Assembly: GCF_900104515.1 (NCBI RefSeq)
Contig: NZ_FNJL01000004.1
Span: forward strand, 62,001 to 126,000
Length of the DNA: 64,000 nt
Origin: Paracidovorax cattleyae
Lineage (GTDB): Bacteria > Pseudomonadota > Gammaproteobacteria > Burkholderiales > Burkholderiaceae_C
Direction of reading: 5' to 3'
This document shows positions 1 through 64,000 of this stretch, piece by piece. Both the position numbers and the translations under genes were made by a program. Every line of letters begins with the position of its first letter. Position 1 is the first letter of the stretch. Below the pieces are notes generated by a model. The model saw nothing but the letters and a program-made list of their open reading frames with translations. It ran no database searches and had not been told where the DNA came from.

Positions 1-410
1 TCACCCAGCTCACCGTGAACGAGGTGAAGGCCACGGTCAAGGTCTTCGACAACAACGACGACGCGTTCAAAGCCCTGCGCGCCGGCACGGTGACGGCCTT
101 CGCCCAGGATGACTCGCTGCTGCTCGGCCTGGTGGCCCGCAACAAGGCGCAGGATGCCCTGGCGCTCAGCAACTTCGTCCTGTCCGTGGAGCCCTACGCC
201 ATCATGGCGCGCAAGAGCGACACCGCGCTCATGGCTGTGGTGGACCGCACGCTCGGCAGGCTCTACACCAGCCGCGAGATCGATCCCATCTACAAGAAGT
301 GGTTCCTGAACGACCAGATATCCATCCCGGTGGGCCGCCTGACGCGCGAGGGCTTCAGCCGTCCCAACAAGGAAGCGGGTGTGGCGATGATGCTCGGCTA
401 CTCGCTGTAG
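1..410 (+). CDS. Amino-acid ABC transporter substrate-binding protein, 3' end only
   Basis: The reading frame is open from the left edge (codons in phase from base 3) to a TAG at 408-410, giving about 135 C-terminal residues. The text resembles the second lobe of family 3 periplasmic binding proteins (GltI/HisJ type), with a DDSLLLGL stretch after an AFAQ segment and the usual PIYKKWF segment before the tail. It would bind a polar amino acid in the periplasm for an ABC importer whose other genes lie outside the window. Its 3' end overlaps the convergent decarboxylase gene by 56 bases. The substrate cannot be read from this fragment. Confidence 0.85.
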   Translation, partial: TQLTVNEVKATVKVFDNNDDAFKALRAGTVTAFAQDDSLLLGLVARNKAQDALALSNFVLSVEPYAIMARKSDTALMAVVDRTLGRLYTSREIDPIYKKWFLNDQISIPVGRLTREGFSRPNKEAGVAMMLGYSL

Positions 411-1866
411 ACGCGCGGGTTGCGAAGGCGGCAATGTTGTCCAGGAGGCTGTCGAAATCCTCCGCGGCAAGGCAAGGGTTCAACAGGGTCAGCTTCAGCG
501 CCGCGTGTTGCTGGACAGTCGTCTCCCCCAGTACGGCTATGCCGTGTTTGAGAAGTTCGGCACGAAGCCTGCGGTTGAAATCGTCGATATCAGTACCGGG
601 CATGGGGCCGGTGTACCTGAAAAGAATCGTTGTCAGGCTCGGCTCGGCCAGGAGCTCGAACATGCTGCGGCATCGTATGGCCTCGGCAACCTCGCGCGCC
701 TGTCCAAGCAGGTGGTCGATCATCTCTCCCAGCACTTCGGTGCCGACCGCCCGGAGCATCATGTAGACCTTCAAGGCGTCGAAGCGTCTCGTCGTGGAGA
801 TCGTCTTGTCCACGAGGTTGGGAAGATCATCGGTTTCGCGGTTCAGGTATTCGGCCTGGTAGAGCAGGTGCCTGAAGCGTTCCCCTTCGCGGAACAGCAG
901 GGTCCCGCAACTCACGGGCTGGAACCACAGCTTGTGGAAATCGGCCACCATCGAATCGGCCTGCTCGATACCGGCGAGCCGGTGCCTGTGGCGGCCCAGC
1001 ACCAGGGCAGAGCCGTAGGCGCCATCCACATGGAACCATAAGCCGTGCGCCCGGGCGATTTCGCCCATGCGCTGCAAATCGTCGATGGCGCCATGGTCCG
1101 TGGTGCCCGCCGTTCCCACCACGGCAAAGGGGATCAGGCCCTCCTGCCGCAGCGACTCGACCGTTGATGTCAACTCGTCCACGTCGATGGTGCCGTCGTT
1201 TCCGGTCCGCACCTTCACCACGCCGCGCTGCCCCAGCCCCATGATGAAGGCTGCCTTGTCCACCGTGAAGTGGCTCTTGGCCGAGGCGATGATCCTCAGC
1301 CTGGGGAAAAAATCGGGCATGCCGTCACGCCTGGCCTGGTGCCCGTGGTACGTCCACAGGAACCAGTCCCGCGCCGTGAGCAGGGCCATGATGTTGCCCT
1401 GGGTACCTCCGCTGGTAAACACACCGTCCGCCCCGGGGGGGTATCCGAACAATGCGCAGAGGTGGTCCACGACCCGTTGCTCGACAAAAGTGGCGGAGCC
1501 CGACTGGTCCCACGAATCCATCGAAAGATTCTGTGCCGCGATGAAGCTTTCCGCAGCGATGCCGCTCAGGAGTGGTGGCGTGTGCAGGTGGGCGATGCAA
1601 TGCGGATGCTGGACGATGATGGCATGCGCAGCGATGTCCTGGCGTACTTCCCGGATCACCCGCTGCAGCGGTGCCACCGCTTGCACTCCGAGGTCACGCC
1701 GGAAGACCTGCTCGCGCAGATCGGACGGCTCCCTGCCCGAATAGGGGCGCGCCGCAGTCTCGAAAAGACTCGACAGTTCCTCCACGCAGGACGCCATCAC
1801 GGCACGATAACGATCAGCACCTCCGCTGCCCGTCCGGATGAAATGCTCTTTCCACGATTCCGTCAC
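355..1866 (-). CDS. ddc: L-2,4-diaminobutyrate decarboxylase (PLP group II)
   Basis: 503 residues, the usual length for the family. It decarboxylates 2,4-diaminobutyrate to 1,3-diaminopropane in the cytoplasm. The PLP lysine is K312 in the motif FHKLWFQP, with D281 in HVDGAYG contacting the pyridine nitrogen and an upstream TSGGTQGN phosphate loop (151-158). The C-terminal 15 or so residues are Ser/Ala-rich and probably disordered. Its ATG overlaps the aminotransferase stop by four bases (1863-1866), so the two are translationally coupled, as in rhizobactin and acinetobactin-type pathways where the pair makes diaminopropane. Other group II decarboxylases (glutamate, aromatic amino acids) are similar; the aminotransferase next door decides the call. 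Confidence 0.9.
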   Translation of the reverse strand: MTESWKEHFIRTGSGGADRYRAVMASCVEELSSLFETAARPYSGREPSDLREQVFRRDLGVQAVAPLQRVIREVRQDIAAHAIIVQHPHCIAHLHTPPLLSGIAAESFIAAQNLSMDSWDQSGSATFVEQRVVDHLCALFGYPPGADGVFTSGGTQGNIMALLTARDWFLWTYHGHQARRDGMPDFFPRLRIIASAKSHFTVDKAAFIMGLGQRGVVKVRTGNDGTIDVDELTSTVESLRQEGLIPFAVVGTAGTTDHGAIDDLQRMGEIARAHGLWFHVDGAYGSALVLGRHRHRLAGIEQADSMVADFHKLWFQPVSCGTLLFREGERFRHLLYQAEYLNRETDDLPNLVDKTISTTRRFDALKVYMMLRAVGTEVLGEMIDHLLGQAREVAEAIRCRSMFELLAEPSLTTILFRYTGPMPGTDIDDFNRRLRAELLKHGIAVLGETTVQQHAALKLTLLNPCLAAEDFDSLLDNIAAFATRASTASSRASSPHPLPCWDG

Positions 1867-3272
1867 CGTGCCTGCTCCGTGGCCTGCATGGCGTGTGTGA
1901 AGGCCCGGGCCGCAAAATCGATCTGATCATCCGTGATGTTCAATGGGGGGAGGAAGCGCAAGACCGCGCCATGCCGTCCACCCTTTTCTATCATCAGGCC
2001 ATGCCGCAAGGCCGCGGCCTGAATCCGGGCCGCGCGCTGCCCGTCGGCAAGCGGTTGACCCAGCGCATCCACGCGTTTCGGGTCAACGATTTCAAGGCCC
2101 AGCATCAAACCCTTGCCGCGGACTTCCGCAATACACGGATGGTCCTGCCGTAGCGCTGCCAGCCTGCTGCTCAGGCTGGCTCCCATGCGGTCCGCATTCA
2201 GGGCCAAGCCATCGCGCTGGATGATCTGCAATGTTCTGGTGCCGGCAACCATGGCCCACTGGGTGCCCCGGAAGGTGCCCGCGTGCTCCCCCGGGGTCCA
2301 GTTGTCGAACCGCTTCTTGAACACCAGGCACGAAAGAGGGAGCCCGCCACCGATAGCCTTCGACAGTACGAGGATGTCCGGTTCCACACCCGCGTGTTCG
2401 AAAGCGAAGTGGCGTCCGGAGCGAGCAACTCCGCACTGGATTTCGTCGAAAATGAGAACGATACCCAGTTCGGATGTGATGCGCCGGATTTCCCGCAACC
2501 AATAGTCCGAGGCCGGTAGAACCCCTCCTTCGCCCTGAATGGGTTCCAGAATCATGGCGGCGGGCTTGACCATACCGCTTTCCTGGTCATGCAGCACGGA
2601 TTCGATGTACCTGATCGATGCCCGTTCACCGGCCTCTCCGCCGAGGCCGAACTTGCAGCGCAGGCCGTAGGGAAATGGGAAGAAATGCACATCGGGCATC
2701 AGCCCGGTGCGCCGCTGCTTCGCGCCCAGGTTTCCCATCAGGGCCTGCGCACCGTTCGTCATGCCATGGTAGGCGCCATGGAACGCGGCGATGTTGTGGC
2801 GTCCCGTGCATTGCTTCGCCAGTTTGATGGCAGCCTCCACGGCGTCCGATCCCGACGGACCGCAGAACTGAATGCAGGAGTCCTGGGTGAAGCTGGCAGG
2901 AAGAAATCCCATGACTTCCTGTATGAGCGCGTCCTTGGAAGGTGTCGCCACGTCAAGTGCCTGCTGGGGAATGCCTGATTGGATCGCGGCCACCACCGCT
3001 CCTGTCACTTCGGGGTGGTTGTGACCGAGTGCCAGTGCTCCGGCTCCGGCCAGGCAATCCAGATAGCGCTGGCCCAGCGTGTCTTCAACGATGGCTCCCT
3101 GGGCCCTGCGGATTGCCATGGGAAAGCGCCGGGGGTAGGACCGCACCTCCGATTCCAGACGCTCCTGGTTCCTCAGTTCCACTCCCTGCTGGAACCGGCG
3201 CTGGGGAGTGGGTTCAATGGGGCCGCCGATGTCCTGCGGTGCCGGGAAGGTGAAATCCAGAGGGTTGTTCAT
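1863..3272 (-). CDS. dat: Diaminobutyrate--2-oxoglutarate aminotransferase
   Basis: 469 residues, a class III PLP aminotransferase. It transfers an amino group from glutamate to aspartate semialdehyde to give L-2,4-diaminobutyrate. The PLP lysine is K305 in LVLSKAIGGG, with DEIQCG (276-281) before it and the FCGPSGSDAVE phosphate-binding segment near 137-146. It lies directly upstream of the decarboxylase and overlaps both neighbours by four bases (ATGA at 3269-3272 and 1863-1866). There is no ectoine synthase or other ect gene nearby, so an ectoine role (EctB) is unlikely; the pair points to diaminopropane supply for the biosynthetic operon. Confidence 0.9.
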   Translation of the reverse strand: MNNPLDFTFPAPQDIGGPIEPTPQRRFQQGVELRNQERLESEVRSYPRRFPMAIRRAQGAIVEDTLGQRYLDCLAGAGALALGHNHPEVTGAVVAAIQSGIPQQALDVATPSKDALIQEVMGFLPASFTQDSCIQFCGPSGSDAVEAAIKLAKQCTGRHNIAAFHGAYHGMTNGAQALMGNLGAKQRRTGLMPDVHFFPFPYGLRCKFGLGGEAGERASIRYIESVLHDQESGMVKPAAMILEPIQGEGGVLPASDYWLREIRRITSELGIVLIFDEIQCGVARSGRHFAFEHAGVEPDILVLSKAIGGGLPLSCLVFKKRFDNWTPGEHAGTFRGTQWAMVAGTRTLQIIQRDGLALNADRMGASLSSRLAALRQDHPCIAEVRGKGLMLGLEIVDPKRVDALGQPLADGQRAARIQAAALRHGLMIEKGGRHGAVLRFLPPLNITDDQIDFAARAFTHAMQATEQAR

Positions 3273-4642
3273 GATGCTGTGCCTGCCATGGTGGGCCGCC
3301 GGCTGGAGGCTTCTTCCTTCCAGCGATCTTCGATGCCAAAGGTTTGGAAGGCGGTCTTGTGGGAAGTGGGGTAGCGCGGGAACCCCAGCAAGCCGTTGAC
3401 GATGGCGGCGTTGCGATGGGCGCCGAGTCCGAGATCCGGAGCAGCGATGCCGTGGGTGTGCATTTCAGCGTTCTGAACGAAGATCCGGCCTGAACCGTTC
3501 CATCGGGCCTTCAGCGTGTAGTCGCGCCGCACGGCCGGGCGGCCTTGCCCGTCGAAGGCGAGCAACGGCCTGAGTCTGTCCACGCAGGGAGGGAACACAT
3601 ACCGATAGCCCGATCCCAGCACCACGGCCTCGGTGTGGAGGTCGAAATTTTCCTGGAGATCGAGGTGCCGGAACGAAAGCTTCCAGCCGTTGCGGGTGCC
3701 GGATGCTGTGAGAAGCTCGCTTCGGGCCTGCAGGACGGTGTGTGTTTCCGCGCCGTCCGCCGATTGCTCATACATGCGGTCGTAGATGGCCGCGATGGTG
3801 CTGAACGAGATGCCCTTGTACCAATGGCCCTGCTTCGAGAGTATTTCCTTGCGCTTCGCTTCCTGTAGTCCGAAGAAATGCTCTATGTAGTCCGGCGAGA
3901 AATGCTCCAATCCCAGCTTCGAGTACTCCATGGGGAGAAAGCCGCTGCCACGGGTGAGCCAGTTCAGTTCGTATCCGAACTGCTTCCGGCCTTCCAGCAG
4001 GTCCAGGAAACATTCCGCGGCGCTTTGCCCGCCCCCTATGACCGTGATGCTCCGCTTCGCATGCAGATGGGGCCTGGCGAATGCATACTGCGACGAGTGG
4101 ATGAAATCCGTACCGTTCAGCAGGGCCGACAGTGCATCCGGCGTCGAAGGGACCGTGCCTATGCCCAGGACGATGTTCTTCGCGAGATGCCTCGAGAGTG
4201 CCCGGGTCGCCGTGTTCCTTACCGTCACGCAAAATATCGAATCCTGCGCCTCGATGTCCACGACTTCCATCGAGAACCGCAGGCTGCGGAGCTGTTCGGC
4301 AACCCAGCGGCAGTACCTGCTGTACTCCGTGCGGGCGATGTGGAACCTCTCGTAGAAGTAGAACTGGTAGAGGCGCCCGTGCTCTTTCAGGTAGTTGAGA
4401 AAGCTGAAGGGGCTGGTGGGATCGACCATGGTGACCAGGTCTGCCATGAAGGGAACCTGGAGATAGCAGTTATCCAGCAGCAGTCCTTCGTGCCAGACGA
4501 ATGTGCCCCTGGTGTCAAAAAATATCGCCTTCACGGCATCGATGGGGTGCAGCAGCGCTGCCAGCCCCAGATTGAACGGACCTATGCCGATCCCAATGAG
4601 GTCGAGTATGTCTTCGGCTTCTTGCCCATCGCTCATATTCAT
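3269..4642 (-). CDS. Flavin-dependent N-monooxygenase (IucD/SidA/PvdA family), amine N-hydroxylase
   Basis: 457 residues from the ATG at 4642, chosen because AGGAAG sits five bases upstream; an ORF reaching 4747 has no family-like text in the extra part. The FAD site GIGIGPFNLGL is at 17-27 and the NADPH site VIGGGQSAAE at 201-210. The C-terminal HTHGIAAPDLGLGAHR resembles the conserved end of lysine/ornithine hydroxylases. It should oxidise a primary amine to a hydroxylamine using NADPH and O2. The adjacent diaminobutyrate aminotransferase and decarboxylase suggest 1,3-diaminopropane as substrate (as for RhbE of rhizobactin 1021), but lysine, ornithine or diaminobutyrate cannot be excluded. 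A 163-base gap separates it from the upstream GNAT gene, the widest inside the operon. Confidence 0.85.
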   Translation of the reverse strand: MNMSDGQEAEDILDLIGIGIGPFNLGLAALLHPIDAVKAIFFDTRGTFVWHEGLLLDNCYLQVPFMADLVTMVDPTSPFSFLNYLKEHGRLYQFYFYERFHIARTEYSRYCRWVAEQLRSLRFSMEVVDIEAQDSIFCVTVRNTATRALSRHLAKNIVLGIGTVPSTPDALSALLNGTDFIHSSQYAFARPHLHAKRSITVIGGGQSAAECFLDLLEGRKQFGYELNWLTRGSGFLPMEYSKLGLEHFSPDYIEHFFGLQEAKRKEILSKQGHWYKGISFSTIAAIYDRMYEQSADGAETHTVLQARSELLTASGTRNGWKLSFRHLDLQENFDLHTEAVVLGSGYRYVFPPCVDRLRPLLAFDGQGRPAVRRDYTLKARWNGSGRIFVQNAEMHTHGIAAPDLGLGAHRNAAIVNGLLGFPRYPTSHKTAFQTFGIEDRWKEEASSRRPTMAGTAS

Positions 4643-4805
4643 GGCACTTCCTGCGCATCTGCAATGCGTGTTTGTTTGCCGCCAGCCCGCGCAGTAACCT
4701 GCACTGGCCACTGGCTGAAGGCCGGCGAATCCTCGCCGCCTTCTCACCTGGCTTTACCTGCTGGAGCACGGGAGTCGACCAGCACCCCTTGCAGGTGCGG
4801 GATGC

Positions 4806-5264
4806 TTACGCGGCCGGGCATTCGAGCATCTGGTGATAGGTGATGTAGACCTGCTCCCGCTCGTATCCCAAGGATTCGTAAAGGCGCTGGGCGATCTGGT
4901 TGGTCGTGGCGGTGTCCAGCGTCAACCGCTGGGCGCCTTCGCGCGCGAATTGGTCGGTGATGTAGTTCATCAGGTATCGCGCGTACCCATGCTGACGCGC
5001 GGCCTTGGCGACGTAGAGATCCGAGAGGTAGTAATAGGGCCGCATGGCCAGAGAGCATGTGGCCGGATAGAGCTGCGAGAAGCCGACGGGCTTGCGGTCC
5101 CCGTCGAGCAGCAGAAAGATCTTCGAGCGTTCTTTCTCGAGGTTGGACTGGATGAAGGCGCGAGAGGCCGCAAGGTCGTCTTCCTGTTCGTAGAAGATCC
5201 GGTAGTCGTTGAACAGGCCTGCCAGAACGTCGAGTTGTTCCAGGGTGCATTGGATGACTTGCAT
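4806..5264 (-). CDS. GNAT-family N-acetyltransferase
   Basis: 152 residues from the ATG at 5264; the open frame extends to 5552, but the extra 96 residues are Arg/His-rich shadow translation and overlap the VOC gene. The acetyl-CoA loop is represented by QHGYARYLM and the C-terminal helix by AQRLYESLGYERE, both typical of GNATs. In this operon it is placed to acylate an amine or hydroxylamine, the step done by RhbD/IucB-like enzymes in hydroxamate pathways, although it is a small simple GNAT rather than a close IucB relative by eye. It follows the VOC gene after 17 bases. The acyl donor and acceptor are inferred only. Confidence 0.75.
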   Translation of the reverse strand: MQVIQCTLEQLDVLAGLFNDYRIFYEQEDDLAASRAFIQSNLEKERSKIFLLLDGDRKPVGFSQLYPATCSLAMRPYYYLSDLYVAKAARQHGYARYLMNYITDQFAREGAQRLTLDTATTNQIAQRLYESLGYEREQVYITYHQMLECPAA

Positions 5265-5281
5265 GTTGATTCCGTGGGGGG

Positions 5282-5728
5282 TTAGTGGACTTGCCCGATT
5301 TCGACCTGCACACCATTGAGATCCCGGAAGAAAAATGCCTTGTAGCCTCCCAGTTCGTGGGCCGTGTAGGGCTCCGGCGTGGTGGGATCGATGCCCAGCG
5401 CTTTCACCCGTTGGAAAACGCCTTCGATGTCCTCGACCATGAAAGCGAGATGGATGCCGCAGACGTCGCTGTGGGCTGCCAGGAGATGCCGGCCCTTGGA
5501 GGTGTGGTGTTCGATGAGTTCGAAATTGCGCTGGCCGATGCGGGCCATGCACGAGTGGTAATCCGGCTTCTCGACCCGAATGATCTGCCCCACTCCGTCG
5601 CCGCTAATGTGGACCGGCTCCTCGTAGATTTCGACCGTGGTGATCTGTCGATAGAAGGCGATCGTGTCCGCGATGCTGTGGACTGTCAGGCCAATGTGGT
5701 TCAGCTGGGGGAGCAGGGGCGTTGTCAT
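5282..5728 (-). CDS. VOC-superfamily protein (glyoxalase/epimerase fold)
   Basis: 148 residues, single vicinal-oxygen-chelate protein. The start LNHIGLTVHSI and the middle DVCGIHLAFMVEDIEG contain the metal-ligand positions (His near 11 and His near 93), with a final Glu near 144 in VQVEIGQVH; the layout resembles methylmalonyl-CoA epimerase. It probably binds a divalent metal and catalyses an epimerisation, isomerisation or oxidative step on an operon intermediate, or confers self-protection by binding the product. Its start overlaps the stop of the A-T gene by four bases (5725-5728), so it is coupled to it. Confidence 0.7.
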   Translation of the reverse strand: MTTPLLPQLNHIGLTVHSIADTIAFYRQITTVEIYEEPVHISGDGVGQIIRVEKPDYHSCMARIGQRNFELIEHHTSKGRHLLAAHSDVCGIHLAFMVEDIEGVFQRVKALGIDPTTPEPYTAHELGGYKAFFFRDLNGVQVEIGQVH

Positions 5729-7431
5729 GGATGAGGTATCGCGTTGTACAGAAAGTGGGGCGTGGGGTTATCGAGAAACTCCGAGAACCGGATGCGCGTT
5801 CCGAAGCGTTCCTCCATGGCGCTCAGCAGGCGGATCGCCTTGATGGAGTTCCCGCCGACCTCCTGGAAGTCGGAATGGGCATCCAGCGAGCCCTGCGGGA
5901 GATCCAGGATTTCCTCCCACAGGGACAGGATGGGCTCGCAGGGCCGGCTGGAAGCACCCGCCACATGCCGTGGCGCAGTGGCTGGCAGGGCATCGAAATC
6001 CACTTTGCCGCTGGCCTTGAGGGGAAGCTGCTGTATCGGGATGAAGCACTGCGGTACCTTGTAGTCGCTCAAGTGCTGAGCAAGCTGCTGGCGCAGTGCG
6101 TCCAGCCCTATCTGCGGGGGCAGTGCGACATAGGCGACCAACTGTCCCTCCGGTGACAGCCTGACCGCCGCCTGCAGACACCCCGACTGCACCAGGGCGC
6201 CTTCGATTTCCTCGAGTTCCACGCGAAATCCGCGGACCTTCACCTGCCGGTCCAGGCGCCCCAGGAAATGAAGATCACCGTGGACATCCCGTTCGACGAT
6301 GTCTCCAGTCTTGTAGAGGCGGCCTTCATCCACTTCGGGGCAAAGGACGAACTTCCGCGCGGTCGCCAGAGAGTCGCCCATGTACCCCGGTGACACCATC
6401 AAGCCGGCGACGTGCAGTTCTCCCCGAACTGTCGGCTGCATCTGTTCATCCAGGACATGCAACCGTGCGCCGTCGATAGGCTGCCCGATGTTGGTCCGCG
6501 CCTGATATGCCTCCATGCGCTTGAACGCCACGAGGACAGTGCACTCCGTGGGGCCGTAGAGGTTGTAGAACCGCCGCTCCGCCGCCCACGCCTGGATGGC
6601 CGCAGGACTGCAGGCTTCTCCGCCCGTGAGCAGGGTCTCCAGGGACGGGAACTGCTGCGGGTCGAGCACGGAGAGCATGGCTGGCGGCAGGAACGCCTGA
6701 TGGATCCCGTGGCGCGCGCAGAACTCCGCGAGCCCGGTGGCGGACAGCCGCTGGTCATCGTGGGGAATGCAGAGGGTGGCACCTGCCAGGAGCGCAGGGA
6801 AGATGTCCAGTACCGAGGCGTCGAAGTTGATCGTGGAGTACTGCAGTACCCGGTGGGATGCCTTCAGCGCCATCTCGCGGAGCATCCAGTCGACGAGGTG
6901 CAGTACGCCGTGATGCCGGATTTGCACGCCTTTCGGGCGCCCGGTGGATCCGGACGTAAAGATGGTGTAGCAGCGGTCCTGCCCCGTTGCACGACATGGG
7001 AATGCCCACGCTGCGGACTGCGATGGACGGCTGTCGGCGGCTTCTCCGGGCGGGGCAACGCATACCCCGGAGACCGGGAGCCGGGTGCCGGCCGCCGCCA
7101 GAACCAGCCTGCATTTGCAGGTCTCCAGGATGTGCGCCTGCCATTGCGCAGGGAGCGAGGGATCGACAGGAACATAGCTCGCGCCTGTGGCGAGAATGGC
7201 CAGGATCGACGCATAGAGATCGGTGCTCTTTCCCATGCAGATGCCGATGGCGTCGCCGCTGCCCGCTTCGCGGCCGAGGTGCGTCTGGAACCAGATGTCG
7301 ATCGATCGGGCGATTTCTGCAATGCGCAGGCCCAGGTCCTGGTAGCTGACCGTTTGTGCATCGGAGATGAGCGCCGCAGCTTGAGGCTGCCGACGCACGA
7401 TTTCCGAGAGCCGGTGCATCACACTGGTCAT
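5725..7431 (-). CDS. Stand-alone NRPS adenylation-thiolation (A-T) didomain protein
   Basis: 568 residues from the ATG at 7431, which overlaps the upstream stop by four bases; the frame runs on to 8235 but only antisense-like text is added. A-domain cores: A3 IFTSGSTGRPKG at 157-168, A4 INFDASVLDIF (D204, the alpha-amino anchor), A5 YGPTECT at 292-298, A8 RGFRVELEEIEG and A10 lysine K476 in LKASGKVD. The C-terminal carrier domain has VGGNSIKAI with S529 as the phosphopantetheine site. No condensation, thioesterase or reductase domain follows. It should activate an amino acid as AMP-ester and load it on its own carrier arm. Reading the GrsA code positions by eye gives D-A-L-F-L-G-L-V-L-K, a hydrophobic pocket. 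Confidence 0.88.
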   Translation of the reverse strand: MTSVMHRLSEIVRRQPQAAALISDAQTVSYQDLGLRIAEIARSIDIWFQTHLGREAGSGDAIGICMGKSTDLYASILAILATGASYVPVDPSLPAQWQAHILETCKCRLVLAAAGTRLPVSGVCVAPPGEAADSRPSQSAAWAFPCRATGQDRCYTIFTSGSTGRPKGVQIRHHGVLHLVDWMLREMALKASHRVLQYSTINFDASVLDIFPALLAGATLCIPHDDQRLSATGLAEFCARHGIHQAFLPPAMLSVLDPQQFPSLETLLTGGEACSPAAIQAWAAERRFYNLYGPTECTVLVAFKRMEAYQARTNIGQPIDGARLHVLDEQMQPTVRGELHVAGLMVSPGYMGDSLATARKFVLCPEVDEGRLYKTGDIVERDVHGDLHFLGRLDRQVKVRGFRVELEEIEGALVQSGCLQAAVRLSPEGQLVAYVALPPQIGLDALRQQLAQHLSDYKVPQCFIPIQQLPLKASGKVDFDALPATAPRHVAGASSRPCEPILSLWEEILDLPQGSLDAHSDFQEVGGNSIKAIRLLSAMEERFGTRIRFSEFLDNPTPHFLYNAIPHP

Positions 7432-8399
7432 GCCCCCTCCCCGAAAACGTCGGTTCTTTCGAGGATGCAGGCACCCCACTGGAACGGTCCGGCACTGAAA
7501 AGCATGGTCTTCTGGCCTGTGCCGACCCTTGTCAGGCGACCGGCGTGGTGGAGGTTGATGAGGTTGTCCGAGCCGAAACAATGCGCGTGGCTGGCGATGG
7601 TGTGCGTGAATGCCTTCGCATAGTCCAGCCCGGCGATCTGGCAGTAGAGACGGCTGATGTCGAGCGAATAGTTGTTGGAGATGAGCAGGTCTATCTCGTC
7701 GGCGCGCATCGTCGCGCTTTCGAGGGTCTCTTCCATAAGGCGGGCAATGCAGCGGATTTCTTCTTTGAAGGATGTCCGGATGGCTTGTCGTCCATCCCAC
7801 TTGTTGATGATGCGCCCGACCAGCCGGTAATCCAGTGATGCCGGAAAACTGCTGAAGATGCATGCTGCGGCCGCATCGCCGGTGAGGTAGGGGAAGTCCG
7901 GGTTCTCCGCATACAGGCGTTGCAATCCGTCCTGTGCCTTGTCGAAACTGGCGACAAGGATGTGATCGCACTGTCCCGATTCGATCAGGCCCGTTGCGAG
8001 CTTCGCGGCCCAGTGAAAGCCTGCGCATCCAGCCATGCCCAACTGGTAGTGCGGAGCATGGCAAAGGCCCAGGCGGGCATCCAGGACGCCCAGCCAGCTT
8101 CCATCCAGGTTGTCCCGGGCGTCCAGCCCGTTGGATGTGAGGAAGACGGCGTCGATTTGCGATGCCTGCCGGCCGGCCGATGCCATGCACTGAGTGATGG
8201 CAGATTCCACCAGATCGGCGATGTCGTGGTCCCATTCGGGGAACGTATCTGAACCGTGGTTCGGATTGCGCAGCCTGGTCCGCATGGCCTTGTCGCTGAT
8301 CGCTTCTTCGAGGGGCACCAGCGGCCCCGCCGCGTAGCAGGCCGCTCCGATATGGACGGGCCTGCGTGGCACAGCGTTGTGTGAACGAGCCGCCGTCAT
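7428..8399 (-). CDS. KAS III-like (FabH/CerJ fold) acyl-transferring enzyme
   Basis: 323 residues from the ATG at 8399, four bases inside the cupin stop. The thiolase-fold nucleophile is C125 in GMAGCAGFHW. The position where FabH has the His of its HQAN motif reads LLISNNYS (N242-N243), and the later Gly-Asn-Thr loop reads HAHCFGSDN (271-279), so the usual Cys-His-Asn triad is altered. That pattern fits KAS III relatives that move an acyl group to an amine, alcohol or carrier protein without decarboxylative condensation, but His271 or His273 could still serve. In context it may acylate, or extend, the amino acid on the neighbouring A-T protein or the N-hydroxy amine. Confidence 0.75.
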   Translation of the reverse strand: MTAARSHNAVPRRPVHIGAACYAAGPLVPLEEAISDKAMRTRLRNPNHGSDTFPEWDHDIADLVESAITQCMASAGRQASQIDAVFLTSNGLDARDNLDGSWLGVLDARLGLCHAPHYQLGMAGCAGFHWAAKLATGLIESGQCDHILVASFDKAQDGLQRLYAENPDFPYLTGDAAAACIFSSFPASLDYRLVGRIINKWDGRQAIRTSFKEEIRCIARLMEETLESATMRADEIDLLISNNYSLDISRLYCQIAGLDYAKAFTHTIASHAHCFGSDNLINLHHAGRLTRVGTGQKTMLFSAGPFQWGACILERTDVFGEGA

Positions 8400-8974
8400 G
8401 TTGCTGCTTCCTGGCAGGGCACCTTCATTCCTTCCAATACAGCGGCTGCCGTGCAGCGACCTTGAGGAGCTTCCGGGTCTGGCTCCACGTACCCCTTGAG
8501 TCCTTGAGGCAGCACGAAGATGTCTCCTGCCGAATAGGTCTTGCCCAAGCCATCTGTTCCGGTGACGGTCACCATGCCCTGCATGATGTGGATCACCTCT
8601 GTTTCCGGCCACGGCAGGATTTCCAGACCCACTGGCTCGATTTCGCAGACCTCGATGGCCGCCACCTGGCCGGGAAGGGTGCAGGGAACGTGGCACCTGT
8701 ATGTGAAATGCATGCCGTTTCGGGTGATGTAGTGCGGGTCCCTGTCCGAAGCCTTGACGGTACGAGCCGTGGCGGGTACGGACTTCGGAACCAGTACAAC
8801 CGGGCGTAAATCCGGTGCCGCTGCCGGGGAGGACGCGGGCGCTGCCTTGGTTGCTATGGCCAAGCGGACCGGTATCCCGGAATTCGCGGCCATGGCCGCG
8901 TGCGATCCCGCCAGGGATGCGCAAACAAAAAACAGGTACGTCACCTTGCCAAGGCGGGATTGGATCAAATACAT
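8396..8974 (-). CDS. Exported cupin-domain protein, first gene of the operon
   Basis: 192 residues. An N-terminal hydrophobic stretch (about 12-30, ending SHAAMA) looks like a signal peptide, so the protein is probably periplasmic. After an Ala/Pro-rich linker (about 40-70) comes a single small cupin barrel of the Cupin_3 type (WPETEVIHIMQGMVTVTG, then AGDIFVLPQGLKG). The canonical two-His metal motif is degenerate. The start at 8974 has no clear ribosome-binding site; a GTG ten codons later is an alternative. It heads the biosynthetic operon and overlaps the next gene by four bases, which ties a secreted protein to a cytoplasmic pathway. Function is unknown: sugar-like or product binding, or a late modification outside the cytoplasm, are possible. 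Confidence 0.65.
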   Translation of the reverse strand: MYLIQSRLGKVTYLFFVCASLAGSHAAMAANSGIPVRLAIATKAAPASSPAAAPDLRPVVLVPKSVPATARTVKASDRDPHYITRNGMHFTYRCHVPCTLPGQVAAIEVCEIEPVGLEILPWPETEVIHIMQGMVTVTGTDGLGKTYSAGDIFVLPQGLKGYVEPDPEAPQGRCTAAAVLEGMKVPCQEAAT

Positions 8975-9790
8975 GTGCGGAAGGTTTGGGGGGATTTCCG
9001 GATTTCGTAAGATATGGCATCAATGGGTGCACAGGATTTTCGAAATCGCCAGGCAATGGGGGAAATCCGAACAATAACTGCCAAAGCTTTTGATGTCGGG
9101 GTATCGGAGTGAATGGAGGCTTCCCCGTCAGATAGCGTCGGCGTGGTTCAGTGAACTGCGAATGCAGGACGGGAAACTGCAGTATCCCTGCTGGAGCGTC
9201 CGTCGAATCAGGAGGCAGAATTGGTTTTTGACGACACATGGTGCGTATCACGGCGAGACGAAAAAATCCGAGTGGCCGGTAGATGCAGTTCACAAGAAAA
9301 ACACCTCATGGACCAATAGCAAGCACATGCATCGGGTTCGGAGGTGTGGATTTCCAGTCAATGCCCATTGGTGTTTTGTGGATTGTCCTGGGAATGCATC
9401 GTGGATTCCCTGTCGTTTTTTGCAGCCTGAGAATACAACGGAAATATGGGTTTGTCACCTTGGCGACAATAATAATAGTATTGATTTGATATAAAAATAA
9501 TTTGGAAAGAATATTTGGTGCTGCATACAAGCAGTCCAGGAGTCATGAAGCAAGCACTGCCTGACTGCGCAGGGGACTCGCAGGAAACTGGGACAGGATC
9601 AGCTCAGCCTGTGGCTGGCAGTCCGCGTAATCTCCGGGCAGGCCTTACGCTGCGATGGCGGCCCCATTCCGGGCCTCCGGCGCCCCCGGCCTACACTGCA
9701 AGCACGCCGGTTGCCTCCATACTGCCGGCTCGATGTTTCGCGGCGGGCGCCGGCATGGCGCGCCGCCTTTTCCGATCGACCGAGGTGGCG
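8975..9790. other. 816-base intergenic region, AT-richer than its surroundings
   Basis: No convincing gene. Open frames of 60-134 codons exist (for example 9090-9494 plus strand) but have no recognisable protein text, no ribosome-binding site and atypical codon use. Base composition is visibly more AT-rich than the flanks, most strongly at about 9465-9520 (runs such as AATAATAATAGTATTG and TATAAAAATAATTT). It must contain the promoter of the leftward biosynthetic operon and perhaps one for the rightward ROK kinase gene. A weak, partial match to the 19-base Fur box can be read at 9465-9483, too weak to call. The composition hints that the left arm of this region was acquired or is a relic. Confidence 0.6.
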
Positions 9791-10726
9791 ATGAGAGCTT
9801 GTATCGACATAGGGGGAACGAAGGTCGCGGTGGCGCTGGCGCCCGCGGGAACGGACCGGGCCGCGCTCGTGGCGCGGCGCAGCGAGCCGACCTTGAAGGA
9901 AGGGCCGCCCGACGCGCTCGCGCGCCAGTGCCTGCGCATGGTGGACGAGGCCTGTGCCGAGGCCGGCATATCGCGCGCACAGCTGCAGTCCACCGGCGTG
10001 GCGAGCTGCGGGCCCTTCGCCCTGCAGGACGGCATGGTCGAGGTATCCACCCCCAATATCTGCGGCGGCCTGCCTGGCGCCGACCGCAGCCTGCTGCCCA
10101 ACGACTGGACGCGCATTCCGCTGCAGGCCCCGCTGGCCAAGGCCCTGGGCCGCGTGAACGTGCAGAACGATGCCGTGGCGGCCCTGGTGGCCGAACGCCG
10201 CTGGGGTGCGCTGCAGGGGCAGGACCACTGCGCCTACGTCACCTGGAGCACCGGCGTCGGCGTGGGCCTGTGCGTGGACGGCAGCGTGCTGGGGGGCAAG
10301 AACGGCAATGCGGGGCACGCGGGCCACAGCTTCTCCAGCGACGGCCCGCCCGATGCCGCCTGCGGATGCGGCAACGTGGGCGACGTGGAATCATTGGTGG
10401 CGGGCAACGCCATTCCGCGCCGCTGGGGCCGCGATGCTGGCGGCCTGATCGGCGCCGCGCGCGAGGGCGACGCCGCTGCCGCCGAGGCCGTGGCGCAGAT
10501 GTGCCGCGTGCTCGGCCGCATGCTCTACAACCTCGTCGCCATCCTGGACCTGCAGCGCATCAGCGTCGGCGGCAGCGTGTTCCTGCACCACCAGGATTTC
10601 CTGCTGCCCCGGCTGCAGGCCGAAGTGTCGGGCCACCTGCCCGCGCTCACCGGTGGGGTGCTCGTGGTGCCGGCCGGCCTGGGGCATCAGATCGGGGACT
10701 ACGCGGCGCTCGCCATGGCCGGCTGA
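9791..10726 (+). CDS. ROK-family sugar kinase
   Basis: 311 residues from the ATG at 9791, preceded by GAGGTGG; the frame extends to 9515 without plausible protein text. The ATP phosphate motif DIGGTKVAVAL is at 6-16, the catalytic Asp lies in VQNDAVAAL, and the GHAGHSF segment precedes a zinc-site region. The ROK zinc motif normally reads CxCGxxGC; here it is CGCGNVGD, so the last Cys is Asp. It should phosphorylate glucose, fructose or an amino sugar (for example N-acetylmannosamine) with ATP in the cytoplasm. It stands alone, convergent with a small HTH gene, so the substrate is open. Confidence 0.85.
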   Translation: MRACIDIGGTKVAVALAPAGTDRAALVARRSEPTLKEGPPDALARQCLRMVDEACAEAGISRAQLQSTGVASCGPFALQDGMVEVSTPNICGGLPGADRSLLPNDWTRIPLQAPLAKALGRVNVQNDAVAALVAERRWGALQGQDHCAYVTWSTGVGVGLCVDGSVLGGKNGNAGHAGHSFSSDGPPDAACGCGNVGDVESLVAGNAIPRRWGRDAGGLIGAAREGDAAAAEAVAQMCRVLGRMLYNLVAILDLQRISVGGSVFLHHQDFLLPRLQAEVSGHLPALTGGVLVVPAGLGHQIGDYAALAMAG

Positions 10727-10754
10727 GCGCAAGGGGCTGCCTGGCCTCGCAGGC

Positions 10755-11015
10755 TCAGGGCCCGGTGGCCGGGGAAATGGCGGTGGCAGTGACCCCGTAG
10801 AGCGCCAGCAGCCCCACCACGTGCCCGATGGCGACACCGGGCTCGCCGGATTCGATCCGGCCGATGGTCTGCACGTGCACCCCGAGCCGCGCTGCGGCCG
10901 CAGCCTGGCCGTCGCCTGCCGCCAGGCGCGCCCGTTTTGCCGCCGCGCCCAGGGCGCGGATCGCCTGGAGGGCGTCCTCGGCGATGTCCACGGAGATGCG
11001 TTTGCCTTGGGCCAT
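10755..11015 (-). CDS. Small XRE/HipB-like helix-turn-helix regulator, orphan
   Basis: 86 residues. A Cro/C1-type HTH is visible at about 35-75 ([20 protein letters not shown] followed by [20 protein letters not shown]), preceded by a helical [13 protein letters not shown] segment. The layout is that of HipB-like antitoxin repressors, but no HipA or other toxin gene is next to it: downstream is the convergent ROK gene and upstream is otsA on the same strand. It may be a free-standing repressor or the remnant of a toxin-antitoxin pair. The 30-base gap to otsA is too short for a confident terminator, so read-through from the trehalose operon is possible. Confidence 0.75.
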
Positions 11016-11045
11016 GCGCGCATTGTGCCGCGTGTCGGCTCAGTC

Positions 11046-12419
11046 CTATGCCTTCTCCAGCGCCTCCAGGAAGGTGCGCCGCCACCAGTGGATGTCGTGC
11101 CGGCGGATGCGGTCCATCAGGGCCTGGTGGCGCTGCTGGCGCTCCGCGAGCGGCATGCGCAGCGCGGTCTGGATGCAGTCGGCCATGCCCTGGGTGTCGT
11201 ACGGATTCACCAGCAGCGCTTCCTTCATCTGCTCCGCCGCCCCCGCGAAGCGCGAGAGCACGAGAACGCCCGGGTCTTCCGGATCCTGCGCCGCCACGTA
11301 TTCCTTGGCCACGAGGTTCATGCCGTCGCGCAACGGCGTGACCAGTCCCACGGCGGCAGCCCGGCACAGCCCGGGCACGCGCTTGCGGGCCACGGTGCGG
11401 TGGATGTAGCGCACGGGCATCCAGTCCAGGTCGCCGTGGTCGCCATTGATGGCCCCGCACAGGCCTTCGAGCTCGTGCCGCAGGTCGGCATAGGCGTTCA
11501 CGCTGTCGCGCGTCGGGGAAGCGATCATGATGAGCGTGGCACTGTGCTGGTTCTCGGGATAGCGCGCCAGCAGTTCGCGGAAGGCCCGCACCCGCTGCGG
11601 AATGCCCTTGGAGTAATCCAGCCGGTCGATGCCCATCAGCAGGCGGCGGCGCGAATACTCGTTCTTCATCGCCTCGTAGGTCTGCACGGCGTCCGGTGCG
11701 GCGGTGAGGTGCGAGAACTCGTCCACGTCGATGCCGATCGGGAAGGCCCCTACCTGCACCGTGCCGCCGAAGGCGCGCAGCCGCTGCGGGCCCACGCTTT
11801 CGGCGCCGCCTTCGGTCCTCAGGTACTGCGTGAAGTGGGACACGTCCGCCTCGCTCTGCAGGCCCACGAGGTCGTAGGCGAACAGCGAGCGCATCAGCCA
11901 CTCGTGCTGCGGGATGGCGGCCATGATGAGCGGCGGCGGCACGGGGATGTGCAGGAAGAAGCCTATGCGCTGCTTGCATCCGAGTGCGCGCAGCTCGGCC
12001 GCCAGCGGGATCAGGTGGTAGTCGTGCACCCAGAGGATGTCGTCCTCCTTCAGCAGCGGCAGCAGCTTGCGCGCGAACATCTGGTTCACGCGCCGGTAGC
12101 CCGCGATGTATCCCGCATTGAAATCGGCCAGATCCAGCCGATAGTGGAACACCGGCCACAGCACGCTGTTGCTGTAGCCCGCGTAGTAGCTGTCGTGGTC
12201 TTCCTGGCACAGGTCCACCGTGGCCAGCGTCACGCTGCCCGCCTGCCGCGTCTGCAGCTTGCCCTCGCCGGGCAATCCGTCCTCGGTGATGGTGCCGCTC
12301 CAGCCGAACCACATGCCACCCGTGCGGCTCAGTGTCTCGCCCAGGGCCACGGCCAGCCCCCCCGCGGCGGGTTTGCGGGGATCGGCGATGCGGTTGGAAA
12401 TGACGACGAGTCGGCTCAT
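11046..12419 (-). CDS. otsA: Trehalose-6-phosphate synthase
   Basis: 457 residues, GT20 family, full length. It joins UDP-glucose (or ADP-glucose) and glucose 6-phosphate into trehalose 6-phosphate. Visible family motifs: the N-terminal [10 protein letters not shown] with the GGLAVALG glycine loop, W-V-H-D-Y-H-L in the acceptor site, and [11 protein letters not shown] whose Arg and Lys bind the nucleotide diphosphate. It is the last gene of the leftward operon otsB-GH15-otsA, 35 bases after the GH15 stop. Trehalose made here protects against osmotic and drying stress. Confidence 0.95.
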
Positions 12420-12454
12420 GGGAATTCCTTGTTATTCAATCCAGGGGCCGTCCG

Positions 12455-14398
12455 TCAGATCACGCTGTCCCACGGCGCCGACAGGCGCATCGCGGCATTG
12501 ATGATGCCCACCATGGAATAGGTCTGCGGGAAGTTGCCCCACATCTCGCCCGTCTGCGCGTGCGTGTCTTCCGACAGCAGGCCCAGCGGGTTGCGGGCGG
12601 CGAGCATGGCCTCGAAGATTTCGCGGGCCTGGCTGCGGCGGCCGATGCGCGCCAGGGCGTCGATGCGCCAGAACGTGCAGATGTTGAAGGCCGTGTCGGG
12701 CTTGCCGAAGTCGTCCGCCGCCTCGTAGCGGCGCATGTAGGGGCCGTCGCAGAGCGTATGCTCCATGGCGTCCACCGTGCTCACGAAGCGCGGGTCGCGC
12801 GGGTCGATCAGGCCTACCTCCGCCATGAGCAGCACGCTGGCATCGAGTTCATTGCCGCCGAAGCTTTCCGCGAAGGCCTGGCGCTTGTCGCTCCAGGATT
12901 TCTCCAGGATCTCGTCCCGCATGCGCCGCGCATGGCCGTGCCAGTAGCCGGCGCGGTCGGACAGCTGCAGCGAGTCGGCGATCTTGGCCAGGCGGTCGCA
13001 TGCGGCCCAGCTCATGAGCGCGGAAGAGGTGTGCACCCGCGCGCGCGTGCGCAGCTCCCACATGCCCGCGTCCGGCGTGCCGTACACCTTCACCGCCAGC
13101 TCGCCGATGTGCTCCATGCGCGCGAACTCGGCCGGGCCGGCGGGATGCAGCAGGCGCCGGTCGTGGAAGGCCTGGGCCGCGCCGAGCACGATGTTGCCGT
13201 ACACGTCGTGCTGGAAATGCTCCGCCGCCTGGTTGCCGACGCGCACGGGGCCCATGCCGCGGTAGCCGGCCAGCTGCGGCACGAAATACTCGGGCAGGTC
13301 GCGCTCCAGCCCGATGCCGTAGAGCGGCTGGATGTGGCCGCTGCTGGTCTCCACCACCACGTTGCTCAGCCAGCGCAGGTAATCCTCCATCGTGGCCGTC
13401 TCGGACAGGCTGTTGAGCGCGCGCACCACGAAGAATGCGTCGCGCAGCCAGCAGTAGCGGTAATCCCAGTTGCGGCCGCTGTGGGCGGACTCGGGAATGC
13501 TCGTGGTCATGGCCGCGACGATCGCGCCCGTGTCTTCGTAGAGCGAGAGCTTGAGCGTGATGGCCGCGCGGATCACGGCGTCCTGCCATTCCAGCGGCAC
13601 CGCCAGGCGCTGCGTCCACTGGCGCCAGTAAGCCACCGTCTCCTGCTCGTAGGAGCGGGCGGTGTCCGCGATGCCGAAGGGCAGCGATTCGTCCGCTCCC
13701 AGCAGGAAGTTGTATTCGCGCGATAGGACGAACGGCTGGCCCGAGAGCACGTGCGAGAGCGGGGCATCGGTGTTCAGCCGCAGCGTCTGGTCCGCGCCCA
13801 CGAAGCGCACGTGGTTGCTGCCGCGCGTGATGCCGGGCTTCTCGCTGCCCCAGCCGAAGCGCACGTTCGCCGTCACGCGGATGCGCGGCGAGCCCTGCAC
13901 CGGGCGCACGCGGCGCACCAGCAGCATCGGGCGGAAGAAGCGCGAGCGCGCATGGAAGCGCGGCGCGAAATCGGTCACCTCGATGCTGTTGCCCGAGCGG
14001 TCCGTGAGGCGCGTGCGCAGCACCGCGGTATTGGGCTCGTACCACTGGCGGCTCTCGACCTGGTCCTCCAGTTCGATCGCGAAGCGGCTGCCCTGCTCGC
14101 CAGGCTGGATGAGGGCGTTGAACACCGGATCGCCGTCGAAGCGCGGCAGGCAGCACCACACGATGTGGGCGTTGGCGTCCACCAGCGCGCTGACCGAGCA
14201 GTTGCCGACCATGCCCAGAGACAGAGAAACCTCCCCGGGCGCAGCGAAGCCGGGCGGGCGCGGAAGCGGATCGTGCGACAGCCCGAGGTTGCCGTCGGCG
14301 AAGGGCGGTGCGCTGGCCGCTGCGGCCGCCGCGGCGCTGGCGGCGGCGGATGCCGGGGGCGGCGGGGAGGACGGTGGCGTGGAGGTGGGCGAGGTCAT
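12455..14398 (-). CDS. Glycoside hydrolase family 15 protein (glucoamylase/trehalase-like)
   Basis: 647 residues from the ATG at 14398, which overlaps the otsB stop by four bases. The first 40 or so residues are a Pro/Ser/Ala-rich low-complexity lead including a run of seven alanines, and no signal peptide is evident. The core has the GH15 N-domain start (GMVGNCSVSALVD) and the catalytic-domain segment GRNWDYRYCWLRDA, with the helical repeats of an alpha/alpha barrel to the end. GH15 enzymes with this layout are often next to otsA/otsB in proteobacteria and related actinobacterial proteins are trehalases. It may tune trehalose or glycogen-derived glucans; which one is not visible. Confidence 0.88.
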   Translation of the reverse strand: MTSPTSTPPSSPPPPASAAASAAAAAAASAPPFADGNLGLSHDPLPRPPGFAAPGEVSLSLGMVGNCSVSALVDANAHIVWCCLPRFDGDPVFNALIQPGEQGSRFAIELEDQVESRQWYEPNTAVLRTRLTDRSGNSIEVTDFAPRFHARSRFFRPMLLVRRVRPVQGSPRIRVTANVRFGWGSEKPGITRGSNHVRFVGADQTLRLNTDAPLSHVLSGQPFVLSREYNFLLGADESLPFGIADTARSYEQETVAYWRQWTQRLAVPLEWQDAVIRAAITLKLSLYEDTGAIVAAMTTSIPESAHSGRNWDYRYCWLRDAFFVVRALNSLSETATMEDYLRWLSNVVVETSSGHIQPLYGIGLERDLPEYFVPQLAGYRGMGPVRVGNQAAEHFQHDVYGNIVLGAAQAFHDRRLLHPAGPAEFARMEHIGELAVKVYGTPDAGMWELRTRARVHTSSALMSWAACDRLAKIADSLQLSDRAGYWHGHARRMRDEILEKSWSDKRQAFAESFGGNELDASVLLMAEVGLIDPRDPRFVSTVDAMEHTLCDGPYMRRYEAADDFGKPDTAFNICTFWRIDALARIGRRSQAREIFEAMLAARNPLGLLSEDTHAQTGEMWGNFPQTYSMVGIINAAMRLSAPWDSVI

Positions 14399-15132
14399 GC
14401 GGGAAACCCTTCCGGCGATGCCATCTGGAACAGCCATTCGCGCAGCTCCGTGGTGTCGTCGCAGCGCGCGAGCGCACGGGTGCCGCCGGCTCCGATCTTG
14501 ATGCCGATGCCGCCGAGCGCCTGGGCGGCTTCGAAGCCGTATTCATCGGTCACGTCGTCTCCCGCGAACACGGGGATGCGGCCTGCGAAGGGCGCCTGGC
14601 GCATGAAATCGGCGATCGCCCGGCCCTTGTTCGGCCCGGAGGGCTTGATCTCCAGCACGCATTTGCCCTGCATGAGCTCCAGGCCGGGCGCCTGCGCCAG
14701 CGCATGCTCGAGCGCCGCGCGGCACAGCGGCTCCAGCTCCACCGCCTGGCGGTAGTGCAGGGCCATGCCCGCGCTCTTGCGTTCCAGCACCAGCGCGGGA
14801 TAGCGGTCCAGCAGCGGCTGCACGGCACGCACCACGGGGGCGAGGTCGGGCGCCGGCACGCCGCCGACGACGCCGTTGCCCATTCGGTACTGGGCGCCGT
14901 GTTCGCAGGCCAGCGGCAGCTGCAGGGGGCTGAGGAAATGATCGATATCGGCCTGCGTGCGGCCCGTGGCGATGGCCAGGGCGCCCTCCAGGCGCTCGTG
15001 CAGGACCCGCAGGGCCGGCACCACGCCAGGATGTACCTGCACCGCATCGGGGTGCGGTGCAATGTCGGCAAGCGTGCCGTCGAAGTCGAGAAACAGCGCA
15101 TGGCGCGCGGTCAGCAACGGTGGCTTTTGCAT
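14395..15132 (-). CDS. otsB: Trehalose-6-phosphate phosphatase
   Basis: 245 residues from the ATG at 15132 (a nearby ATG at 15140 is out of frame). HAD phosphatase: motif I is LFLDFDGTLAD with the nucleophile Asp and the acid/base Asp two residues later; motif IV is AGDDVTDEYGFEA; the Lys in EIKPSGPNKG belongs to motif III. It removes phosphate from trehalose 6-phosphate. First gene of the trehalose operon, with its stop overlapping the GH15 start. The frame continues far upstream only as shadow of the antisense cca gene. Confidence 0.93.
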   Translation of the reverse strand: MQKPPLLTARHALFLDFDGTLADIAPHPDAVQVHPGVVPALRVLHERLEGALAIATGRTQADIDHFLSPLQLPLACEHGAQYRMGNGVVGGVPAPDLAPVVRAVQPLLDRYPALVLERKSAGMALHYRQAVELEPLCRAALEHALAQAPGLELMQGKCVLEIKPSGPNKGRAIADFMRQAPFAGRIPVFAGDDVTDEYGFEAAQALGGIGIKIGAGGTRALARCDDTTELREWLFQMASPEGFPA

Positions 15133-15255
15133 TGGCGCATACCTTACCAGATGGCATTGCCGAGCCTGTAGGCCGCGAGGCTGGTGCCCTGTAGGCGTGC
15201 CGCAGCCACCGCCGGCGCGCCTTGAAAACACGGGCGTCGCCGCGCATCTGTCGCC

Positions 15256-15711
15256 ATGCCCCAGTCCCTGCACGTCGTCTGCCCGCACTGCCACACCACC
15301 AACCGCATCGCGGCCGACCGCCTGGCCGCGCCGGCCGGCTCGGTCGAGGCGGACTGCGGGCAGTGCCACCGTCCGCTCTTCACGGGAGAACCCGTCGCGC
15401 TCGACGATGCCTCCTTCGGGCGCCATGCCGAACGCAACCATATTCCGGTGGTGGTCGATTTCTGGGCGCCCTGGTGTGGTCCCTGCCGCACCATGGCACC
15501 GGCCTTCGCGCAGGCGGCCCGGACGCTCGAGCCGGGCGTGCGGCTCGCGAAGCTCGATACCGAGGCGCATCCCGCCATCGGCGCGCGCCTGGGCATCCGC
15601 AGCATCCCGACGATGGTGATGTTCCGCCAGGGGCAGGAGATCGCGCGTATTTCCGGCGCGCTGGGGGCGGCCGACATCGTGCGCTGGGTACGGACGGCCG
15701 GCGGCGCCTGA
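15256..15711 (+). CDS. trxC: Thioredoxin 2 (zinc-containing thioredoxin)
   Basis: 151 residues. The N-terminal zinc finger has CPHC (10-13) and CGQC (34-37), followed by a thioredoxin fold with the active site FWAPWCGPCR and the cis-proline loop SIPTM. This two-part layout is diagnostic of TrxC, a cytoplasmic disulfide reductase induced by peroxide in other bacteria. Convergent with cca, separated by 25 bases. Confidence 0.95.
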   Translation: MPQSLHVVCPHCHTTNRIAADRLAAPAGSVEADCGQCHRPLFTGEPVALDDASFGRHAERNHIPVVVDFWAPWCGPCRTMAPAFAQAARTLEPGVRLAKLDTEAHPAIGARLGIRSIPTMVMFRQGQEIARISGALGAADIVRWVRTAGGA

Positions 15712-15736
15712 AGGCGCGTTCGAGCGGACGGGGCCG

Positions 15737-16996
15737 TCAGGTTCCGGCCGCGGGCTCCTGCGCCGCCATCCAAGCCTGCACGGCGTCGCCGCGCGCCCGG
15801 CGGATCCAGTCGCCCACCTGCGGGCCGGCGGCGCCGCGGGCCTGGGCCCGTGCGGCCACGGCGGCGGTATCGACGGAGCGCGCCGCCCGCAGCGCGCCCA
15901 GCAGGCGTTCGCGCTGCGGGTAAGGCTTCTCCTCGAATCCCAGCCGGCCGCGCGCATCGCATTCGCAGGCCAGCAGCACGTCGGCGAAACGGGCGGGCTT
16001 GCGCAGCGCGTCGCAGCGCTCCAGCAGCCGCACCAGGGCCGCTGCACCCAGTTCCGCGCTGCGGTGGATATTGCCGTGCTCGCGCGCCACCACGTCCGCG
16101 GTCTCGCGGCACTCCACCGGCGCCCGCAGGCGCTCGCACACGCGGGCGAGCAGCGTGGCGCTGCGCTGCTCGTGCCCGATGTGGCGCGGCAGCACGTCGG
16201 CCGGCGTCGTGCCCTTGCCCAGGTCGTGGACCAGGCAGGCGAACCGCACCGGCAGCGGTGCCTGCAGCCGCGCGGCCATGTCCAGCACCATCATCACGTG
16301 CACGCCGGTGTCCACCTCGGGGTGGTATTCGGCACGCTGGGGCACGCCCCAGAGCCGGTCCAGCTCGGGCAGCAGCACCGCCAGGGCGCCGCAGCCGCGC
16401 AGCACCTCGAACATGCGCGACGGGGCGGCTTCCATCAGGCCGCGCGCGATCTCCTGCCAGACACGCTCGGGAACGAGGTCGGCCACCTCGCCGGCATCGA
16501 CCATCTCCCGCATGAGCGCCATCGTCTCGGGAGCGACGGAAAAATCGGCGAAGCGCGCGGCGAAGCGCGCCACGCGCAGGATGCGCACAGGGTCTTCGCG
16601 GAAGGCATCGGTCACGTGGCGCAGCAGCTTCGCCTGCAGGTCGCGTGCGCCGCCGTAGGGATCGGCCAGTTCCCATGCCGCAGGATCCTCGCCGCGTACC
16701 GCCATCGCATTGATGGTGAGATCGCGGCGCGACAGGTCCTGTTCCAGCGTCACGTCCGGGGCGGTGTCCACCACGAAGCCGCGGTAGCCCCTGCCACTCT
16801 TGCGCTCGGTGCGCGCCAGCGCGTACTCCTCGCGCGTCTCGGGGTGGAGGAAGACGGGAAAATCCCGCCCCACGGGCAGGAAGCCGCGCGCGGCCAGGTC
16901 GTCGGGCGTGGCACCCACCACCACCCAGTCGCGGTCGTTCACCGGGCGGCCCAGAAGCCGGTCGCGCACGGCGCCGCCCACCATGTAGATCTGCAT
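15737..16996 (-). CDS. cca: Multifunctional CCA tRNA nucleotidyltransferase/phosphohydrolase
   Basis: 419 residues from the ATG at 16996, close to the 412 of E. coli. The class II nucleotidyltransferase head is seen in [12 protein letters not shown] (5-16) with catalytic D21 and D23 in VNDRDW. A C-terminal HD domain is present (LVHDLGKG and HEQRS segments), so the protein should both add CCA to tRNA 3' ends and hydrolyse phosphates. The longer frame to 17500 is antisense shadow of the neighbouring gene. It shares a short divergent upstream region with the hypothetical gene at 17058. Confidence 0.95.
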
Positions 16997-17057
16997 GCGG
17001 GCAGTGTAAGGGGCCGGTCTCGGTATATTCGGCGGCGATCCTTCCTGCCCGTCTGCC

Positions 17058-17519
17058 ATGTCCCTGTCTTCCTCCCTCACCATCGCCCAGATGAACCCCG
17101 ACGGCAGCGTGCCCGTGCCCGAATCGCCGGACGCCGCTGCCAACGCGGCCGTGGAAGCGCTGCGGCGCGAGGAGGAGGCCGAAGCCCTCCTGCAGCGGCT
17201 GGAGTCGCTGCAGGAGGTGCTGGACAAGCCGCTCAGCGAGATCCTGGCCGAACGCGACCGGTTCAAGGAAACGGCCGCGGCCTGGGATGCCTTCGCCGCG
17301 ATGTGGGTGCTGTCGCAGCGCGCGATGCGCAGCGTGGCCATGGAACTCGCCGCGCAGCAGGGCGTGCCCCAGGAAGAGGTGGTGGCCCGGGCGCTGGCCT
17401 TCGCGAACCGGGTGCTCAATACCGAGGACGAGGACCTGGGCGGCTCCATCGCCCCGGCGCAGATGGCGCACATCGCGCGGCACCGCGCCTTCCTGCGCAA
17501 GCAGTTCCGCCAGGGCTGA
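17058..17519 (+). CDS. Conserved-looking hypothetical cytoplasmic protein
   Basis: 153 residues with no signal peptide or membrane segment. The middle (about 35-75) is strongly charged and heptad-like ([20 protein letters not shown]), suggesting a coiled coil; the rest is mostly helical. Codon use matches neighbours, so it is a real gene. I do not recognise a family. It lies divergent to cca and convergent with the GST gene. Confidence 0.7.
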
Positions 17520-17558
17520 CTCGGGCGGAAACGACCGGGGCTGCTGCGGCCGGGGCGT

Positions 17559-18245
17559 TCAGCGCCCGAGCCGGTAGGGTTCCTCGAAATCCAGGAAGTC
17601 CTGCTCGGCCAGTGCTGCGTCGATCCACGCCTTCACGCCGGGCAGCGAGGCCACATGCTCCACATAGGCGGCGATCGGCTCCGGCACGGGCAGGGCATAG
17701 GTGCGCAGGCGCATGCAGACCGGCGCGAAGAAGGCGTCCGCGATGGTGAAGTGGTTCCCGAAAAGCAGCGGGCCGCCGTGCTCGCGCAGCAGGGCGCCCC
17801 ACATTTCCACCAGGCGTTGCACGTCGGCGCGCACGCCGGGCCGGTCACGCCAGAGCAGGGCACCCGTCTCCGGCAGATGGGCCTCGATGTTCATGGGGCA
17901 GGCGCTGCGCAGCGCGCCGAAGCCGCTGTGCATCTCGGCGGCCACGCTGCGCGCCTGCGCACGGGCCGCCGCGTCCTGCGGCCACAGGTGCCTGTCGGGA
18001 TGGCGTTCCGCGACGTATTCGGCGATGGCCAGCGTGTCCCACACGGTGATGCCGCCATCGACGAGCACGGGCACCTTGCCGGTGGGGCTCACGTCCTGCA
18101 GGGCCTGCTTGAAGCGCGAGCCGGGCTCGAAGCTGTCGAAGCGCACAGCCACTTCCTCGAAGGGAATCCCGGCCTCGCGCAGCAGCACCCAGGGGCGCAT
18201 GGACCAGGAGGAGTAGTTCTTGTTGCCGATGTAGAGCTGGAGCAT
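17559..18245 (-). CDS. Glutathione S-transferase family protein
   Basis: 228 residues from the ATG at 18245; the frame reaches 18374 but the family starts at [19 protein letters not shown]. The thioredoxin-like N-domain contains the NYSSWS glutathione-activating region and the cis-Pro segment GKVPVLVDG with the following [15 protein letters not shown]; an all-helical C-domain follows. It probably conjugates or isomerises small electrophiles using glutathione. It resembles the maleylacetoacetate-isomerase-like subgroup but the true substrate is unknown. Confidence 0.88.
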
Positions 18246-18333
18246 GGACCGCACTCGCAGGAGTGGAAAGGGAAGGCCGATGCTAGGGCCATGCGCCGCG
18301 CCTGCCAATGCCGGTTGGCCCGCCGATTGATAC

Positions 18334-20184
18334 GTGCCGTGCATCAATGCACTGCTGCGCGGCCTGCGGCACAATCCGCCCCTGCTTTTTCAGCGATCCG
18401 TGCCGGTCTTCCCGTTCTCCCGCCTGCTGCTCTTGCGTGCCGCCCTGGCCTGGCTCTGCCTCGCGCTGGTGCATCCGGCCGCGCGTGCCGCTACTGTCGA
18501 GCCGGCATCGCTCGCTGCGCGCGAGGGCGGAGTCTCGCTCGTGCCCCACATGGAGGTGCTGGAAGACCCGGGCCGCCGCCTCGGCATCGGCGACATCCTC
18601 TCGCCCGGGAACGCGGCGCGCTTCGTCCATCCCGACGATCCTCTGCGGGGGGCCGAATCCGACCGGGTGCTCTGGTTCCGCGTGCAGCTGCGCCTGGCCG
18701 ATCCGGCGGATGCGCAGCGCGAATGGCTGCTGGTCGTGCCCACCATTTCCACCCACGAACTGCGCTTCTACGGGCCCTGCGGCCCGGATGGCCGCGCACT
18801 GGCGCCGCCGGTGGTGACGGGCATGCGCCATCCATGGGCCACGCGGCCGGCAGGATCGGAGCAGATGGCCTGGCGCTTCCGCCTGCCGGACGCGCAGACC
18901 TATACGGCCTATTTCCGGGTGGAGTCGACCTTCGCGCGCTTCTACGCGGTCACGGCCTGGGACCTGGCCGACTACCTGCAGTCCACCCAGGACAAGCGCA
19001 TGTTCGACGGCGCCTGCTATGGCCTGCTGCTGGGGCTGCTGGCCTTCAGCCTCGCGATGCTGCTGGTGTTCCGCGAGGGCATCTATGCCTGGTACTCGCT
19101 CTCGTGCGCCTGCGCTTTGCTGGCGCTCGCCAGCCTGAACGGGCACACGCTGCGCTACCCGTTTGCCCACTCGCCGGCGGCGGCGGGTCTGTTCTACACC
19201 CTCGCTCCGCCGCTGTGGGCGATGTCCAAGCTGCTGTTCGGGCGCAGCCTGCTGCGCCTCTCGCACTATGCGCCGCGCATCGACCGCCTGGTGCTCGCCC
19301 TGGTCGCGGTGCTGGGTGCGGCCACCGTGTACGGGCTTTTCGGCCCCCATCCGCTCTGGCTGTTCCGGGCCGTGCAGGCGTCGGTGATGGTGTCCACCAC
19401 GGTGCTGGCCGCCGGCGCGCTGATCGCGGTGCGCCGGCGCTACTGGCCCGCCGTGCTCTACAGCGCTGGCGTGCTCCTGCTGTTGCTGGGTATCTGCGCG
19501 ATCATCGTCGCGAGCTGGGGCTGGCTGGCATGGACGCCGGGCCAGATGGACCTGACGCAGGCCGCGCTTGTGGCGGAAGCCGTCATCTTCGCCGCCGCCA
19601 TGGCGTCGCGCCTGCGCCTGCTCCGCATGTCCGAGCAGGCCCTCGGCCGGCGCACCCGCGAACTGGTGGAGGTGCTGGGCACGGACGCCCTCACGGGCGC
19701 GGCCAACCGTGCGGGGCTGGCGCGCCGTGCCGAAGCGGCGCTGGAGGCCGGTGAGCCGTTCACGCTCATGCTGCTCGACCTGGACGGCTTCAAGGCCGTG
19801 AACGACACCCACGGCCACGCTGCAGGCGATGCCGTGCTGGTGGCCCTGGTGCAGCGCCTGCGGGCCCTGCTGCGCGACGGCGATCTGGTCGCGCGCCTGG
19901 GCGGCGACGAATTCGCGGTGCTGCTGGCCGGCGCGCCGCCGCGCACCGCCCTCGCGGACAAGGCCCGCGCCATGGCCAACGCCGTGGTCTCACCCCTCGG
20001 CTTCGAGGGCCGGAACCTGGCCGTGGGCCTCAGCGTGGGCATCGCCCGCCATCCCGGCGACGGCCGGACGCTGGAATCCCTGCTGCGCGCTGCCGATGCC
20101 GCCATGTACGCCAGCAAGCGCCGCGGCCCGCAGGAAGGGGCGGACTGCTTCGCCTTTGCGAGCGACCTGGCTACGGTGACATGA
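18334..20184 (+). CDS. Membrane diguanylate cyclase with 7TMR-DISM sensor
   Basis: 616 residues from the ATG at 18334; a GTG at 18400 just before the hydrophobic signal is an alternative start and neither has a clear ribosome-binding site. Order: signal peptide (about 25-52), periplasmic 7TMR-DISMED2-like beta domain (about 55-215), seven transmembrane helices (about 225-430), short linker, GGDEF domain. The active-site text RLGGDEFAVLL sits near residue 521-531 and the metal Asp region LLDLDGFKAVND upstream, both intact, so it should make cyclic di-GMP. I do not see an RxxD inhibitory site. No effector or operon partner is adjacent. Confidence 0.9.
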   Translation: MPCINALLRGLRHNPPLLFQRSVPVFPFSRLLLLRAALAWLCLALVHPAARAATVEPASLAAREGGVSLVPHMEVLEDPGRRLGIGDILSPGNAARFVHPDDPLRGAESDRVLWFRVQLRLADPADAQREWLLVVPTISTHELRFYGPCGPDGRALAPPVVTGMRHPWATRPAGSEQMAWRFRLPDAQTYTAYFRVESTFARFYAVTAWDLADYLQSTQDKRMFDGACYGLLLGLLAFSLAMLLVFREGIYAWYSLSCACALLALASLNGHTLRYPFAHSPAAAGLFYTLAPPLWAMSKLLFGRSLLRLSHYAPRIDRLVLALVAVLGAATVYGLFGPHPLWLFRAVQASVMVSTTVLAAGALIAVRRRYWPAVLYSAGVLLLLLGICAIIVASWGWLAWTPGQMDLTQAALVAEAVIFAAAMASRLRLLRMSEQALGRRTRELVEVLGTDALTGAANRAGLARRAEAALEAGEPFTLMLLDLDGFKAVNDTHGHAAGDAVLVALVQRLRALLRDGDLVARLGGDEFAVLLAGAPPRTALADKARAMANAVVSPLGFEGRNLAVGLSVGIARHPGDGRTLESLLRAADAAMYASKRRGPQEGADCFAFASDLATVT

Positions 20185-20321
20185 CAGTCACTGCCCGACC
20201 TTCAGTGCGTTGGCATGAGGATAGCTTCGGGCGGAGGTTGCCCGGCGTGCGGCCCTGGAGCCTGCACGGCCTCAACCATCAGACGGCCGCGGAGCAGGCC
20301 ACGCCAGCGGACGCCGCGGAA

Positions 20322-20385
20322 CCGGCTTCGCCGGGCCGCTGGCGTCGTCCCCCTGGGGGAAGGCGCCGAAGGCGACTCAGGGGGG
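20322..20385. repeat. GC-rich double-hairpin intergenic element (REP-like)
   Basis: Between the cyclase stop and the cyclo-ligase stop lie two stem-loops: CCGGC-TTC-GCCGG at 20322-20334 and CCCCCTG (20349-20355) paired with CAGGGGG (20378-20384). From general experience, strings of this shape (cgtcgtccccctggggg...ctcagggggg) recur downstream of genes in Acidovorax, Delftia and relatives. It probably serves as a bidirectional terminator or mRNA-stabilising element between convergent genes. Only one copy is seen in this window. Confidence 0.45.
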
Positions 20386-20390
20386 AAATC

Positions 20391-20966
20391 CTATTTCAGT
20401 GGCCAGACGACTCCGTTGTCATTGAGGATGGCATCGAGCGGCAGGTCATGCGGCTCGGGCTCGAAATCCTCCAGGAATCCGTGGGTGAACCCCAGGCCCA
20501 CGGTGGTGGGCAGGGGGTAGAGCGTGGCCAGGGTTCGGTCATAGAAGCCGCCGCCGTACCCCAGGCGGTAGCCGCCGGGGCCGTAGCCCACGCAGGGCAC
20601 GAACAGGAGGGTGGGCACGATGATCTCGGTGTCCTTGGGCTTCGGGATACCGTAGGCATCCTCTTCCATAGGGCAGCCGGGATACCATGCGTGGAAGGTG
20701 AGGGTCTTGTGTTCCTTGTTCACCACCGGCAGGCCGATGCGGCGGCGCTGCGGTTCGTCCAGCAGTTCGCCGTCCTCCTTCCAGCGGTGCAGCGCCGGCA
20801 GGGGGTCGAACTCGCCCTTGATGGGCCAGTAGGCGCCGATGACGGTGTCCTGCCGGTCCACCAGCCAGATGCGCATCACGCGCTGCAAAAGGTCCGCGCG
20901 CTGTAGGCGGTCCGGCAGGTTCAGGCGTTCCTCGATCAATGCGCGTCGCAGGGCTGCTTTGTCCAT
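20391..20966 (-). CDS. 5-formyltetrahydrofolate cyclo-ligase
   Basis: 191 residues from the ATG at 20966 (a GTG one codon earlier is possible). It converts 5-formyl-THF to 5,10-methenyl-THF with ATP. The family signature GGYRLGYGGGFYDR is near the C-terminal third. The sequence begins with the expected Lys/Arg-rich DKAALRRALIEERLNL helix. It is divergent from slt with starts only 14 bases apart, so the two promoters must overlap the neighbouring coding regions. I looked for a 6S RNA next to it, as in E. coli ygfA, and saw no room for one. Confidence 0.92.
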   Translation of the reverse strand: MDKAALRRALIEERLNLPDRLQRADLLQRVMRIWLVDRQDTVIGAYWPIKGEFDPLPALHRWKEDGELLDEPQRRRIGLPVVNKEHKTLTFHAWYPGCPMEEDAYGIPKPKDTEIIVPTLLFVPCVGYGPGGYRLGYGGGFYDRTLATLYPLPTTVGLGFTHGFLEDFEPEPHDLPLDAILNDNGVVWPLK

Positions 20967-20980
20967 CACATAATTCCCTA

Positions 20981-22963
20981 ATGCAATTGCTCACGATTCT
21001 GACACCGCTCCTGGCCGCCGCGGCCTTTGCCACTGCCGCGGTGCCTGCCCAGGCCCAAAACCGGGGCGACGACGCGCTGTTACAAATGCAGCAGGCCTAC
21101 CGCAAGGGCGACCGCGCGCGGCTCACGCAGCTGCTGCCCGACCTGCGCGGGCATGTGCTGGAACCGTGGGGAGCGTACTGGGAACTGCGCGCCCGCCTCG
21201 ACCAGGCCACGTCCCAGGAAGTGGCAGGTTTCCTGCAGCGCTTTGCCGGCACCTACCAGGAGGACCGGCTGCGCAACGACTGGCTGCTGCTCGTCGGCCA
21301 GCGGCGCGACTGGGTGCAGTTCAGCGAACTGCACGCCCTCTACCGGATGAACGACGACCGCGAGGTGCGCTGCTACGCCCTGCTGGTGGAACAGATCAAG
21401 GGCTCCGCTGCGGCCGCTGCGGCCGACGAGGTGCTGCGCAACTGGTATGCGCTGCGCGAGGCCGACGACGGCTGCACGCATGCGGCGGCCGAGTTCTACT
21501 CCGACAAGCGCATTGCGGCCCTGGACGTATGGCGCAAGGCACGGCTGGCTGCCGAGGCCAACCGGGCGCGCGCCACGCGCAACGCGGTGGAGATCGTCGC
21601 GCCCGAGGCGCTGCCCCTGCTGCGCGAGGTGTTCGATGCCCCCGCCAAGTTCCTCGCGAGCCGTGCCACGGCACCCGGCCGCATGCGGCAGGAACTGGTG
21701 GTGCTGTCCCTTGTCAAGATGGCGATGTCGGACCCCGGCACTGCGGCCCGGCTGCTGGACTCCAAATGGGGACCGCTGCTCAGCCCGGAGGAGCGCAACT
21801 GGGTCTGGGGCGTGATCGGCAAGCAGTCCGCCGTGGCGCTCTCGCCGGATGCGCTGGGCTATTTCGGCAATGTCTCCAGGGAGGCCGACCTGACCGACGA
21901 CATGCTCGGCTGGAAGGTGCGGGCCGCCCTGCGGGCAGGCCAGTGGAAGCAGGTGGCCCGCGCCATCGACGCGATGAGCCCGGCCGGGCGGCAGGATCCC
22001 GCCTGGACCTACTGGCGCGCGCGCGCCTGGCTGTCCAACCGCCCAGGCGACGAGGACCGCGCGAAGGCGCGCGAACTGCTCGAGCGCATCGCGGGCCCCG
22101 GCGGCTTCTATGAGCAACTGGCGCTGGAAGAGCTCGGCCAGCGCGTGGTCCCGCCCGCGCCGCCGCTGCCGCCCACGCCCGAGGAAAAGGCCGCTGCGCG
22201 CGCGAACCCCGGCTTCGTGCGCAGCCTCTACGCCATCGGCCTGGGGCTGCGGCACGAGGGCGTGCGCGAGTGGAACTACACCACCAACCTGCACTCGCCG
22301 GGCGGCATGGGCGACCGCGAGCTGCTCGCTGCCGCCGACCTCGCCTGCCAGCGCGAGATCTGGGATCGCTGCATCAACACCAGCGAGCGCACCAGGTCCT
22401 TCACGGACGTGGGCCAGCGCTTCCCGATGCCGTTCCGCAGCACCGTCGTGGCGCGCGCGCAGTCCATCGGGCTCGATCCGGCCTACGTCTATGGCCTCAT
22501 CCGCCAGGAAAGCCGCTTCATCATGGATGCGCGCTCGGGCGTCGGTGCCTCCGGCCTGATGCAGGTCATGCCCGCTACCGCGCGCTGGACGGCCCGCAAG
22601 ATCGGCATGGCGGATTTCACGCCCGACCAGATCAACGACCGCGACACCAACATCGCCATCGGCACGGCCTACCTCAAGCTCGCGCTCGACGACTTCGACG
22701 GCTCCATGCCCATGGCCGCGGCTGCCTACAACGCCGGCCCCGGCCGGCCGCGCAACTGGCGCAACGGGCCGGTGCTCGAGGCCGCGATCTGGGCCGAGAA
22801 CATCCCTTTCTCGGAAACGCGCGACTACGTGAAGAAGGTGCTTTCCAACACCACGATGTACGCCGCGATCCTGACGGGCCAGCCCCAGTCGCTCAAGGGC
22901 CGGCTCGGCAACGTGGGCCCGCGCGACGCCGCCACGCCGGACCCGAGCCGCGAGCTGCCCTGA
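20981..22963 (+). CDS. slt: Soluble lytic murein transglycosylase
   Basis: 660 residues from the ATG at 20981. An N-terminal signal peptide (about 1-27, ending PAQAQ) sends it to the periplasm. A long helical superhelix domain follows, then the C-terminal lysozyme-like domain with catalytic E510 in RQESRF and the GASGLMQVMPATA and AAYNAGPGR motifs of family 1 transglycosylases. It cleaves peptidoglycan glycan strands to 1,6-anhydro ends. Length and order agree with Slt70. Confidence 0.95.
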   Translation: MQLLTILTPLLAAAAFATAAVPAQAQNRGDDALLQMQQAYRKGDRARLTQLLPDLRGHVLEPWGAYWELRARLDQATSQEVAGFLQRFAGTYQEDRLRNDWLLLVGQRRDWVQFSELHALYRMNDDREVRCYALLVEQIKGSAAAAAADEVLRNWYALREADDGCTHAAAEFYSDKRIAALDVWRKARLAAEANRARATRNAVEIVAPEALPLLREVFDAPAKFLASRATAPGRMRQELVVLSLVKMAMSDPGTAARLLDSKWGPLLSPEERNWVWGVIGKQSAVALSPDALGYFGNVSREADLTDDMLGWKVRAALRAGQWKQVARAIDAMSPAGRQDPAWTYWRARAWLSNRPGDEDRAKARELLERIAGPGGFYEQLALEELGQRVVPPAPPLPPTPEEKAAARANPGFVRSLYAIGLGLRHEGVREWNYTTNLHSPGGMGDRELLAAADLACQREIWDRCINTSERTRSFTDVGQRFPMPFRSTVVARAQSIGLDPAYVYGLIRQESRFIMDARSGVGASGLMQVMPATARWTARKIGMADFTPDQINDRDTNIAIGTAYLKLALDDFDGSMPMAAAAYNAGPGRPRNWRNGPVLEAAIWAENIPFSETRDYVKKVLSNTTMYAAILTGQPQSLKGRLGNVGPRDAATPDPSRELP

Positions 22964-22967
22964 GCAC

Positions 22968-22988
22968 GGAGGGCAGCGCCAGCCCTCC
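22968..22988. terminator. Perfect 7-bp hairpin between convergent slt and MBL genes
   Basis: GGAGGGC (22968-22974), a seven-base loop, and GCCCTCC (22982-22988). There is no T-run, so intrinsic termination is uncertain, but its position between two convergent stops suggests a bidirectional terminator. Confidence 0.4.
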
Positions 22989-23002
22989 CGCCGCGGCTCC
23001 CT

Positions 23003-23956
23003 TCAGGCGTTGTGCAGCGTCTCCTCGTCCAGCCGGGCGGCCCCGCTGCGCACCAGTTCGTGCACCAGTGCCTCCTGCCACGCAGTGCGCGGCTGGTCCG
23101 CGAAATGGCCGGCATGGAGCAGGCCGAAATACGGGGTGGCACCAGCCCAGGCGTGCAGCCGGGCAAGCGGCACGCTCTGCCATTCGAGCAGCTTGTACTT
23201 GAGCAGCACCTTCGCGGCGTAGAGCGCATGGCGGGCCGGATCGCGCACGAAGCCGTCGAGACGGCGCCGGGCGGCATCGAGCGCAGGTCCCACGTCCGTG
23301 AACACGGGGCCGTGGCCGGGCACGACGGTACGCGGAGCCAGCCCGGCAATCAGGTCCAGGGTGGCCGCGACATCCGCGAAGGCATGCTCGCCTTCCAGTT
23401 CGGGGAAGACCACGCCGAATCCGTTCTGCCAGAGTGCATCGGCCGAGAGCAGCACCCGGTGCCGGGGCTCGAACAGCACCACCGAATGGGTATCGTGCCC
23501 GGGCGCGGCATGGATCTGCCAGTCGTGCGCACCCAGGCGCACCGTGCCTCCGGGCTCCAGCAGCCCGTCCATGCGGAAGGGCGGGCAGTCCTGCCCCGTG
23601 GGGGTATAGCTCAGGGCCTGTGGATCCCAGTCGCGCACGTGCGCGGCCTGCCCGGGTGGCACCAGCGTGCGCGCACCGGGCCAGGCCTGCTGCAGCGCTG
23701 CGTTGCCACCGCAATGGTCGCTGTGCAGGTGGGTGTTGGCAATGAGCGCGAGAGGCCGGCCCCCCAGGGTGGCCGCCACCAGGGACACCGTCTGGCCGGC
23801 ATGCGCGCAGTAGCCCGTGTCCACCACCGCCGCCGCGTCCTCGCCCACGCAGACGATGTTGTTGGCCGAAAGCCAGCCGCGTTCGAGCACCATGGTGCCG
23901 GGTGGCAGGAGCGGCGGGGTGGCGCCGGTGGGTGCCTGGGGCGTGGGGATGTGCAT
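23003..23956 (-). CDS. MBL-fold metallo-hydrolase
   Basis: 317 residues from the ATG at 23956, preferred over 23971 because AGAGG lies six bases before it. The binuclear metal motif is NTHLHSDHCGG (HxHxDH), with further ligands in APGHDTHS and VPGHGPVF. The C-terminal part (about 215-317) is a helical winged-helix-like extension similar to the lactonase-beta/RNase-Z-like hydrolases. A hydrolase of thioesters or lactones is likely; a defined substrate cannot be assigned. Convergent with slt. Confidence 0.85.
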   Translation of the reverse strand: MHIPTPQAPTGATPPLLPPGTMVLERGWLSANNIVCVGEDAAAVVDTGYCAHAGQTVSLVAATLGGRPLALIANTHLHSDHCGGNAALQQAWPGARTLVPPGQAAHVRDWDPQALSYTPTGQDCPPFRMDGLLEPGGTVRLGAHDWQIHAAPGHDTHSVVLFEPRHRVLLSADALWQNGFGVVFPELEGEHAFADVAATLDLIAGLAPRTVVPGHGPVFTDVGPALDAARRRLDGFVRDPARHALYAAKVLLKYKLLEWQSVPLARLHAWAGATPYFGLLHAGHFADQPRTAWQEALVHELVRSGAARLDEETLHNA

Positions 23957-24119
23957 GCGGGGCCTCTGCATGAAAGTATGGCACCGGCCCCTGCCGTTCA
24001 TCCATCCGGCGCAACCCTTCGCGCCGCCACGGCGCAGGCCGTCGCTCCGCGGTGGCCCGGGCGGCCCGGAGGCCCGACAGTGCCCCATCGCACCACTGCG
24101 CCGCTGCCGAGGAATCCCC

Positions 24120-24644
24120 ATGACCTTCATCGTCCACATGCTCCAGGCGACGCCTGCCTGGGTCTTCGCGCTGCTGGCCGCCCTGGCCGCGCTGGGCGGG
24201 CGCCAGCTGCGCCCGTCCCGCAGGACCGTCGGGCGGGCCCTGCTGCTGCCGGCGGCCATGGCAGCGTTCTCGCTGTACGGCATGGTGGCGGCGCGCCACG
24301 CGCAGCCGGCCGCCTGGGCCGCCTGGGGCCTGGCGGCCCTGGCAGCGGCGGCCTTCGTGGCGTCGCGTCCGGCACCGGCGGGCACGCGCTTCGATCCCGT
24401 GGACGCGGTCTTCCACCTGCCCGGCAGCGTGCGCCCGCTCCTGCTGATGCTCGGCATCTTCTGCACCAAGTACACCGTGGTCGTCGGGCTCGCCCTGCAG
24501 CCGGCGCTGGCGGGCGACCCGGTGTTCGCCGGAGCCACCAGCCTGCTCTACGGCATCTTCGCCGGGGCCAGCGCGGGACGGGCACTGCGCCTGCTGGGCC
24601 TGTGGTGGCCCGCACGCGGCGCGATGCCGCTGGGACGCACCTGA
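24120..24644 (+). CDS. Small integral membrane protein (DUF6622-like)
   Basis: 174 residues from the ATG at 24120, preceded by GAGGA six bases upstream. Five to six hydrophobic helices are visible (about 8-24, 40-55, 62-80, 100-120, 122-150). The short segment MLGIFCTKYTVVV is the most characteristic text and matches what I recall of the DUF6622 family, which has no known function. It is divergent from the MBL gene and convergent with rbsD. Confidence 0.7.
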   Translation: MTFIVHMLQATPAWVFALLAALAALGGRQLRPSRRTVGRALLLPAAMAAFSLYGMVAARHAQPAAWAAWGLAALAAAAFVASRPAPAGTRFDPVDAVFHLPGSVRPLLLMLGIFCTKYTVVVGLALQPALAGDPVFAGATSLLYGIFAGASAGRALRLLGLWWPARGAMPLGRT

Positions 24645-24651
24645 AGTCCGG

Positions 24652-25044
24652 TCAGAACGTCACGCCCGCGCAGAGGATGACGTTGGCGTAGGGCGTGCAT
24701 TCGCCCGTCCGCACCACGGCGCGGGCATCGCGCGTCAGGCGCTTGAATTCCTCGTGGGACAGGGTCTGCGGGGCCATGGGCAGCGCGCCGGCCCAGCCGG
24801 GCAGGGCTCCGCCCGCGCGCTCCACCGCCTCGGTGGCAACGAGGGCGCGCTCCACCTGCATTTCGGAGAGCACGGCGGCCAGCACGTCGGCCACCGAGGG
24901 CAGCCCCGGGGTCACGGCCAGGTCGATGCGCAGGGGACTGGGCGGAATCGGCAGGCCGGCATCGCCGATCACGATCATGTCGCCATGGCCCAGGGCGGCG
25001 ATGGCGCGGGAGAGGTCGGCGTGCAGCAGGGCGGTGCGCTTCAT
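24652..25044 (-). CDS. rbsD: D-ribose pyranase
   Basis: 130 residues from the ATG at 25044, which overlaps the rbsK stop. Interconverts beta-pyranose and beta-furanose forms of ribose so that ribokinase can act. Family text: [24 protein letters not shown] near the start (catalytic His region) and the C-terminal [16 protein letters not shown] with the substrate-binding Tyr-Ala-Asn. Last gene of the ribose operon. Confidence 0.95.
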
Positions 25045-26021
25045 GCGATGCGGCTCCATTCAGGGGGGAGGGGGGAAGCGGCCACTTCGGCGCGCGTGGG
25101 AATCGATGGCTGCGCGCCCGGACGGGTCACGCACAGCGCCGCGGCGCGGACGCCGGTCTGCACGGCCAGGTCGAGCGATTCGCCGCGCGCCAGGGCCACG
25201 GTCAGGGCGCCCAGGAAGGTATCGCCGGCGGCCGTGGTGTCCACCGCGTCCACGCGCAGGCCCAGGTGGTGCCGGCAGCCGCTGCCGTCGCAGGCCACGG
25301 CGCCGGCAGCGCCCAGCGTCACCACCACCTGCCGGGGGCCCCGGGCACGCAGCAGGCGCGCCGCATGGGCCGCGTCGTCGGGTGTCTCCACGTCGCAGTC
25401 GGCGAACAGCGCGGCTTCCACCTCATTGGCCACCAGGGTGTCCACCAGCGGCCACATGGCGTCGGGAACGGGCTGCATGGGCGAAGGGTTGAGCACCACG
25501 GGGCAGCCCCGCTGGCGTGCCTGCCTGGCGGCGGCCATCACCTGCGGCATCGGCACCTCGAACTGCAGCAGCAGGCTGCTCGCCCCCTGCAGCGCCGCGT
25601 CCAGTGCCTGTGCGTCGATCCCGAAGCGGGCGTTCGCCCCGCCGACGACGACGATCCGGTTCTGCGCGGTGGATTCCACCGTGATGCAGGCGATGCCCGT
25701 GGGGGCCTCCGGATCGGTCTGCACGCCGGTGTGGTCGATGGCGTCGGTGTCCAGCGCCGCACGCAGCGCCGCGCCATGCGCATCGTGCCCGACGCGGCCC
25801 AGCAGATGCACGTTCGCACCCTGGCGTGCGCAGGCCACGGCCTGGTTGCCGCCCTTGCCGCCCGGGATGTGGTGCAGTGAATCGGCCATCACGGTCTCAC
25901 CCGCCCCGGGAGCCCGGGGAACGCGCAGGACGATGTCCATGTTGAGGCTGCCCACCACCGCGATGCGCGGTGCGGCGGAACGGGAAAGCATCTCCGGAGC
26001 GGAGCGGGAAGAGGCGGTCAT
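25041..26021 (-). CDS. rbsK: Ribokinase
   Basis: 326 residues from the ATG at 26021, overlapping the rbsR stop by four bases. PfkB-family kinase that phosphorylates D-ribose at O5. Seen: [20 protein letters not shown] and [18 protein letters not shown] near the N terminus, and the catalytic [14 protein letters not shown] near the C terminus with the Asp base and anion hole. The N terminus carries about 18 extra Ser/Ala residues before the fold. Coupled to rbsR upstream and rbsD downstream. Confidence 0.95.
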
Positions 26022-27079
26022 GCAGGGTTTCGGGAAGGAAAACGGCCGTGCGGAGCGGCGGTGGAAGCGGTGCCCGGGGGCAGGGCCGCGGTCGAGGCGC
26101 GCAGCCGCAGCTCCGGCTGCAGCAGCAACTGGCGTGGTTCGCGCCGCGCGCCGTCGATGCGCTCGAGCAGCATGTCCACGGCGGCCACGCCGATCTGCCG
26201 CTTGGGCTGGGCCACGGTGGTGAGCGGGGGGCTTGTGAACGCGGCGAGCGCGATATCGTCGAAACCCACAATGGACATGGCCTCCGGCACGCGGAGCCCG
26301 CGTTCGTGGACCGCGCAGAGCGCGCCGATGGCCATGAGGTCGTTGCCCACGAACACCGCCGTCGGCGGGTGGGGTGAAGCCAGCACGGATTGCATCGCCT
26401 CGTAGCCGCTCTGGCTGGTGAAGTCGCCATGCCACAGCAGGCTGCGGCCGTTCACGCCCGCCTCGGCCAGCGCGTCGCGCCAGCCTTCGATGCGCTGCAT
26501 GCTGGGGGCAAGGTCCGATGGCCCGCCGATGCAGGCGATGCGGCGGTGGCCCAGCCAGAGCAGGTGGCGCGTGGCCAGCCGGCCGCCTTCGCGGTGCGCG
26601 GTCTCCACCAGGTCGCAGGGCTGCCGGGGCACTTCGATCTCGCGGTCCACCAGAACGGTGGGCACGCCCAGCCCCTCGAGCTGGCGCGCGAGCGCCGCGT
26701 CCTGCCCGGTGGTCACCAAGATCAGCCCGTCGATGCGCCGTTCGGCCAGCACCTGCAGGTACGAGCTCTGCCGCTGGGCCTCGTCGTGCGTGTTGCACAG
26801 AATGAGGTTGTAGCCCGCGCCGAAGCAGCGGTTCTCCACGCTGTGCACCACCTCGGCGAAATAGGGGTTGGAGCTGTTGGGGATCAGCATCCCCAGCGTG
26901 CGCGTGTGGTTGCTCTTGAGGCTGCGCGCGATCGCGCTGGGCACATAGCCCAGCTGGCGGATGGCGGCCTCCACGCGGGCGCGTCCGTCGTCGCTCACGT
27001 GGCGCGTGCCGTTGAGCACGTGCGAGACGGTGGTCACCGAGACCCCGGCCTCGCGTGCGACGTCCTTGATGGTTGCCAT
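26018..27079 (-). CDS. rbsR: LacI-family ribose operon repressor
   Basis: 353 residues from the ATG at 27079. N-terminal LacI HTH (ATIKDVAREAGVSVTTVSHV, hinge helix ending near residue 58), then a periplasmic-binding-protein-like effector domain. The Pro/Ala/Ser-rich last 25 residues look disordered. Lies inside the operon it most likely controls, 14 bases after rbsC and coupled to rbsK. Its probable operator is the tandem AAACGTTT site at 30915-30938 upstream of rbsB. Confidence 0.92.
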   Translation of the reverse strand: MATIKDVAREAGVSVTTVSHVLNGTRHVSDDGRARVEAAIRQLGYVPSAIARSLKSNHTRTLGMLIPNSSNPYFAEVVHSVENRCFGAGYNLILCNTHDEAQRQSSYLQVLAERRIDGLILVTTGQDAALARQLEGLGVPTVLVDREIEVPRQPCDLVETAHREGGRLATRHLLWLGHRRIACIGGPSDLAPSMQRIEGWRDALAEAGVNGRSLLWHGDFTSQSGYEAMQSVLASPHPPTAVFVGNDLMAIGALCAVHERGLRVPEAMSIVGFDDIALAAFTSPPLTTVAQPKRQIGVAAVDMLLERIDGARREPRQLLLQPELRLRASTAALPPGTASTAAPHGRFPSRNPA

Positions 27080-27093
27080 GCCGCGCGCCGGCG

Positions 27094-28083
27094 TCAGACC
27101 GCGGCGCGGCGCTGCCGCAGCGTGTCGATGATGACGGCCGCCACGATCACGCAGCCGGTGATGATGCGCTTGCTCGGCTCGCTCGCGCCGATCTGCGCGA
27201 GGCCGGCCTCCAGCACCGCGATGATGAGCACGCCGAAGGCCGTGGTCACCACCGATCCGCGCCCGCCCATCAGGCTGGTGCCGCCGATCACCACGGCTGC
27301 GATCACCTGCAGTTCCATGCCGGCGCCGGCGTTCGGGTCGGCCGCCTCCAGGCGTGCCGACTGCATCAGGCCGGCCAGCCCGGCCAGCAGGCCGGTGAGC
27401 GCGAACACGGCGATGCGGATGGGCCGCGGATCGACGCCTGCCAGCCGCATGGCTTCCTCGTTGGTGCCGATGCCCACCATGCAGCGGCCGAACACCGTGC
27501 GCGACAGCACGAGCTGGGCCAGCACCACGATGAGCAGCGCGATGCCGAAAGCCACCGAGACGCCGGCCGCCACGGGCGCGGCGAGCCAGGAGATCGCATC
27601 GCCCACGTACTGTGTGCGCGAATCCGTCACCAGATAAGCGCTGCCGCGCACCGCCTCCAGCATGCCCAGCGACACGATGAACGACGGCAGCCGCCAGGCG
27701 ACCGATACGGTGCCGGTGATGGTGCCGCACACCAGGCCGGTGGCCAGCGCCAGGGCCGCCGCGGCCGGCACGCTCCAGCTCCATTGCAGGATGGCTGCGG
27801 CCGACGTCGCCGCGGACAGCGCCATCACCGAGCCGACCGACAGGTCGATGCCCGCGATGATGAGCACGAACGTCATGCCCACCGCCATCACGGCCAGCGC
27901 GGGAATCTCGTTGGCGATGGTGACGAAGGTCTCGGCGCTCCAGAAGAAATCGGACAGCCAGGAAAACAGCGCCACCATGCCGGCCAGCACGGCGGCCAGG
28001 CCCAGGTAGGTGCCCAGCTGCGTGCGCCAGAGCGGCACCGACGGCGCGGCGGAAGCGGAGGAGGGGGGCGTGGTGGCGGTCAT
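27094..28083 (-). CDS. rbsC: Ribose ABC transporter permease
   Basis: 329 residues from the ATG at 28083, overlapping the rbsA stop by four bases. About eight to ten hydrophobic helices; the cytoplasmic coupling region and the family text IAGIDLSVGSVMALS and GRCMVGIGTNEEAMRLAG are present. Forms the membrane channel for ribose with RbsA. Confidence 0.94.
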   Translation of the reverse strand: MTATTPPSSASAAPSVPLWRTQLGTYLGLAAVLAGMVALFSWLSDFFWSAETFVTIANEIPALAVMAVGMTFVLIIAGIDLSVGSVMALSAATSAAAILQWSWSVPAAAALALATGLVCGTITGTVSVAWRLPSFIVSLGMLEAVRGSAYLVTDSRTQYVGDAISWLAAPVAAGVSVAFGIALLIVVLAQLVLSRTVFGRCMVGIGTNEEAMRLAGVDPRPIRIAVFALTGLLAGLAGLMQSARLEAADPNAGAGMELQVIAAVVIGGTSLMGGRGSVVTTAFGVLIIAVLEAGLAQIGASEPSKRIITGCVIVAAVIIDTLRQRRAAV

Positions 28084-29708
28084 GCGGAAGCGGGGGAAAG
28101 GGGGGATGCGGAACCGGCGCCTTCGGCGCGCGGACGGTCTTCGGCCTCGGAGAAGGCGGCGGCCAGCAGCGACTGCTCGGTCCACTCGCCGCGCTCGAAC
28201 ACGGCGACCAGGCGGCCGCCGCTCATCACGCCGATGCGGTCGGCCATGGCCATCAGCTCGCGCAGGTCGGACGACACCATGAGCAGTGCGCGGCCCTCGG
28301 CGGCCATGCGGTCGAGCTCGGCGTACAGGTCGGCGCGCGCGCCCACGTCCACGCCGCGGGTGGGCTCGTCCAGCAGCAGCACGCGGCCGTCGCGGTGCAG
28401 CCACCGTGCGAACACCACCTTCTGCTGGTTGCCGCCGGACAGCTGCCCCACGGGCTGCTCCGGCCCGCGGCAGCGCACCCGCAGCGTGCGGATGAAGCCC
28501 TGCACCACCGCGCTCTCATGCGCGCGGCGCAGCCAGCCTGCGTGCGAAACGGCCGACAGGTCCGACAGCGTGGCATTCACCCGGATCGGCTGGCTGAGCA
28601 GCAGGCCCTGCGACTTGCGGTCTTCGCTCACGAGCCCGATGCCCGCGGCGATCGCCGCCAGCGGCGAGCGGAAGCCGCGCGCGTAGGTGCGCTCCGCGGC
28701 CTCGCCGGAGACCGTGCTCCCGGCGGCCAGCGTCACGCTGCCACGGTCGGCGCGGTCCGCACCGAACAGCAGGCGCAGCAGTTCGGTGCGGCCCGAGCCC
28801 ACGAGGCCGGCAATGCCGAATACCTCGCCGGCCCGCAGCGCCAGGCTCACGTCCTGCACGGCGGTGCCCCGGCCGATGCCGTCCACCCGCATCACCACGG
28901 GGCCGGCCGCGCGGCGGGGGCGGTGCTCCAGGTCGTTCACCGCGCGTCCCACCATGCGCTGCACGAGGTCGTCCTCGGACAGTCCCGCCATCGGGCGGGC
29001 GTCCACCAGCGCGCCGTCGCGCAGCACCGCCACGCGGTCGGCGATGCGACGCAGTTCTTCCAGCCGGTGGGAGACGTAGATGATGGCCACGCCGCGGGCC
29101 GTGAGCCGGGCGATCTGCTCGAACAGGTAATTGGTCTCGCGCGGCGTCAGCATCGCCGTCGGCTCGTCGAGCACCAGGATGCGCGTGTCGTCCTGCAGGT
29201 TGCGGGCGATCTCCACCATCTGCTGCTGGCCGATGCCCAGGCGGGACACGGGCGTTGCCGGATCGATGCCCGTGAGGCCGATCTTGGCGAGCTGCGCGCG
29301 CGCGGCATCGTGCAGCGCACGGCGGCGCAGCCAGCCCATGCGGTGCGGAAGCCGGCCCATCAGCAGGTTCTCGGCCACGGTAAGGGTGGGCACCAGACCC
29401 AGCTCCTGCATGACCATGCGCACGCCCTGGTGCTCCGCGTCGCGGCGGGAGGACGGCGCATAGGGCTGCCCCGCCAGGCGCAGGCTGCCGCGCGTGGCGG
29501 GCTCCAGCCCGCAGACGATCTTCGACAGCGTGCTCTTGCCCGCGCCGTTCTCGCCGGTCAGCGCGAGCACTTCGCCGGCATGCAGCGAAAGCGTGACCCC
29601 GTGCAGCACGGTGGTGGCGCTGTAGTCCTTGCCCACGCCCAGCATTTCCAGCAGAGGCACGGGGGCGGGCGCCGGCGCGGCGGCAATGGGAGAGGAATGG
29701 TCGGCCAC
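28080..29708 (-). CDS. rbsA: Ribose ABC transporter ATP-binding protein (two ATPase domains)
   Basis: 542 residues from a GTG at 29708; no clear ribosome-binding site, and the first 20 residues are Pro/Ala-rich, so a start slightly downstream is possible. Two fused nucleotide-binding domains: Walker A GENGAGKS (first half), LSGGNQQKV signature in the second, with LVLDEPTAML and LLLDEPTRGVD Walker B segments. The first domain's signature reads RLGIGQQQMV, and the second domain's Walker A is degenerate (GLVGSGRTE), as usual for sugar ATPases of this class. Energises ribose import. Confidence 0.94.
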   Translation of the reverse strand: MADHSSPIAAAPAPAPVPLLEMLGVGKDYSATTVLHGVTLSLHAGEVLALTGENGAGKSTLSKIVCGLEPATRGSLRLAGQPYAPSSRRDAEHQGVRMVMQELGLVPTLTVAENLLMGRLPHRMGWLRRRALHDAARAQLAKIGLTGIDPATPVSRLGIGQQQMVEIARNLQDDTRILVLDEPTAMLTPRETNYLFEQIARLTARGVAIIYVSHRLEELRRIADRVAVLRDGALVDARPMAGLSEDDLVQRMVGRAVNDLEHRPRRAAGPVVMRVDGIGRGTAVQDVSLALRAGEVFGIAGLVGSGRTELLRLLFGADRADRGSVTLAAGSTVSGEAAERTYARGFRSPLAAIAAGIGLVSEDRKSQGLLLSQPIRVNATLSDLSAVSHAGWLRRAHESAVVQGFIRTLRVRCRGPEQPVGQLSGGNQQKVVFARWLHRDGRVLLLDEPTRGVDVGARADLYAELDRMAAEGRALLMVSSDLRELMAMADRIGVMSGGRLVAVFERGEWTEQSLLAAAFSEAEDRPRAEGAGSASPLSPASA

Positions 29709-29804
29709 GGTGTGCGAACCCGGAAAAAAGGAAACCCGGAAAAAAGAGGAATGCCGCGCTGGCTGCGCGCGGCGTCGGCCATGCGGTGCGCGGAAGGCGA
29801 GCGC

Positions 29805-29850
29805 GGCGCCCTGCGGCGCCGCGTGGCGCCCTGCGGCGCCGCGTGGCGCC
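29805..29850. repeat. 20-bp GC tandem repeat (2.3 copies) between rbsB and rbsA
   Basis: Two exact copies of a 20-base unit beginning GGCGCCCTGCGG (29805-29824 and 29825-29844) plus six bases of a third. On the transcribed strand the region just after the rbsB stop can fold into several strong GCGGCGCC hairpins. In binding-protein operons such structures often protect the binding-protein mRNA and reduce downstream expression; that role here is inferred. Confidence 0.6.
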
Positions 29851-29856
29851 GCAGTG

Positions 29857-30813
29857 TTACTTGCCGGTGCCCTTGGTCACCAGCACCACCTCGGTCTTGA
29901 CCTCGGCGGGCAGTTGGGCCTGCGGCGTCTTGGCCGACAGCGCCTTGAGCGCCATCTCGATGCCGAAGACCGCCTGCTTGGCGGCGTACTGGTCGGCCGT
30001 GGCCAGCACGCGGCCGTCGGCCAGCATGGGCTTGATGGCGTTGATGTTGTCGTAGCCCACCACCTGCACCTTGCCGGCCTTGCCGGCGGCCTTGACCGCG
30101 GCCACGACGCCCAGCGCCATGCTGTCGTTGCCGGCCAGCAGTGCCACCAGGTCCGGGTGCTCGCGCAGCATGCCGGCGGCCACGGTGTTGCCCTTCTCGA
30201 TTTCCCACTGGCCCGACTGCACGCCCACCACGTTGATGTTGGCGGCCTTCATCGCGTCCTGGAAGCCCAGCGTGCGCTGCTGCGCGTTGAACGTGGTCGA
30301 CACGCCCTCGATGATGCCGACCTTGTCGCCGGCCTTGAGCTGCCTGGCCAGGTAGTCGCCCACCAGCTTGGCGCCGGCACGGTTGTCCGGGCCGACGAAG
30401 GGCACGTTCAGGCTCTTTTCCTTGAGCGCGTCGGCATCCAGGCGGTTGTCGATGTTCACGACGAGGATGCCCTTGTCCACCGCGGCCTTCACGGCCGGCA
30501 CCAGGGCCTTGGAATCGGCGGGCGCGAGCACGATGGCGTTCACCTTCTGCGCCACGGCCTGCTCGATCATCTTGATCTGCGCGGCAGTGTCGGTCTCGTT
30601 CTTGATGCCGTTGGCCACCAGCGTGTATTCCGGGGCATGCGCCTTCTGGTGCGCCTTGGCGCCGTCCTCCATGGTGCGGAAGAACTCGTTGGCGAGCGAC
30701 TTCATCACCAGCGCGACCTTGGGCTTGTCCTGCGCGAAGGCGGGCTGCGCGAGCAGGCCGCCGGCGATGGCCAGCACGGCGGCGGTCTGGAGGGTGCGGC
30801 GGGTCAAAGGCAT
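29857..30813 (-). CDS. rbsB: Ribose ABC transporter periplasmic binding protein
   Basis: 318 residues from the ATG at 30813, with AGGAGA six bases upstream; the frame runs to 30942 but crosses the operator. Signal peptide about 1-26 ending QPAFAQ. Periplasmic binding protein family 1 fold with text typical of RbsB (VALVMKSLANEFFRTMEDGA near the mature N terminus, VNIDNRLDADAL and NDSMALGVVAA). Delivers ribose to RbsAC. First gene of the operon rbsB-A-C-R-K-D. Another pentose or allose cannot be fully excluded, but rbsK and rbsD make ribose the natural call. Confidence 0.95.
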   Translation of the reverse strand: MPLTRRTLQTAAVLAIAGGLLAQPAFAQDKPKVALVMKSLANEFFRTMEDGAKAHQKAHAPEYTLVANGIKNETDTAAQIKMIEQAVAQKVNAIVLAPADSKALVPAVKAAVDKGILVVNIDNRLDADALKEKSLNVPFVGPDNRAGAKLVGDYLARQLKAGDKVGIIEGVSTTFNAQQRTLGFQDAMKAANINVVGVQSGQWEIEKGNTVAAGMLREHPDLVALLAGNDSMALGVVAAVKAAGKAGKVQVVGYDNINAIKPMLADGRVLATADQYAAKQAVFGIEMALKALSAKTPQAQLPAEVKTEVVLVTKGTGK

Positions 30814-30900
30814 GGATGTCTCCTGTGGGTATGGCGGAAAAAGAGAATAAGTCGGCAGCAGGCGCCTCCGGCTTCTGGTGGCAGCGGGTGCGCGGCCGCT

Positions 30901-30928
30901 ATGGTAATCAAAGAAAACGTTTGCGCAA
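30901..30928 (-). promoter_or_regulatory. Candidate sigma-70 promoter of the rbs operon
   Basis: Read on the minus strand: -35 TTGCGC (30928-30923), 16-base spacer, -10 TACCAT (30906-30901), placing the transcript start near 30895, about 80 bases before rbsB. The -35 lies inside the tandem operator, which fits repression by RbsR. The rest of the gap to fadD (30939-31150) holds no gene that I can see. Confidence 0.35.
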
Positions 30929-30938
30929 ACGTTTGCGC
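30915..30938. promoter_or_regulatory. Tandem LacI-type operator, probable RbsR site
   Basis: Two exact, adjacent copies of AAACGTTTGCGC (30915-30926 and 30927-30938). They create two overlapping perfect palindromes: 20 bases at 30915-30934 and 16 bases (GCGCAAACGTTTGCGC) at 30923-30938. The AAACGTTT core with a central CG is the LacI-family signature (RbsR, PurR). It lies about 100 bases upstream of rbsB and overlaps the candidate -35, so bound repressor would block the promoter and ribose would release it. Confidence 0.8.
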
Positions 30939-31150
30939 TCATCCGTGGGCCGAGGAGTTACTTGTCCGTTTCCCGGGCAATGCACAAAGTTGCTTACATA
31001 TGGACGCAAAAAAGCTGATCTCCTGCGAAAACCGGCCCGGATGCGAAACCATAGCTGCAACGTGCTGCAGCAAGCCCTGGCGATGGGCAGAGGGGATGGG
31101 GCGTAAATCCTGGCGACTCGCCGCCGCTGGTCGCTCCCTCCGTCGTGGGC

Positions 31151-32839
31151 TCAGGCCGCCGGGCCGCGCAGTTCGCGCCGCAGGATCTTGCCCACGTTGG
31201 TCTTGGGCAGCGCGTCGCGGAACTCGATGTGGCGCGGGCGCTTGTAGCCCGTGAGCTGTTCGTGGCAGTAGCGCAGCACCGTCTCTTCGGTGAGCGAGGG
31301 GTCGCTGCGCACCACGAAGACCTTGATCGCCTCGCCCTGCTTCTCGTCGGTCACGCCGATGGCAGCGCACTCGAGCACGCCGGGGCACAGGGCGATGACC
31401 TGCTCCAGTTCGTTGGGGAACACGTTGAAACCGGACACCAGGATCATGTCCTTCTTGCGGTCGATGATGCGCGTGGTACCCCGGTCGTCCATCACGCCGA
31501 TGTCGCCCGTGCGCAGGAAACCGTCGGCCGTGAAGGCGCGGGCGTTCTCCCCGGGCTGCTGGTAGTAGCCTGCCATCACGTTCGGGCCACGGATGCAGAT
31601 CTCGCCGGACTGGCCCACGGGCAGGCTCTGGCCCGCGTCGTCCTTGATCGCGATATCGATGCCTGGCAATGGCAGGCCGATGGTGCCGGTGAACTCCGTG
31701 TTGTCCACGGGATTGTTGGTGCCGATGGCGCAGGTCTCGCTCATGCCCCAGCCTTCGATCATGGTGCTGCCCGTCACCTTCTGCCACTGCCGCGCGGTGC
31801 TCTCCGAGGCGGCCATGCCGCCCGCCTGAGAGACGCACAGGGGCGAGAAGTCGAGCGTGCGGAAGTCCGCGTTCTGCAGCAGTGCGTTGAAGAGCGTGTT
31901 CACCGCGGGCATCATGTGGAAGGGCCTTTTCTTCAGCACCGCCACGAGCTTGGGGATGTCCCTGGGATTCGGAATCAGCGTGAGGTGCGAGCCCTGGCGG
32001 ATGGCCAGCAGGCACAGGGTGAGTGCGAAGATGTGGTAGAGCGGCAGCGCCGCGATGCTGTTGGCCTGGCGCACGTCGCCGATGCGCGAGAGCGCCGGCA
32101 TGAACCAGGCCTCCGCCTGCAGCGTGGCCGCCACGATGTTGCGGTGCGTGAGCACGGCGCCCTTCGACAGCCCCGTGGTGCCGCCCGTGTACTGCAGGAA
32201 CGCGGTGGAATCCAGCGTCGCGGTGCTCGGTGCCAGCGTGTGCCGCGCGCCGTTGGCCAGGGCCGCGGGCAGTGTCGTCACGCGGCGGCCGTCCGACAGG
32301 GGCAGGTCGAAGGCCGGCACCATGCGCGCCAGGTGCCGCACCGCGAAGCTGATCCAGCGCCCGCGCACGGGCCCGAGCAGGTCGCCGAGCGCGGTGAGCA
32401 CCACGTGCTTCACGGCCGTGCGCTTCACCACTTCGGAGAGCGTGCGCGCGAAGTTCTCGAGGATGACGATCGCCTCCGCGCCGGAGTCGCGCAGCTGGTG
32501 CTCCAGCTCGCGCGTCGTGTAGAGCGGGTTCACGTTCACGCAGGTGTAGCCGGCACGCAGCACCGCGGCCATGGCCACTGCGAACTGCGGCACGTTGGGC
32601 AGCATGATCGCCACGCGCGCGCCCTGCTGCAGTCCCTGGGCCTGCAGCCACGCGCCCAGACGGGTGCTCAGGCGGTCCAGCTCGGCATAGCCCATCCATT
32701 GCTCCATGCAGACCGAGAAGGGATGGTCCGCATGGCGGCGCAGCGATTCCTCCAGCAGGTGCGCCACCGAGCGGTAGCTTTCGGGATCCACTGCATGCGG
32801 CACGCCGGGGGGGTAGTTCTTCAGCCAGATCCGGTCCAT
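31151..32839 (-). CDS. fadD: Long-chain-fatty-acid--CoA ligase
   Basis: 562 residues from the ATG at 32839 (AAAGGA about ten bases upstream). Adenylate-forming enzyme that activates fatty acids to acyl-CoA. Phosphate loop YTGGTTGLSKGAVLTH, the GWGMSETCAI motif, GEICIRGPNVM and the C-terminal catalytic Lys in PKTNVGKILRREL are all visible; the FadD-type text RIIDRKKDMILVSGFNVFPNE supports the long-chain family. Single gene, divergent from the alpha/beta hydrolase at 33071. Confidence 0.93.
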   Translation of the reverse strand: MDRIWLKNYPPGVPHAVDPESYRSVAHLLEESLRRHADHPFSVCMEQWMGYAELDRLSTRLGAWLQAQGLQQGARVAIMLPNVPQFAVAMAAVLRAGYTCVNVNPLYTTRELEHQLRDSGAEAIVILENFARTLSEVVKRTAVKHVVLTALGDLLGPVRGRWISFAVRHLARMVPAFDLPLSDGRRVTTLPAALANGARHTLAPSTATLDSTAFLQYTGGTTGLSKGAVLTHRNIVAATLQAEAWFMPALSRIGDVRQANSIAALPLYHIFALTLCLLAIRQGSHLTLIPNPRDIPKLVAVLKKRPFHMMPAVNTLFNALLQNADFRTLDFSPLCVSQAGGMAASESTARQWQKVTGSTMIEGWGMSETCAIGTNNPVDNTEFTGTIGLPLPGIDIAIKDDAGQSLPVGQSGEICIRGPNVMAGYYQQPGENARAFTADGFLRTGDIGVMDDRGTTRIIDRKKDMILVSGFNVFPNELEQVIALCPGVLECAAIGVTDEKQGEAIKVFVVRSDPSLTEETVLRYCHEQLTGYKRPRHIEFRDALPKTNVGKILRRELRGPAA

Positions 32840-33070
32840 GGATTCGTTTTCCTTTCGCGCTCCGCCGGGCGGCGGGCGGTTGATGCGGCATTGCAGGGGC
32901 GCAAGGGCCGATTGGCGGGGGCCGCAGGCGATTGTGGAAACCCCTGCGCGCCTGTCCATCGGGACAGTCCCGGGGCCGGGGCCTCGCGCACGGCTGCGCG
33001 TCTCCTTCCTGTGTGACAGGATGCGGGCTGGGCGGGGGCACGATCGGCCCCGGTACCTGAAAGGAACGAC

Positions 33071-33991
33071 GTGACGAATGCAAGGTGGCAGCGATGGATG
33101 GTGGTAGCGCAGTTCGCGCTGGCCGCGGGTTGGCTGGCCTGGTTCTGGCCCCGGTCACCCGCGGGGGCGCTGGCCGGTGCCGCCCTCTGGCTGGTGGGGC
33201 CCCGTCTCTGGCTGGGACTGCAGTTCCTGGTCATGCTGCATGCCAACCGGAGCGATCCGGTGCCGGCTCCTCCCGCGGGGCGCGTGCTGCGCGCCTGGTG
33301 GGCGGAAACCCGGTGGGCGAGCTGGGTGTTCGGCTGGTGGCAGCCTTTTCGCCACGCGGCCGTGCCGGACTGGCTCCCGCGGCCCGCGGCGGACAGCTCC
33401 ACCCCCGCGCCGCGCGGTGTCGTGCTGGTGCACGGCTTCCTGTGCAACCGCGGCTTCTGGATGCCCTGGTTCGCGCTGCTGCGGCGCCGCGGCCATGCGT
33501 TCGTGGCCGTGACGCTGGAGCCGCCCTTCGGCGCGATCGACGGCTACGCCGCCACCATCGATGCGGCCGTGCGGCAGGTGGCCGAAGCCACAGGGCGGCC
33601 ACCGCTGGTGATCGGCCACAGCATGGGCGGCCTCGCGGTCCGGGCCTGGCTGCGCGACTGCGGCGCGTCAGGCATCGGCCGGGTGCACCGCGTGGTCACG
33701 CTGGGCACGCCGCATGGCGGCACCGAGGCGGCCCGGTTCAGCCGTTCGGACAACGGCCGGCAGATGGTGCCCGGACATCCGTGGCTGCGGGCCCTGGATG
33801 CATCCGAGCCGCCGCCCTTGCGCGCGCGCTTCACCTGCTTCCATTCGGACTGCGACAACGTGGTCTATCCCGCCAGCACGGCCCTGCTGGCCGGGGCGGA
33901 CAACCGCTTCGTGGCGGGCGCGGCCCACGTGCACATGGCATTCCATCCGGACGTGGTGCGTGCCTGCCTGGAGACCGCCGGGCAGCCCTGA
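33071..33991 (+). CDS. Alpha/beta hydrolase, membrane-anchored lipase/esterase-like
   Basis: 306 residues from a GTG at 33071, with AAGGA six bases upstream. Two hydrophobic helices at about 10-27 and 32-56 anchor the N terminus. The hydrolase fold shows the oxyanion strand VVLVHGFLCNRGFW, the nucleophile S184 in IGHSMGGLAV, and TLGTPHGGTEAARF, typical of lipases that act on lipid esters; the catalytic Asp/His are likely in DCDNVVYP and AAHVHMAF. Membrane lipid turnover or ester hydrolysis is plausible. Only 29 bases separate its stop from the convergent gene at 34021. Confidence 0.85.
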   Translation: MTNARWQRWMVVAQFALAAGWLAWFWPRSPAGALAGAALWLVGPRLWLGLQFLVMLHANRSDPVPAPPAGRVLRAWWAETRWASWVFGWWQPFRHAAVPDWLPRPAADSSTPAPRGVVLVHGFLCNRGFWMPWFALLRRRGHAFVAVTLEPPFGAIDGYAATIDAAVRQVAEATGRPPLVIGHSMGGLAVRAWLRDCGASGIGRVHRVVTLGTPHGGTEAARFSRSDNGRQMVPGHPWLRALDASEPPPLRARFTCFHSDCDNVVYPASTALLAGADNRFVAGAAHVHMAFHPDVVRACLETAGQP

Positions 33992-34020
33992 CGGGCTGCC
34001 AGTCTCCGGTGAGGTGCGTT

Positions 34021-34407
34021 TCAGGCGGCGAGGGGCTGCCGGTGCAGCAGCGTGCCGGAGCGCGCCGCCAGCAGCGCCTCCGCCGCCGGGCGCGGGCTCC
34101 AGAGCGGCGTGCCGTGGGTGGCCTGCCGCGAGGCCCGGGCCCGCTCCCGGGCCTGGAACTGCGGAGGCAGCCGGCCATGCCGTGCGAAGCCGTCCGGCCC
34201 TGCCAGCAGGCCGGCAGTGGCGCGCGGCGGCATCGAGGCGGCCGACGAAGTGCGGCGCGCGACGCCTGGCACGGTGGGCTCGGGCGCGGGAGAAGGGAAG
34301 CGCCGGACGAGCGGCGCGACGGGTGCGACGCGGCCCTCCAGGGACGCGGATGAAAGACCTGGAGGCGGACGCAGCAGGTTGGATGTGATGCCGGAGACAC
34401 GGGTCAT
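34021..34407 (-). CDS. Hypothetical protein under a PIP box, candidate type III secreted protein
   Basis: 128 residues from the ATG at 34407, with GAGGAAG six bases upstream. No signal peptide, no membrane helix. The first 50 residues are rich in Ser, Pro, Thr and Arg and poor in acidic residues (MTRVSGITSNLLRPPPGLSS at the start), the kind of N terminus seen in type III effectors. The C-terminal half is Arg/Ala/Pro-rich and not recognised. A HrpX/HrpB-type PIP box lies 125 bases upstream in the right orientation. I do not recognise a known effector. It could also be a short or worn fragment of one, or a HrpX-controlled gene of another kind. Confidence 0.55.
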   Translation of the reverse strand: MTRVSGITSNLLRPPPGLSSASLEGRVAPVAPLVRRFPSPAPEPTVPGVARRTSSAASMPPRATAGLLAGPDGFARHGRLPPQFQARERARASRQATHGTPLWSPRPAAEALLAARSGTLLHRQPLAA

Positions 34408-34494
34408 GGCGGCTTCCTCATGCAAGAAGGGGGGCCGGCGGCGCCGTACGGAGCGGTCCCGCGACGGCGGGCGCGGCAAAAAGGGTTTGCCGCC

Positions 34495-34500
34495 ATCCTC
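34495..34500 (-). promoter_or_regulatory. Candidate -10 element paired with the PIP box
   Basis: Read on the minus strand this is GAGGAT, matching five of the six positions of the YANNRT element that follows PIP boxes, after a spacer of 31 bases, within the usual 30-32. Confidence 0.45.
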
Positions 34501-34531
34501 GCCGCATCGGGCGGCAATCGGCCCTTGCCGT

Positions 34532-34556
34532 CCGAAATGCTTTGCCGGTGCGCGAA
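34532..34556 (-). promoter_or_regulatory. Plant-inducible promoter (PIP) box
   Basis: On the minus strand TTCGC (34556-34552), exactly 15 bases, then TTCGG (34536-34532). This satisfies TTCGB-N15-TTCGB, the binding pattern of HrpX (Xanthomonas, Acidovorax) and HrpB (Ralstonia), which turn on type III secretion and effector genes in plants. It lies between the phhA stop and the hypothetical gene at 34407 and points at the latter. Confidence 0.65.
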
Positions 34557-34632
34557 GGTGCAGGCGCCAGAGGGCACCCATGCCGCCGCAACAGGCCGGG
34601 CGAGGTCCGTTCGGGGCGGCTGGGTGGGGAGC

Positions 34633-35472
34633 TCAGGCCGCCACGGCCTCGCGCTCGTCCGCGGCGAATTCGGCCTGCCCGCGCAGGCGTTCATACACCG
34701 GCCCGAAATCCGGCTCCGTCATCGCGAACAACTGCTCGAAGCTGTCGATCACGAAATACGTCTGCTGGTAGGTGTCGATCTTGTAGCGCGTGCGCATCGT
34801 GCGCTCCAGCTGCAGCGGCAGGCGCTGCGGCTCGGGGCTGTTCACCGAATATTCCAGTTCGCCGGAAGAGCTGAGGATGCCCGCCCCGTAGGCACGCAGC
34901 GCACCACGCTCGCGGATCAGGCCGAACTCGATCGTGTACCAGTACAGGCGCGACAGCATCTCGCAGGCACCCAGCCCGTGCGCCTTCAGGCCCCCGTGGC
35001 CGTAGCGCTGCACGTAGTCCGCGAACACCGGGTTGAACAGCAGCGGCACATGCCCGAACAGGTCATGGAAGATGTCCGGCTCCACGATGTAGTCGAATTC
35101 CTCGGGCGTGCGGATCCAGTCCGTCACCGGGAACTTGCGGTTCGCCAGCAGCGTGAAGAAGGGCACCTCCGGAATCAGGCCCGGAACGCCCACGATCTCC
35201 CAGCCCGTGGCCCGCTGCAGCCGCTCGTTGATCTCGTCGAAGCGCGGGATGCGGTCGCTCGCGCCCAGCGAGGGCAGGGCGGCGATGAAGGCCTCGCTTG
35301 CGCGGCCGGGCAGCAGCGCCGACTGGCGGGCGTACAGCCGCCGGTAGGTGTCGTGGTCCTGCGGCGTATAGGCCGCGTAGTCCTGCGGGCAGGTGTAGTC
35401 GCTGCCGGCGCGGGCGTAGTCACCGCGCGGGGGGCGGTCGGATTGGCCGTAAACGACGGGGGCTTGTCCCAT
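34633..35472 (-). CDS. phhA: Phenylalanine 4-monooxygenase
   Basis: 279 residues from the ATG at 35472, with AGGAGA seven bases upstream. Pterin- and iron-dependent hydroxylase converting phenylalanine to tyrosine. The iron ligands are visible as H136 and H141 in FHDLFGHVPLL and E182 in YWYTIEFGL. Single-domain bacterial length, no ACT regulatory domain. With hppD on the same strand it feeds tyrosine degradation through 4-hydroxyphenylpyruvate. Confidence 0.95.
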   Translation of the reverse strand: MGQAPVVYGQSDRPPRGDYARAGSDYTCPQDYAAYTPQDHDTYRRLYARQSALLPGRASEAFIAALPSLGASDRIPRFDEINERLQRATGWEIVGVPGLIPEVPFFTLLANRKFPVTDWIRTPEEFDYIVEPDIFHDLFGHVPLLFNPVFADYVQRYGHGGLKAHGLGACEMLSRLYWYTIEFGLIRERGALRAYGAGILSSSGELEYSVNSPEPQRLPLQLERTMRTRYKIDTYQQTYFVIDSFEQLFAMTEPDFGPVYERLRGQAEFAADEREAVAA

Positions 35473-35530
35473 GGCATGTCTCCTGGTTATGCAATGCACG
35501 GGAGTGCCCATGCCAGGGCGCCCCGCGCTG

Positions 35531-36499
35531 TCAGTTCATCTTGATCTTCGCGGCCTTGATGAGGAAGCCGTACTTCGCGTGCTCCGCGCGCACGAACTGG
35601 CCGAAGGGCTCCAGCGTCAGGTCCTCGGCGTCGATGCCCATCTTCTTGAGCTTCTGCTCGCTGGCGGGCACCTTCATCGCCGCGGTGATGGCCGCCGCAT
35701 AGCGGCGGGCATCCGCATCGGGCAGCGCGGCCGGTGCGAACAGTCCGAACCACGTCACCACGTTGAATCCCGGCACCTCGTCGTTGATGCTGCGCACGTC
35801 CGGCAGCTCGTCGTCCCGACCCAGGCTGGTCACGCCCAGGGCCTTCAGCTTGCCGGCCTTGATCAGCGGCAGCGACGAGGCCAGGTTGTCGAACACGAAC
35901 GCGACCTCTCCCGACTGCAGGGCCTTGAGCGCGGGCGCCGATCCCTGGAAGGGCACATGCGCCACGCGCGTGTTGGTGAGCGACTTGAACATCTCGGCCG
36001 CGATGTGGCCGATGCTGCCGTTGCCGCCCGATCCGTAGCGCACCTGGTCGGGATTCTTCTTGAGGTACTGCATCAGCTCCCCGGTCGTGCGGATGCCCAG
36101 CGACTTGGCATGCTCCGCGTCCATGACGAGCACGTTGGGCGTGCGCGCCACCAGCGCGATCGGCTTGAAGTCCTTCAGCGGGTCGTACGGGAAGGCCTTC
36201 TGCAGCCACGGATTCACTGCGTGCGTCGCCACCGCGCCCATCACCAGCCAATTGGCGTCCTTCGGGGCCTTGGCCACCAGCGCCACGCCCGTCGTGCCGC
36301 CAGCCCCCGGCTTGTTCTGCACCTCCACCGGGCCCAGCGTGCCGCGCACGCCTTCCGCCACGATGCGGGCAGACGCGTCCACGGGCCCGCCGGCCGGGTA
36401 CGGAACAATGATGGTCAGCGGCGCCGAGGCGTTCTGGGCCTGGACGCTCCAGGCTCCGCCCGCCAGCAGGACGGCCAAAAGGTAACTGCGACGCAACAT
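35531..36499 (-). CDS. Bug/TctC-family tripartite tricarboxylate-type binding protein
   Basis: 322 residues from the ATG at 36499 (GGAGAGAG upstream). Signal peptide about 1-22 ending SVQAQ. Bug-family text: ITIIVPYPAGGPVDASARIVAE-like strand and loop near the mature N terminus and NKPGAGGTTGVALVAKA. Such periplasmic proteins are very numerous in Burkholderiales and bind carboxylates or related ligands. Sitting between phhA and hppD it might bind an aromatic acid, but no TctAB permease is next to it, so the ligand is unknown. Confidence 0.85.
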   Translation of the reverse strand: MLRRSYLLAVLLAGGAWSVQAQNASAPLTIIVPYPAGGPVDASARIVAEGVRGTLGPVEVQNKPGAGGTTGVALVAKAPKDANWLVMGAVATHAVNPWLQKAFPYDPLKDFKPIALVARTPNVLVMDAEHAKSLGIRTTGELMQYLKKNPDQVRYGSGGNGSIGHIAAEMFKSLTNTRVAHVPFQGSAPALKALQSGEVAFVFDNLASSLPLIKAGKLKALGVTSLGRDDELPDVRSINDEVPGFNVVTWFGLFAPAALPDADARRYAAAITAAMKVPASEQKLKKMGIDAEDLTLEPFGQFVRAEHAKYGFLIKAAKIKMN

Positions 36500-36606
36500 G
36501 GGTGTCTCTCTCTCCGTGCTCATTGGGAGGGCGCAGTATAGAGACGGGCGCCATGCCGATGCAGTTGGTTACGTCAATCGGCTTGCAGATGTTTTTAGGC
36601 GTTCTT

Positions 36607-37743
<1,137 letters not shown>

Positions 37744-37916
37744 GCGTTGTCTCCGGGGTTGGCGCGTTGATCTGCGTCATGCCACTGTAGGCGCACGGAG
37801 GCTCATGTTTCTGGCGTAAACAGAGCGAAGCTTTCGGGCTCGCGCAGGAAAATTGCGCCGTGATGCCGTCGTGCGCAGCCTGCGGCCCTGCCGGGCTATG
37901 GGCACGAAACCGTCTT

Positions 37917-38915
37917 TCAGCCCCCGCCCGTCGCGACCGGGCGCGTGGACCGCAGCGCCAGGGCCCCTTCCACGCGCAGCCGCTCTTCGGGCGTGAACAG
38001 TTGCTCGCGCAGCTTCTGCAGCGCCGGACCGTCGCCCTGCGCGGCCCGGGCCTGCTGGTACTGGTCCAGCCGCTGCTGCCACTGCCGCTCCTCGCCGTCC
38101 AGGCGCGCCAGGGCGTTGGCAGCCGCCGCACCATGGCGGGCGCTGCGTTCCGCATGGCGCGTCGCGTCGTCGGCCTGGCGGGCATCCAGCGCGGCCGTCT
38201 GCTCCGCCACCGCCTGCGGGGTGGCATACGCCTGCCGCGCGGCGCGCAGTTCGGCGGGCAGCGCATCCTCCGCGGCCTGGAGCGCCCGGGCCTTCTCCTG
38301 CGGAGAGCGGGCGGTGTCCTGCAGGATCTGCAGCCGTGCAAGCGTGTGGCGGTCGAGCGCTGCTTCGCCCCCGAACAAGGCGGTGGCTTCGCCGGGCTCG
38401 AAGAAACGCTCGCGCAGCCGGTCGCGCTCCTCCATGGAGGCTCGCAGCGCCTTCGGGTCGGACAGGTCCGCAGGCGGCGCCACCGTGCCGAGCGCGGCTC
38501 GGTAGTCCACATAGCGGCCGGCCAGCGCCAGGGCACGCTCGCGCACCGCTGCCGGGAAATGGCGGTCCACCAGGCCCTCCAGCCGGCGCTTGAGCGTGGC
38601 CGCATCGGTGGTCGGCCCGGCGTCCAGGGCCTCCTGCATCAAGGTTTCGAGCGTGTCGCGCAGGCCCGCGCCCAGCAGCGGGTCGGTCTGAAGCACCTCC
38701 AGCTCGGCCGCGGAGCGGGACGCCAGGAACCGTGGGTCAGGGCCGCCGGACGGCCGGCGCACGAAGGCGGAGGCGTCCACCGCCGCAACGGATGCGGCGC
38801 GCGCCGACGCCCCGTCTGCGCCGTCCGCCGTGGAGCGCTGCGCCCACCAGCCGGCCAAGCCCGGCACCGCGGCGGCCAGCAGCGCCGCAGCCATCCGCCC
38901 GCGTGCCGCCGCCAT
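37917..38915 (-). CDS. lifO: Lipase-specific foldase (lipase chaperone)
   Basis: 332 residues, starting three bases after the lipase stop. An N-terminal hydrophobic anchor (about 8-24) is followed by an Ala-rich variable linker and the helical foldase domain, with RYVDYRAALG, RERFFEPGEATALFGGE and the long charged C-terminal helices typical of Lif proteins. Held in the inner membrane facing the periplasm, it folds the lipase encoded upstream before type II secretion. Co-transcribed with the lipase. Confidence 0.88.
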   Translation of the reverse strand: MAAARGRMAAALLAAAVPGLAGWWAQRSTADGADGASARAASVAAVDASAFVRRPSGGPDPRFLASRSAAELEVLQTDPLLGAGLRDTLETLMQEALDAGPTTDAATLKRRLEGLVDRHFPAAVRERALALAGRYVDYRAALGTVAPPADLSDPKALRASMEERDRLRERFFEPGEATALFGGEAALDRHTLARLQILQDTARSPQEKARALQAAEDALPAELRAARQAYATPQAVAEQTAALDARQADDATRHAERSARHGAAAANALARLDGEERQWQQRLDQYQQARAAQGDGPALQKLREQLFTPEERLRVEGALALRSTRPVATGGG

Positions 38916-38918
38916 GGG

Positions 38919-39875
38919 TCAGAGCCCCTGCTGCTTCAGCCGGTTGGCGTGCTGGCGGTAGAGCGTCACCGGGTCGGGTGAGAACAGGTCCCGCAGCCCC
39001 ACCAACTGGTTGATTTCATCCAGATGGTTCTGGCGGTAATCCCCCAGGTGCCGGCCCAGCCGCGAAGAGCAGGCGGACACCAGCCCGTCGTTCGCCTCGC
39101 CGTGCAACGGTGCCAGCAGGGCCAGGCCCGCATCGCCCGGATCGAGCACGTTCGTGACCGGCTGCGTACCCGTCCAGGAGTAATAGCGCACGCCGTTCAC
39201 CACGTCGGCGCCGCTCCCGCAGCCGCTGGCCAGCCCCTGGGGAAAGCGGCGGTTGAAGTCCGCCGCGCCGGCGGTGGTGAGCGAATCGAGCGCCGCCGTC
39301 GGCTTCTGCGGCAGGCCGGAGCCGCCCGACGCCGCGCTGATCACCTGCGCCAGCGCCCCGGCCGCGGCGCTCGCCACCGATTCGGACACCGAGCCCGGCG
39401 GGGCCACGCCGCGCACCACATCCGCCACGCGGGATCCCTTGTTCACCCCGCCGACCGACGTGACCGATGCCACGAGCTGCGGCGCCACGCCCGCCACATA
39501 GCGGATGGTCGGGCCGCCGTGGGAATGCCCGACCAGGTTCACCTTCGCCGCGCCCGTGACGGCCAGCACCTGCCTGACCTGGGTGAGCAGTTGCTCGCCG
39601 CGCACCTCGGTGCTGTTGGTGGCCGACACCTGGGCGACGAACACCTGCGCGCCGTCCCGGCGCAAGGCATCGGGGATGCCGTAGAAGTAATCCACGCCCA
39701 GGGCCGAATCGAACCCGAACAGGCCATGCACCAGCACGATGGGATGGCGCGTCTGCGTGTAGCCGCTCTGCGCGTGGGCGGCCGGCGCGCAGAGCGCGCA
39801 GGCCATGGAAAAGGCGAGGGCGGCGCGCGCCGCCAGCGCCCTGCAGCGGCCGAGGCCGCGAAGGGTTCCGTTCAT
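38919..39875 (-). CDS. lip: Secreted triacylglycerol lipase (family I.1/I.2 type)
   Basis: 318 residues from the ATG at 39875 (GGAGAC nine bases upstream). Signal peptide about 1-35 ending AAHA. Oxyanion text HPIVLVHGLFGFD, nucleophile S118 in VGHSHGG, catalytic Asp likely in GEANDGLVSACSS and His in NHLDEINQL. A pair of Cys (ASGCGS and SACSS) probably forms the conserved disulfide. Needs the foldase encoded downstream. Divergent from the AsnC/Lrp gene. Confidence 0.92.
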   Translation of the reverse strand: MNGTLRGLGRCRALAARAALAFSMACALCAPAAHAQSGYTQTRHPIVLVHGLFGFDSALGVDYFYGIPDALRRDGAQVFVAQVSATNSTEVRGEQLLTQVRQVLAVTGAAKVNLVGHSHGGPTIRYVAGVAPQLVASVTSVGGVNKGSRVADVVRGVAPPGSVSESVASAAAGALAQVISAASGGSGLPQKPTAALDSLTTAGAADFNRRFPQGLASGCGSGADVVNGVRYYSWTGTQPVTNVLDPGDAGLALLAPLHGEANDGLVSACSSRLGRHLGDYRQNHLDEINQLVGLRDLFSPDPVTLYRQHANRLKQQGL

Positions 39876-39904
39876 GGTTGCTTGTCTCCGTCGTTGTAAT
39901 GATG

Positions 39905-39938
39905 TCCACAAAAAAGAACGATCGTTCTTTTTTGTGGA
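39905..39938. promoter_or_regulatory. 34-bp perfect palindrome in the lipase/Lrp upstream region
   Basis: A gap-free palindrome centred between 39921 and 39922: the left arm reads TCCACAAAAAAGAACGA and the right arm is its exact complement. It lies 30 bases before the lipase ATG and about 100 before the Lrp ATG. It could be an operator for the AsnC/Lrp protein or another dimeric repressor, or a hairpin in the lipase leader; the A and T runs on each side would also allow bidirectional termination. Confidence 0.6.
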
Positions 39939-40039
39939 TTCCATTATTCGCCGCCCACGGCCGCGTTCCACCGGGACAAACCCGGGGAAGTGGCGGTGGG
40001 CCGTGCCTGCGCGCGCGAGGCTTCGTAGAATCCTGTGCC

Positions 40040-40522
40040 ATGAGCGCTTCCCACGCACTGGACCGGCTTGATCGGGCGATCCTGCGCTGCCTTCAGGACA
40101 ACGGCCGCGAAACCTATGACGTCATCGGCGAGCAGGTGGGCCTGTCGCCCAGCGCGGTGCTGCGCCGCGCCAAGCGCCTGGAGGATGCCGGCGTGATCGA
40201 CCGCTACGTCGCCCTGGTGCGGCCGGAAGCCGTGGGCCTGGGCCTCACGGCCTACCTGAACGTGCGGCTCGAAAAACACACCGAAAGCCACAAGCGCAAC
40301 CCCATGGACCTGTTCCGCGCGAGCGTGCAGACCTGGCCCGAGGTGGTGGAATGCTCGGCGCTCACCGGCGAGATGGACTACCTGCTGCGCGTGGTCGTCG
40401 CCGACATGGCCCACTACAGCCGCTTCATCATGGACACCCTGCTCAAGCATCCCAGCGTGCAGGACTGCAAGACCAGCTTTGTGCTCGACCGCGTGAAGAG
40501 CACGACCGCGGTGCCCGTCTGA
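40040..40522 (+). CDS. Lrp/AsnC-family transcriptional regulator
   Basis: 160 residues from the ATG at 40040. N-terminal HTH (DRLDRAILRCLQDNGRETYD then GEQVGLSPSAVLRRAKRLED) and C-terminal RAM ligand domain ending KTSFVLDRVKSTTAVPV. Members of this group often sit near hppD and respond to aromatic or branched amino acids; here lipase and foldase genes lie between it and hppD. It may control the divergent lipase genes, itself, or the phhA/hppD genes. Confidence 0.92.
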   Translation: MSASHALDRLDRAILRCLQDNGRETYDVIGEQVGLSPSAVLRRAKRLEDAGVIDRYVALVRPEAVGLGLTAYLNVRLEKHTESHKRNPMDLFRASVQTWPEVVECSALTGEMDYLLRVVVADMAHYSRFIMDTLLKHPSVQDCKTSFVLDRVKSTTAVPV

Positions 40523-40655
40523 CACTTTGGCGACAGATGCGCTATCGAATGGGTAGCAACCGAGCGCCGGGGGACAGGTGTCTGGAGCTGGCCCATGCCC
40601 GGACGGTCGGACGGCTGGAGTTCGCGTGGTTTCCGGGCCACGGCACACCATATGC

Positions 40656-40669
40656 TAGGGAAAACCCTA
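40656..40669. promoter_or_regulatory. Inverted repeat TAGGG-AAAA-CCCTA before the GNAT gene
   Basis: Five-base arms and a four-base spacer, ten bases before the start codon at 40680. It overlaps a -10-like CTAAAAT, so a bound dimer would occlude the promoter. The cognate factor is unknown. Confidence 0.4.
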
Positions 40670-40679
40670 AAATTCGTGC

Positions 40680-41348
40680 ATGTCCGCGCCTGCCACCGAC
40701 ACCCATCCTCCGCGCCCGCCCGTGCGGCGCGGTGCGCCTGTCGTGGTGCCCATCCGCTCGCTGGGCCCCGAGCACCGCGGACGCATCGCCGTCCACCTGT
40801 TGCGCCTGGAGCCCGGCGACCGCTACCTGCGCTTCGGCTACGCCGCATCGGACGAGCAGGTGCTGCGCTACGTGCAGCAACTCGACTTCGTGCGGGACGA
40901 GGTGTTCGGCATCTACAACCGCCGGCTCGAACTCATCGCCGTCGCCCACCTGGCCTACGGTGACGCGAACGAGCATCGCGGTTGCGCCGAGTTCGGCGTC
41001 TCCGTGCTCGCCCAGGCCCGGGGCCGCGGCTTCGGCGCCCGGCTTTTCGAGCGCGCCGTGATGCACGCGCGCAACCGGGACGTGCGCATGGTGTTCATCC
41101 ACGCGCTCAGCGAAAACACCGCCATGCTGCGCATCGCCCGCAAGGCCGGCGCCGTCGTGCGCCGGGACGGCTCGGAATCCGAGGCCTACCTGGAGATCCC
41201 GCCTGCCGGCCTGCAATCGCGCATGGCCCAGAAGGTGGTGCACCGCCTGGCCGAGATGGACTACCAGCTCAAGCGCCAGGCGCGACAGTTCCGGGCATTT
41301 CTGGCGGGGATGCAGGCTGCGCGGAGTGGTACGCCGCCGGGGGCGTGA
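40680..41348 (+). CDS. GNAT-family acetyltransferase
   Basis: 222 residues. Begins with a Pro-rich lead, then the GNAT fold: HLLRLEPGDRYLRFGY, a beta-4 FGVSVLAQARGRGFGARLFE acetyl-CoA loop (Q/R-x-x-G-x-G), and the helix NTAMLRIARKAGA. The C-terminal 40 residues are a long basic helix outside the fold. Acceptor not known. No operon partner; followed by the decayed Rhs region. Confidence 0.85.
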   Translation: MSAPATDTHPPRPPVRRGAPVVVPIRSLGPEHRGRIAVHLLRLEPGDRYLRFGYAASDEQVLRYVQQLDFVRDEVFGIYNRRLELIAVAHLAYGDANEHRGCAEFGVSVLAQARGRGFGARLFERAVMHARNRDVRMVFIHALSENTAMLRIARKAGAVVRRDGSESEAYLEIPPAGLQSRMAQKVVHRLAEMDYQLKRQARQFRAFLAGMQAARSGTPPGA

Positions 41349-41468
41349 AGCCTTTTGCGTTCATTGAATTCCGCTGTTTTGTGAGGCCGTGGCGCGGCCA
41401 TCTGCATCCGGTAATGACGGGATCTTGATGCAATATGGAGTGGGGCGGGCCTTCAAGGTGCTGGTGAA

Positions 41469-42093
41469 CTAAATTCTGTCGATTTGTATGTGATATTTCG
41501 ATGCAATGACCCTGATGAATGGGTCATTGCCGGGTATATAGTATTCCTCCAGCCCGAGTCTTTGCTTCGGGGCGTCATAGAGGTTCATTCCTACGCATTC
41601 GAATTCCGCAACGATGGGGAATAAGCTCTTCGCAGTAGCCGTCCTGTGGTCCTTGATGACCGTGAGCTGGATGGAAAGACCTTCCTGCACGGAGTAGGTG
41701 ATCTCGACACCGGTGGTGCTGATTTGAAATTACAAATCTTCTGGAATTAATTCGATCATTCGCAGTTGCTCGTTCTTTACGGTGTTCTGGATTTTTAGGG
41801 TAGGCTGCTGGTCCAGCCAACAAGCCAGCCGTTCGTTGCTCTTTAAATGGTCTCTGGGAGAGTGATGGACTAGTCTGTGTTGATATTGGATCCTTCTGCG
41901 GCAATGTCCAGGAAGTCGCCTTCTGAGGATTTGAGGCGAAATGCCCTGAGGGGCGGTTGTATTCTGAATGGACATGCCTGCAAGCTGGTTTTCTAAGCGG
42001 GATTTCTTCTGTGAATTCCTTGACGGGATCTATTTTAAAATATAAAGGATCGTTTATCTGGGCGGGATGGGTGAATATGATTTCAATGTTATG
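41469..42093 (-). pseudogene. Frame-broken, AT-rich remnants, probably of an immunity-type gene
   Basis: Plausible protein text is spread over all three minus-strand frames. From 42093 it begins without a start codon (HNIEIIFTHPAQINDPLYFK), changes frame near 41995 into text ending SSEGDFLDIAAEGSNINTD before a TAG, and appears in another frame from about 41850 as KSNERLACWLDQQPTLKIQN. That frame is cut by a TAA at about 41732 and resumes as STTGVEITYSVQEGLSIQL, to a final TAG at 41469. Composition is much more AT-rich than the surroundings, as is usual for Rhs-linked immunity genes. Most likely one or two worn immunity genes fused to the Rhs fragment upstream. The exact breakpoints need a relative for comparison. 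Confidence 0.5.
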
Positions 42094-43068
42094 GCCCGCG
42101 CCGGAGCGCGTCCAGCTGCCCGTGCGCCGGCCCGGCGCATCCAGCGCGTAGCGCGTGGCCAGCGTGCGCAGCACCTCCCGGTGCAGTGCGTCCCGCCTTC
42201 GAGCACCTCCTCGGCCAGCCCCAGGTTGATCTGGTGCAGGTGCCCCGAGCCGTAGTGCAGGTAGTTCAGGCTGCGCCGCAGCACGGCCCGGCCCATCTGT
42301 CCCGATCGGCCGCCGCCCACGGCCGGCAGTTGCGTGCGCGTGCGGTTGCCCAGCGCGTCGTGCTCGTGCCGCAGCGTGTGCACCTGCCCGCTCGCCGCAT
42401 CCTGTGCATGCTCGGCCACGATGCGGCCCAGCACCGCTCGACGTGCAGCTCGATCTCGTAGGGCACGCTCCAGCCCGCGCCATGCAGCGTGCCCTCCCGG
42501 TGGTCGTGGCTGCTGTAGAAGCGCCGCCAGGCAATCGCCAGCGGCCCGGGCAGCACGAAGTCCGTGTCCCGGCTGCCGTCCAGCACCTTGCCGCCCGTGG
42601 CCGGGTGCACCGGGTAGCCGATCAGCGCCCGAAAGCCCCGCCCCAGCGCGTAGCCCACCACCGCCCCCAGCGCCAGGCACCCCACCTTGCCCAGGAAGCT
42701 GCCCCGGCCCATCGCCAGGCCCACTCCGATCTCCAGCGCCGTCTCCCACCACGCCCGGTCATCGGCGATCTCCAGGTACGCCGTCTTGTTGCCCCCCACC
42801 AGCACGTCGTCCGAGCCGCTGGCGATCTGCGCCGCGCACATCATCTTGTCGCCCTTGCGCGCGGCCGGGTACGTTTCGATGAAGACGGAGTCCGAGCCCT
42901 CGGCGATGAATTTGGCGTTGGGCTGCCCATGGTCGCGGCACACCGCCGCATCCGCCACCGCACGCATCGCAGCCCGGCCCGACGCCAGCCTCAACCCCAC
43001 CCGCGCCAGCCTCGCCCACACCGACACGTGACCTATCTCGTCCGCCTGCCTCGCCGCCGCCATGCCTC
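42094..43068 (-). pseudogene. Decayed PAAR/Rhs-family protein gene
   Basis: Start taken at 43068 (MGGMAAARQADEIGH, AGGA nine bases upstream; 43092 is the other choice). The N part reads as a PAAR-like Rhs head (EGSDSVFIETYPAARKGDKM, GSFLGKVGCLALGAVVGYAL, then DTDFVLPGPLAIAWRRFYSS). After HGAGWSVPYEIELHVE the frame breaks near 42430 and jumps to a late core repeat (LNYLHYGSGHLHQINL), then breaks again near 42190 (ATRYALDAPGRRTGSWTR) and ends at SGAG near 42094. So most of the roughly 1200-residue Rhs core is deleted and two frameshifts remain. Intact relatives carry polymorphic C-terminal toxins delivered by type VI secretion; this copy cannot work. Confidence 0.75.
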
Positions 43069-43312
43069 CCATGCTGGTGATATCCTGTCGCATTGCCTGT
43101 GCACAGGGGCTGCCGGCTGCCGCCGCACATGGCGCCGGCGCCGCCCCGGAAGGCGGCATGATAGGAAGCGGCAGCCCGCAGCGGCCGGGCTGCGCCGGCC
43201 GAACTTGTGTCAGGGTGTGAGGGCCGGCCCGCGGCACGCCAGCGGGGGGTGTCGCGGGCATCCGCTATCCTTGGAGGCCTGACAACCACCGCACGTCCTG
43301 CACACCGAGACC

Positions 43313-44197
43313 GTGTCCGACCCCCACCCCGCGCGCCCCTCCGACCGCGAAGACAAGCGCACGCTCCTGCAGCGCTTCATCGAATTCATCCATCCCGGCC
43401 CCGATTCCAAGGATGAACTGATCGCCACCCTGGCCGAGGCGGAGGACAACGACGTCATCAATGCCGATGCGCGCGTGATGCTCGAACGCGTCCTGCGCAT
43501 GGCCGAGATGACGGCCAGCGACGTGATGGTGCCCGCGCCGCGCATGGACCTGATCGACATCGAACAGCCGTTCGACGCGCTGCTGCACCAGGTGATCGAT
43601 ACCGCCCATTCGCGGTTCCCGGTGTACCAGGGGGAGCGCGACAACATCATCGGCATCCTCATGGCGAAGGACCTGCTCAAGCTGCAGCGGGCGCCCGAGC
43701 TGAACCTCCGGGCGCTGCTGCGCTCCGTGGTGTATGTGCCCGAGAGCAAGGGCCTGAACGACCTGCTGCGCGAGTTCCGCGCCAACCGCATCCACATGGC
43801 GGTGGTGATCGACGAGTTCGGCCGGGTGGCCGGGCTGGTCACCATCGAGGACGTGCTCGAGCAGATCGTGGGCGAGATCGAAGACGAATTCGACATTCCC
43901 GAGGACGAGGGCGACATCTTCGCCCTGGCGGACCGGACCTACCGCGTGAGCGGCGACACGCCCGTGGAGCGCGTGGCCGAGGCGTTCGACCTGCCCGCCC
44001 TCGAGGGCTCCGACAGGGACGAGGAGTTCGAGACCATCGGCGGCCTGATCGCGCACGAGCTGGGCCATGCGCCGCGCCGCGGCGAATCGCTGGACCTCGG
44101 CGGCCTGCGCTTCGTCGTGCTGCACACCAAGGGGGGCGCGGTGCGCTGGTTCAAGGTGTCGCCGCAGCCCCCGGGCGCCGAACCGGACGCCGGCTGA
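43313..44197 (+). CDS. corC: CorC/HlyC-type CBS-domain protein
   Basis: 294 residues from a GTG at 43313. Two CBS domains (about 65-190: VMVPAPRMDLIDIEQPFDAL, then HMAVVIDEFGRVAGLVTIED) followed by a CorC_HlyC FAD-binding-like C domain (about 205-285). No membrane domain, so it is the soluble short type linked to magnesium/cobalt efflux. Just upstream of lnt with two bases between, the usual arrangement in proteobacteria, where the pair is often near ybeY. Confidence 0.92.
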   Translation: MSDPHPARPSDREDKRTLLQRFIEFIHPGPDSKDELIATLAEAEDNDVINADARVMLERVLRMAEMTASDVMVPAPRMDLIDIEQPFDALLHQVIDTAHSRFPVYQGERDNIIGILMAKDLLKLQRAPELNLRALLRSVVYVPESKGLNDLLREFRANRIHMAVVIDEFGRVAGLVTIEDVLEQIVGEIEDEFDIPEDEGDIFALADRTYRVSGDTPVERVAEAFDLPALEGSDRDEEFETIGGLIAHELGHAPRRGESLDLGGLRFVVLHTKGGAVRWFKVSPQPPGAEPDAG

Positions 44198-44199
44198 CC

Positions 44200-45804
44200 A
44201 TGCTGCTGCAAGCCCATGGCACCGGGCGCCCGCGTGCGCCCGCGGCGCTCCTGTGGACGGCTGCCGTGCTGGCCGGGCTGGCGCAGGCGGCCTCCATCGC
44301 CTGGCCCTGGGGCGGCGAGCCGCTCTGGTGGCTGCAACTCGCCTCGCTGGCGGCTTTCGCGCGCATCCTGCTGTCGGCGCGCGGGGCAGGGCAGGGGGCT
44401 GGCCTCGGCGCCGCCTTCGCCACGGCCTGGCTCGCAGGCACCTTCTGGTGGCTGTTCATTTCCATGCACACCTACGGCGGCCTGGCAGCGCCGCTGGCGG
44501 CGCTGGCGGTGCTGGCGCTGGCGGCCTTCCTGGGCAGCTACTACGCGGCCGCGTCGGCGGTGTTCGTGCATTTGCGCGACCGCCTCCCGCGCCGCAGGGG
44601 GTGGCTGGCCGCCGCCTTCGGGGCACTCTGGCTGCTGGCCGAACTGGCGCGCGGCGTGTGGTGGACCGGCTTTCCCTGGGGTGCCGGTGGCTATGCGCAC
44701 GTCGAGGGCCCCTTGCGGGTGCTTGCGCGCTGGGTGGGGGTGTATGGCATCGGCGCCGTGGCGGCCCTGCTGGCGATGCTGGCCGTGCAACTGCGGGTGG
44801 CGGACCTGCGCCGTCCGCGGTGCTGGGCCGCGGCCGTGGCGCTGGCATGCGCCTGGGCAGGGCTGGCCGCGCAGCGCCACTGCGCGGTGGACCGCTGCGG
44901 CACCCCGGTGGCCGCAGCCCCCTCCCTGCTGTCCGTTGCGCTGCTGCAGGGCAATATCCCGCAGGACGAGAAATTCCAGGCCGGCAGCGGCGTGCCCATG
45001 GCGCTGCGCTGGTATGGCGACGCGTTGCGCGAAGCGGATGCCGCCCTGGTCGTGGCGCCGGAAACCGCCATTCCGCTGTTGCCCCAGCAACTGGTGCCGG
45101 GGTATCTGGAGTCCATTGCCGAACACTTTACCCGCAGCAACCCGCAGGGCGGCCGGGCCGCGCTGATCGGGATCCCGCTGGGCGATCCGGAGCGGGGCTA
45201 CACGAACTCCGTCATCGGCTATGCGCCGGGCCAGGCGGCGCCCTACCAGTACGACAAGCACCACCTCGTACCCTTCGGGGAGTTCGTCCCGCCGTTCTTC
45301 CGGTGGTTCACCGAGTTGATGAATATCCCTCTGGGAGACTTCAACCGGGGCGGCATGGTCCAGGCGCCCTTCGCCTGGGCCGGGCAGCGCCTGGCGCCGA
45401 ACATCTGCTACGAGGATCTGTTCGGAGAGGAACTGGCCGCGCGCTTCGCGGACCGCGCCGCCGCTCCGACGGTGTTCGTCAACGTGAGCAACATCGCCTG
45501 GTTCGGCGACTCCGTGGCCATCGACCAGCATCTGTCGATCAGCCGCATGCGGGCGCTGGAGTTCGAGCGGCCGATGGTCCGCGCCACCAACACCGGCGCC
45601 ACCGCGCTGATCGACCATCGCGGCGTGGTGGCCGCGCGGCTGCCTTCGGTGCAGCGCGGCATCCTGCGCGGCGAGGTGGAGGGCCGCGACGGGCCGCCCA
45701 CGCCGTTCGCCTGGTGGGCGGCTCGGGCCGGCCTGTGGCCGCTGTGGCTCCTGGGCGGGCTGGTCGTGGCCGCGGCATTCGCGGCACGCTCCCGCGCGCG
45801 CTGA
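44200..45804 (+). CDS. lnt: Apolipoprotein N-acyltransferase
   Basis: 534 residues. An N-terminal block of six or so membrane helices (to about 205) is followed by a periplasmic nitrilase-like domain. The catalytic triad is visible: Glu in VVAPETAIPLLP, Lys in QYDKHHLVPFGEFVP and Cys in NICYEDLFGEE. It adds the third acyl chain to lipoproteins in the inner membrane. Directly follows corC. Confidence 0.96.
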   Translation: MLLQAHGTGRPRAPAALLWTAAVLAGLAQAASIAWPWGGEPLWWLQLASLAAFARILLSARGAGQGAGLGAAFATAWLAGTFWWLFISMHTYGGLAAPLAALAVLALAAFLGSYYAAASAVFVHLRDRLPRRRGWLAAAFGALWLLAELARGVWWTGFPWGAGGYAHVEGPLRVLARWVGVYGIGAVAALLAMLAVQLRVADLRRPRCWAAAVALACAWAGLAAQRHCAVDRCGTPVAAAPSLLSVALLQGNIPQDEKFQAGSGVPMALRWYGDALREADAALVVAPETAIPLLPQQLVPGYLESIAEHFTRSNPQGGRAALIGIPLGDPERGYTNSVIGYAPGQAAPYQYDKHHLVPFGEFVPPFFRWFTELMNIPLGDFNRGGMVQAPFAWAGQRLAPNICYEDLFGEELAARFADRAAAPTVFVNVSNIAWFGDSVAIDQHLSISRMRALEFERPMVRATNTGATALIDHRGVVAARLPSVQRGILRGEVEGRDGPPTPFAWWAARAGLWPLWLLGGLVVAAAFAARSRAR

Positions 45805-45831
45805 CACGGCGGGCCGCGGTCCGGCCGCCGG

Positions 45832-46770
45832 TCATCCGCCGGTGGGCGCCGGCTGTTCCGTCGAGGGCGCGCGCGCCAGCACCGCGTGCAGCAGCCCCGG
45901 CAGCCGCGCCAGCATCCGGGCCGCGTGCCGGTCCGGCGGGCGATGCTCGGCATGGTAGGCATGCAGGGGAATGGGCGGGAGGTGGCGCAGCGGTACCGCC
46001 ACCACCGTGGCCGGATCCAGGTTGCCGGCCGTGAGGAAATCCACCACCGTCCAGCCCAGCCCGCGCCGCACCAGCTCCACCGCCAGCTGCGAGGTCTGCA
46101 CCTGGATGCCCAGTTCGGTGTGCACCCCGAGGTCCCGGGCCAGTTCGGTCATGGGCGCGCGCATGGGGTCGTCGCCCAGCAACTGGATCATCGGGGTGTT
46201 GGACAGGAACGAGATCGGGTCGTTGCGGCTCAGGCGCACGGCCCGCTGCCAGATGTCGCGGCCCACCGCGATCGAGAGCGGGCCGCTGACCAGGATGGCG
46301 CTGCACACCTGCGGGTGCGGGTGCGGATAGAAGCCCAGGGCGAAATCCACCGCCCGGGTCAGCAGCGCCTGGGCCATCTGGTCGGGGTGCAGTGTCCGCA
46401 CCTCCACCTTCACGCGGGGGGATTCGCGCACGTGCAGTTCCAGCACCGTGGGCAGGAAGGTGTGCGTGACCGAGGGGATGGCGCCCACGCGGACCTGGCC
46501 GCCCTCGGGCTGGCGCAGGTTGACGGCGGTGCGGCGCAGTTCGTCGAGCTGGCGGTGGACCTGGGCCGATGCCGCGAACAATGCCTGCGCTTCGGGCGTG
46601 GGCACCAGTGCTCCGCGCACGCGGTTGAACAGCGGATAGCCGAGTTGCAGCTCGGCATGGGCGATGGTCTTGCTGACGGCCGACGGCGTGATGCTGACGA
46701 GCCGGGCGGCGGCGCTCATGTTGCCCGCCTGCATGACGGCCTGGAAGACTTCGAGTTGCCGTAGGTTCAT
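45832..46770 (-). CDS. LysR-family transcriptional regulator
   Basis: 312 residues from the ATG at 46770. N-terminal winged HTH (MNLRQLEVFQAVMQAGNMSA then RLVSITPSAVSKTIA) and a LysR substrate domain. Divergent from the asparaginase gene with 145 bases between the starts, so it is the obvious candidate regulator of that gene. The NocR/OccR-like text of the C-domain hints at an amino acid or opine-like effector, which would fit asparagine or aspartate, but this is inference. Confidence 0.9.
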   Translation of the reverse strand: MNLRQLEVFQAVMQAGNMSAAARLVSITPSAVSKTIAHAELQLGYPLFNRVRGALVPTPEAQALFAASAQVHRQLDELRRTAVNLRQPEGGQVRVGAIPSVTHTFLPTVLELHVRESPRVKVEVRTLHPDQMAQALLTRAVDFALGFYPHPHPQVCSAILVSGPLSIAVGRDIWQRAVRLSRNDPISFLSNTPMIQLLGDDPMRAPMTELARDLGVHTELGIQVQTSQLAVELVRRGLGWTVVDFLTAGNLDPATVVAVPLRHLPPIPLHAYHAEHRPPDRHAARMLARLPGLLHAVLARAPSTEQPAPTGG

Positions 46771-46888
46771 GGCTTGGGGAGGCGGATCGGGGAGGGGTAT
46801 GAATTCCATTCATACCCAGCCTCGGATTATTCCCCACTGCCGTGTTGCGTCCTTCCTACCATACGGCACCCGTACAACGGGCTTGTAA

Positions 46889-48013
<1,125 letters not shown>

Positions 48014-48067
48014 GCGGCTCGGCCGCGCGCCCGGCGGCCTCTGCGCCACCGGGCCCGATGACCCTCC

Positions 48068-48091
48068 GGGCCGCCGCGTGCGGCCCTTTTT
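48068..48091 (+). terminator. Rho-independent terminator after ansB
   Basis: GGGCCGC (48068-48074), loop CGCGT, GCGGCCC (48080-48086), followed by TTTTT (48087-48091). Perfect seven-base GC stem plus T-run, 55 bases after the asparaginase stop. Confidence 0.9.
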
Positions 48092-48257
48092 ATTGCGCGG
48101 CGTCAAGCCGGCGCGGTATTGCCGCATGGGGTCTGTCGCCCCTGCGTGGTGGCTGCGCCCGCCGCAGACTGGATAATGCGCATCCGCGGCCCCGGCGATG
48201 CCTGGGGCCGCGCACACGAAACGCGGCGCTGCGCGCCGACCTGGAGCACGACTGACA

Positions 48258-48800
48258 ATGGCTGAATCCTTTTCCTATGAACAACTGATCGCCTCGGGCG
48301 AAGGCAGGCTGTTCACCCCTGACAGCGGACGACTCCCGCTGCCGCCCATGCTGATGTTCGACCGCATCACGCACATCGACGCCGACGGCGGCGCGCACGG
48401 GCTGGGGGGGATTCGCGCCGAACTCGACGTGCGGCCGGATCTCTGGTTCTTCGACTGCCACTTCCAGGGCGACCCGGTCATGCCGGGCTGCCTGGGGCTG
48501 GACGCGATGTGGCAGCTCATCGGTTTCTACCTGACCTGGCTGCAACTGCCGGGCCGGGGCCGCGCGCTGGGCGCAGGCGAGGTCAAGTTCACCGGCGAGG
48601 TGGGCCCCAACGTCAAGCGCGTGACCTACGAAATCGACATCAAGCGCGTCATCAAGCGCAAGCTGGTGATGGCGATCGGCGATGCGCGCCTCCTGGCCGA
48701 CGGCCAGGAAATCTACGTGGCCTCCGACCTGCGTGTGGGCCTGTTCAAGAAGGAAGACGCCGCGGCGGCTGCGCCGGCGCGGGAGGAGGCGGGGGCATGA
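48258..48800 (+). CDS. fabA: 3-Hydroxydecanoyl-ACP dehydratase/isomerase
   Basis: 180 residues from the ATG at 48258. Hot-dog fold enzyme that dehydrates 3-hydroxydecanoyl-ACP and isomerises trans-2 to cis-3, starting anaerobic unsaturated fatty acid synthesis. Active-site H68 in [14 protein letters not shown] and D82 in GLDAMWQL. Its stop overlaps the fabB start (ATGA at 48797-48800), so the two are coupled. Confidence 0.96.
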
Positions 48801-50023
48801 GCATGAGAAAGCGTGTCGTCATCACCGGCGCGGGCATCGTTTCCTGCATCGGCAACGACCTCGCCGCCGTGGAGGCCTCGCTGCGCGAGAGCCGCCCGGG
48901 CATCCGTGCCATGCCGAAGTTCACCGAGCTGGGCATGCGCAGCCAGGTGGCTGGCGTGCCCGACATCGACCTGGAGGCGCGCATCGACCGCAAGCAGCTG
49001 CGCTTCATGGGCGATGCCGCGGCCTATGCCCACATCGCCCTGGAAGACGCCATCGCCCAGGCGGGCCTGAAGCCAGACCAGGTCTCGCACCCGCGCACCG
49101 GCCTCATCATGGGGTCGGGTGGAGGCTCGCCCGAGAACCAGATCGAGTCCGCGGACATTCTGCGCTCCAAGGGCATTCGCCGCGTGGGGCCCTACCAGGT
49201 CACGCGCTGCATGAGCTCCACCGTCTCGGCCTGCCTTTCGACGAATTTCGGCATCAAGGGGATCAACTATTCGATCACCTCGGCCTGCAGCACGTCGGCG
49301 CACTGCATCGGCGCGGCAGCCCAGCAGATCGCCTGGGGCATGCAGGACGTGATGTTCGCAGGGGGGGGCGAAGAGGTCACCTGGGGCATGGGACTGCTGT
49401 TCGACGCCATGGGCGCGATGTCCAGCAAGTACAACGACACGCCCGAGAAGGCCTCCCGCGCCTATGACGCGAACCGTGACGGTTTCGTGCTGTCGGGCGG
49501 CGGCGGTGCCGTGGTGCTCGAAAGCCTGGAGCATGCCCAGGCGCGCGGCGCCACCATCCTCGGCGAGGTGGTCGGCTTCGGTGCCACGTCCGACGGCGCC
49601 GACATGGTCGCCCCCTCGGGCGACGGTGCCATCGCGTGCATGCGCCAGGCCATCGAGGGCCTGGACGTGCCCATCGACTACATCAATACCCACGGCACCT
49701 CCACCCCGGTGGGCGACGTGCCGGAACTGCGCGCCATCCGCACGGTCTTCGGCGACACGGTGCCGCCGTTCTCCTCCACCAAGTCGCTCACCGGCCACTC
49801 GCTGGGCGCGACCGGGGTGCAGGAGGCGATCTACTGCCTGGTCATGCTGCAGAAGGGCTTCATCGCCGGTTCGGCCAATGTCGAGACGCCCGACCCCGCC
49901 GTGGAAGGCATGCCCCTGGTGACCGCCACGCGCGAGGCGCCGCTGCGCACGGCGCTGTCCAACAGCTTCGGCTTCGGCGGCACCAATGCCAGCCTGGTGC
50001 TGCGGCGCTGGGATGGTCAGTAG
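48797..50023 (+). CDS. fabB: 3-Oxoacyl-ACP synthase I
   Basis: 408 residues from the ATG at 48797 (MSMRKR; a second ATG two codons on). Nucleophile C164 in [10 protein letters not shown], with histidines in [11 protein letters not shown] and TGHSLGATG. Elongates the cis-3-decenoyl-ACP made by FabA. The fabA-fabB pair is the classical unsaturated fatty acid module. Its stop overlaps the convergent cytochrome gene by seven bases. Confidence 0.96.
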
Positions 50024-51060
50024 TTCTCGTTGACGTTGCGGAACGGACCGAACTTCGCGCGGCGGTAGGCTTGCGGCTGGCCGGGAAAATGCTCCGGGAT
50101 CGCGAAGCCCTGCGGCCGCAGGGCCGGGTCCGGATAGAGGCGTTGCCGGTTCGGGTTCTGCAGGCGGGGCGTGGCGTCGTCGTTCAGGAAGGCCGCAATG
50201 TCGAGCGCCTGCCCGGGTGTGAGCAGCGGCCGATCGTGGGAGGTGCCTGAAGGCATCGACGCGCGGATGTAGCGCGCGAGCAGCGGCACCGCGAACATGT
50301 GGCCCGCGTTGTCGTAGGTGTCCGTGCCGGCGATCGGCGGAAACAGGTAGCCGCCGCCCTGGGCGAAGTCCGGGCGCCGCTGGCCGGTGGCATCCACGCC
50401 GTGGCAGGCGCTGCACAGCGAGGCGAACAGCCGCGCGCCACGCTGCGGGTCGGCCGCCCGCGCGACGGGCGGCATGGGCAGCAGCCCCGTCCGCTCCATG
50501 GGGGAATGCGGCACCGTCCCCTGCGCCAGCCATCGCAGGTAGGCCATGATGGAACGCAGTTCGGGCGTGTCCGGCCCGATGGGCACGCTGCCCGGGCCGA
50601 ACATGCCGATGACGCGCTGCTCCAGCGAGATGATCTTCCCGGACTTGATGTCGAACTTCGGATAGTCGTTGACGGCATTCACGAGCGGCAGCGCGTAGGG
50701 CTTGGTGCCCGGCAGGCCCGAGGGGCCGGCCTGGTGGCAGTGCACGCAGTTCAGGCTGTTCCAGGACAGGCGCTTCGAGGCGTCCGGCGCCAGCCGGCCG
50801 ACGCGCGAAGACGTGTTGCGCAGGAGATCGATGCCTTCACGCACCTCAGCTCCCTTCGGCCCGGCGGGAACCCGGGTGGCATCCGGTTCGCGCCAGGGCT
50901 GCGGCGGCCGGGCGGCATGGCGTGCCAGCATGGCCCGGGCCTGTTCGGTGGAAAGGGCATCGCCCACGTGGTGCGGAGCAATATCGAAGGCGCCGGCGGT
51001 CAATGAAGTGGCTGCCAGTGCAAGGGCCAGGGCCTGCAGGCCCGTGCGTTTCACGGTCAT
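50017..51060 (-). CDS. Exported dihaem cytochrome c, TsdA-like
   Basis: 347 residues from the ATG at 51060. Signal peptide about 1-23 ending TAGA. Two haem c sites: CVHCH at 105-109 and CSACH at 216-220. The layout, with a first domain reading [19 protein letters not shown], then [17 protein letters not shown] and a second cytochrome domain ending in a DIAAFLND helix, is that of thiosulfate dehydrogenase TsdA and related dihaem proteins. It would act in the periplasm, oxidising thiosulfate to tetrathionate or passing electrons. No sox or tsdB gene is next to it, so the substrate is unproven. Confidence 0.8.
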
Positions 51061-51401
51061 CGTCGGGGCTGCCCCGGGTGACCGCACCTCGGAGCAGGAA
51101 AGTCGTTGTTTAAGGGGAGGGAATTGCGGGGACCGCAGCCTGCGCAGGAACCCAGGCGATTGGCGTGCATTGAATTCCGTTGTGCGGAATATATCCGCGC
51201 GACCTTGTGCTGTAAATGCCAGGCCGCCGACATCCCGCGGCGCGCACTGCCATCCATGCTGGGAATGCGGCGCCACCCGGGGTGGAGGCGCGGCAGCCCG
51301 GCCCCGTAGAATCCCCGGTTCCGCGCGCAGCGCGACCATTCTCCAAGACCGCGCGCCCGGGCAGACGGCTTGCAGCCGCCCGGCCGCCAGGACACACACG
51401 C
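51061..51401. other. 341-base gap upstream of glyQ and the cytochrome gene
   Basis: Holds divergent promoters for the leftward cytochrome gene and rightward glyQ. A small inverted repeat ATTCCG-TTGTG-CGGAAT is at 51174-51190, followed by an AT-rich ATATAT. I see no gene, no RNA and no strong promoter match. Confidence 0.5.
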
Positions 51402-52412
51402 ATGTTGACCTTCCAGCAAATCATCCTGAAGCTGCAGTCGTACTGGGACGCCCAGGGCTGCGCGCTCCTGCAGTCCTACGACATGGAAGTGGGCGCGGGC
51501 ACCTCGCACACGGCTACCTTCCTGCGCGCCCTGGGCCCGGAGCCCTGGAAGGCCGCCTACGTGCAGCCCAGCCGCCGCCCCAAGGACGGCCGCTACGGCG
51601 AGAACCCCAACCGCCTGCAGCACTACTACCAGTACCAGGTGGTCCTGAAGCCCGCGCCGGCCAACATCCTGGAGCTGTACCTCGGCTCGCTGGAGGCCCT
51701 CGGCTTCGACCTGAAGAAGAACGACATCCGCTTCGTGGAAGACGACTGGGAGAACCCCACGCTCGGCGCCTGGGGACTGGGCTGGGAGGTCTGGCTCAAC
51801 GGCATGGAGGTGACCCAGTTCACCTACTTCCAGCAGGTCGGCGGCATCGACTGCAAGCCCGCCACGGGCGAGATCACCTACGGCCTGGAGCGCCTGGCCA
51901 TGTACCTGCAGGGCGTGGACAACGTCTACAACCTCGCCTGGACCGACACGCTCAAGTACGGCGACGTCTACCACCAGAACGAGGTGGAGCAGTCCACCTA
52001 CAACTTCGAGCACTCCGACGCCGACTTCCTCTTCACCGCCTTCGCGGCGCACGAGAAGCAGGCCCAGTACCTCATGGAGCAGCAGCTGGCGCTGCCCGCC
52101 TACGAGCAGGTGCTCAAGGCCGCGCACAGCTTCAACCTGCTGGATGCGCGCGGCGCGATCTCCGTGACCGAGAGGGCCGCCTACATCGGCCGCATCCGCA
52201 ACCTGGCGCGCGCCGTGGCCAAGAGCTACCTGGAAAGCCGCGAGCGCCTGGGCTTTCCCATGGCGGACCCCACCATCGCGGTGGAGGTGCTGGGCAATGA
52301 CGGGCTGGACCGCGTATCCGCCCCCGAGCGAAAGGCGTTGCTGCAACACGTCAAGCTGGACAACGCGCTGCCTGAGAAAAGGCAAGCCCAAGGGAAGAAG
52401 GTGAAACTGTGA
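51402..52412 (+). CDS. glyQ: Glycyl-tRNA synthetase alpha subunit
   Basis: 336 residues from the ATG at 51402. Class II catalytic subunit of the bacterial alpha2beta2 enzyme; text such as [40 protein letters not shown] and [20 protein letters not shown] is diagnostic. The last 25 residues are a Lys-rich tail. Its TGA overlaps the glyS GTG start. Confidence 0.98.
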
Positions 52413-54532
52413 ACAAAAATCTTCTCGTCGAACTGTTCGTCGAAGAACTGCCCCCTAAGGCCCTGCAGAAGCTCGGCGACGCCTTCGCCCAGGTGCTGCT
52501 GGCGCAGCTGCAGGCCCAGGGCCTCGCCTCCGCTGCCTCGCGCCTGACGGCTTATGCCTCGCCCCGGCGCCTGGCCGCCCACATCACCGAAGTCGCGCCG
52601 CAGGCGGCCGACAAGGCCGTCTCGCAGAAACTCATGCCCGTCACGGTGGGCCTGGATGCGTCCGGCAACGCCACGCCGGCGCTGCTCAAGAAGCTCGCCG
52701 CCCTGGGCGCTGATGCCTCTGCCGTGCCCGGCCTGCGCCGCGCACCCGACGGCAAGGCCGAGGCGCTGTTCCTCGACAGCACGGCGCGCGGTGCCACGCT
52801 GTCCGAGGGGCTGCAGAAGGCACTGCAGGAATCCGTCGCCAGGCTGCCGATTCCCAAGGTGATGCGCTACCAGCTCGAATCGGGCTGCGAGCAGCCGGGC
52901 TGGACGAGCGTGAGCTTCGTGCGCCCCGCGCACGGCCTCGTGGCGCTGCACGGCATCGAAGTGCTGCTCTCCGTCTCGGTGCTGGGCCTCACGGCCGGCA
53001 ACGCCACCCACGGCCACCGTTTCGAGGCGGCCGTGGACCCGGTGGTGCTCCGCAGTGCCGACACCTATGCGCAGCAGCTGGCCGAAGAAGGCGCCGTGAT
53101 CGCCGGCTTCACCGAGCGCCGTGCCGAGATCGTCCGCCAGCTGCAGGCTGCCGCCGGGCAGGTGGGCGGCGGCGTGCGCCCCATCCAGGACAACGCGCTA
53201 CTCGACGAGGTGACCGCCCTGGTCGAACGCCCGAACGTGCTCGTCTGCGAGTTCGAGAAGGAATTCCTGGGCGTGCCGCAGGAGTGCCTCATTCTCACGA
53301 TGAAGGCCAACCAGAAATACTTCCCGCTGCTCGATGCCGAAGGCCGGCTCACGCACCGCTTCCTGGTGGTGAGCAACATCCGCCCGGATGACGCGAGCGC
53401 CGTGGTCGGCGGCAACGAGCGCGTGGTGCGCCCGCGCCTGGCCGATGCCAAGTTCTTCTTCGACCAGGACCGCAAGAAGACGCTCGAATCCCGCGTCGCC
53501 TCGCTCGCCAAGGTGGTCTACCACAACCAGCTCGGCACCCAGGGCGAGCGCGTGGATCGCGTGCGCGCCATCGCCCGCGCCATTGCCCAGCAGATCGGCG
53601 ACGTGGAGCTGGCCCGCCAGGCCGACCAGGCGGCGCATCTCGCCAAGGCCGACCTCGTCACCGACATGGTGGGCGAATTCCCCGAACTGCAGGGCACCAT
53701 GGGCCGCTACTACGCCCAGGCCGACGGCCTGCCCGCAGAAGTGGCCGATGCCATCGAAGACCACTACAAGCCGCGCTTCGCGGGCGACACGCTGCCGCGC
53801 GGCGACGTGGGCGTGGTGGTGGCGCTGGCCGACAAGCTCGAGACCCTGGTGGGCATGTTCGGCATCGGCAACCTGCCCACGGGCGACCGCGACCCGTTCG
53901 CGCTGCGCCGCCATGCGCTCGGCGTGATCCGCATGCTGGTCGAGAAGGAGTTGCCGCTCGATCTGGAAACCCTGCTGCACAGCGCGCTGCCCGCCTTCGG
54001 CGACAAGATCCAGGACGCCACCGCGCCGCTGGCCGACTTCATCTACGACCGCCTGGCCGGCAGCCTGCGCGAGCAGGGCTACAGCGCCCAGGAAGTCGAT
54101 GCCGTGCTGGCCCTGCGCCCGCAGCGCCTCGCCCTGGTCGGCAAGCAGCTCGCCGCCGTGCGGGCGTTCGCCGCGCTGCCCGAGGCCCCGGCGCTCGCCG
54201 CTGCCAACAAGCGCGTCACCAACATCCTCAAGAAGGCCGGCGACGTGGATGCGCACGTCAACCCCGAGCTGCTGCGCGAGCAGGCCGAGAAGGACCTGTA
54301 CGCCGCCCTGCAGCGCTTCGTGCCCGAGGCCGACGCGCTCTTCGCCGCGGGCGACTACACGGGCAGCCTGCAGACGCTGGCCGTGCTGCGCGCGCCTGTC
54401 GATGCATTCTTCGACGACGTGATGGTCAATGCCGAGGAACTGGACCTGCGTCTCAACCGCCAGGGTCTGCTGCAGAGCCTGCACGCGGCGATGAACCGCG
54501 TGGCCGACCTCTCGCGCCTGGCCGTCGCCTGA
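52409..54532 (+). CDS. glyS: Glycyl-tRNA synthetase beta subunit
   Basis: 707 residues from a GTG at 52409 overlapping the glyQ stop. Begins [19 protein letters not shown] as usual and ends in the DALR-type tRNA-binding region ([20 protein letters not shown]). Required with GlyQ for charging tRNA-Gly. Confidence 0.98.
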
Positions 54533-54538
54533 GCCTGC

Positions 54539-55195
54539 ATGGGCGAGCCGGCCATGCCCGCGCGCGGCGTCGCCGACGGTGCCACCCGCACCGCCTGGTG
54601 GCTGTTCGCGCCGCCCGCGGCGCTCGTCGGGCTGCGCTGGCTGCTGCAATGGCACGATGACCGCTGGCCGGGGCCGGTTGTCTGGGCGCTGGCGCCGTTC
54701 GACGGCACGCGGGCGCCCGGTGCGGGCCTGGCCGTTCTCGGCCTGGGGGCCGCGGCCGTGGCCGTCGCCGGGGTGCTGCTGCGCTGGATGGCCCGGCGGT
54801 GGGGCCGGCAGGCTGCACGGCACACTGCCATCGGCGCATGGCTGCTGGCCTGCGCCGGCGGCGCCGTGGCCCTGGCGCTGCGGCATTGGGACGCCCGGCT
54901 GCTGCAGCCCCTGCCGGATGCCAGCGTGGTCGTGGCGGGAAGCCGGCCACAGCCGGCCAGCCTGCGCGGCCCGGGGGGAACGCAGGTCGTGCTGCGCTGG
55001 CAGCCGGAAAACGATGGTGCTGCCGACCCCCTGCTGCGGCAGGCCACGTTGCCCGATGACCCTGCCGCAGCCTGGAAACCGGGGCAGGCGGTGCACCTGC
55101 GGTGGGCGCGGGGGCGGTTCGGCGGCCTCTACGCCACCGGCTGGGATGCGCCGCCGACCGGCGGCACGGTGCCCGGCGGGCCGCATCTTCCATAA
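54539..55195 (+). CDS. Hypothetical membrane protein
   Basis: 218 residues, starting six bases after glyS. Hydrophobic helices at about 19-35, 60-82 and 95-113; the C-terminal half (about 120-218) is a polar, probably periplasmic domain. No family recognised. It sits in the co-directional glyQ-glyS-gmhB-plsC row, so it is likely co-transcribed with gmhB. It may assist envelope functions, but nothing shows this directly. Confidence 0.65.
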   Translation: MGEPAMPARGVADGATRTAWWLFAPPAALVGLRWLLQWHDDRWPGPVVWALAPFDGTRAPGAGLAVLGLGAAAVAVAGVLLRWMARRWGRQAARHTAIGAWLLACAGGAVALALRHWDARLLQPLPDASVVVAGSRPQPASLRGPGGTQVVLRWQPENDGAADPLLRQATLPDDPAAAWKPGQAVHLRWARGRFGGLYATGWDAPPTGGTVPGGPHLP

Positions 55196-55203
55196 TCGCG
55201 CGC

Positions 55204-55755
55204 ATGAAACTTGCCATTCTCGACCGCGACGGCACGCTCAACGCTTCCGGCGAGGAATTCATCTCCGCGCCGGAGGAATGGGTGCCCGTGCCGGGCGCGC
55301 CCGAGGCCGTGGCCCGCCTCACCCGCGCAGGGTGGCGGCTGGCCGTGGCGACCAACCAGCCCGGGCTGGGGCGCGGCCTGTTCGACGTGCTGGCGCTCAA
55401 TGCCATCCACGCACGCATGCACCGGGTGCTGGCAGCCGCCGGCGGCCGTATCGAGGCGGTGTTCTACTGTCCCCACGCGCCCGACGAGGGCTGCGCCTGC
55501 CGCAAGCCCGCGCCGGGTCTGATGGAGCAGATCCGCGACCGGTTCGGCGTGGAGGGCGGCGAGATCCTCGTGGTGGGCAACTGCCCGGAGCACCTGTGGG
55601 CCGGGGCCGCCATCGGCGCACGGCTCCATGCGGTGGGCGAACCACCCGAAGGCAGCCGTCCCTGGCCGCCCGGCGTGCAACGCCATGCCAGCCTCGCGGA
55701 TTTCGCGGACCAGCTCCTGGCTGCGGGAGAGCGCCCGCCGCCCGCCGGCGACTGA
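55204..55755 (+). CDS. gmhB: D-glycero-D-manno-heptose 1,7-bisphosphate 7-phosphatase-like HAD protein
   Basis: 183 residues from the ATG at 55204. HAD motif I DRDGTLN is intact (nucleophile and acid/base Asp) and the zinc-loop ligands CPHAPDEGCACRKP are present, identifying GmhB (LPS core heptose synthesis). Motif IV, normally GDxxxD, reads VVGNCPEHLWAG, so the magnesium Asp is Asn and the next acidic position is His. Activity may be reduced. Place between glyS and plsC matches the conserved order in Burkholderiales. Confidence 0.85.
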   Translation: MKLAILDRDGTLNASGEEFISAPEEWVPVPGAPEAVARLTRAGWRLAVATNQPGLGRGLFDVLALNAIHARMHRVLAAAGGRIEAVFYCPHAPDEGCACRKPAPGLMEQIRDRFGVEGGEILVVGNCPEHLWAGAAIGARLHAVGEPPEGSRPWPPGVQRHASLADFADQLLAAGERPPPAGD

Positions 55756-55839
55756 CGCGCCCCCCGGGGCGTGGCGCGCCGAACCGTTCCCGGCCGCTTT
55801 TCCCGCTGACTTTTTCCTTTTCTTCCTCGCATCCCTCGC

Positions 55840-56595
55840 ATGGCCTTCATCCGCTCCGTTCTCCATCTGCTCTGGATGGCCCTCACCGTGGTGCCCTACA
55901 CCCTCGCCATCCTCGTGGCCCGGCTGTTCGGCGCGCCCACGCGGGTGCGCTACCGCATCGCGCGTGCCTGGCTCAAGCTCAGCACCGACGCGGCCCGCGT
56001 GATCATGGGCATCCGCACCCGCATCACCGGCATGGAGCACCTGCCGAAGGATCCGGGGCAGGGCGTGGTACTGCTGGTCAAGCACCAGTCCACCTACGAA
56101 ACCTTCCTGATGCCGGCCATCATGCCGCGCCCCCTGGCGTACGTGTTCAAGAAGGAGTTGCTGCAGATCCCGTTCTTCGGCTGGTCCATCGGCAGCCTGG
56201 ACATGATCCATATCGACCGCAACCAGCGTGCGCGCGCCTTCGTCAAGGTCCTGCAGCAGGGCCGTGCGCTCCTGGCCCGCGGTACCTGGGTCATCATGTT
56301 CCCGGAGGGCACGCGCATCGACCGCGGCCAGAAGGGTGATTACAAGAGCGGCGGCACGCGCCTCGCCATCGAGGCCGGCGTGCCCGTGGTGCCCGTGGCC
56401 GTGACCTCGGCCAGGGTCTGGCCGCGCAAGGCCTTCGTCAAGCGTCCCGGCACGGTGGATGTCTCCATCGGCCGCCCCATTCCCTCCATCGGGCGCAAGC
56501 CCGACGAGCTCATGGCCGAAGTCGAAGCCTGGATCGAAGGCGAGATGCGGCGGCTGGATCCGGAAGCCTACGGAGCCTCCGGCACGGACCGGTGA
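55840..56595 (+). CDS. plsC: 1-Acyl-sn-glycerol-3-phosphate acyltransferase
   Basis: 251 residues. A membrane helix at about 5-27, then the acyltransferase core: KHQSTYETF (H-x4-E, the form common in betaproteobacterial PlsC) and MFPEGTRIDRGQ. Makes phosphatidic acid from lysophosphatidic acid in the inner membrane. Its TGA overlaps the next start. Confidence 0.94.
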   Translation: MAFIRSVLHLLWMALTVVPYTLAILVARLFGAPTRVRYRIARAWLKLSTDAARVIMGIRTRITGMEHLPKDPGQGVVLLVKHQSTYETFLMPAIMPRPLAYVFKKELLQIPFFGWSIGSLDMIHIDRNQRARAFVKVLQQGRALLARGTWVIMFPEGTRIDRGQKGDYKSGGTRLAIEAGVPVVPVAVTSARVWPRKAFVKRPGTVDVSIGRPIPSIGRKPDELMAEVEAWIEGEMRRLDPEAYGASGTDR

Positions 56596-57506
56596 TGCAG
56601 CGCCTGGTGCAGCTCGCACTGGATTTCTTCGGCGGCGACGGCGGCAGCGCCCCGCCGGTGTCGGCGCGCGGCCTAACCTCCGATGCCGCGCCCCCGGGCG
56701 TGGGCGATCCGGCAGAAGCGGGCGGACGCGACAACGTGCTGCGCGGGCCCATGGAGTTCCGCCATCCCCGGGCGAACCGCGAACTGCTGCTGGGCGACGT
56801 GCTGGTGGCCTATGCGCTGCAGCGTTCCCGCAGGCGCACCATCGGCTTCACCGTGGGCGCGGACGGGCTCTCCGTGCGGTCGCCCGGATGGGTCTCGCTC
56901 GCCAACGTGGATGCGGCCGTGCGGGAGAAGTCCGCCTGGATCCTGCGCAAGCTCGGCGAGGCGCAGGAACGCCAGCGGCGCCAGGAAGACGCACGCATCG
57001 CCTGGGGCGACGGGGCCGTGCTGCCTTACATGGGCGAGCCGCTCACCATCGTGCTGGATCCCGCCCACGGCTTCCGGGGGCAGGGCGGGGCACTGGTGTC
57101 CGGTCCGGGCGGAGCCCTCAGCCTCCATGTCGGCCTGCCCCGCGCGGCCACGCCCGTGCAGGTGCGCGATGCCGTGCAGGCGTGGCTGATGCGCGACGCG
57201 CGCCGCCATTTCACCGCCCGGCTGGACCATTTCGCGCCGCTCCTGGGGGTGCAGTGGCGCACGCTGCGGCTGTCGAGTGCGCACACCCGCTGGGGCAGCG
57301 CCCGCGCCGATGGATCCATCCGCCTGAACTGGCGCCTGCTGCACTACCGGCCCGCCATCATCGACTACGTGGTCGCTCATGAACTCTCGCACCTGCGCCA
57401 CATGGACCACAGCCCCCGTTTCTGGGACACGGTGGCGACCGTGGTGCCCGACTACGCCGCGCTGCGCGACCGACTGCGCGAGGATCCCGCGCCGCAGTGG
57501 GACTGA
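56595..57506 (+). CDS. SprT/YgjP-like zinc metallopeptidase (DUF45)
   Basis: 303 residues from the ATG at 56595 (a GTG at 56592 is also open). A Gly/Pro/Ala-rich lead of about 50 residues precedes the YgjP-type domain. The zinc motif is VAHELSHLRHMDHSPRFW (HExxH plus a downstream His). It also carries the typical RWGSARADGSIRLNWRL strand. Cytoplasmic; function in E. coli YgjP relatives is poorly known. Confidence 0.88.
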   Translation: MQRLVQLALDFFGGDGGSAPPVSARGLTSDAAPPGVGDPAEAGGRDNVLRGPMEFRHPRANRELLLGDVLVAYALQRSRRRTIGFTVGADGLSVRSPGWVSLANVDAAVREKSAWILRKLGEAQERQRRQEDARIAWGDGAVLPYMGEPLTIVLDPAHGFRGQGGALVSGPGGALSLHVGLPRAATPVQVRDAVQAWLMRDARRHFTARLDHFAPLLGVQWRTLRLSSAHTRWGSARADGSIRLNWRLLHYRPAIIDYVVAHELSHLRHMDHSPRFWDTVATVVPDYAALRDRLREDPAPQWD

Positions 57507-57552
57507 ACGCACCGCGTTGCCCCGGCCCGACCGGCTGGCACAGAATGCGGGC

Positions 57553-57996
57553 ATGACCACTTTCTCTCCATCCTCTTCTTCCCCCGCCGCCGAGGTTCTT
57601 CCCGCCGAAGGCTACGCGGGCGATGTCTCTCCCCAGACCGCATGGCAGTGGGTGCAGGGCGGCCGGGCCGTGCTGGTGGACGTGCGCACCGATGCGGAGC
57701 GCGACTGGGTGGGCTTCGTGCCGGGGGCCGTGGCCATTCCCTGGAAGGTCTATCCAGGCATGGCGCCCAACCCCGACTTCGACGAAGCCCTGCGTGCCGC
57801 CGTGCCCCCGGGCGGGCAGGCCGTGCTGCTGTGCCGCAGCGGCGTGCGCTCCGTGGCGGCGGCCCGCCGCGCGGCCGAGCTGGGGCTCACGGCCTACAAC
57901 ATCCTCGAAGGCTTCGAAGGCGATGCGGACGCCGAGGGCCACCGCAACCGCATGGGCGGCTGGCGCTTCCGCGGCCTGCCCTGGCGGCAGGGCTGA
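57553..57996 (+). CDS. Rhodanese-domain protein
   Basis: 147 residues from the ATG at 57553. Single rhodanese fold (AVLVDVRTDAERDWVGFVPG) with the active Cys in VLLCRSGVRSVAA, a six-residue loop typical of sulfurtransferases. Could move sulfane sulfur to a protein acceptor in the cytoplasm. Six bases separate its stop from the convergent PaiB-like gene. Confidence 0.88.
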   Translation: MTTFSPSSSSPAAEVLPAEGYAGDVSPQTAWQWVQGGRAVLVDVRTDAERDWVGFVPGAVAIPWKVYPGMAPNPDFDEALRAAVPPGGQAVLLCRSGVRSVAAARRAAELGLTAYNILEGFEGDADAEGHRNRMGGWRFRGLPWRQG

Positions 57997-58002
57997 CCTT
58001 TC

Positions 58003-58644
58003 TCAGAGCGGTTCGCGCGCTGGCGATGCCGCCTGCATGGCATCGGCCAGCGCCTCCTGCCCGCGGTCGCGCAGCGCCTGCACCGCTCCGGCGAAATCGC
58101 GGGCGTCGCGGTTCTGGCCGAGCTTGCGCTTGCCCTCCATGCGGGTGATGGCGATCTCGATGCCCACGATCTGCCGCACCATCGCATCCAGGTAGTCCGC
58201 GGGCGCATCCCCCATCTTCCAGGGGCGCTCCATGGCGGCTTCGTGCCTGCGCGTGAGCCGTGCGACCACCCCGCGCACGAACGCCTCGTCGTCACGTACG
58301 GCCATGCGGCCATGGACATGGACGGCTTCGTAGTTCCAGGTGGGCACGTGCCGATGGTGCTCGGCCTTGCCGGGATACCACTGCGGCGAGATGTACCCCT
58401 CGGCGCCGCGGAACACCACCAGTACCTCGCTCCCGTCCGCCACATCCGTCCACACCGGATTGGCGCGCGCCACATGGCCCGACAGCGTGCCGAGCGGCCC
58501 TTTGCCGGCATCCAGCAGGAACGGAAGATGGTTGGCATCCAGGCCCTGCGCACCCTGGGTGACCAGCATCCCCAGCGGATGGCTTTCGATGAGGCGATGC
58601 TGTTCGGACATCCGGGTTTCGGCGAAGGCGGCGGGCAGGTACAT
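58003..58644 (-). CDS. PaiB-like FMN-binding protein
   Basis: 213 residues from the ATG at 58644. Split-barrel flavin-binding fold of the FMN_bind_2 family: LPFLLDAGKGPLGTLSGHVA, FRGAEGYISPQWYP and VPTWNYEAVHVHGR are the conserved segments of Bacillus PaiB. Divergent from the MocR regulator 130 bases away, the common arrangement in which the regulator controls it. Probably a pyridoxamine-phosphate-oxidase-like flavoprotein rather than a DNA-binding protein. Confidence 0.85.
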   Translation of the reverse strand: MYLPAAFAETRMSEQHRLIESHPLGMLVTQGAQGLDANHLPFLLDAGKGPLGTLSGHVARANPVWTDVADGSEVLVVFRGAEGYISPQWYPGKAEHHRHVPTWNYEAVHVHGRMAVRDDEAFVRGVVARLTRRHEAAMERPWKMGDAPADYLDAMVRQIVGIEIAITRMEGKRKLGQNRDARDFAGAVQALRDRGQEALADAMQAASPAREPL

Positions 58645-58774
58645 GGTCGGAAGCGAGGGCAGATGGGCGGCAGCGGCAGGAGGAAGGCGCCGGACTGCCT
58701 GCGACTGTGCCCCATCGGTGGCATGATGGAAACGGCCACTTTGGCATGATTCACGCAGACCAGTCGGGAGACCC

Positions 58775-60259
58775 ATGACCGCTGCGCATTCCGGCCGCCG
58801 CAAGGGCCGGGACCTCCAGGCCGAACTCAAGGCGCGGATTCTCGACGGGACCTACCCCGCCGGTGCCTGCCTGCCATCCACGCGCAGCCTCGCCGCGGAG
58901 CGGGGGCTGGCCCGCAGCACCGTGTCCACGGTCTATGAGCAACTGGCGGCCGAAGGATTCATCGATTCACGATCCGGCGCCGCCAGCCGGGTGGCCCAGG
59001 GCGCGGCGCCTCTGGCTGGCGGAGGGCTCGAAGCCGGGGCGGGCGGCGCGTCCCGGGTGGATGGCGAGGTACGGCTGTCCGCGCTGGGCGAGCGTGTCCG
59101 GCAGCTGCAGCCCCCACGCGTCTCCACGCCGGCGGTCGTGCCGGAGGATCCAGCCGTCGTCGATTTCGTCTATGGCCCGCTCGCAGGGCGCGATTTCCCC
59201 ACGTCTGCCTGGGAGCGGGCCGTGCGGCAGGCCGGGCGCGAACGCCCGGAGCGGCTGGCCTACGGAGATCCCCGTGGAGACCCGGGCCTGCGCGCGGCCT
59301 TGCAGTCGCACCTGAGCCGCACCCGCGGGCTGGCCTGCCATCCCGACCAGTTGATGATCGTCAATGGTTCGCAGCAGGCGCTGGACCTGTGCGCCAGGCT
59401 GCTGGTGGATCCCGGCGACACCGTCGCGGTGGAAAACCCCGGATACCGCATGGCCCACCAGGTGTTCGAGGCCGCGGGAGCGCACCTCGCAGGGGTGGAA
59501 GTGGACGCACAGGGCCTGCGCACCGACCGTCTTCCCTGCGGGGAGGGTGCGCGCCTGGCCTGCGTCACGCCCACCCACCAGTTCCCCCTGGGCAGTTTCC
59601 TGTCCGTGCCCCGGCGGCATGCATTGCTGGCATGGGCGCAGCGGCAGGGCGCCTGGATCGTGGAGGACGACTACGACAGCGAATACCGCCACGCGCTGCG
59701 GGCAGACGCGACGCTCCATACGCTGGACGCGCACCAATCCGTCATCTACGTGGGAACCTTCTCCAAGACGCTCTCGCCCCAGCTGCGGCTGGGCTACATG
59801 GTGCTGCCCCGCGCGCTCGCGGACGTGTTCGCAGCCGCGCGCCGGCTGGGTGACCGGCATGCACCGTTCGGCACGCAGCGGGCCCTCGCCGCGATGATGG
59901 AAAGCGGCAGCTATGACCGCCACGTACGCCGCATCCGGCGCCTGCAGGACGCCCGGCGCACCGCGCTCCTCGAGTCCATCGGACAGTATTTCGGGGACCG
60001 TGCGGTGGTGGAGGGGGCCTCCGGTGGCCTGCATGTGGTCGTGCGGCTGCCCGGTGTGTCGTGCAGCCTGGAGCCGGACCTGGCAGCCCGGGCATTGCGC
60101 CACGGCGTGCGCATCTATCCGCTGGGCCCGTTCCACCTGCCCTCACAGGCCGATGTGCCGGACCGTCCGGCGGGCTTCGTGATGGGCTATGCCCTGCTGG
60201 AACCGGCGCAGGTGCAGGAGGGCGTGCGCCGTCTGGCGGCGGCTTTTCCCGGGGTATGA
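58775..60259 (+). CDS. MocR/PdxR-family regulator (GntR HTH fused to aminotransferase)
   Basis: 494 residues, ATG at 58775 with GGGAG upstream. N-terminal GntR winged helix (about 12-75: LPSTRSLAAERGLARSTVST) and a class I aminotransferase-like domain (about 120-490) with PLP Lys K331 in VGTFSKTLSPQLRLGY. Binds PLP or a PLP-amino acid adduct as effector and probably controls the divergent PaiB-like gene. Confidence 0.93.
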   Translation: MTAAHSGRRKGRDLQAELKARILDGTYPAGACLPSTRSLAAERGLARSTVSTVYEQLAAEGFIDSRSGAASRVAQGAAPLAGGGLEAGAGGASRVDGEVRLSALGERVRQLQPPRVSTPAVVPEDPAVVDFVYGPLAGRDFPTSAWERAVRQAGRERPERLAYGDPRGDPGLRAALQSHLSRTRGLACHPDQLMIVNGSQQALDLCARLLVDPGDTVAVENPGYRMAHQVFEAAGAHLAGVEVDAQGLRTDRLPCGEGARLACVTPTHQFPLGSFLSVPRRHALLAWAQRQGAWIVEDDYDSEYRHALRADATLHTLDAHQSVIYVGTFSKTLSPQLRLGYMVLPRALADVFAAARRLGDRHAPFGTQRALAAMMESGSYDRHVRRIRRLQDARRTALLESIGQYFGDRAVVEGASGGLHVVVRLPGVSCSLEPDLAARALRHGVRIYPLGPFHLPSQADVPDRPAGFVMGYALLEPAQVQEGVRRLAAAFPGV

Positions 60260-60304
60260 GCGCGCGGCCGGACCGATGCAGCGTCCGCCTGGCCGCGGCG
60301 CGCG

Positions 60305-60796
60305 TCACAGGGGCGGAATGCGCAGCTTCTGGCCCGGGTAGATCTTGTCCGGGTGCGTCAGCATGGGCTGGTTGGCTTCGAAGATGCGCGGGTACTTGTT
60401 GGCATCGCCGTAGTACTTCTTGGCGATCGCCGACAGCGTGTCGCCGCGCACCACGTCATGGTATTGCGCCTCAGGCTCCGACGCCTGCACGGCCATCTGG
60501 TTGTCCACGCTCGTCACGCCGGACACGTTGCCGCAACACAGCGTGACCTTCTCCTTGGCGGCCTGGGTCGGCGCCTCGCCTTGCACGGTCACCTTGCCTT
60601 CCGGGCCCGCGAATGCCACCCGCACATCGCGCACGCCCAGGTTCTGGGAGGCGATGTAGGTCTCGATCGCCTTGCCGGCGGTGGCGTTGAGTTCCTCCTG
60701 GCTCGGTGCGGCGGGCGCAGCGGCCGGTGCGGCATGTGCCTCCTTGCCCCCGAACAGCTTTTCCCCGGCTTCCTTGACGAAGCTGAAAAGTCCCAT
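60305..60796 (-). CDS. lysM: BON-LysM protein (Kbp/YgaU-like)
   Basis: 163 residues, ATG at 60796 with AAGGAGC seven bases upstream. A BON domain (about 30-105) is followed by a C-terminal LysM (about 112-163: HDVVRGDTLSAIAKKYYGD). No signal peptide, as in E. coli Kbp, a cytoplasmic potassium-binding protein. The Ala/Pro-rich insert [12 protein letters not shown] is a linker. Confidence 0.92.
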   Translation of the reverse strand: MGLFSFVKEAGEKLFGGKEAHAAPAAAPAAPSQEELNATAGKAIETYIASQNLGVRDVRVAFAGPEGKVTVQGEAPTQAAKEKVTLCCGNVSGVTSVDNQMAVQASEPEAQYHDVVRGDTLSAIAKKYYGDANKYPRIFEANQPMLTHPDKIYPGQKLRIPPL

Positions 60797-60971
60797 GGCA
60801 TTGCTCCTTTTTTCTGGATGAAAGAACGGCCGGCGGGTGCCGGCCCGGAACACTTTAGCGCCTGGTGACGCGCCCGACCTGTCGGACATCGGCCCGAGCC
60901 CGGCCGTGGGTCCGGGCCGGGGTGTGCCGCACGGAACAGTCGTGTTTGTAAAACTCGTGATAATCCGCCGC

Positions 60972-61742
60972 ATGACTTTTCTGGCCATCGACGTCGGCAA
61001 CACCCGCCTGAAATGGGCGATGTATGACGCCCCCAAGCCGGGCGCCGCCGTGCTGGCCCACGGCGCCGAATTCCTCGACCACATCGAGCGGCTCGCGGAC
61101 AGCGCCTGGGCGGGGCTGCCCGCGCCCACGCGCATGCTCGGCTGCGTGGTGGCCGGCGATGCCGTGCGCCGGCGCGTCATGGAGCAGATGGAGTGGTGGG
61201 ACGTGCCGTCCCACTGGGTCGTTCCCTCCGCGCAGGAAGCAGGGCTCGTCAACGGGTACGACCATCCCACGCGCCTGGGCTCTGACCGATGGGTGGCCAT
61301 GATCGGCGCGCGCCACCGGCTGCTGAGGCAGGGCACTGCGCGTCCCCTGGTGGTGGTGATGGTCGGAACGGCGGTGACCGTGGAAGCCATCGATGCCGAA
61401 GGCCGCTTCCTGGGAGGCCTCATCCTTCCGGGGCACGGCATCATGCTGAGAGCCCTGGAGTCCGGCACCGCGGGGCTGCACGTTCCCACGGGCGAAGTGA
61501 AGCTGTTTCCCACCAACACCAGCGATGCGCTCACCAGTGGCGGCACCTACGCCATCGCCGGTGCCGTGGAGCGGATGGTGCAGCACGTGATCCAGCACTG
61601 CGGCGAAGAGCCGGCCTGCATGATGACCGGGGGGGCCGGCTGGAAAATGGCGCCCAGCATGACCCGTCCGTTCGATCTCATCGAAAACCTGATCTTCGAG
61701 GGACTGCTCGCCATCGCGGCGGAGCGGTTCCCCGGGCCCTAG
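60972..61742 (+). CDS. coaX: Type III pantothenate kinase
   Basis: 256 residues from the ATG at 60972. ASKHA-fold kinase for the first step of CoA synthesis. [15 protein letters not shown] (phosphate 1), [12 protein letters not shown] and [20 protein letters not shown] (phosphate 2 region) are conserved. A TGATAATCC string just upstream may be a -10. No birA gene precedes it, unlike some relatives. Its stop overlaps the convergent TPR-like gene by four bases. Confidence 0.94.
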
Positions 61743-62515
61743 CCTTCGGCGAGTTCCAGCCGGGCCAGTTCCACGGCCAGGCGTTCCGCCGCGTCGGCGG
61801 CTTCGGCGCCCGCCGCCTCCTCGTAGAGCTGGGCGGCCATGTCCTCGTACTGCTCCCCGTTCAGCATCAGGAGTGCATGGGCATGCTCGATGCGTCCGAT
61901 CACGGAGTGGGGGTTCAGGGCAAAGGACTCCGCGAAGAGGCGCAGGCTTTCCTCGCGGCGCGCGCCGTGGGTGATGCTGCCCACCATTTCACCGACCTTG
62001 TCGATCACCTCGGCATGGAACACGGCCAGTGCCAGCCGCGCGTCGGCATGGCGTTCGCTGAGCGCGATCGTGCGGTCCAGCGCCGTCCGCACCTGGCGCG
62101 TGAGGCCCAGCGCCAGCGCCTTGGCCACGCTGATGCCCTGGCTGTAGCGCCCGAGGGCGTACGCGTGCCAGAACCAGGCGTTCGGGTTGCCGGGCTCCGC
62201 ATCGGTCTGCGCCCGCGCACGCTGCGCCGCCGCGCCGAGCAGCTCGAGCCGGCGGCTTTCGCTGGGCTCCAGGTAGATCGCGTGCACGATCGTCGCCTTG
62301 TTGGCCGCGGTGACGCCCGCCCCGCCGGCCGCCAGCCCGACCCGGGCGGCTTCCTCGAACCTGCCGCTGTGGAACAGTGTCCAGGCCTCGAGCGCCGCGG
62401 GTTCCCGGGGGACGGGCTCCGCATCGCCCCGGTGCAGCCGCTCCCATTCGCGCAGCACATCGCCGGCGGTGAGGGCGTACTCGCCGGCATAGGGGAAGGG
62501 GGTCCAGGATGGCAT
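61739..62515 (-). CDS. TPR-like hypothetical protein
   Basis: 258 residues from the ATG at 62515 (AGGA six bases upstream). All-helical, Ala/Leu/Glu-rich; helix pairs such as [20 protein letters not shown] and [20 protein letters not shown] look like divergent TPR units. No signal peptide. It follows tetR by 35 bases on the same strand, so it may be in the regulated unit. No function is assigned. Confidence 0.75.
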
Positions 62516-62550
62516 GGCGTGTCCTGCGTTCGTCCGGAAAAAGGGGCGCA

Positions 62551-63216
62551 TCATGTGGCGTCGGCCGGCTCGTGACTGTCGTCCAAAGCCTGGAGATGCA
62601 GGCGCTGACCGTCGGCGAGGTAGGGCCCCAGCAGCCCCAGCACATGCTGGGCCCCGCGCAGCAGCATGGTCCGTGCATTGGAAGGCTCCAGCGCGTGCCG
62701 CGGATCGCGGACGTATTCGAAGCTCAGCCAGTACGTGACGGCCACCATGAGATTGTCGGCCACGGTATCGAGTTCCCGTGGGCCGAACCGCAGCGAGCCT
62801 GCCTGCTCCATGCCCCGCAGCATGGCACGCACGGCGCCTGCCTTGCGTGCCAGCAGCTCCCGGAAATGCGTCTCGACATGCCGGTTGCGCGACATCAGGT
62901 CGTTGAGGTCCCGGTAGAGGAAGCGGTACTGCCAGATGCGCTCGAGCACTGCATGCAGCAGCAGCCGGGCCTCCTCCACGTCGCTGACCTCCGGAGCCGA
63001 CTCCAGCAGTTCGGATAACTCCGCTTCATAGCGTGCATAAAGCGCCTTGACCAGCTCGTCCTTGGCGGGATAGTGGTAGTAGAGGTTGCCCGGGCTGATG
63101 CGCAGCTCCGCCGAGATGGCCGTAGTGGACACATTGGGTTCCCCGAAGCGGTTGAACAGCTCCAGTGTTGTCTCCAGGATGCGCTCCGCGGTGCGCCGCG
63201 GCGCTTTCTTTGCCAT
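62551..63216 (-). CDS. TetR-family transcriptional regulator
   Basis: 221 residues from the ATG at 63216, with GGGAGG seven bases upstream. N-terminal TetR HTH (ERILETTLELFNRFGEPNVS then ISPGNLYYHYPAKDELV) and a helical ligand domain with the TetR_C-like WQYRFLYRDLNDLMSRN text typical of a group linked to fatty-acid or polyhydroxyalkanoate metabolism. Likely controls the downstream TPR-like gene or itself. Confidence 0.9.
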   Translation of the reverse strand: MAKKAPRRTAERILETTLELFNRFGEPNVSTTAISAELRISPGNLYYHYPAKDELVKALYARYEAELSELLESAPEVSDVEEARLLLHAVLERIWQYRFLYRDLNDLMSRNRHVETHFRELLARKAGAVRAMLRGMEQAGSLRFGPRELDTVADNLMVAVTYWLSFEYVRDPRHALEPSNARTMLLRGAQHVLGLLGPYLADGQRLHLQALDDSHEPADAT

Positions 63217-63488
63217 CTGTGCCTCCCTTGTGCCTTCGGCGGGGGGTAGTTGTCGACGTGCTCTTGCTGGCCCGTGCATGACGGACCCCGGCCCATGTTC
63301 CCCGCTCCTTTGCCGGCCCACTCTACCCTGCCGCGGCCTCCGCGTCCTGTTGCAGTGCATCATGCGGGGTCTTGCGGAAGGCAACCCTGCCGGCCCGCGG
63401 CTGCCCCTTGTGCGCTTCGTTACGGCAGCTTGTAACGCGATGGGATAATCCGCGTTCGGCCGCAAGGCGTCTTTGCTCAAAACGATCC

Positions 63489-64000
63489 ATGATTCTGGTC
63501 ACCGGCGGCGCGGGTTTCATCGGCGCCAATTTCGTCCTCGACTGGCTCGCGTGCGGCGATGAGCCCGTCGTCAACCTCGACAAGCTCACCTACGCAGGCA
63601 ATCTGCAGAACCTCGCCTCGCTGCAGGGCGATGCGCGCCATCTGTTCGTCCAGGGGGACATCGGCGACCGGGAGCTTCTCGCCCGGCTGCTTGCCGAGCA
63701 CCGGCCGCGGGCCATCGTGAATTTCGCGGCAGAATCGCATGTGGACCGCTCCATCCATGGCCCGGAAGATTTCATCCAGACCAACGTGGTCGGCACCTTC
63801 CGCCTGCTCGAGGCCGTCCGCGCGTACTGGCAGTCCCTGCCCGGGGATGAGCGCGCCGCCTTCCGGTTCCTGCACGTCTCCACCGACGAGGTCTATGGCA
63901 CCCTGGCGCCTCAGGACCCCGCCTTCGCCGAAACCCATTCCTACGAACCCAACAGCCCGTACTCCGCCAGCAAGGCAGCCAGCGACCACCTCGTCCGGGC
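63489..64000 (+). CDS. rfbB: dTDP-glucose 4,6-dehydratase, 5' part (runs off the window)
   Basis: 170 complete codons from the ATG at 63489 to the right edge. SDR-fold enzyme for dTDP-rhamnose: NAD site VTGGAGFIGANF at the start, FAAESHVDRSI, the active-site HVSTDEVYGTL, and the start of YSASKAASDHLV. The rest of the rfb cluster should follow to the right. A GATAAT at 63444-63449 may belong to its promoter, but no good -35 is seen. Confidence 0.95.
   Translation, partial: MILVTGGAGFIGANFVLDWLACGDEPVVNLDKLTYAGNLQNLASLQGDARHLFVQGDIGDRELLARLLAEHRPRAIVNFAAESHVDRSIHGPEDFIQTNVVGTFRLLEAVRAYWQSLPGDERAAFRFLHVSTDEVYGTLAPQDPAFAETHSYEPNSPYSASKAASDHLVR

What the first reader, a model, noticed from the sequence alone, without database searches (positions are those of the whole stretch)
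355..8974. Compact biosynthetic operon: diaminopropane supply, N-hydroxylation, A-T protein and KAS III-like enzyme, with no assembly enzyme
Eight minus-strand genes, six of the seven junctions overlapping or within 17 bases. They encode dat and ddc (known as the 1,3-diaminopropane pair of hydroxamate siderophores such as rhizobactin 1021), an IucD/SidA-type N-hydroxylase and a GNAT. Unlike those pathways, no IucA/IucC-type NIS synthetase, NRPS condensation, thioesterase, TonB receptor or exporter is present. Instead there are a lone A-T didomain, a KAS III-like protein, a VOC protein and a secreted cupin. I infer a small metabolite made from N-hydroxy(acyl)-diaminopropane and an activated hydrophobic amino acid or acyl group: a hydroxamate, N-oxidised or N-N product, possibly a metallophore, toxin or signal. 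I know of no described cluster with this set.
Basis: partly seen in the sequence, partly recalled or inferred. Interest (0 to 1): 0.78.

Follow-up and report, generated by a model that had tools for sequence, protein, structure and literature searches.

The report
Small mobile metabolite-making gene cluster
Eight neighbouring genes, apparently brought into this bacterium as a block of foreign DNA, look like a pocket-sized assembly line that joins an oxidised diamine to a hydrophobic amino acid, and one of the genes is kept alone by relatives that lack the rest, as an antidote would be; no described product matching it turned up in the searches made here.

Summary
The operon is real (355-8974, minus strand) and more than a chance grouping. 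The order KAS-AT-VOC-GNAT-NMO recurs in 11 genomes (Paracidovorax/Acidovorax, Massilia family, Pseudomonas), with a cupin gene in front in 10. Dat-Ddc follows in the 6 Burkholderiales loci and none of the 5 Pseudomonas loci: a diamine-supply module, not the core. In the window the block is a ~9.2 kb low-G+C insertion. "No assembly enzyme" is probably wrong: the KAS III-like protein has lost the Claisen His/Asn arrangement and carries the Cys/His/Asp (H-x4-D) triad of KAS III-fold acyltransferases (ChlB3, CerJ, AfcL; its family includes azaserine AzsD), so it probably moves the A-T-loaded amino acid onto the N-hydroxylated diamine. It fails as a rhizobactin-type siderophore pathway: no NIS synthetase in the genome, no RhbD-like acyltransferase, no TonB gene among 20 neighbours sampled. 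New here: the GNAT occurs alone, intact and under purifying selection, in 8 genomes without the cluster, five times at the cluster's locus (both flanks in one, left flank only in four). That fits a self-immunity gene and suggests an acetylatable growth inhibitor. The product is unknown; nothing was tested biochemically.

The parts
8396..8974 (-). Cupin_3 (EutQ-like) protein with a signal-peptide-like N-terminus (judged by eye), first gene; accessory and apparently dispensable
   Evidence: homologue found in 10 of 11 clusters; C-terminus out of frame in the window against five aligned relatives; only a ~15-residue remnant in L011
7428..8399 (-). KAS III-like acyltransferase, proposed assembly enzyme; C125, H273, D278
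5725..7431 (-). A-T didomain; specificity residues D-A-L-F-L-G-L-V-L identical in 7 of 7 aligned copies
5282..5728 (-). VOC protein with putative metal ligands H11/E70/H93/E143 conserved in 7 of 7; highly conserved (67-99% identity)
4806..5264 (-). GNAT N-acetyltransferase, proposed self-immunity gene
3269..4642 (-). flavin N-hydroxylase (NMO) of the diamine type
   Evidence: nearest solved relatives include a desferrioxamine-pathway enzyme and a putrescine N-hydroxylase; 46% to the rhizobactin 1021 locus
1863..3272 (-). Dat, diaminobutyrate--2-oxoglutarate transaminase
   Evidence: (TIGR00709 540.9 bits, cut-off 401.6)
355..1866 (-). Ddc, diaminobutyrate decarboxylase-like
   Evidence: (RhbB-type model, 400.8 bits, below its 900 cut-off)
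411..9678 (.). approximate extent of the inserted block; related genomes join its two flanks within 16-170 bases
   Evidence: G+C of 355-8974 62.1% against 70.0% in the rest of the window

Best explanation
A horizontally acquired, condensation-domain-free pathway for a small N-oxidised aminoacyl-diamine that probably inhibits growth, with its own immunity gene. Steps: (1) Dat and Ddc make 1,3-diaminopropane (homology; likely); the Pseudomonas versions lack this module and must use another or existing diamine. (2) NMO N-hydroxylates one amine (homology; likely). (3) The A-T protein loads an aliphatic or other hydrophobic amino acid on its carrier domain (residue code; substrate class inferred). 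(4) The KAS III-like protein takes the aminoacyl group on Cys125, activated by His273/Asp278, and passes it to the N-hydroxy-diamine, giving an amide or hydroxamate; that it is an acyltransferase is supported by the triad and by AzsD of the same family, the acceptor is inferred. (5) The VOC enzyme modifies the product; reaction unknown. It may act on the vicinal-oxygen N-hydroxy-amide (speculation). (6) The GNAT acetylates and disarms the product in the producer (inferred from solo copies). (7) The secreted cupin is a dispensable accessory.
For: Order conserved in 11 loci, with unrelated flanks between genera. KAS residues C125/N243/H273/D278 in 41 of 41 rows examined: the window, 39 of the 70 loci, and the presumed AzsD. 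ChlB3's triad is Cys113/His296/Asp301, the same H-x4-D (PMC9573744, passages); AfcL, a Cys/His/Asp KAS III-like protein, makes a peptide bond in a condensation-domain-free cluster (PMC12186527, passages); AzsD moves an acyl group between carrier proteins (PMC10445470, passages). In the FabH alignment the canonical His falls on Asn242 and the canonical Asn on His273. A-domain code identical in 7 of 7. GNAT: solo in 7 of 318 Pseudomonas and 1 of 17 genomes of the window's genus, in one 19-row clade with 11 cluster GNATs (94/97), intact, dN/dS against cluster copies 0.19-0.25 and 0.06-0.28 (31 of 35 pairs; 4 undefined); five of the eight at the cluster's locus. VOC: solo in 0 of 10 VOC-bearing genomes (with 39, 62, 94).
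Against: No biochemistry; product unknown. AzsD's shown acceptor is another carrier protein, not an amine, and only one carrier domain is seen here. Foldseek ranks ordinary FabH structures level with ChlB3. The 8 solo GNATs come from about three lineages, so counts overstate independence (Fisher p 0.022, ignores this). In the four Pseudomonas solo loci only the left flank is collinear with the cluster loci; the right flank differs, and whether the cluster was lost or not yet gained there is not shown. In the odilorhabdin case cloned orphan oatA-like genes gave no significant resistance (PMC8749412, passages). The GNAT could instead be biosynthetic, making the hydroxamate. No exporter gene is in the operon.
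Confidence: 0.5

Rival explanations
1. Hydroxamate siderophore or metallophore pathway of the rhizobactin/schizokinen kind, with the GNAT making the hydroxamate and the assembly gene elsewhere.
For: Dat, Ddc and NMO resemble the rhizobactin 1021 locus at 52%, 39% and 46%; NMO is of the siderophore diamine class. The P. oryzae upstream region has a better Fur-like score (18 of 300 shuffles as good).
Against: No IucA/IucC family member in the window's genome nor in 4 more of the 7 carrier genomes searched; the other two carriers, P. avellanae and KNUC1026, have three matches each, in KNUC1026 over 3 Mb from the cluster. GNAT finds no relative in the rhizobactin locus (best E 0.56) and matches Acetyltransf_8 only weakly. 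No TonB gene among 20 neighbours sampled. Fur-box score ordinary in the window and in L012, L013 and L014. One hydroxamate per molecule would be a weak iron ligand (established knowledge).
Confidence: 0.15
2. GNAT is a biosynthetic N- or O-acetyltransferase and solo copies are merely ordinary polyamine or housekeeping acetyltransferases that the cluster recruited.
For: Related GNATs are common in Pseudomonas (117 of 318 genomes have one at E<=1e-25, the 11 close ones included); in Pseudomonas the direction of change is not shown and the right flanks differ.
Against: Solo copies form one clade with cluster copies, apart from the 15 other GNATs put in the tree; identity to the window's GNAT is 56-61% in 11 genomes, then drops to 48% or less. 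GNAT sits mid-operon in the same order at unrelated genomic sites. In the window's genus, eight genomes have the empty site with no GNAT at it, so the solo G992 copy is unlikely to be ancestral there.
Confidence: 0.35
3. N-N bond pathway: the N-hydroxylamine is esterified by the aminoacyl group and rearranged to a hydrazine or cyclic N-N product.
For: Distant KAS relatives sit in azaserine/triacsin-like clusters; cupin-MetRS homologues in 20 of the 74 loci L005-L078. N-hydroxy-diaminopropane could close to a pyrazolidine (chemical inference).
Against: No cupin-MetRS protein among the eight. This cupin looks secreted, shows no HxH metal motif in the alignment, is a remnant in L011 and out of frame in the window.
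Confidence: 0.1
4. KAS III-like protein makes a C-C bond (ordinary ketosynthase) on the aminoacyl thioester.
For: KAS III fold; FabH structures rank as high as ChlB3 in Foldseek.
Against: The Claisen His/Asn pair is replaced by Asn/His plus Asp in 7 of 7 orthologues; no malonyl-transferring partner gene in the cluster.
Confidence: 0.12

Closest known systems
AFC-BC11 pathway (afc, Burkholderia; PMC12186527)
   Same: Condensation-domain-free; stand-alone A domain, one carrier, PLP decarboxylase, and a Cys/His/Asp KAS III-like enzyme forming a peptide bond
   Different: 25 genes with a fatty-acyl ligase and membrane proteins, a lipopeptide product; in the passages read no N-hydroxylase, VOC or Dat is named. 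The window KAS found no Burkholderia record in the plasmid collection at 1e-8; whether that collection holds afc, and the AfcL sequence itself, were not checked
AzsD / Tri13 acyltransferases (azaserine, triacsin; PMC10445470)
   Same: Same KAS family by sequence (presumed AzsD 27% to the window protein) with identical C/N/H/D residues
   Different: Act between two carrier proteins in hydrazine-derived pathways
ChlB3 and CerJ (PMC9573744)
   Same: KAS III fold and C-H-x4-D acyltransferase triad; ChlB3 the best VIA match
   Different: 16-17% identity; move a methylsalicylate-type or malonyl group
Rhizobactin 1021 locus (Sinorhizobium meliloti pSymA)
   Same: Dat, Ddc and diamine N-hydroxylase front end
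   Different: No NIS synthetase and no relative of its acetyltransferase here
OatA odilorhabdin self-resistance GNAT (PMC8749412)
   Same: GNAT beside a biosynthetic cluster, with cluster-free copies in relatives
   Different: Cloned orphan oatA-like genes there gave no significant resistance; here the solo copies are intact and five sit at the cluster's locus

Membership tests
Rhizobactin/schizokinen-type NIS hydroxamate siderophore pathway | Dat, Ddc and diamine N-hydroxylase | tested here: met
   52%, 39%, 46% to the rhizobactin 1021 locus
Rhizobactin/schizokinen-type NIS hydroxamate siderophore pathway | IucA/IucC NIS synthetase | tested here: not met
   PF04183: 0 matches in G000
Rhizobactin/schizokinen-type NIS hydroxamate siderophore pathway | RhbD/IucB-type acyltransferase | tested here: not met
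   GNAT has no match in the rhizobactin locus (best E 0.56)
Rhizobactin/schizokinen-type NIS hydroxamate siderophore pathway | TonB receptor nearby and Fur control | tested here: inconclusive
   None among 20 sampled neighbours; Fur score ordinary in the window, better in L009; whole genome not searched for TonB receptors
KAS III-fold acyltransferases (CerJ/ChlB3/AfcL/AzsD) | KAS III (thiolase) fold | tested here: met
KAS III-fold acyltransferases (CerJ/ChlB3/AfcL/AzsD) | Cys-His-Asp triad, His and Asp five residues apart, canonical His lost | tested here: met
   C125/H273/D278 in 41 of 41 rows; canonical His aligned with Asn242
KAS III-fold acyltransferases (CerJ/ChlB3/AfcL/AzsD) | acyl transfer from a carrier protein | not testable with these tools
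   needs an enzyme assay
Condensation-domain-free NRPS-like pathways (AFC type) | stand-alone A and carrier domains with no condensation domain in the locus | tested here: met
GNAT self-resistance determinants | in the cluster, and able to persist without it | tested here: met
   11 of 11 clusters carry it; 8 solo copies
GNAT self-resistance determinants | acetylates and inactivates the product | not testable with these tools
   product unknown
Cupin-MetRS hydrazine synthetase pathways | cupin-MetRS didomain protein | tested here: not met
   no tRNA-synthetase domain in any of the eight proteins

The most novel reading that the evidence does not exclude
A new family of tiny growth inhibitors, aminoacyl conjugates of N-hydroxy-diamines, is made by a portable 6-gene core in which a KAS III-fold acyltransferase replaces the condensation domain and transfers an aminoacyl group from a lone A-T protein directly to a hydroxylamine or diamine; a VOC metalloenzyme then reshapes the N-hydroxy-amide; and a dedicated GNAT gives immunity that outlives the pathway as a solo gene in competitors.
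Probability: 0.35. Interest if true: 0.78.

Novelty: new variant of a known kind. Interest (0 to 1): 0.62.

Why it matters
It would be a very small peptide-type assembly system (one A-T protein plus one KAS III-fold transferase), extend KAS III-type amide formation to N-hydroxylated diamines, and offer a product with a predicted, testable immunity mechanism. The solo GNATs make a practical question (does this silent cluster make an antibiotic-like compound, and what disarms it?) directly testable.

Tried and rejected
Order- and family-level searches with the KAS protein at E<=1e-15 found only the window's own genome (1 of 399; 1 of 200), so relatives came from the genome-contig scan, whose candidate list stopped at 80 stretches: the 11 clusters are a lower bound. 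Plasmid tblastn with KAS gave only distant relatives; VOC gave none. Viral-contig scans: nothing. The VOC model was poor (pLDDT 62.8) and was not used. Fur-, lux-, PIP- and hrp-box scans upstream gave nothing convincing in the window; L009 has a better Fur-like score (18 of 300 shuffles as good), L010 41 of 300, the Pseudomonas loci ordinary ones. The L011 ORF 8463-8933 was first noted as a cupin (my second notebook entry) and then found to be a Gcw_chp fragment ending in a short cupin remnant. The script read the A-domain code in 5 of 7 rows (one row misread, one unread); I read the other two (L010, L012) from the printed alignment; the meaning of the code positions (GrsA numbering) and 'aliphatic/hydrophobic' are recalled. 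VOC ligand positions were assigned by recalled comparison with glyoxalase I. The KAS alignment A2 used 39 of the 70 loci. For the GNAT tree nine duplicate rows were dropped, and the 'other' group holds only 15 of the more distant matches. That the seven solo Pseudomonas genomes were among the 398 is read from their handle numbers, as the call lists only part of them. That L047 is the azs cluster and its KAS is AzsD rests on organism and neighbouring gene types, not on the accession. Identity of G994 with P. oryzae (L009) and G999 with SUPP3334 (L011) rests on equal coordinates. Paper searches that found no description of this cluster: (open-access library only; MIBiG not available). sought precedents. 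A fold-search absence was not used as evidence.
Full report
WHAT IS THERE. Their Pfam families are decarboxylase, class III transaminase, lysine/ornithine-type N-hydroxylase, GNAT, glyoxalase/VOC, AMP-binding plus carrier domain, KAS III and Cupin_3. Among the NCBIfam matches listed (best 25 per protein) only broad models (TIGR00709 dat; TIGR01733 AA-adenyl-dom) reach their cut-offs; the specific ones (RhbB-type decarboxylase, histamine N-monooxygenase) match well below theirs, so the exact reactions are inferred.

A FOREIGN BLOCK. The region 355-8974 has 62.1% G+C against 70.0% in the rest of the window, and third-codon G+C of about 0.7-0.8 against about 0.9 in most flanking genes. The flanks are an extracellular solute-binding-protein gene (left) and a ROK-family gene (right). 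Of 17 genomes of the window's genus examined, 4 carry the VOC gene (own, G991, G994 = P. oryzae and G999 = Acidovorax sp. SUPP3334, the last two identities by equal coordinates). The right flank was found in 16 of the 17. In 8 of these 16 the two flank matches lie 16 to 170 bases apart, so the window carries an insertion of about 9.2 kb. SUPP3334 is one of the 8: its cluster lies on another contig. Of the other 8, three have the cluster there, one (G992) has a lone GNAT, one has about 1 kb of other DNA, and in three the left flank aligns only in part.

CONSERVATION. A scan of genome contigs with the KAS family alignment gave 70 loci, of which the best six are orthologous clusters (37-92% KAS identity; the rest 31% or below). 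Genome searches added four more loci. With the window that makes 11. KAS-AT-VOC-GNAT-NMO occurs in this order in 11 of 11. A cupin homologue leads in 10 of 11; in the window its last ~30 residues are out of frame relative to five aligned relatives, and in L011 only a short remnant is left. Dat-Ddc follows in 6 of 6 Burkholderiales loci and 0 of 5 Pseudomonas loci. In three of the Pseudomonas genomes searched whole at E<=1e-20, a Ddc homologue is absent from two and a 29% relative is found in the third. A methyltransferase and a Pyridox_ox_2 protein lie between GNAT and NMO in Massilia frigida. Flanking genes differ between genera. The cluster is rare: VOC in 1 of 369 genomes of the class sample (the window's own), 2 of 245 of the Massilia family, 4 of 398 Pseudomonas.

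SUBSTRATES. The A-domain residues read D-A-L-F-L-G-L-V-L in 7 of 7 aligned copies (two rows read by eye); the lead Asp fits an alpha-amino acid and the rest a hydrophobic, probably aliphatic, side chain (recalled rules). NMO is nearest to diamine-type N-hydroxylases of known structure (6xbb; 5o8p, desferrioxamine pathway; 7us3, putrescine N-hydroxylase) and about 45-47% identical to plasmid-borne copies in Sinorhizobium meliloti and Picosynechococcus/Synechococcus. Dat, Ddc and NMO are 52%, 39% and 46% identical to proteins of the rhizobactin 1021 locus, whereas the GNAT has no relative there. The VOC protein keeps four putative metal ligands in 7 of 7 and is highly conserved (67-99% identity), but only weakly resembles solved epimerases and glyoxalases, so its reaction is open.

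THE GNAT AS AN IMMUNITY GENE. In the genus of the window, G992 has an intact GNAT (77-78% identical) between the two flanks where relatives carry the whole cluster, and no VOC. In Pseudomonas the GNAT occurs at 56-61% identity in 11 of 318 genomes; all other matches are 48% or below. Four of the 11 have the cluster; seven do not: none is among the VOC-positive genomes, and the stretches fetched around them (4 to 7 kb each side as a rule; 1.5 kb on the right in G762, where the contig ends) hold no other cluster gene apart from a 32% Dat-like match 5 kb away in G722. In four of the seven (G766, G762, G694, G792) the GNAT lies next to the same left flank as the cluster does in G592, G696 and G702, while KAS, A-T, VOC and NMO are missing; the right flanks are not collinear. 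The other three are elsewhere. A tree puts the 8 solo and 11 clustered GNATs in one clade (94/97) apart from 15 other GNATs, solo and clustered intermixed (4 label changes; at least 2 forced by starred branches). dN/dS between solo and clustered copies is 0.19-0.25 for G992 and 0.06-0.28 in Pseudomonas (31 of 35 pairs; synonymous sites are saturated in the rest and near saturation in several). VOC, by contrast, was solo in 0 of 10 VOC-bearing genomes. A simple Fisher test of 0 of 8 against 8 of 16 gives p 0.022, but relatedness makes this optimistic: the solo copies represent about three lineages. This is the pattern expected of immunity retained after production is lost, though loss rather than later gain is not shown in Pseudomonas. 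A caution from the literature: orphan oatA-like genes of the odilorhabdin system gave no significant resistance when cloned (PMC8749412, passages read).

WHAT IT IS NOT. Not an NIS siderophore pathway: no PF04183 gene in the genome, no TonB or NIS family among 20 sampled neighbours, no special Fur box in the window (the P. oryzae upstream region scored higher, with 18 of 300 shuffles as good). Not a cupin-MetRS hydrazine pathway, although many distant KAS relatives belong to such clusters (cupin-MetRS homologue in 20 of 74 loci).

VERDICT. A real, conserved, mobile and apparently undescribed pathway of a known general kind (condensation-domain-free, KAS III-type transfer), with a new combination of parts and an immunity-like evolutionary signature. 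Shown: anatomy, conservation, insertion, triad, solo GNATs. Inferred: every chemical step and the product's activity.

Noticed in passing
window 8396-8500 (cupin C-terminus): The window's cupin diverges from five relatives over its last ~30 residues because it is in another reading frame there; a natural frameshift or an assembly error in a 93-contig draft. Left as it is.
   Followed up: partly
L011:8463-8933: In Acidovorax sp. SUPP3334 a Gcw_chp-type protein runs straight into the last ~15 residues of a cupin, so the cupin gene seems to have been deleted there; Massilia frigida has a longer Gcw_chp gene just upstream of its cupin.
   Followed up: partly
L151, L153, L154 near the GNAT: The Pseudomonas locus that holds either the cluster or the lone GNAT also holds small genes that look like toxin-antitoxin pairs (recognised by eye; the one scanned, L153:6005-6319, had no Pfam match), as if it were an insertion hot spot.
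   Followed up: no
L005 (Sinorhizobium meliloti SM11 plasmid pSmeSM11b, 8869-18780): A KAS III-like gene beside a cupin-MetRS-carrier protein, iron-containing redox enzyme, acyl-CoA dehydrogenase and NRPS: an azaserine-like N-N cluster on a plasmid typed as conjugative.
   Followed up: partly
L030, L044, L053, L042, L029: Erwinia mallotivora, E. psidii, Lonsdalea britannica, Enterobacillus tribolii and Pseudomonas sp. S30 carry azaserine-like gene sets (KAS, iron redox enzyme, acyl-CoA dehydrogenase, lysine-type N-hydroxylase; cupin-MetRS seen within the stretch only in L029).
   Followed up: partly
L006 (Nostoc sp. UHCC 0926 plasmid pn4, 122-9816): A different small cluster with a KAS of the same family, an A-domain protein, a PLP decarboxylase, acyl-CoA dehydrogenase, cupin and haloalkane dehalogenase-like gene.
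   Followed up: no
L010:12317-14249 (Massilia frigida): A methyltransferase and a Pyridox_ox_2 protein lie between GNAT and NMO, suggesting a modified product in Massilia.
   Followed up: no
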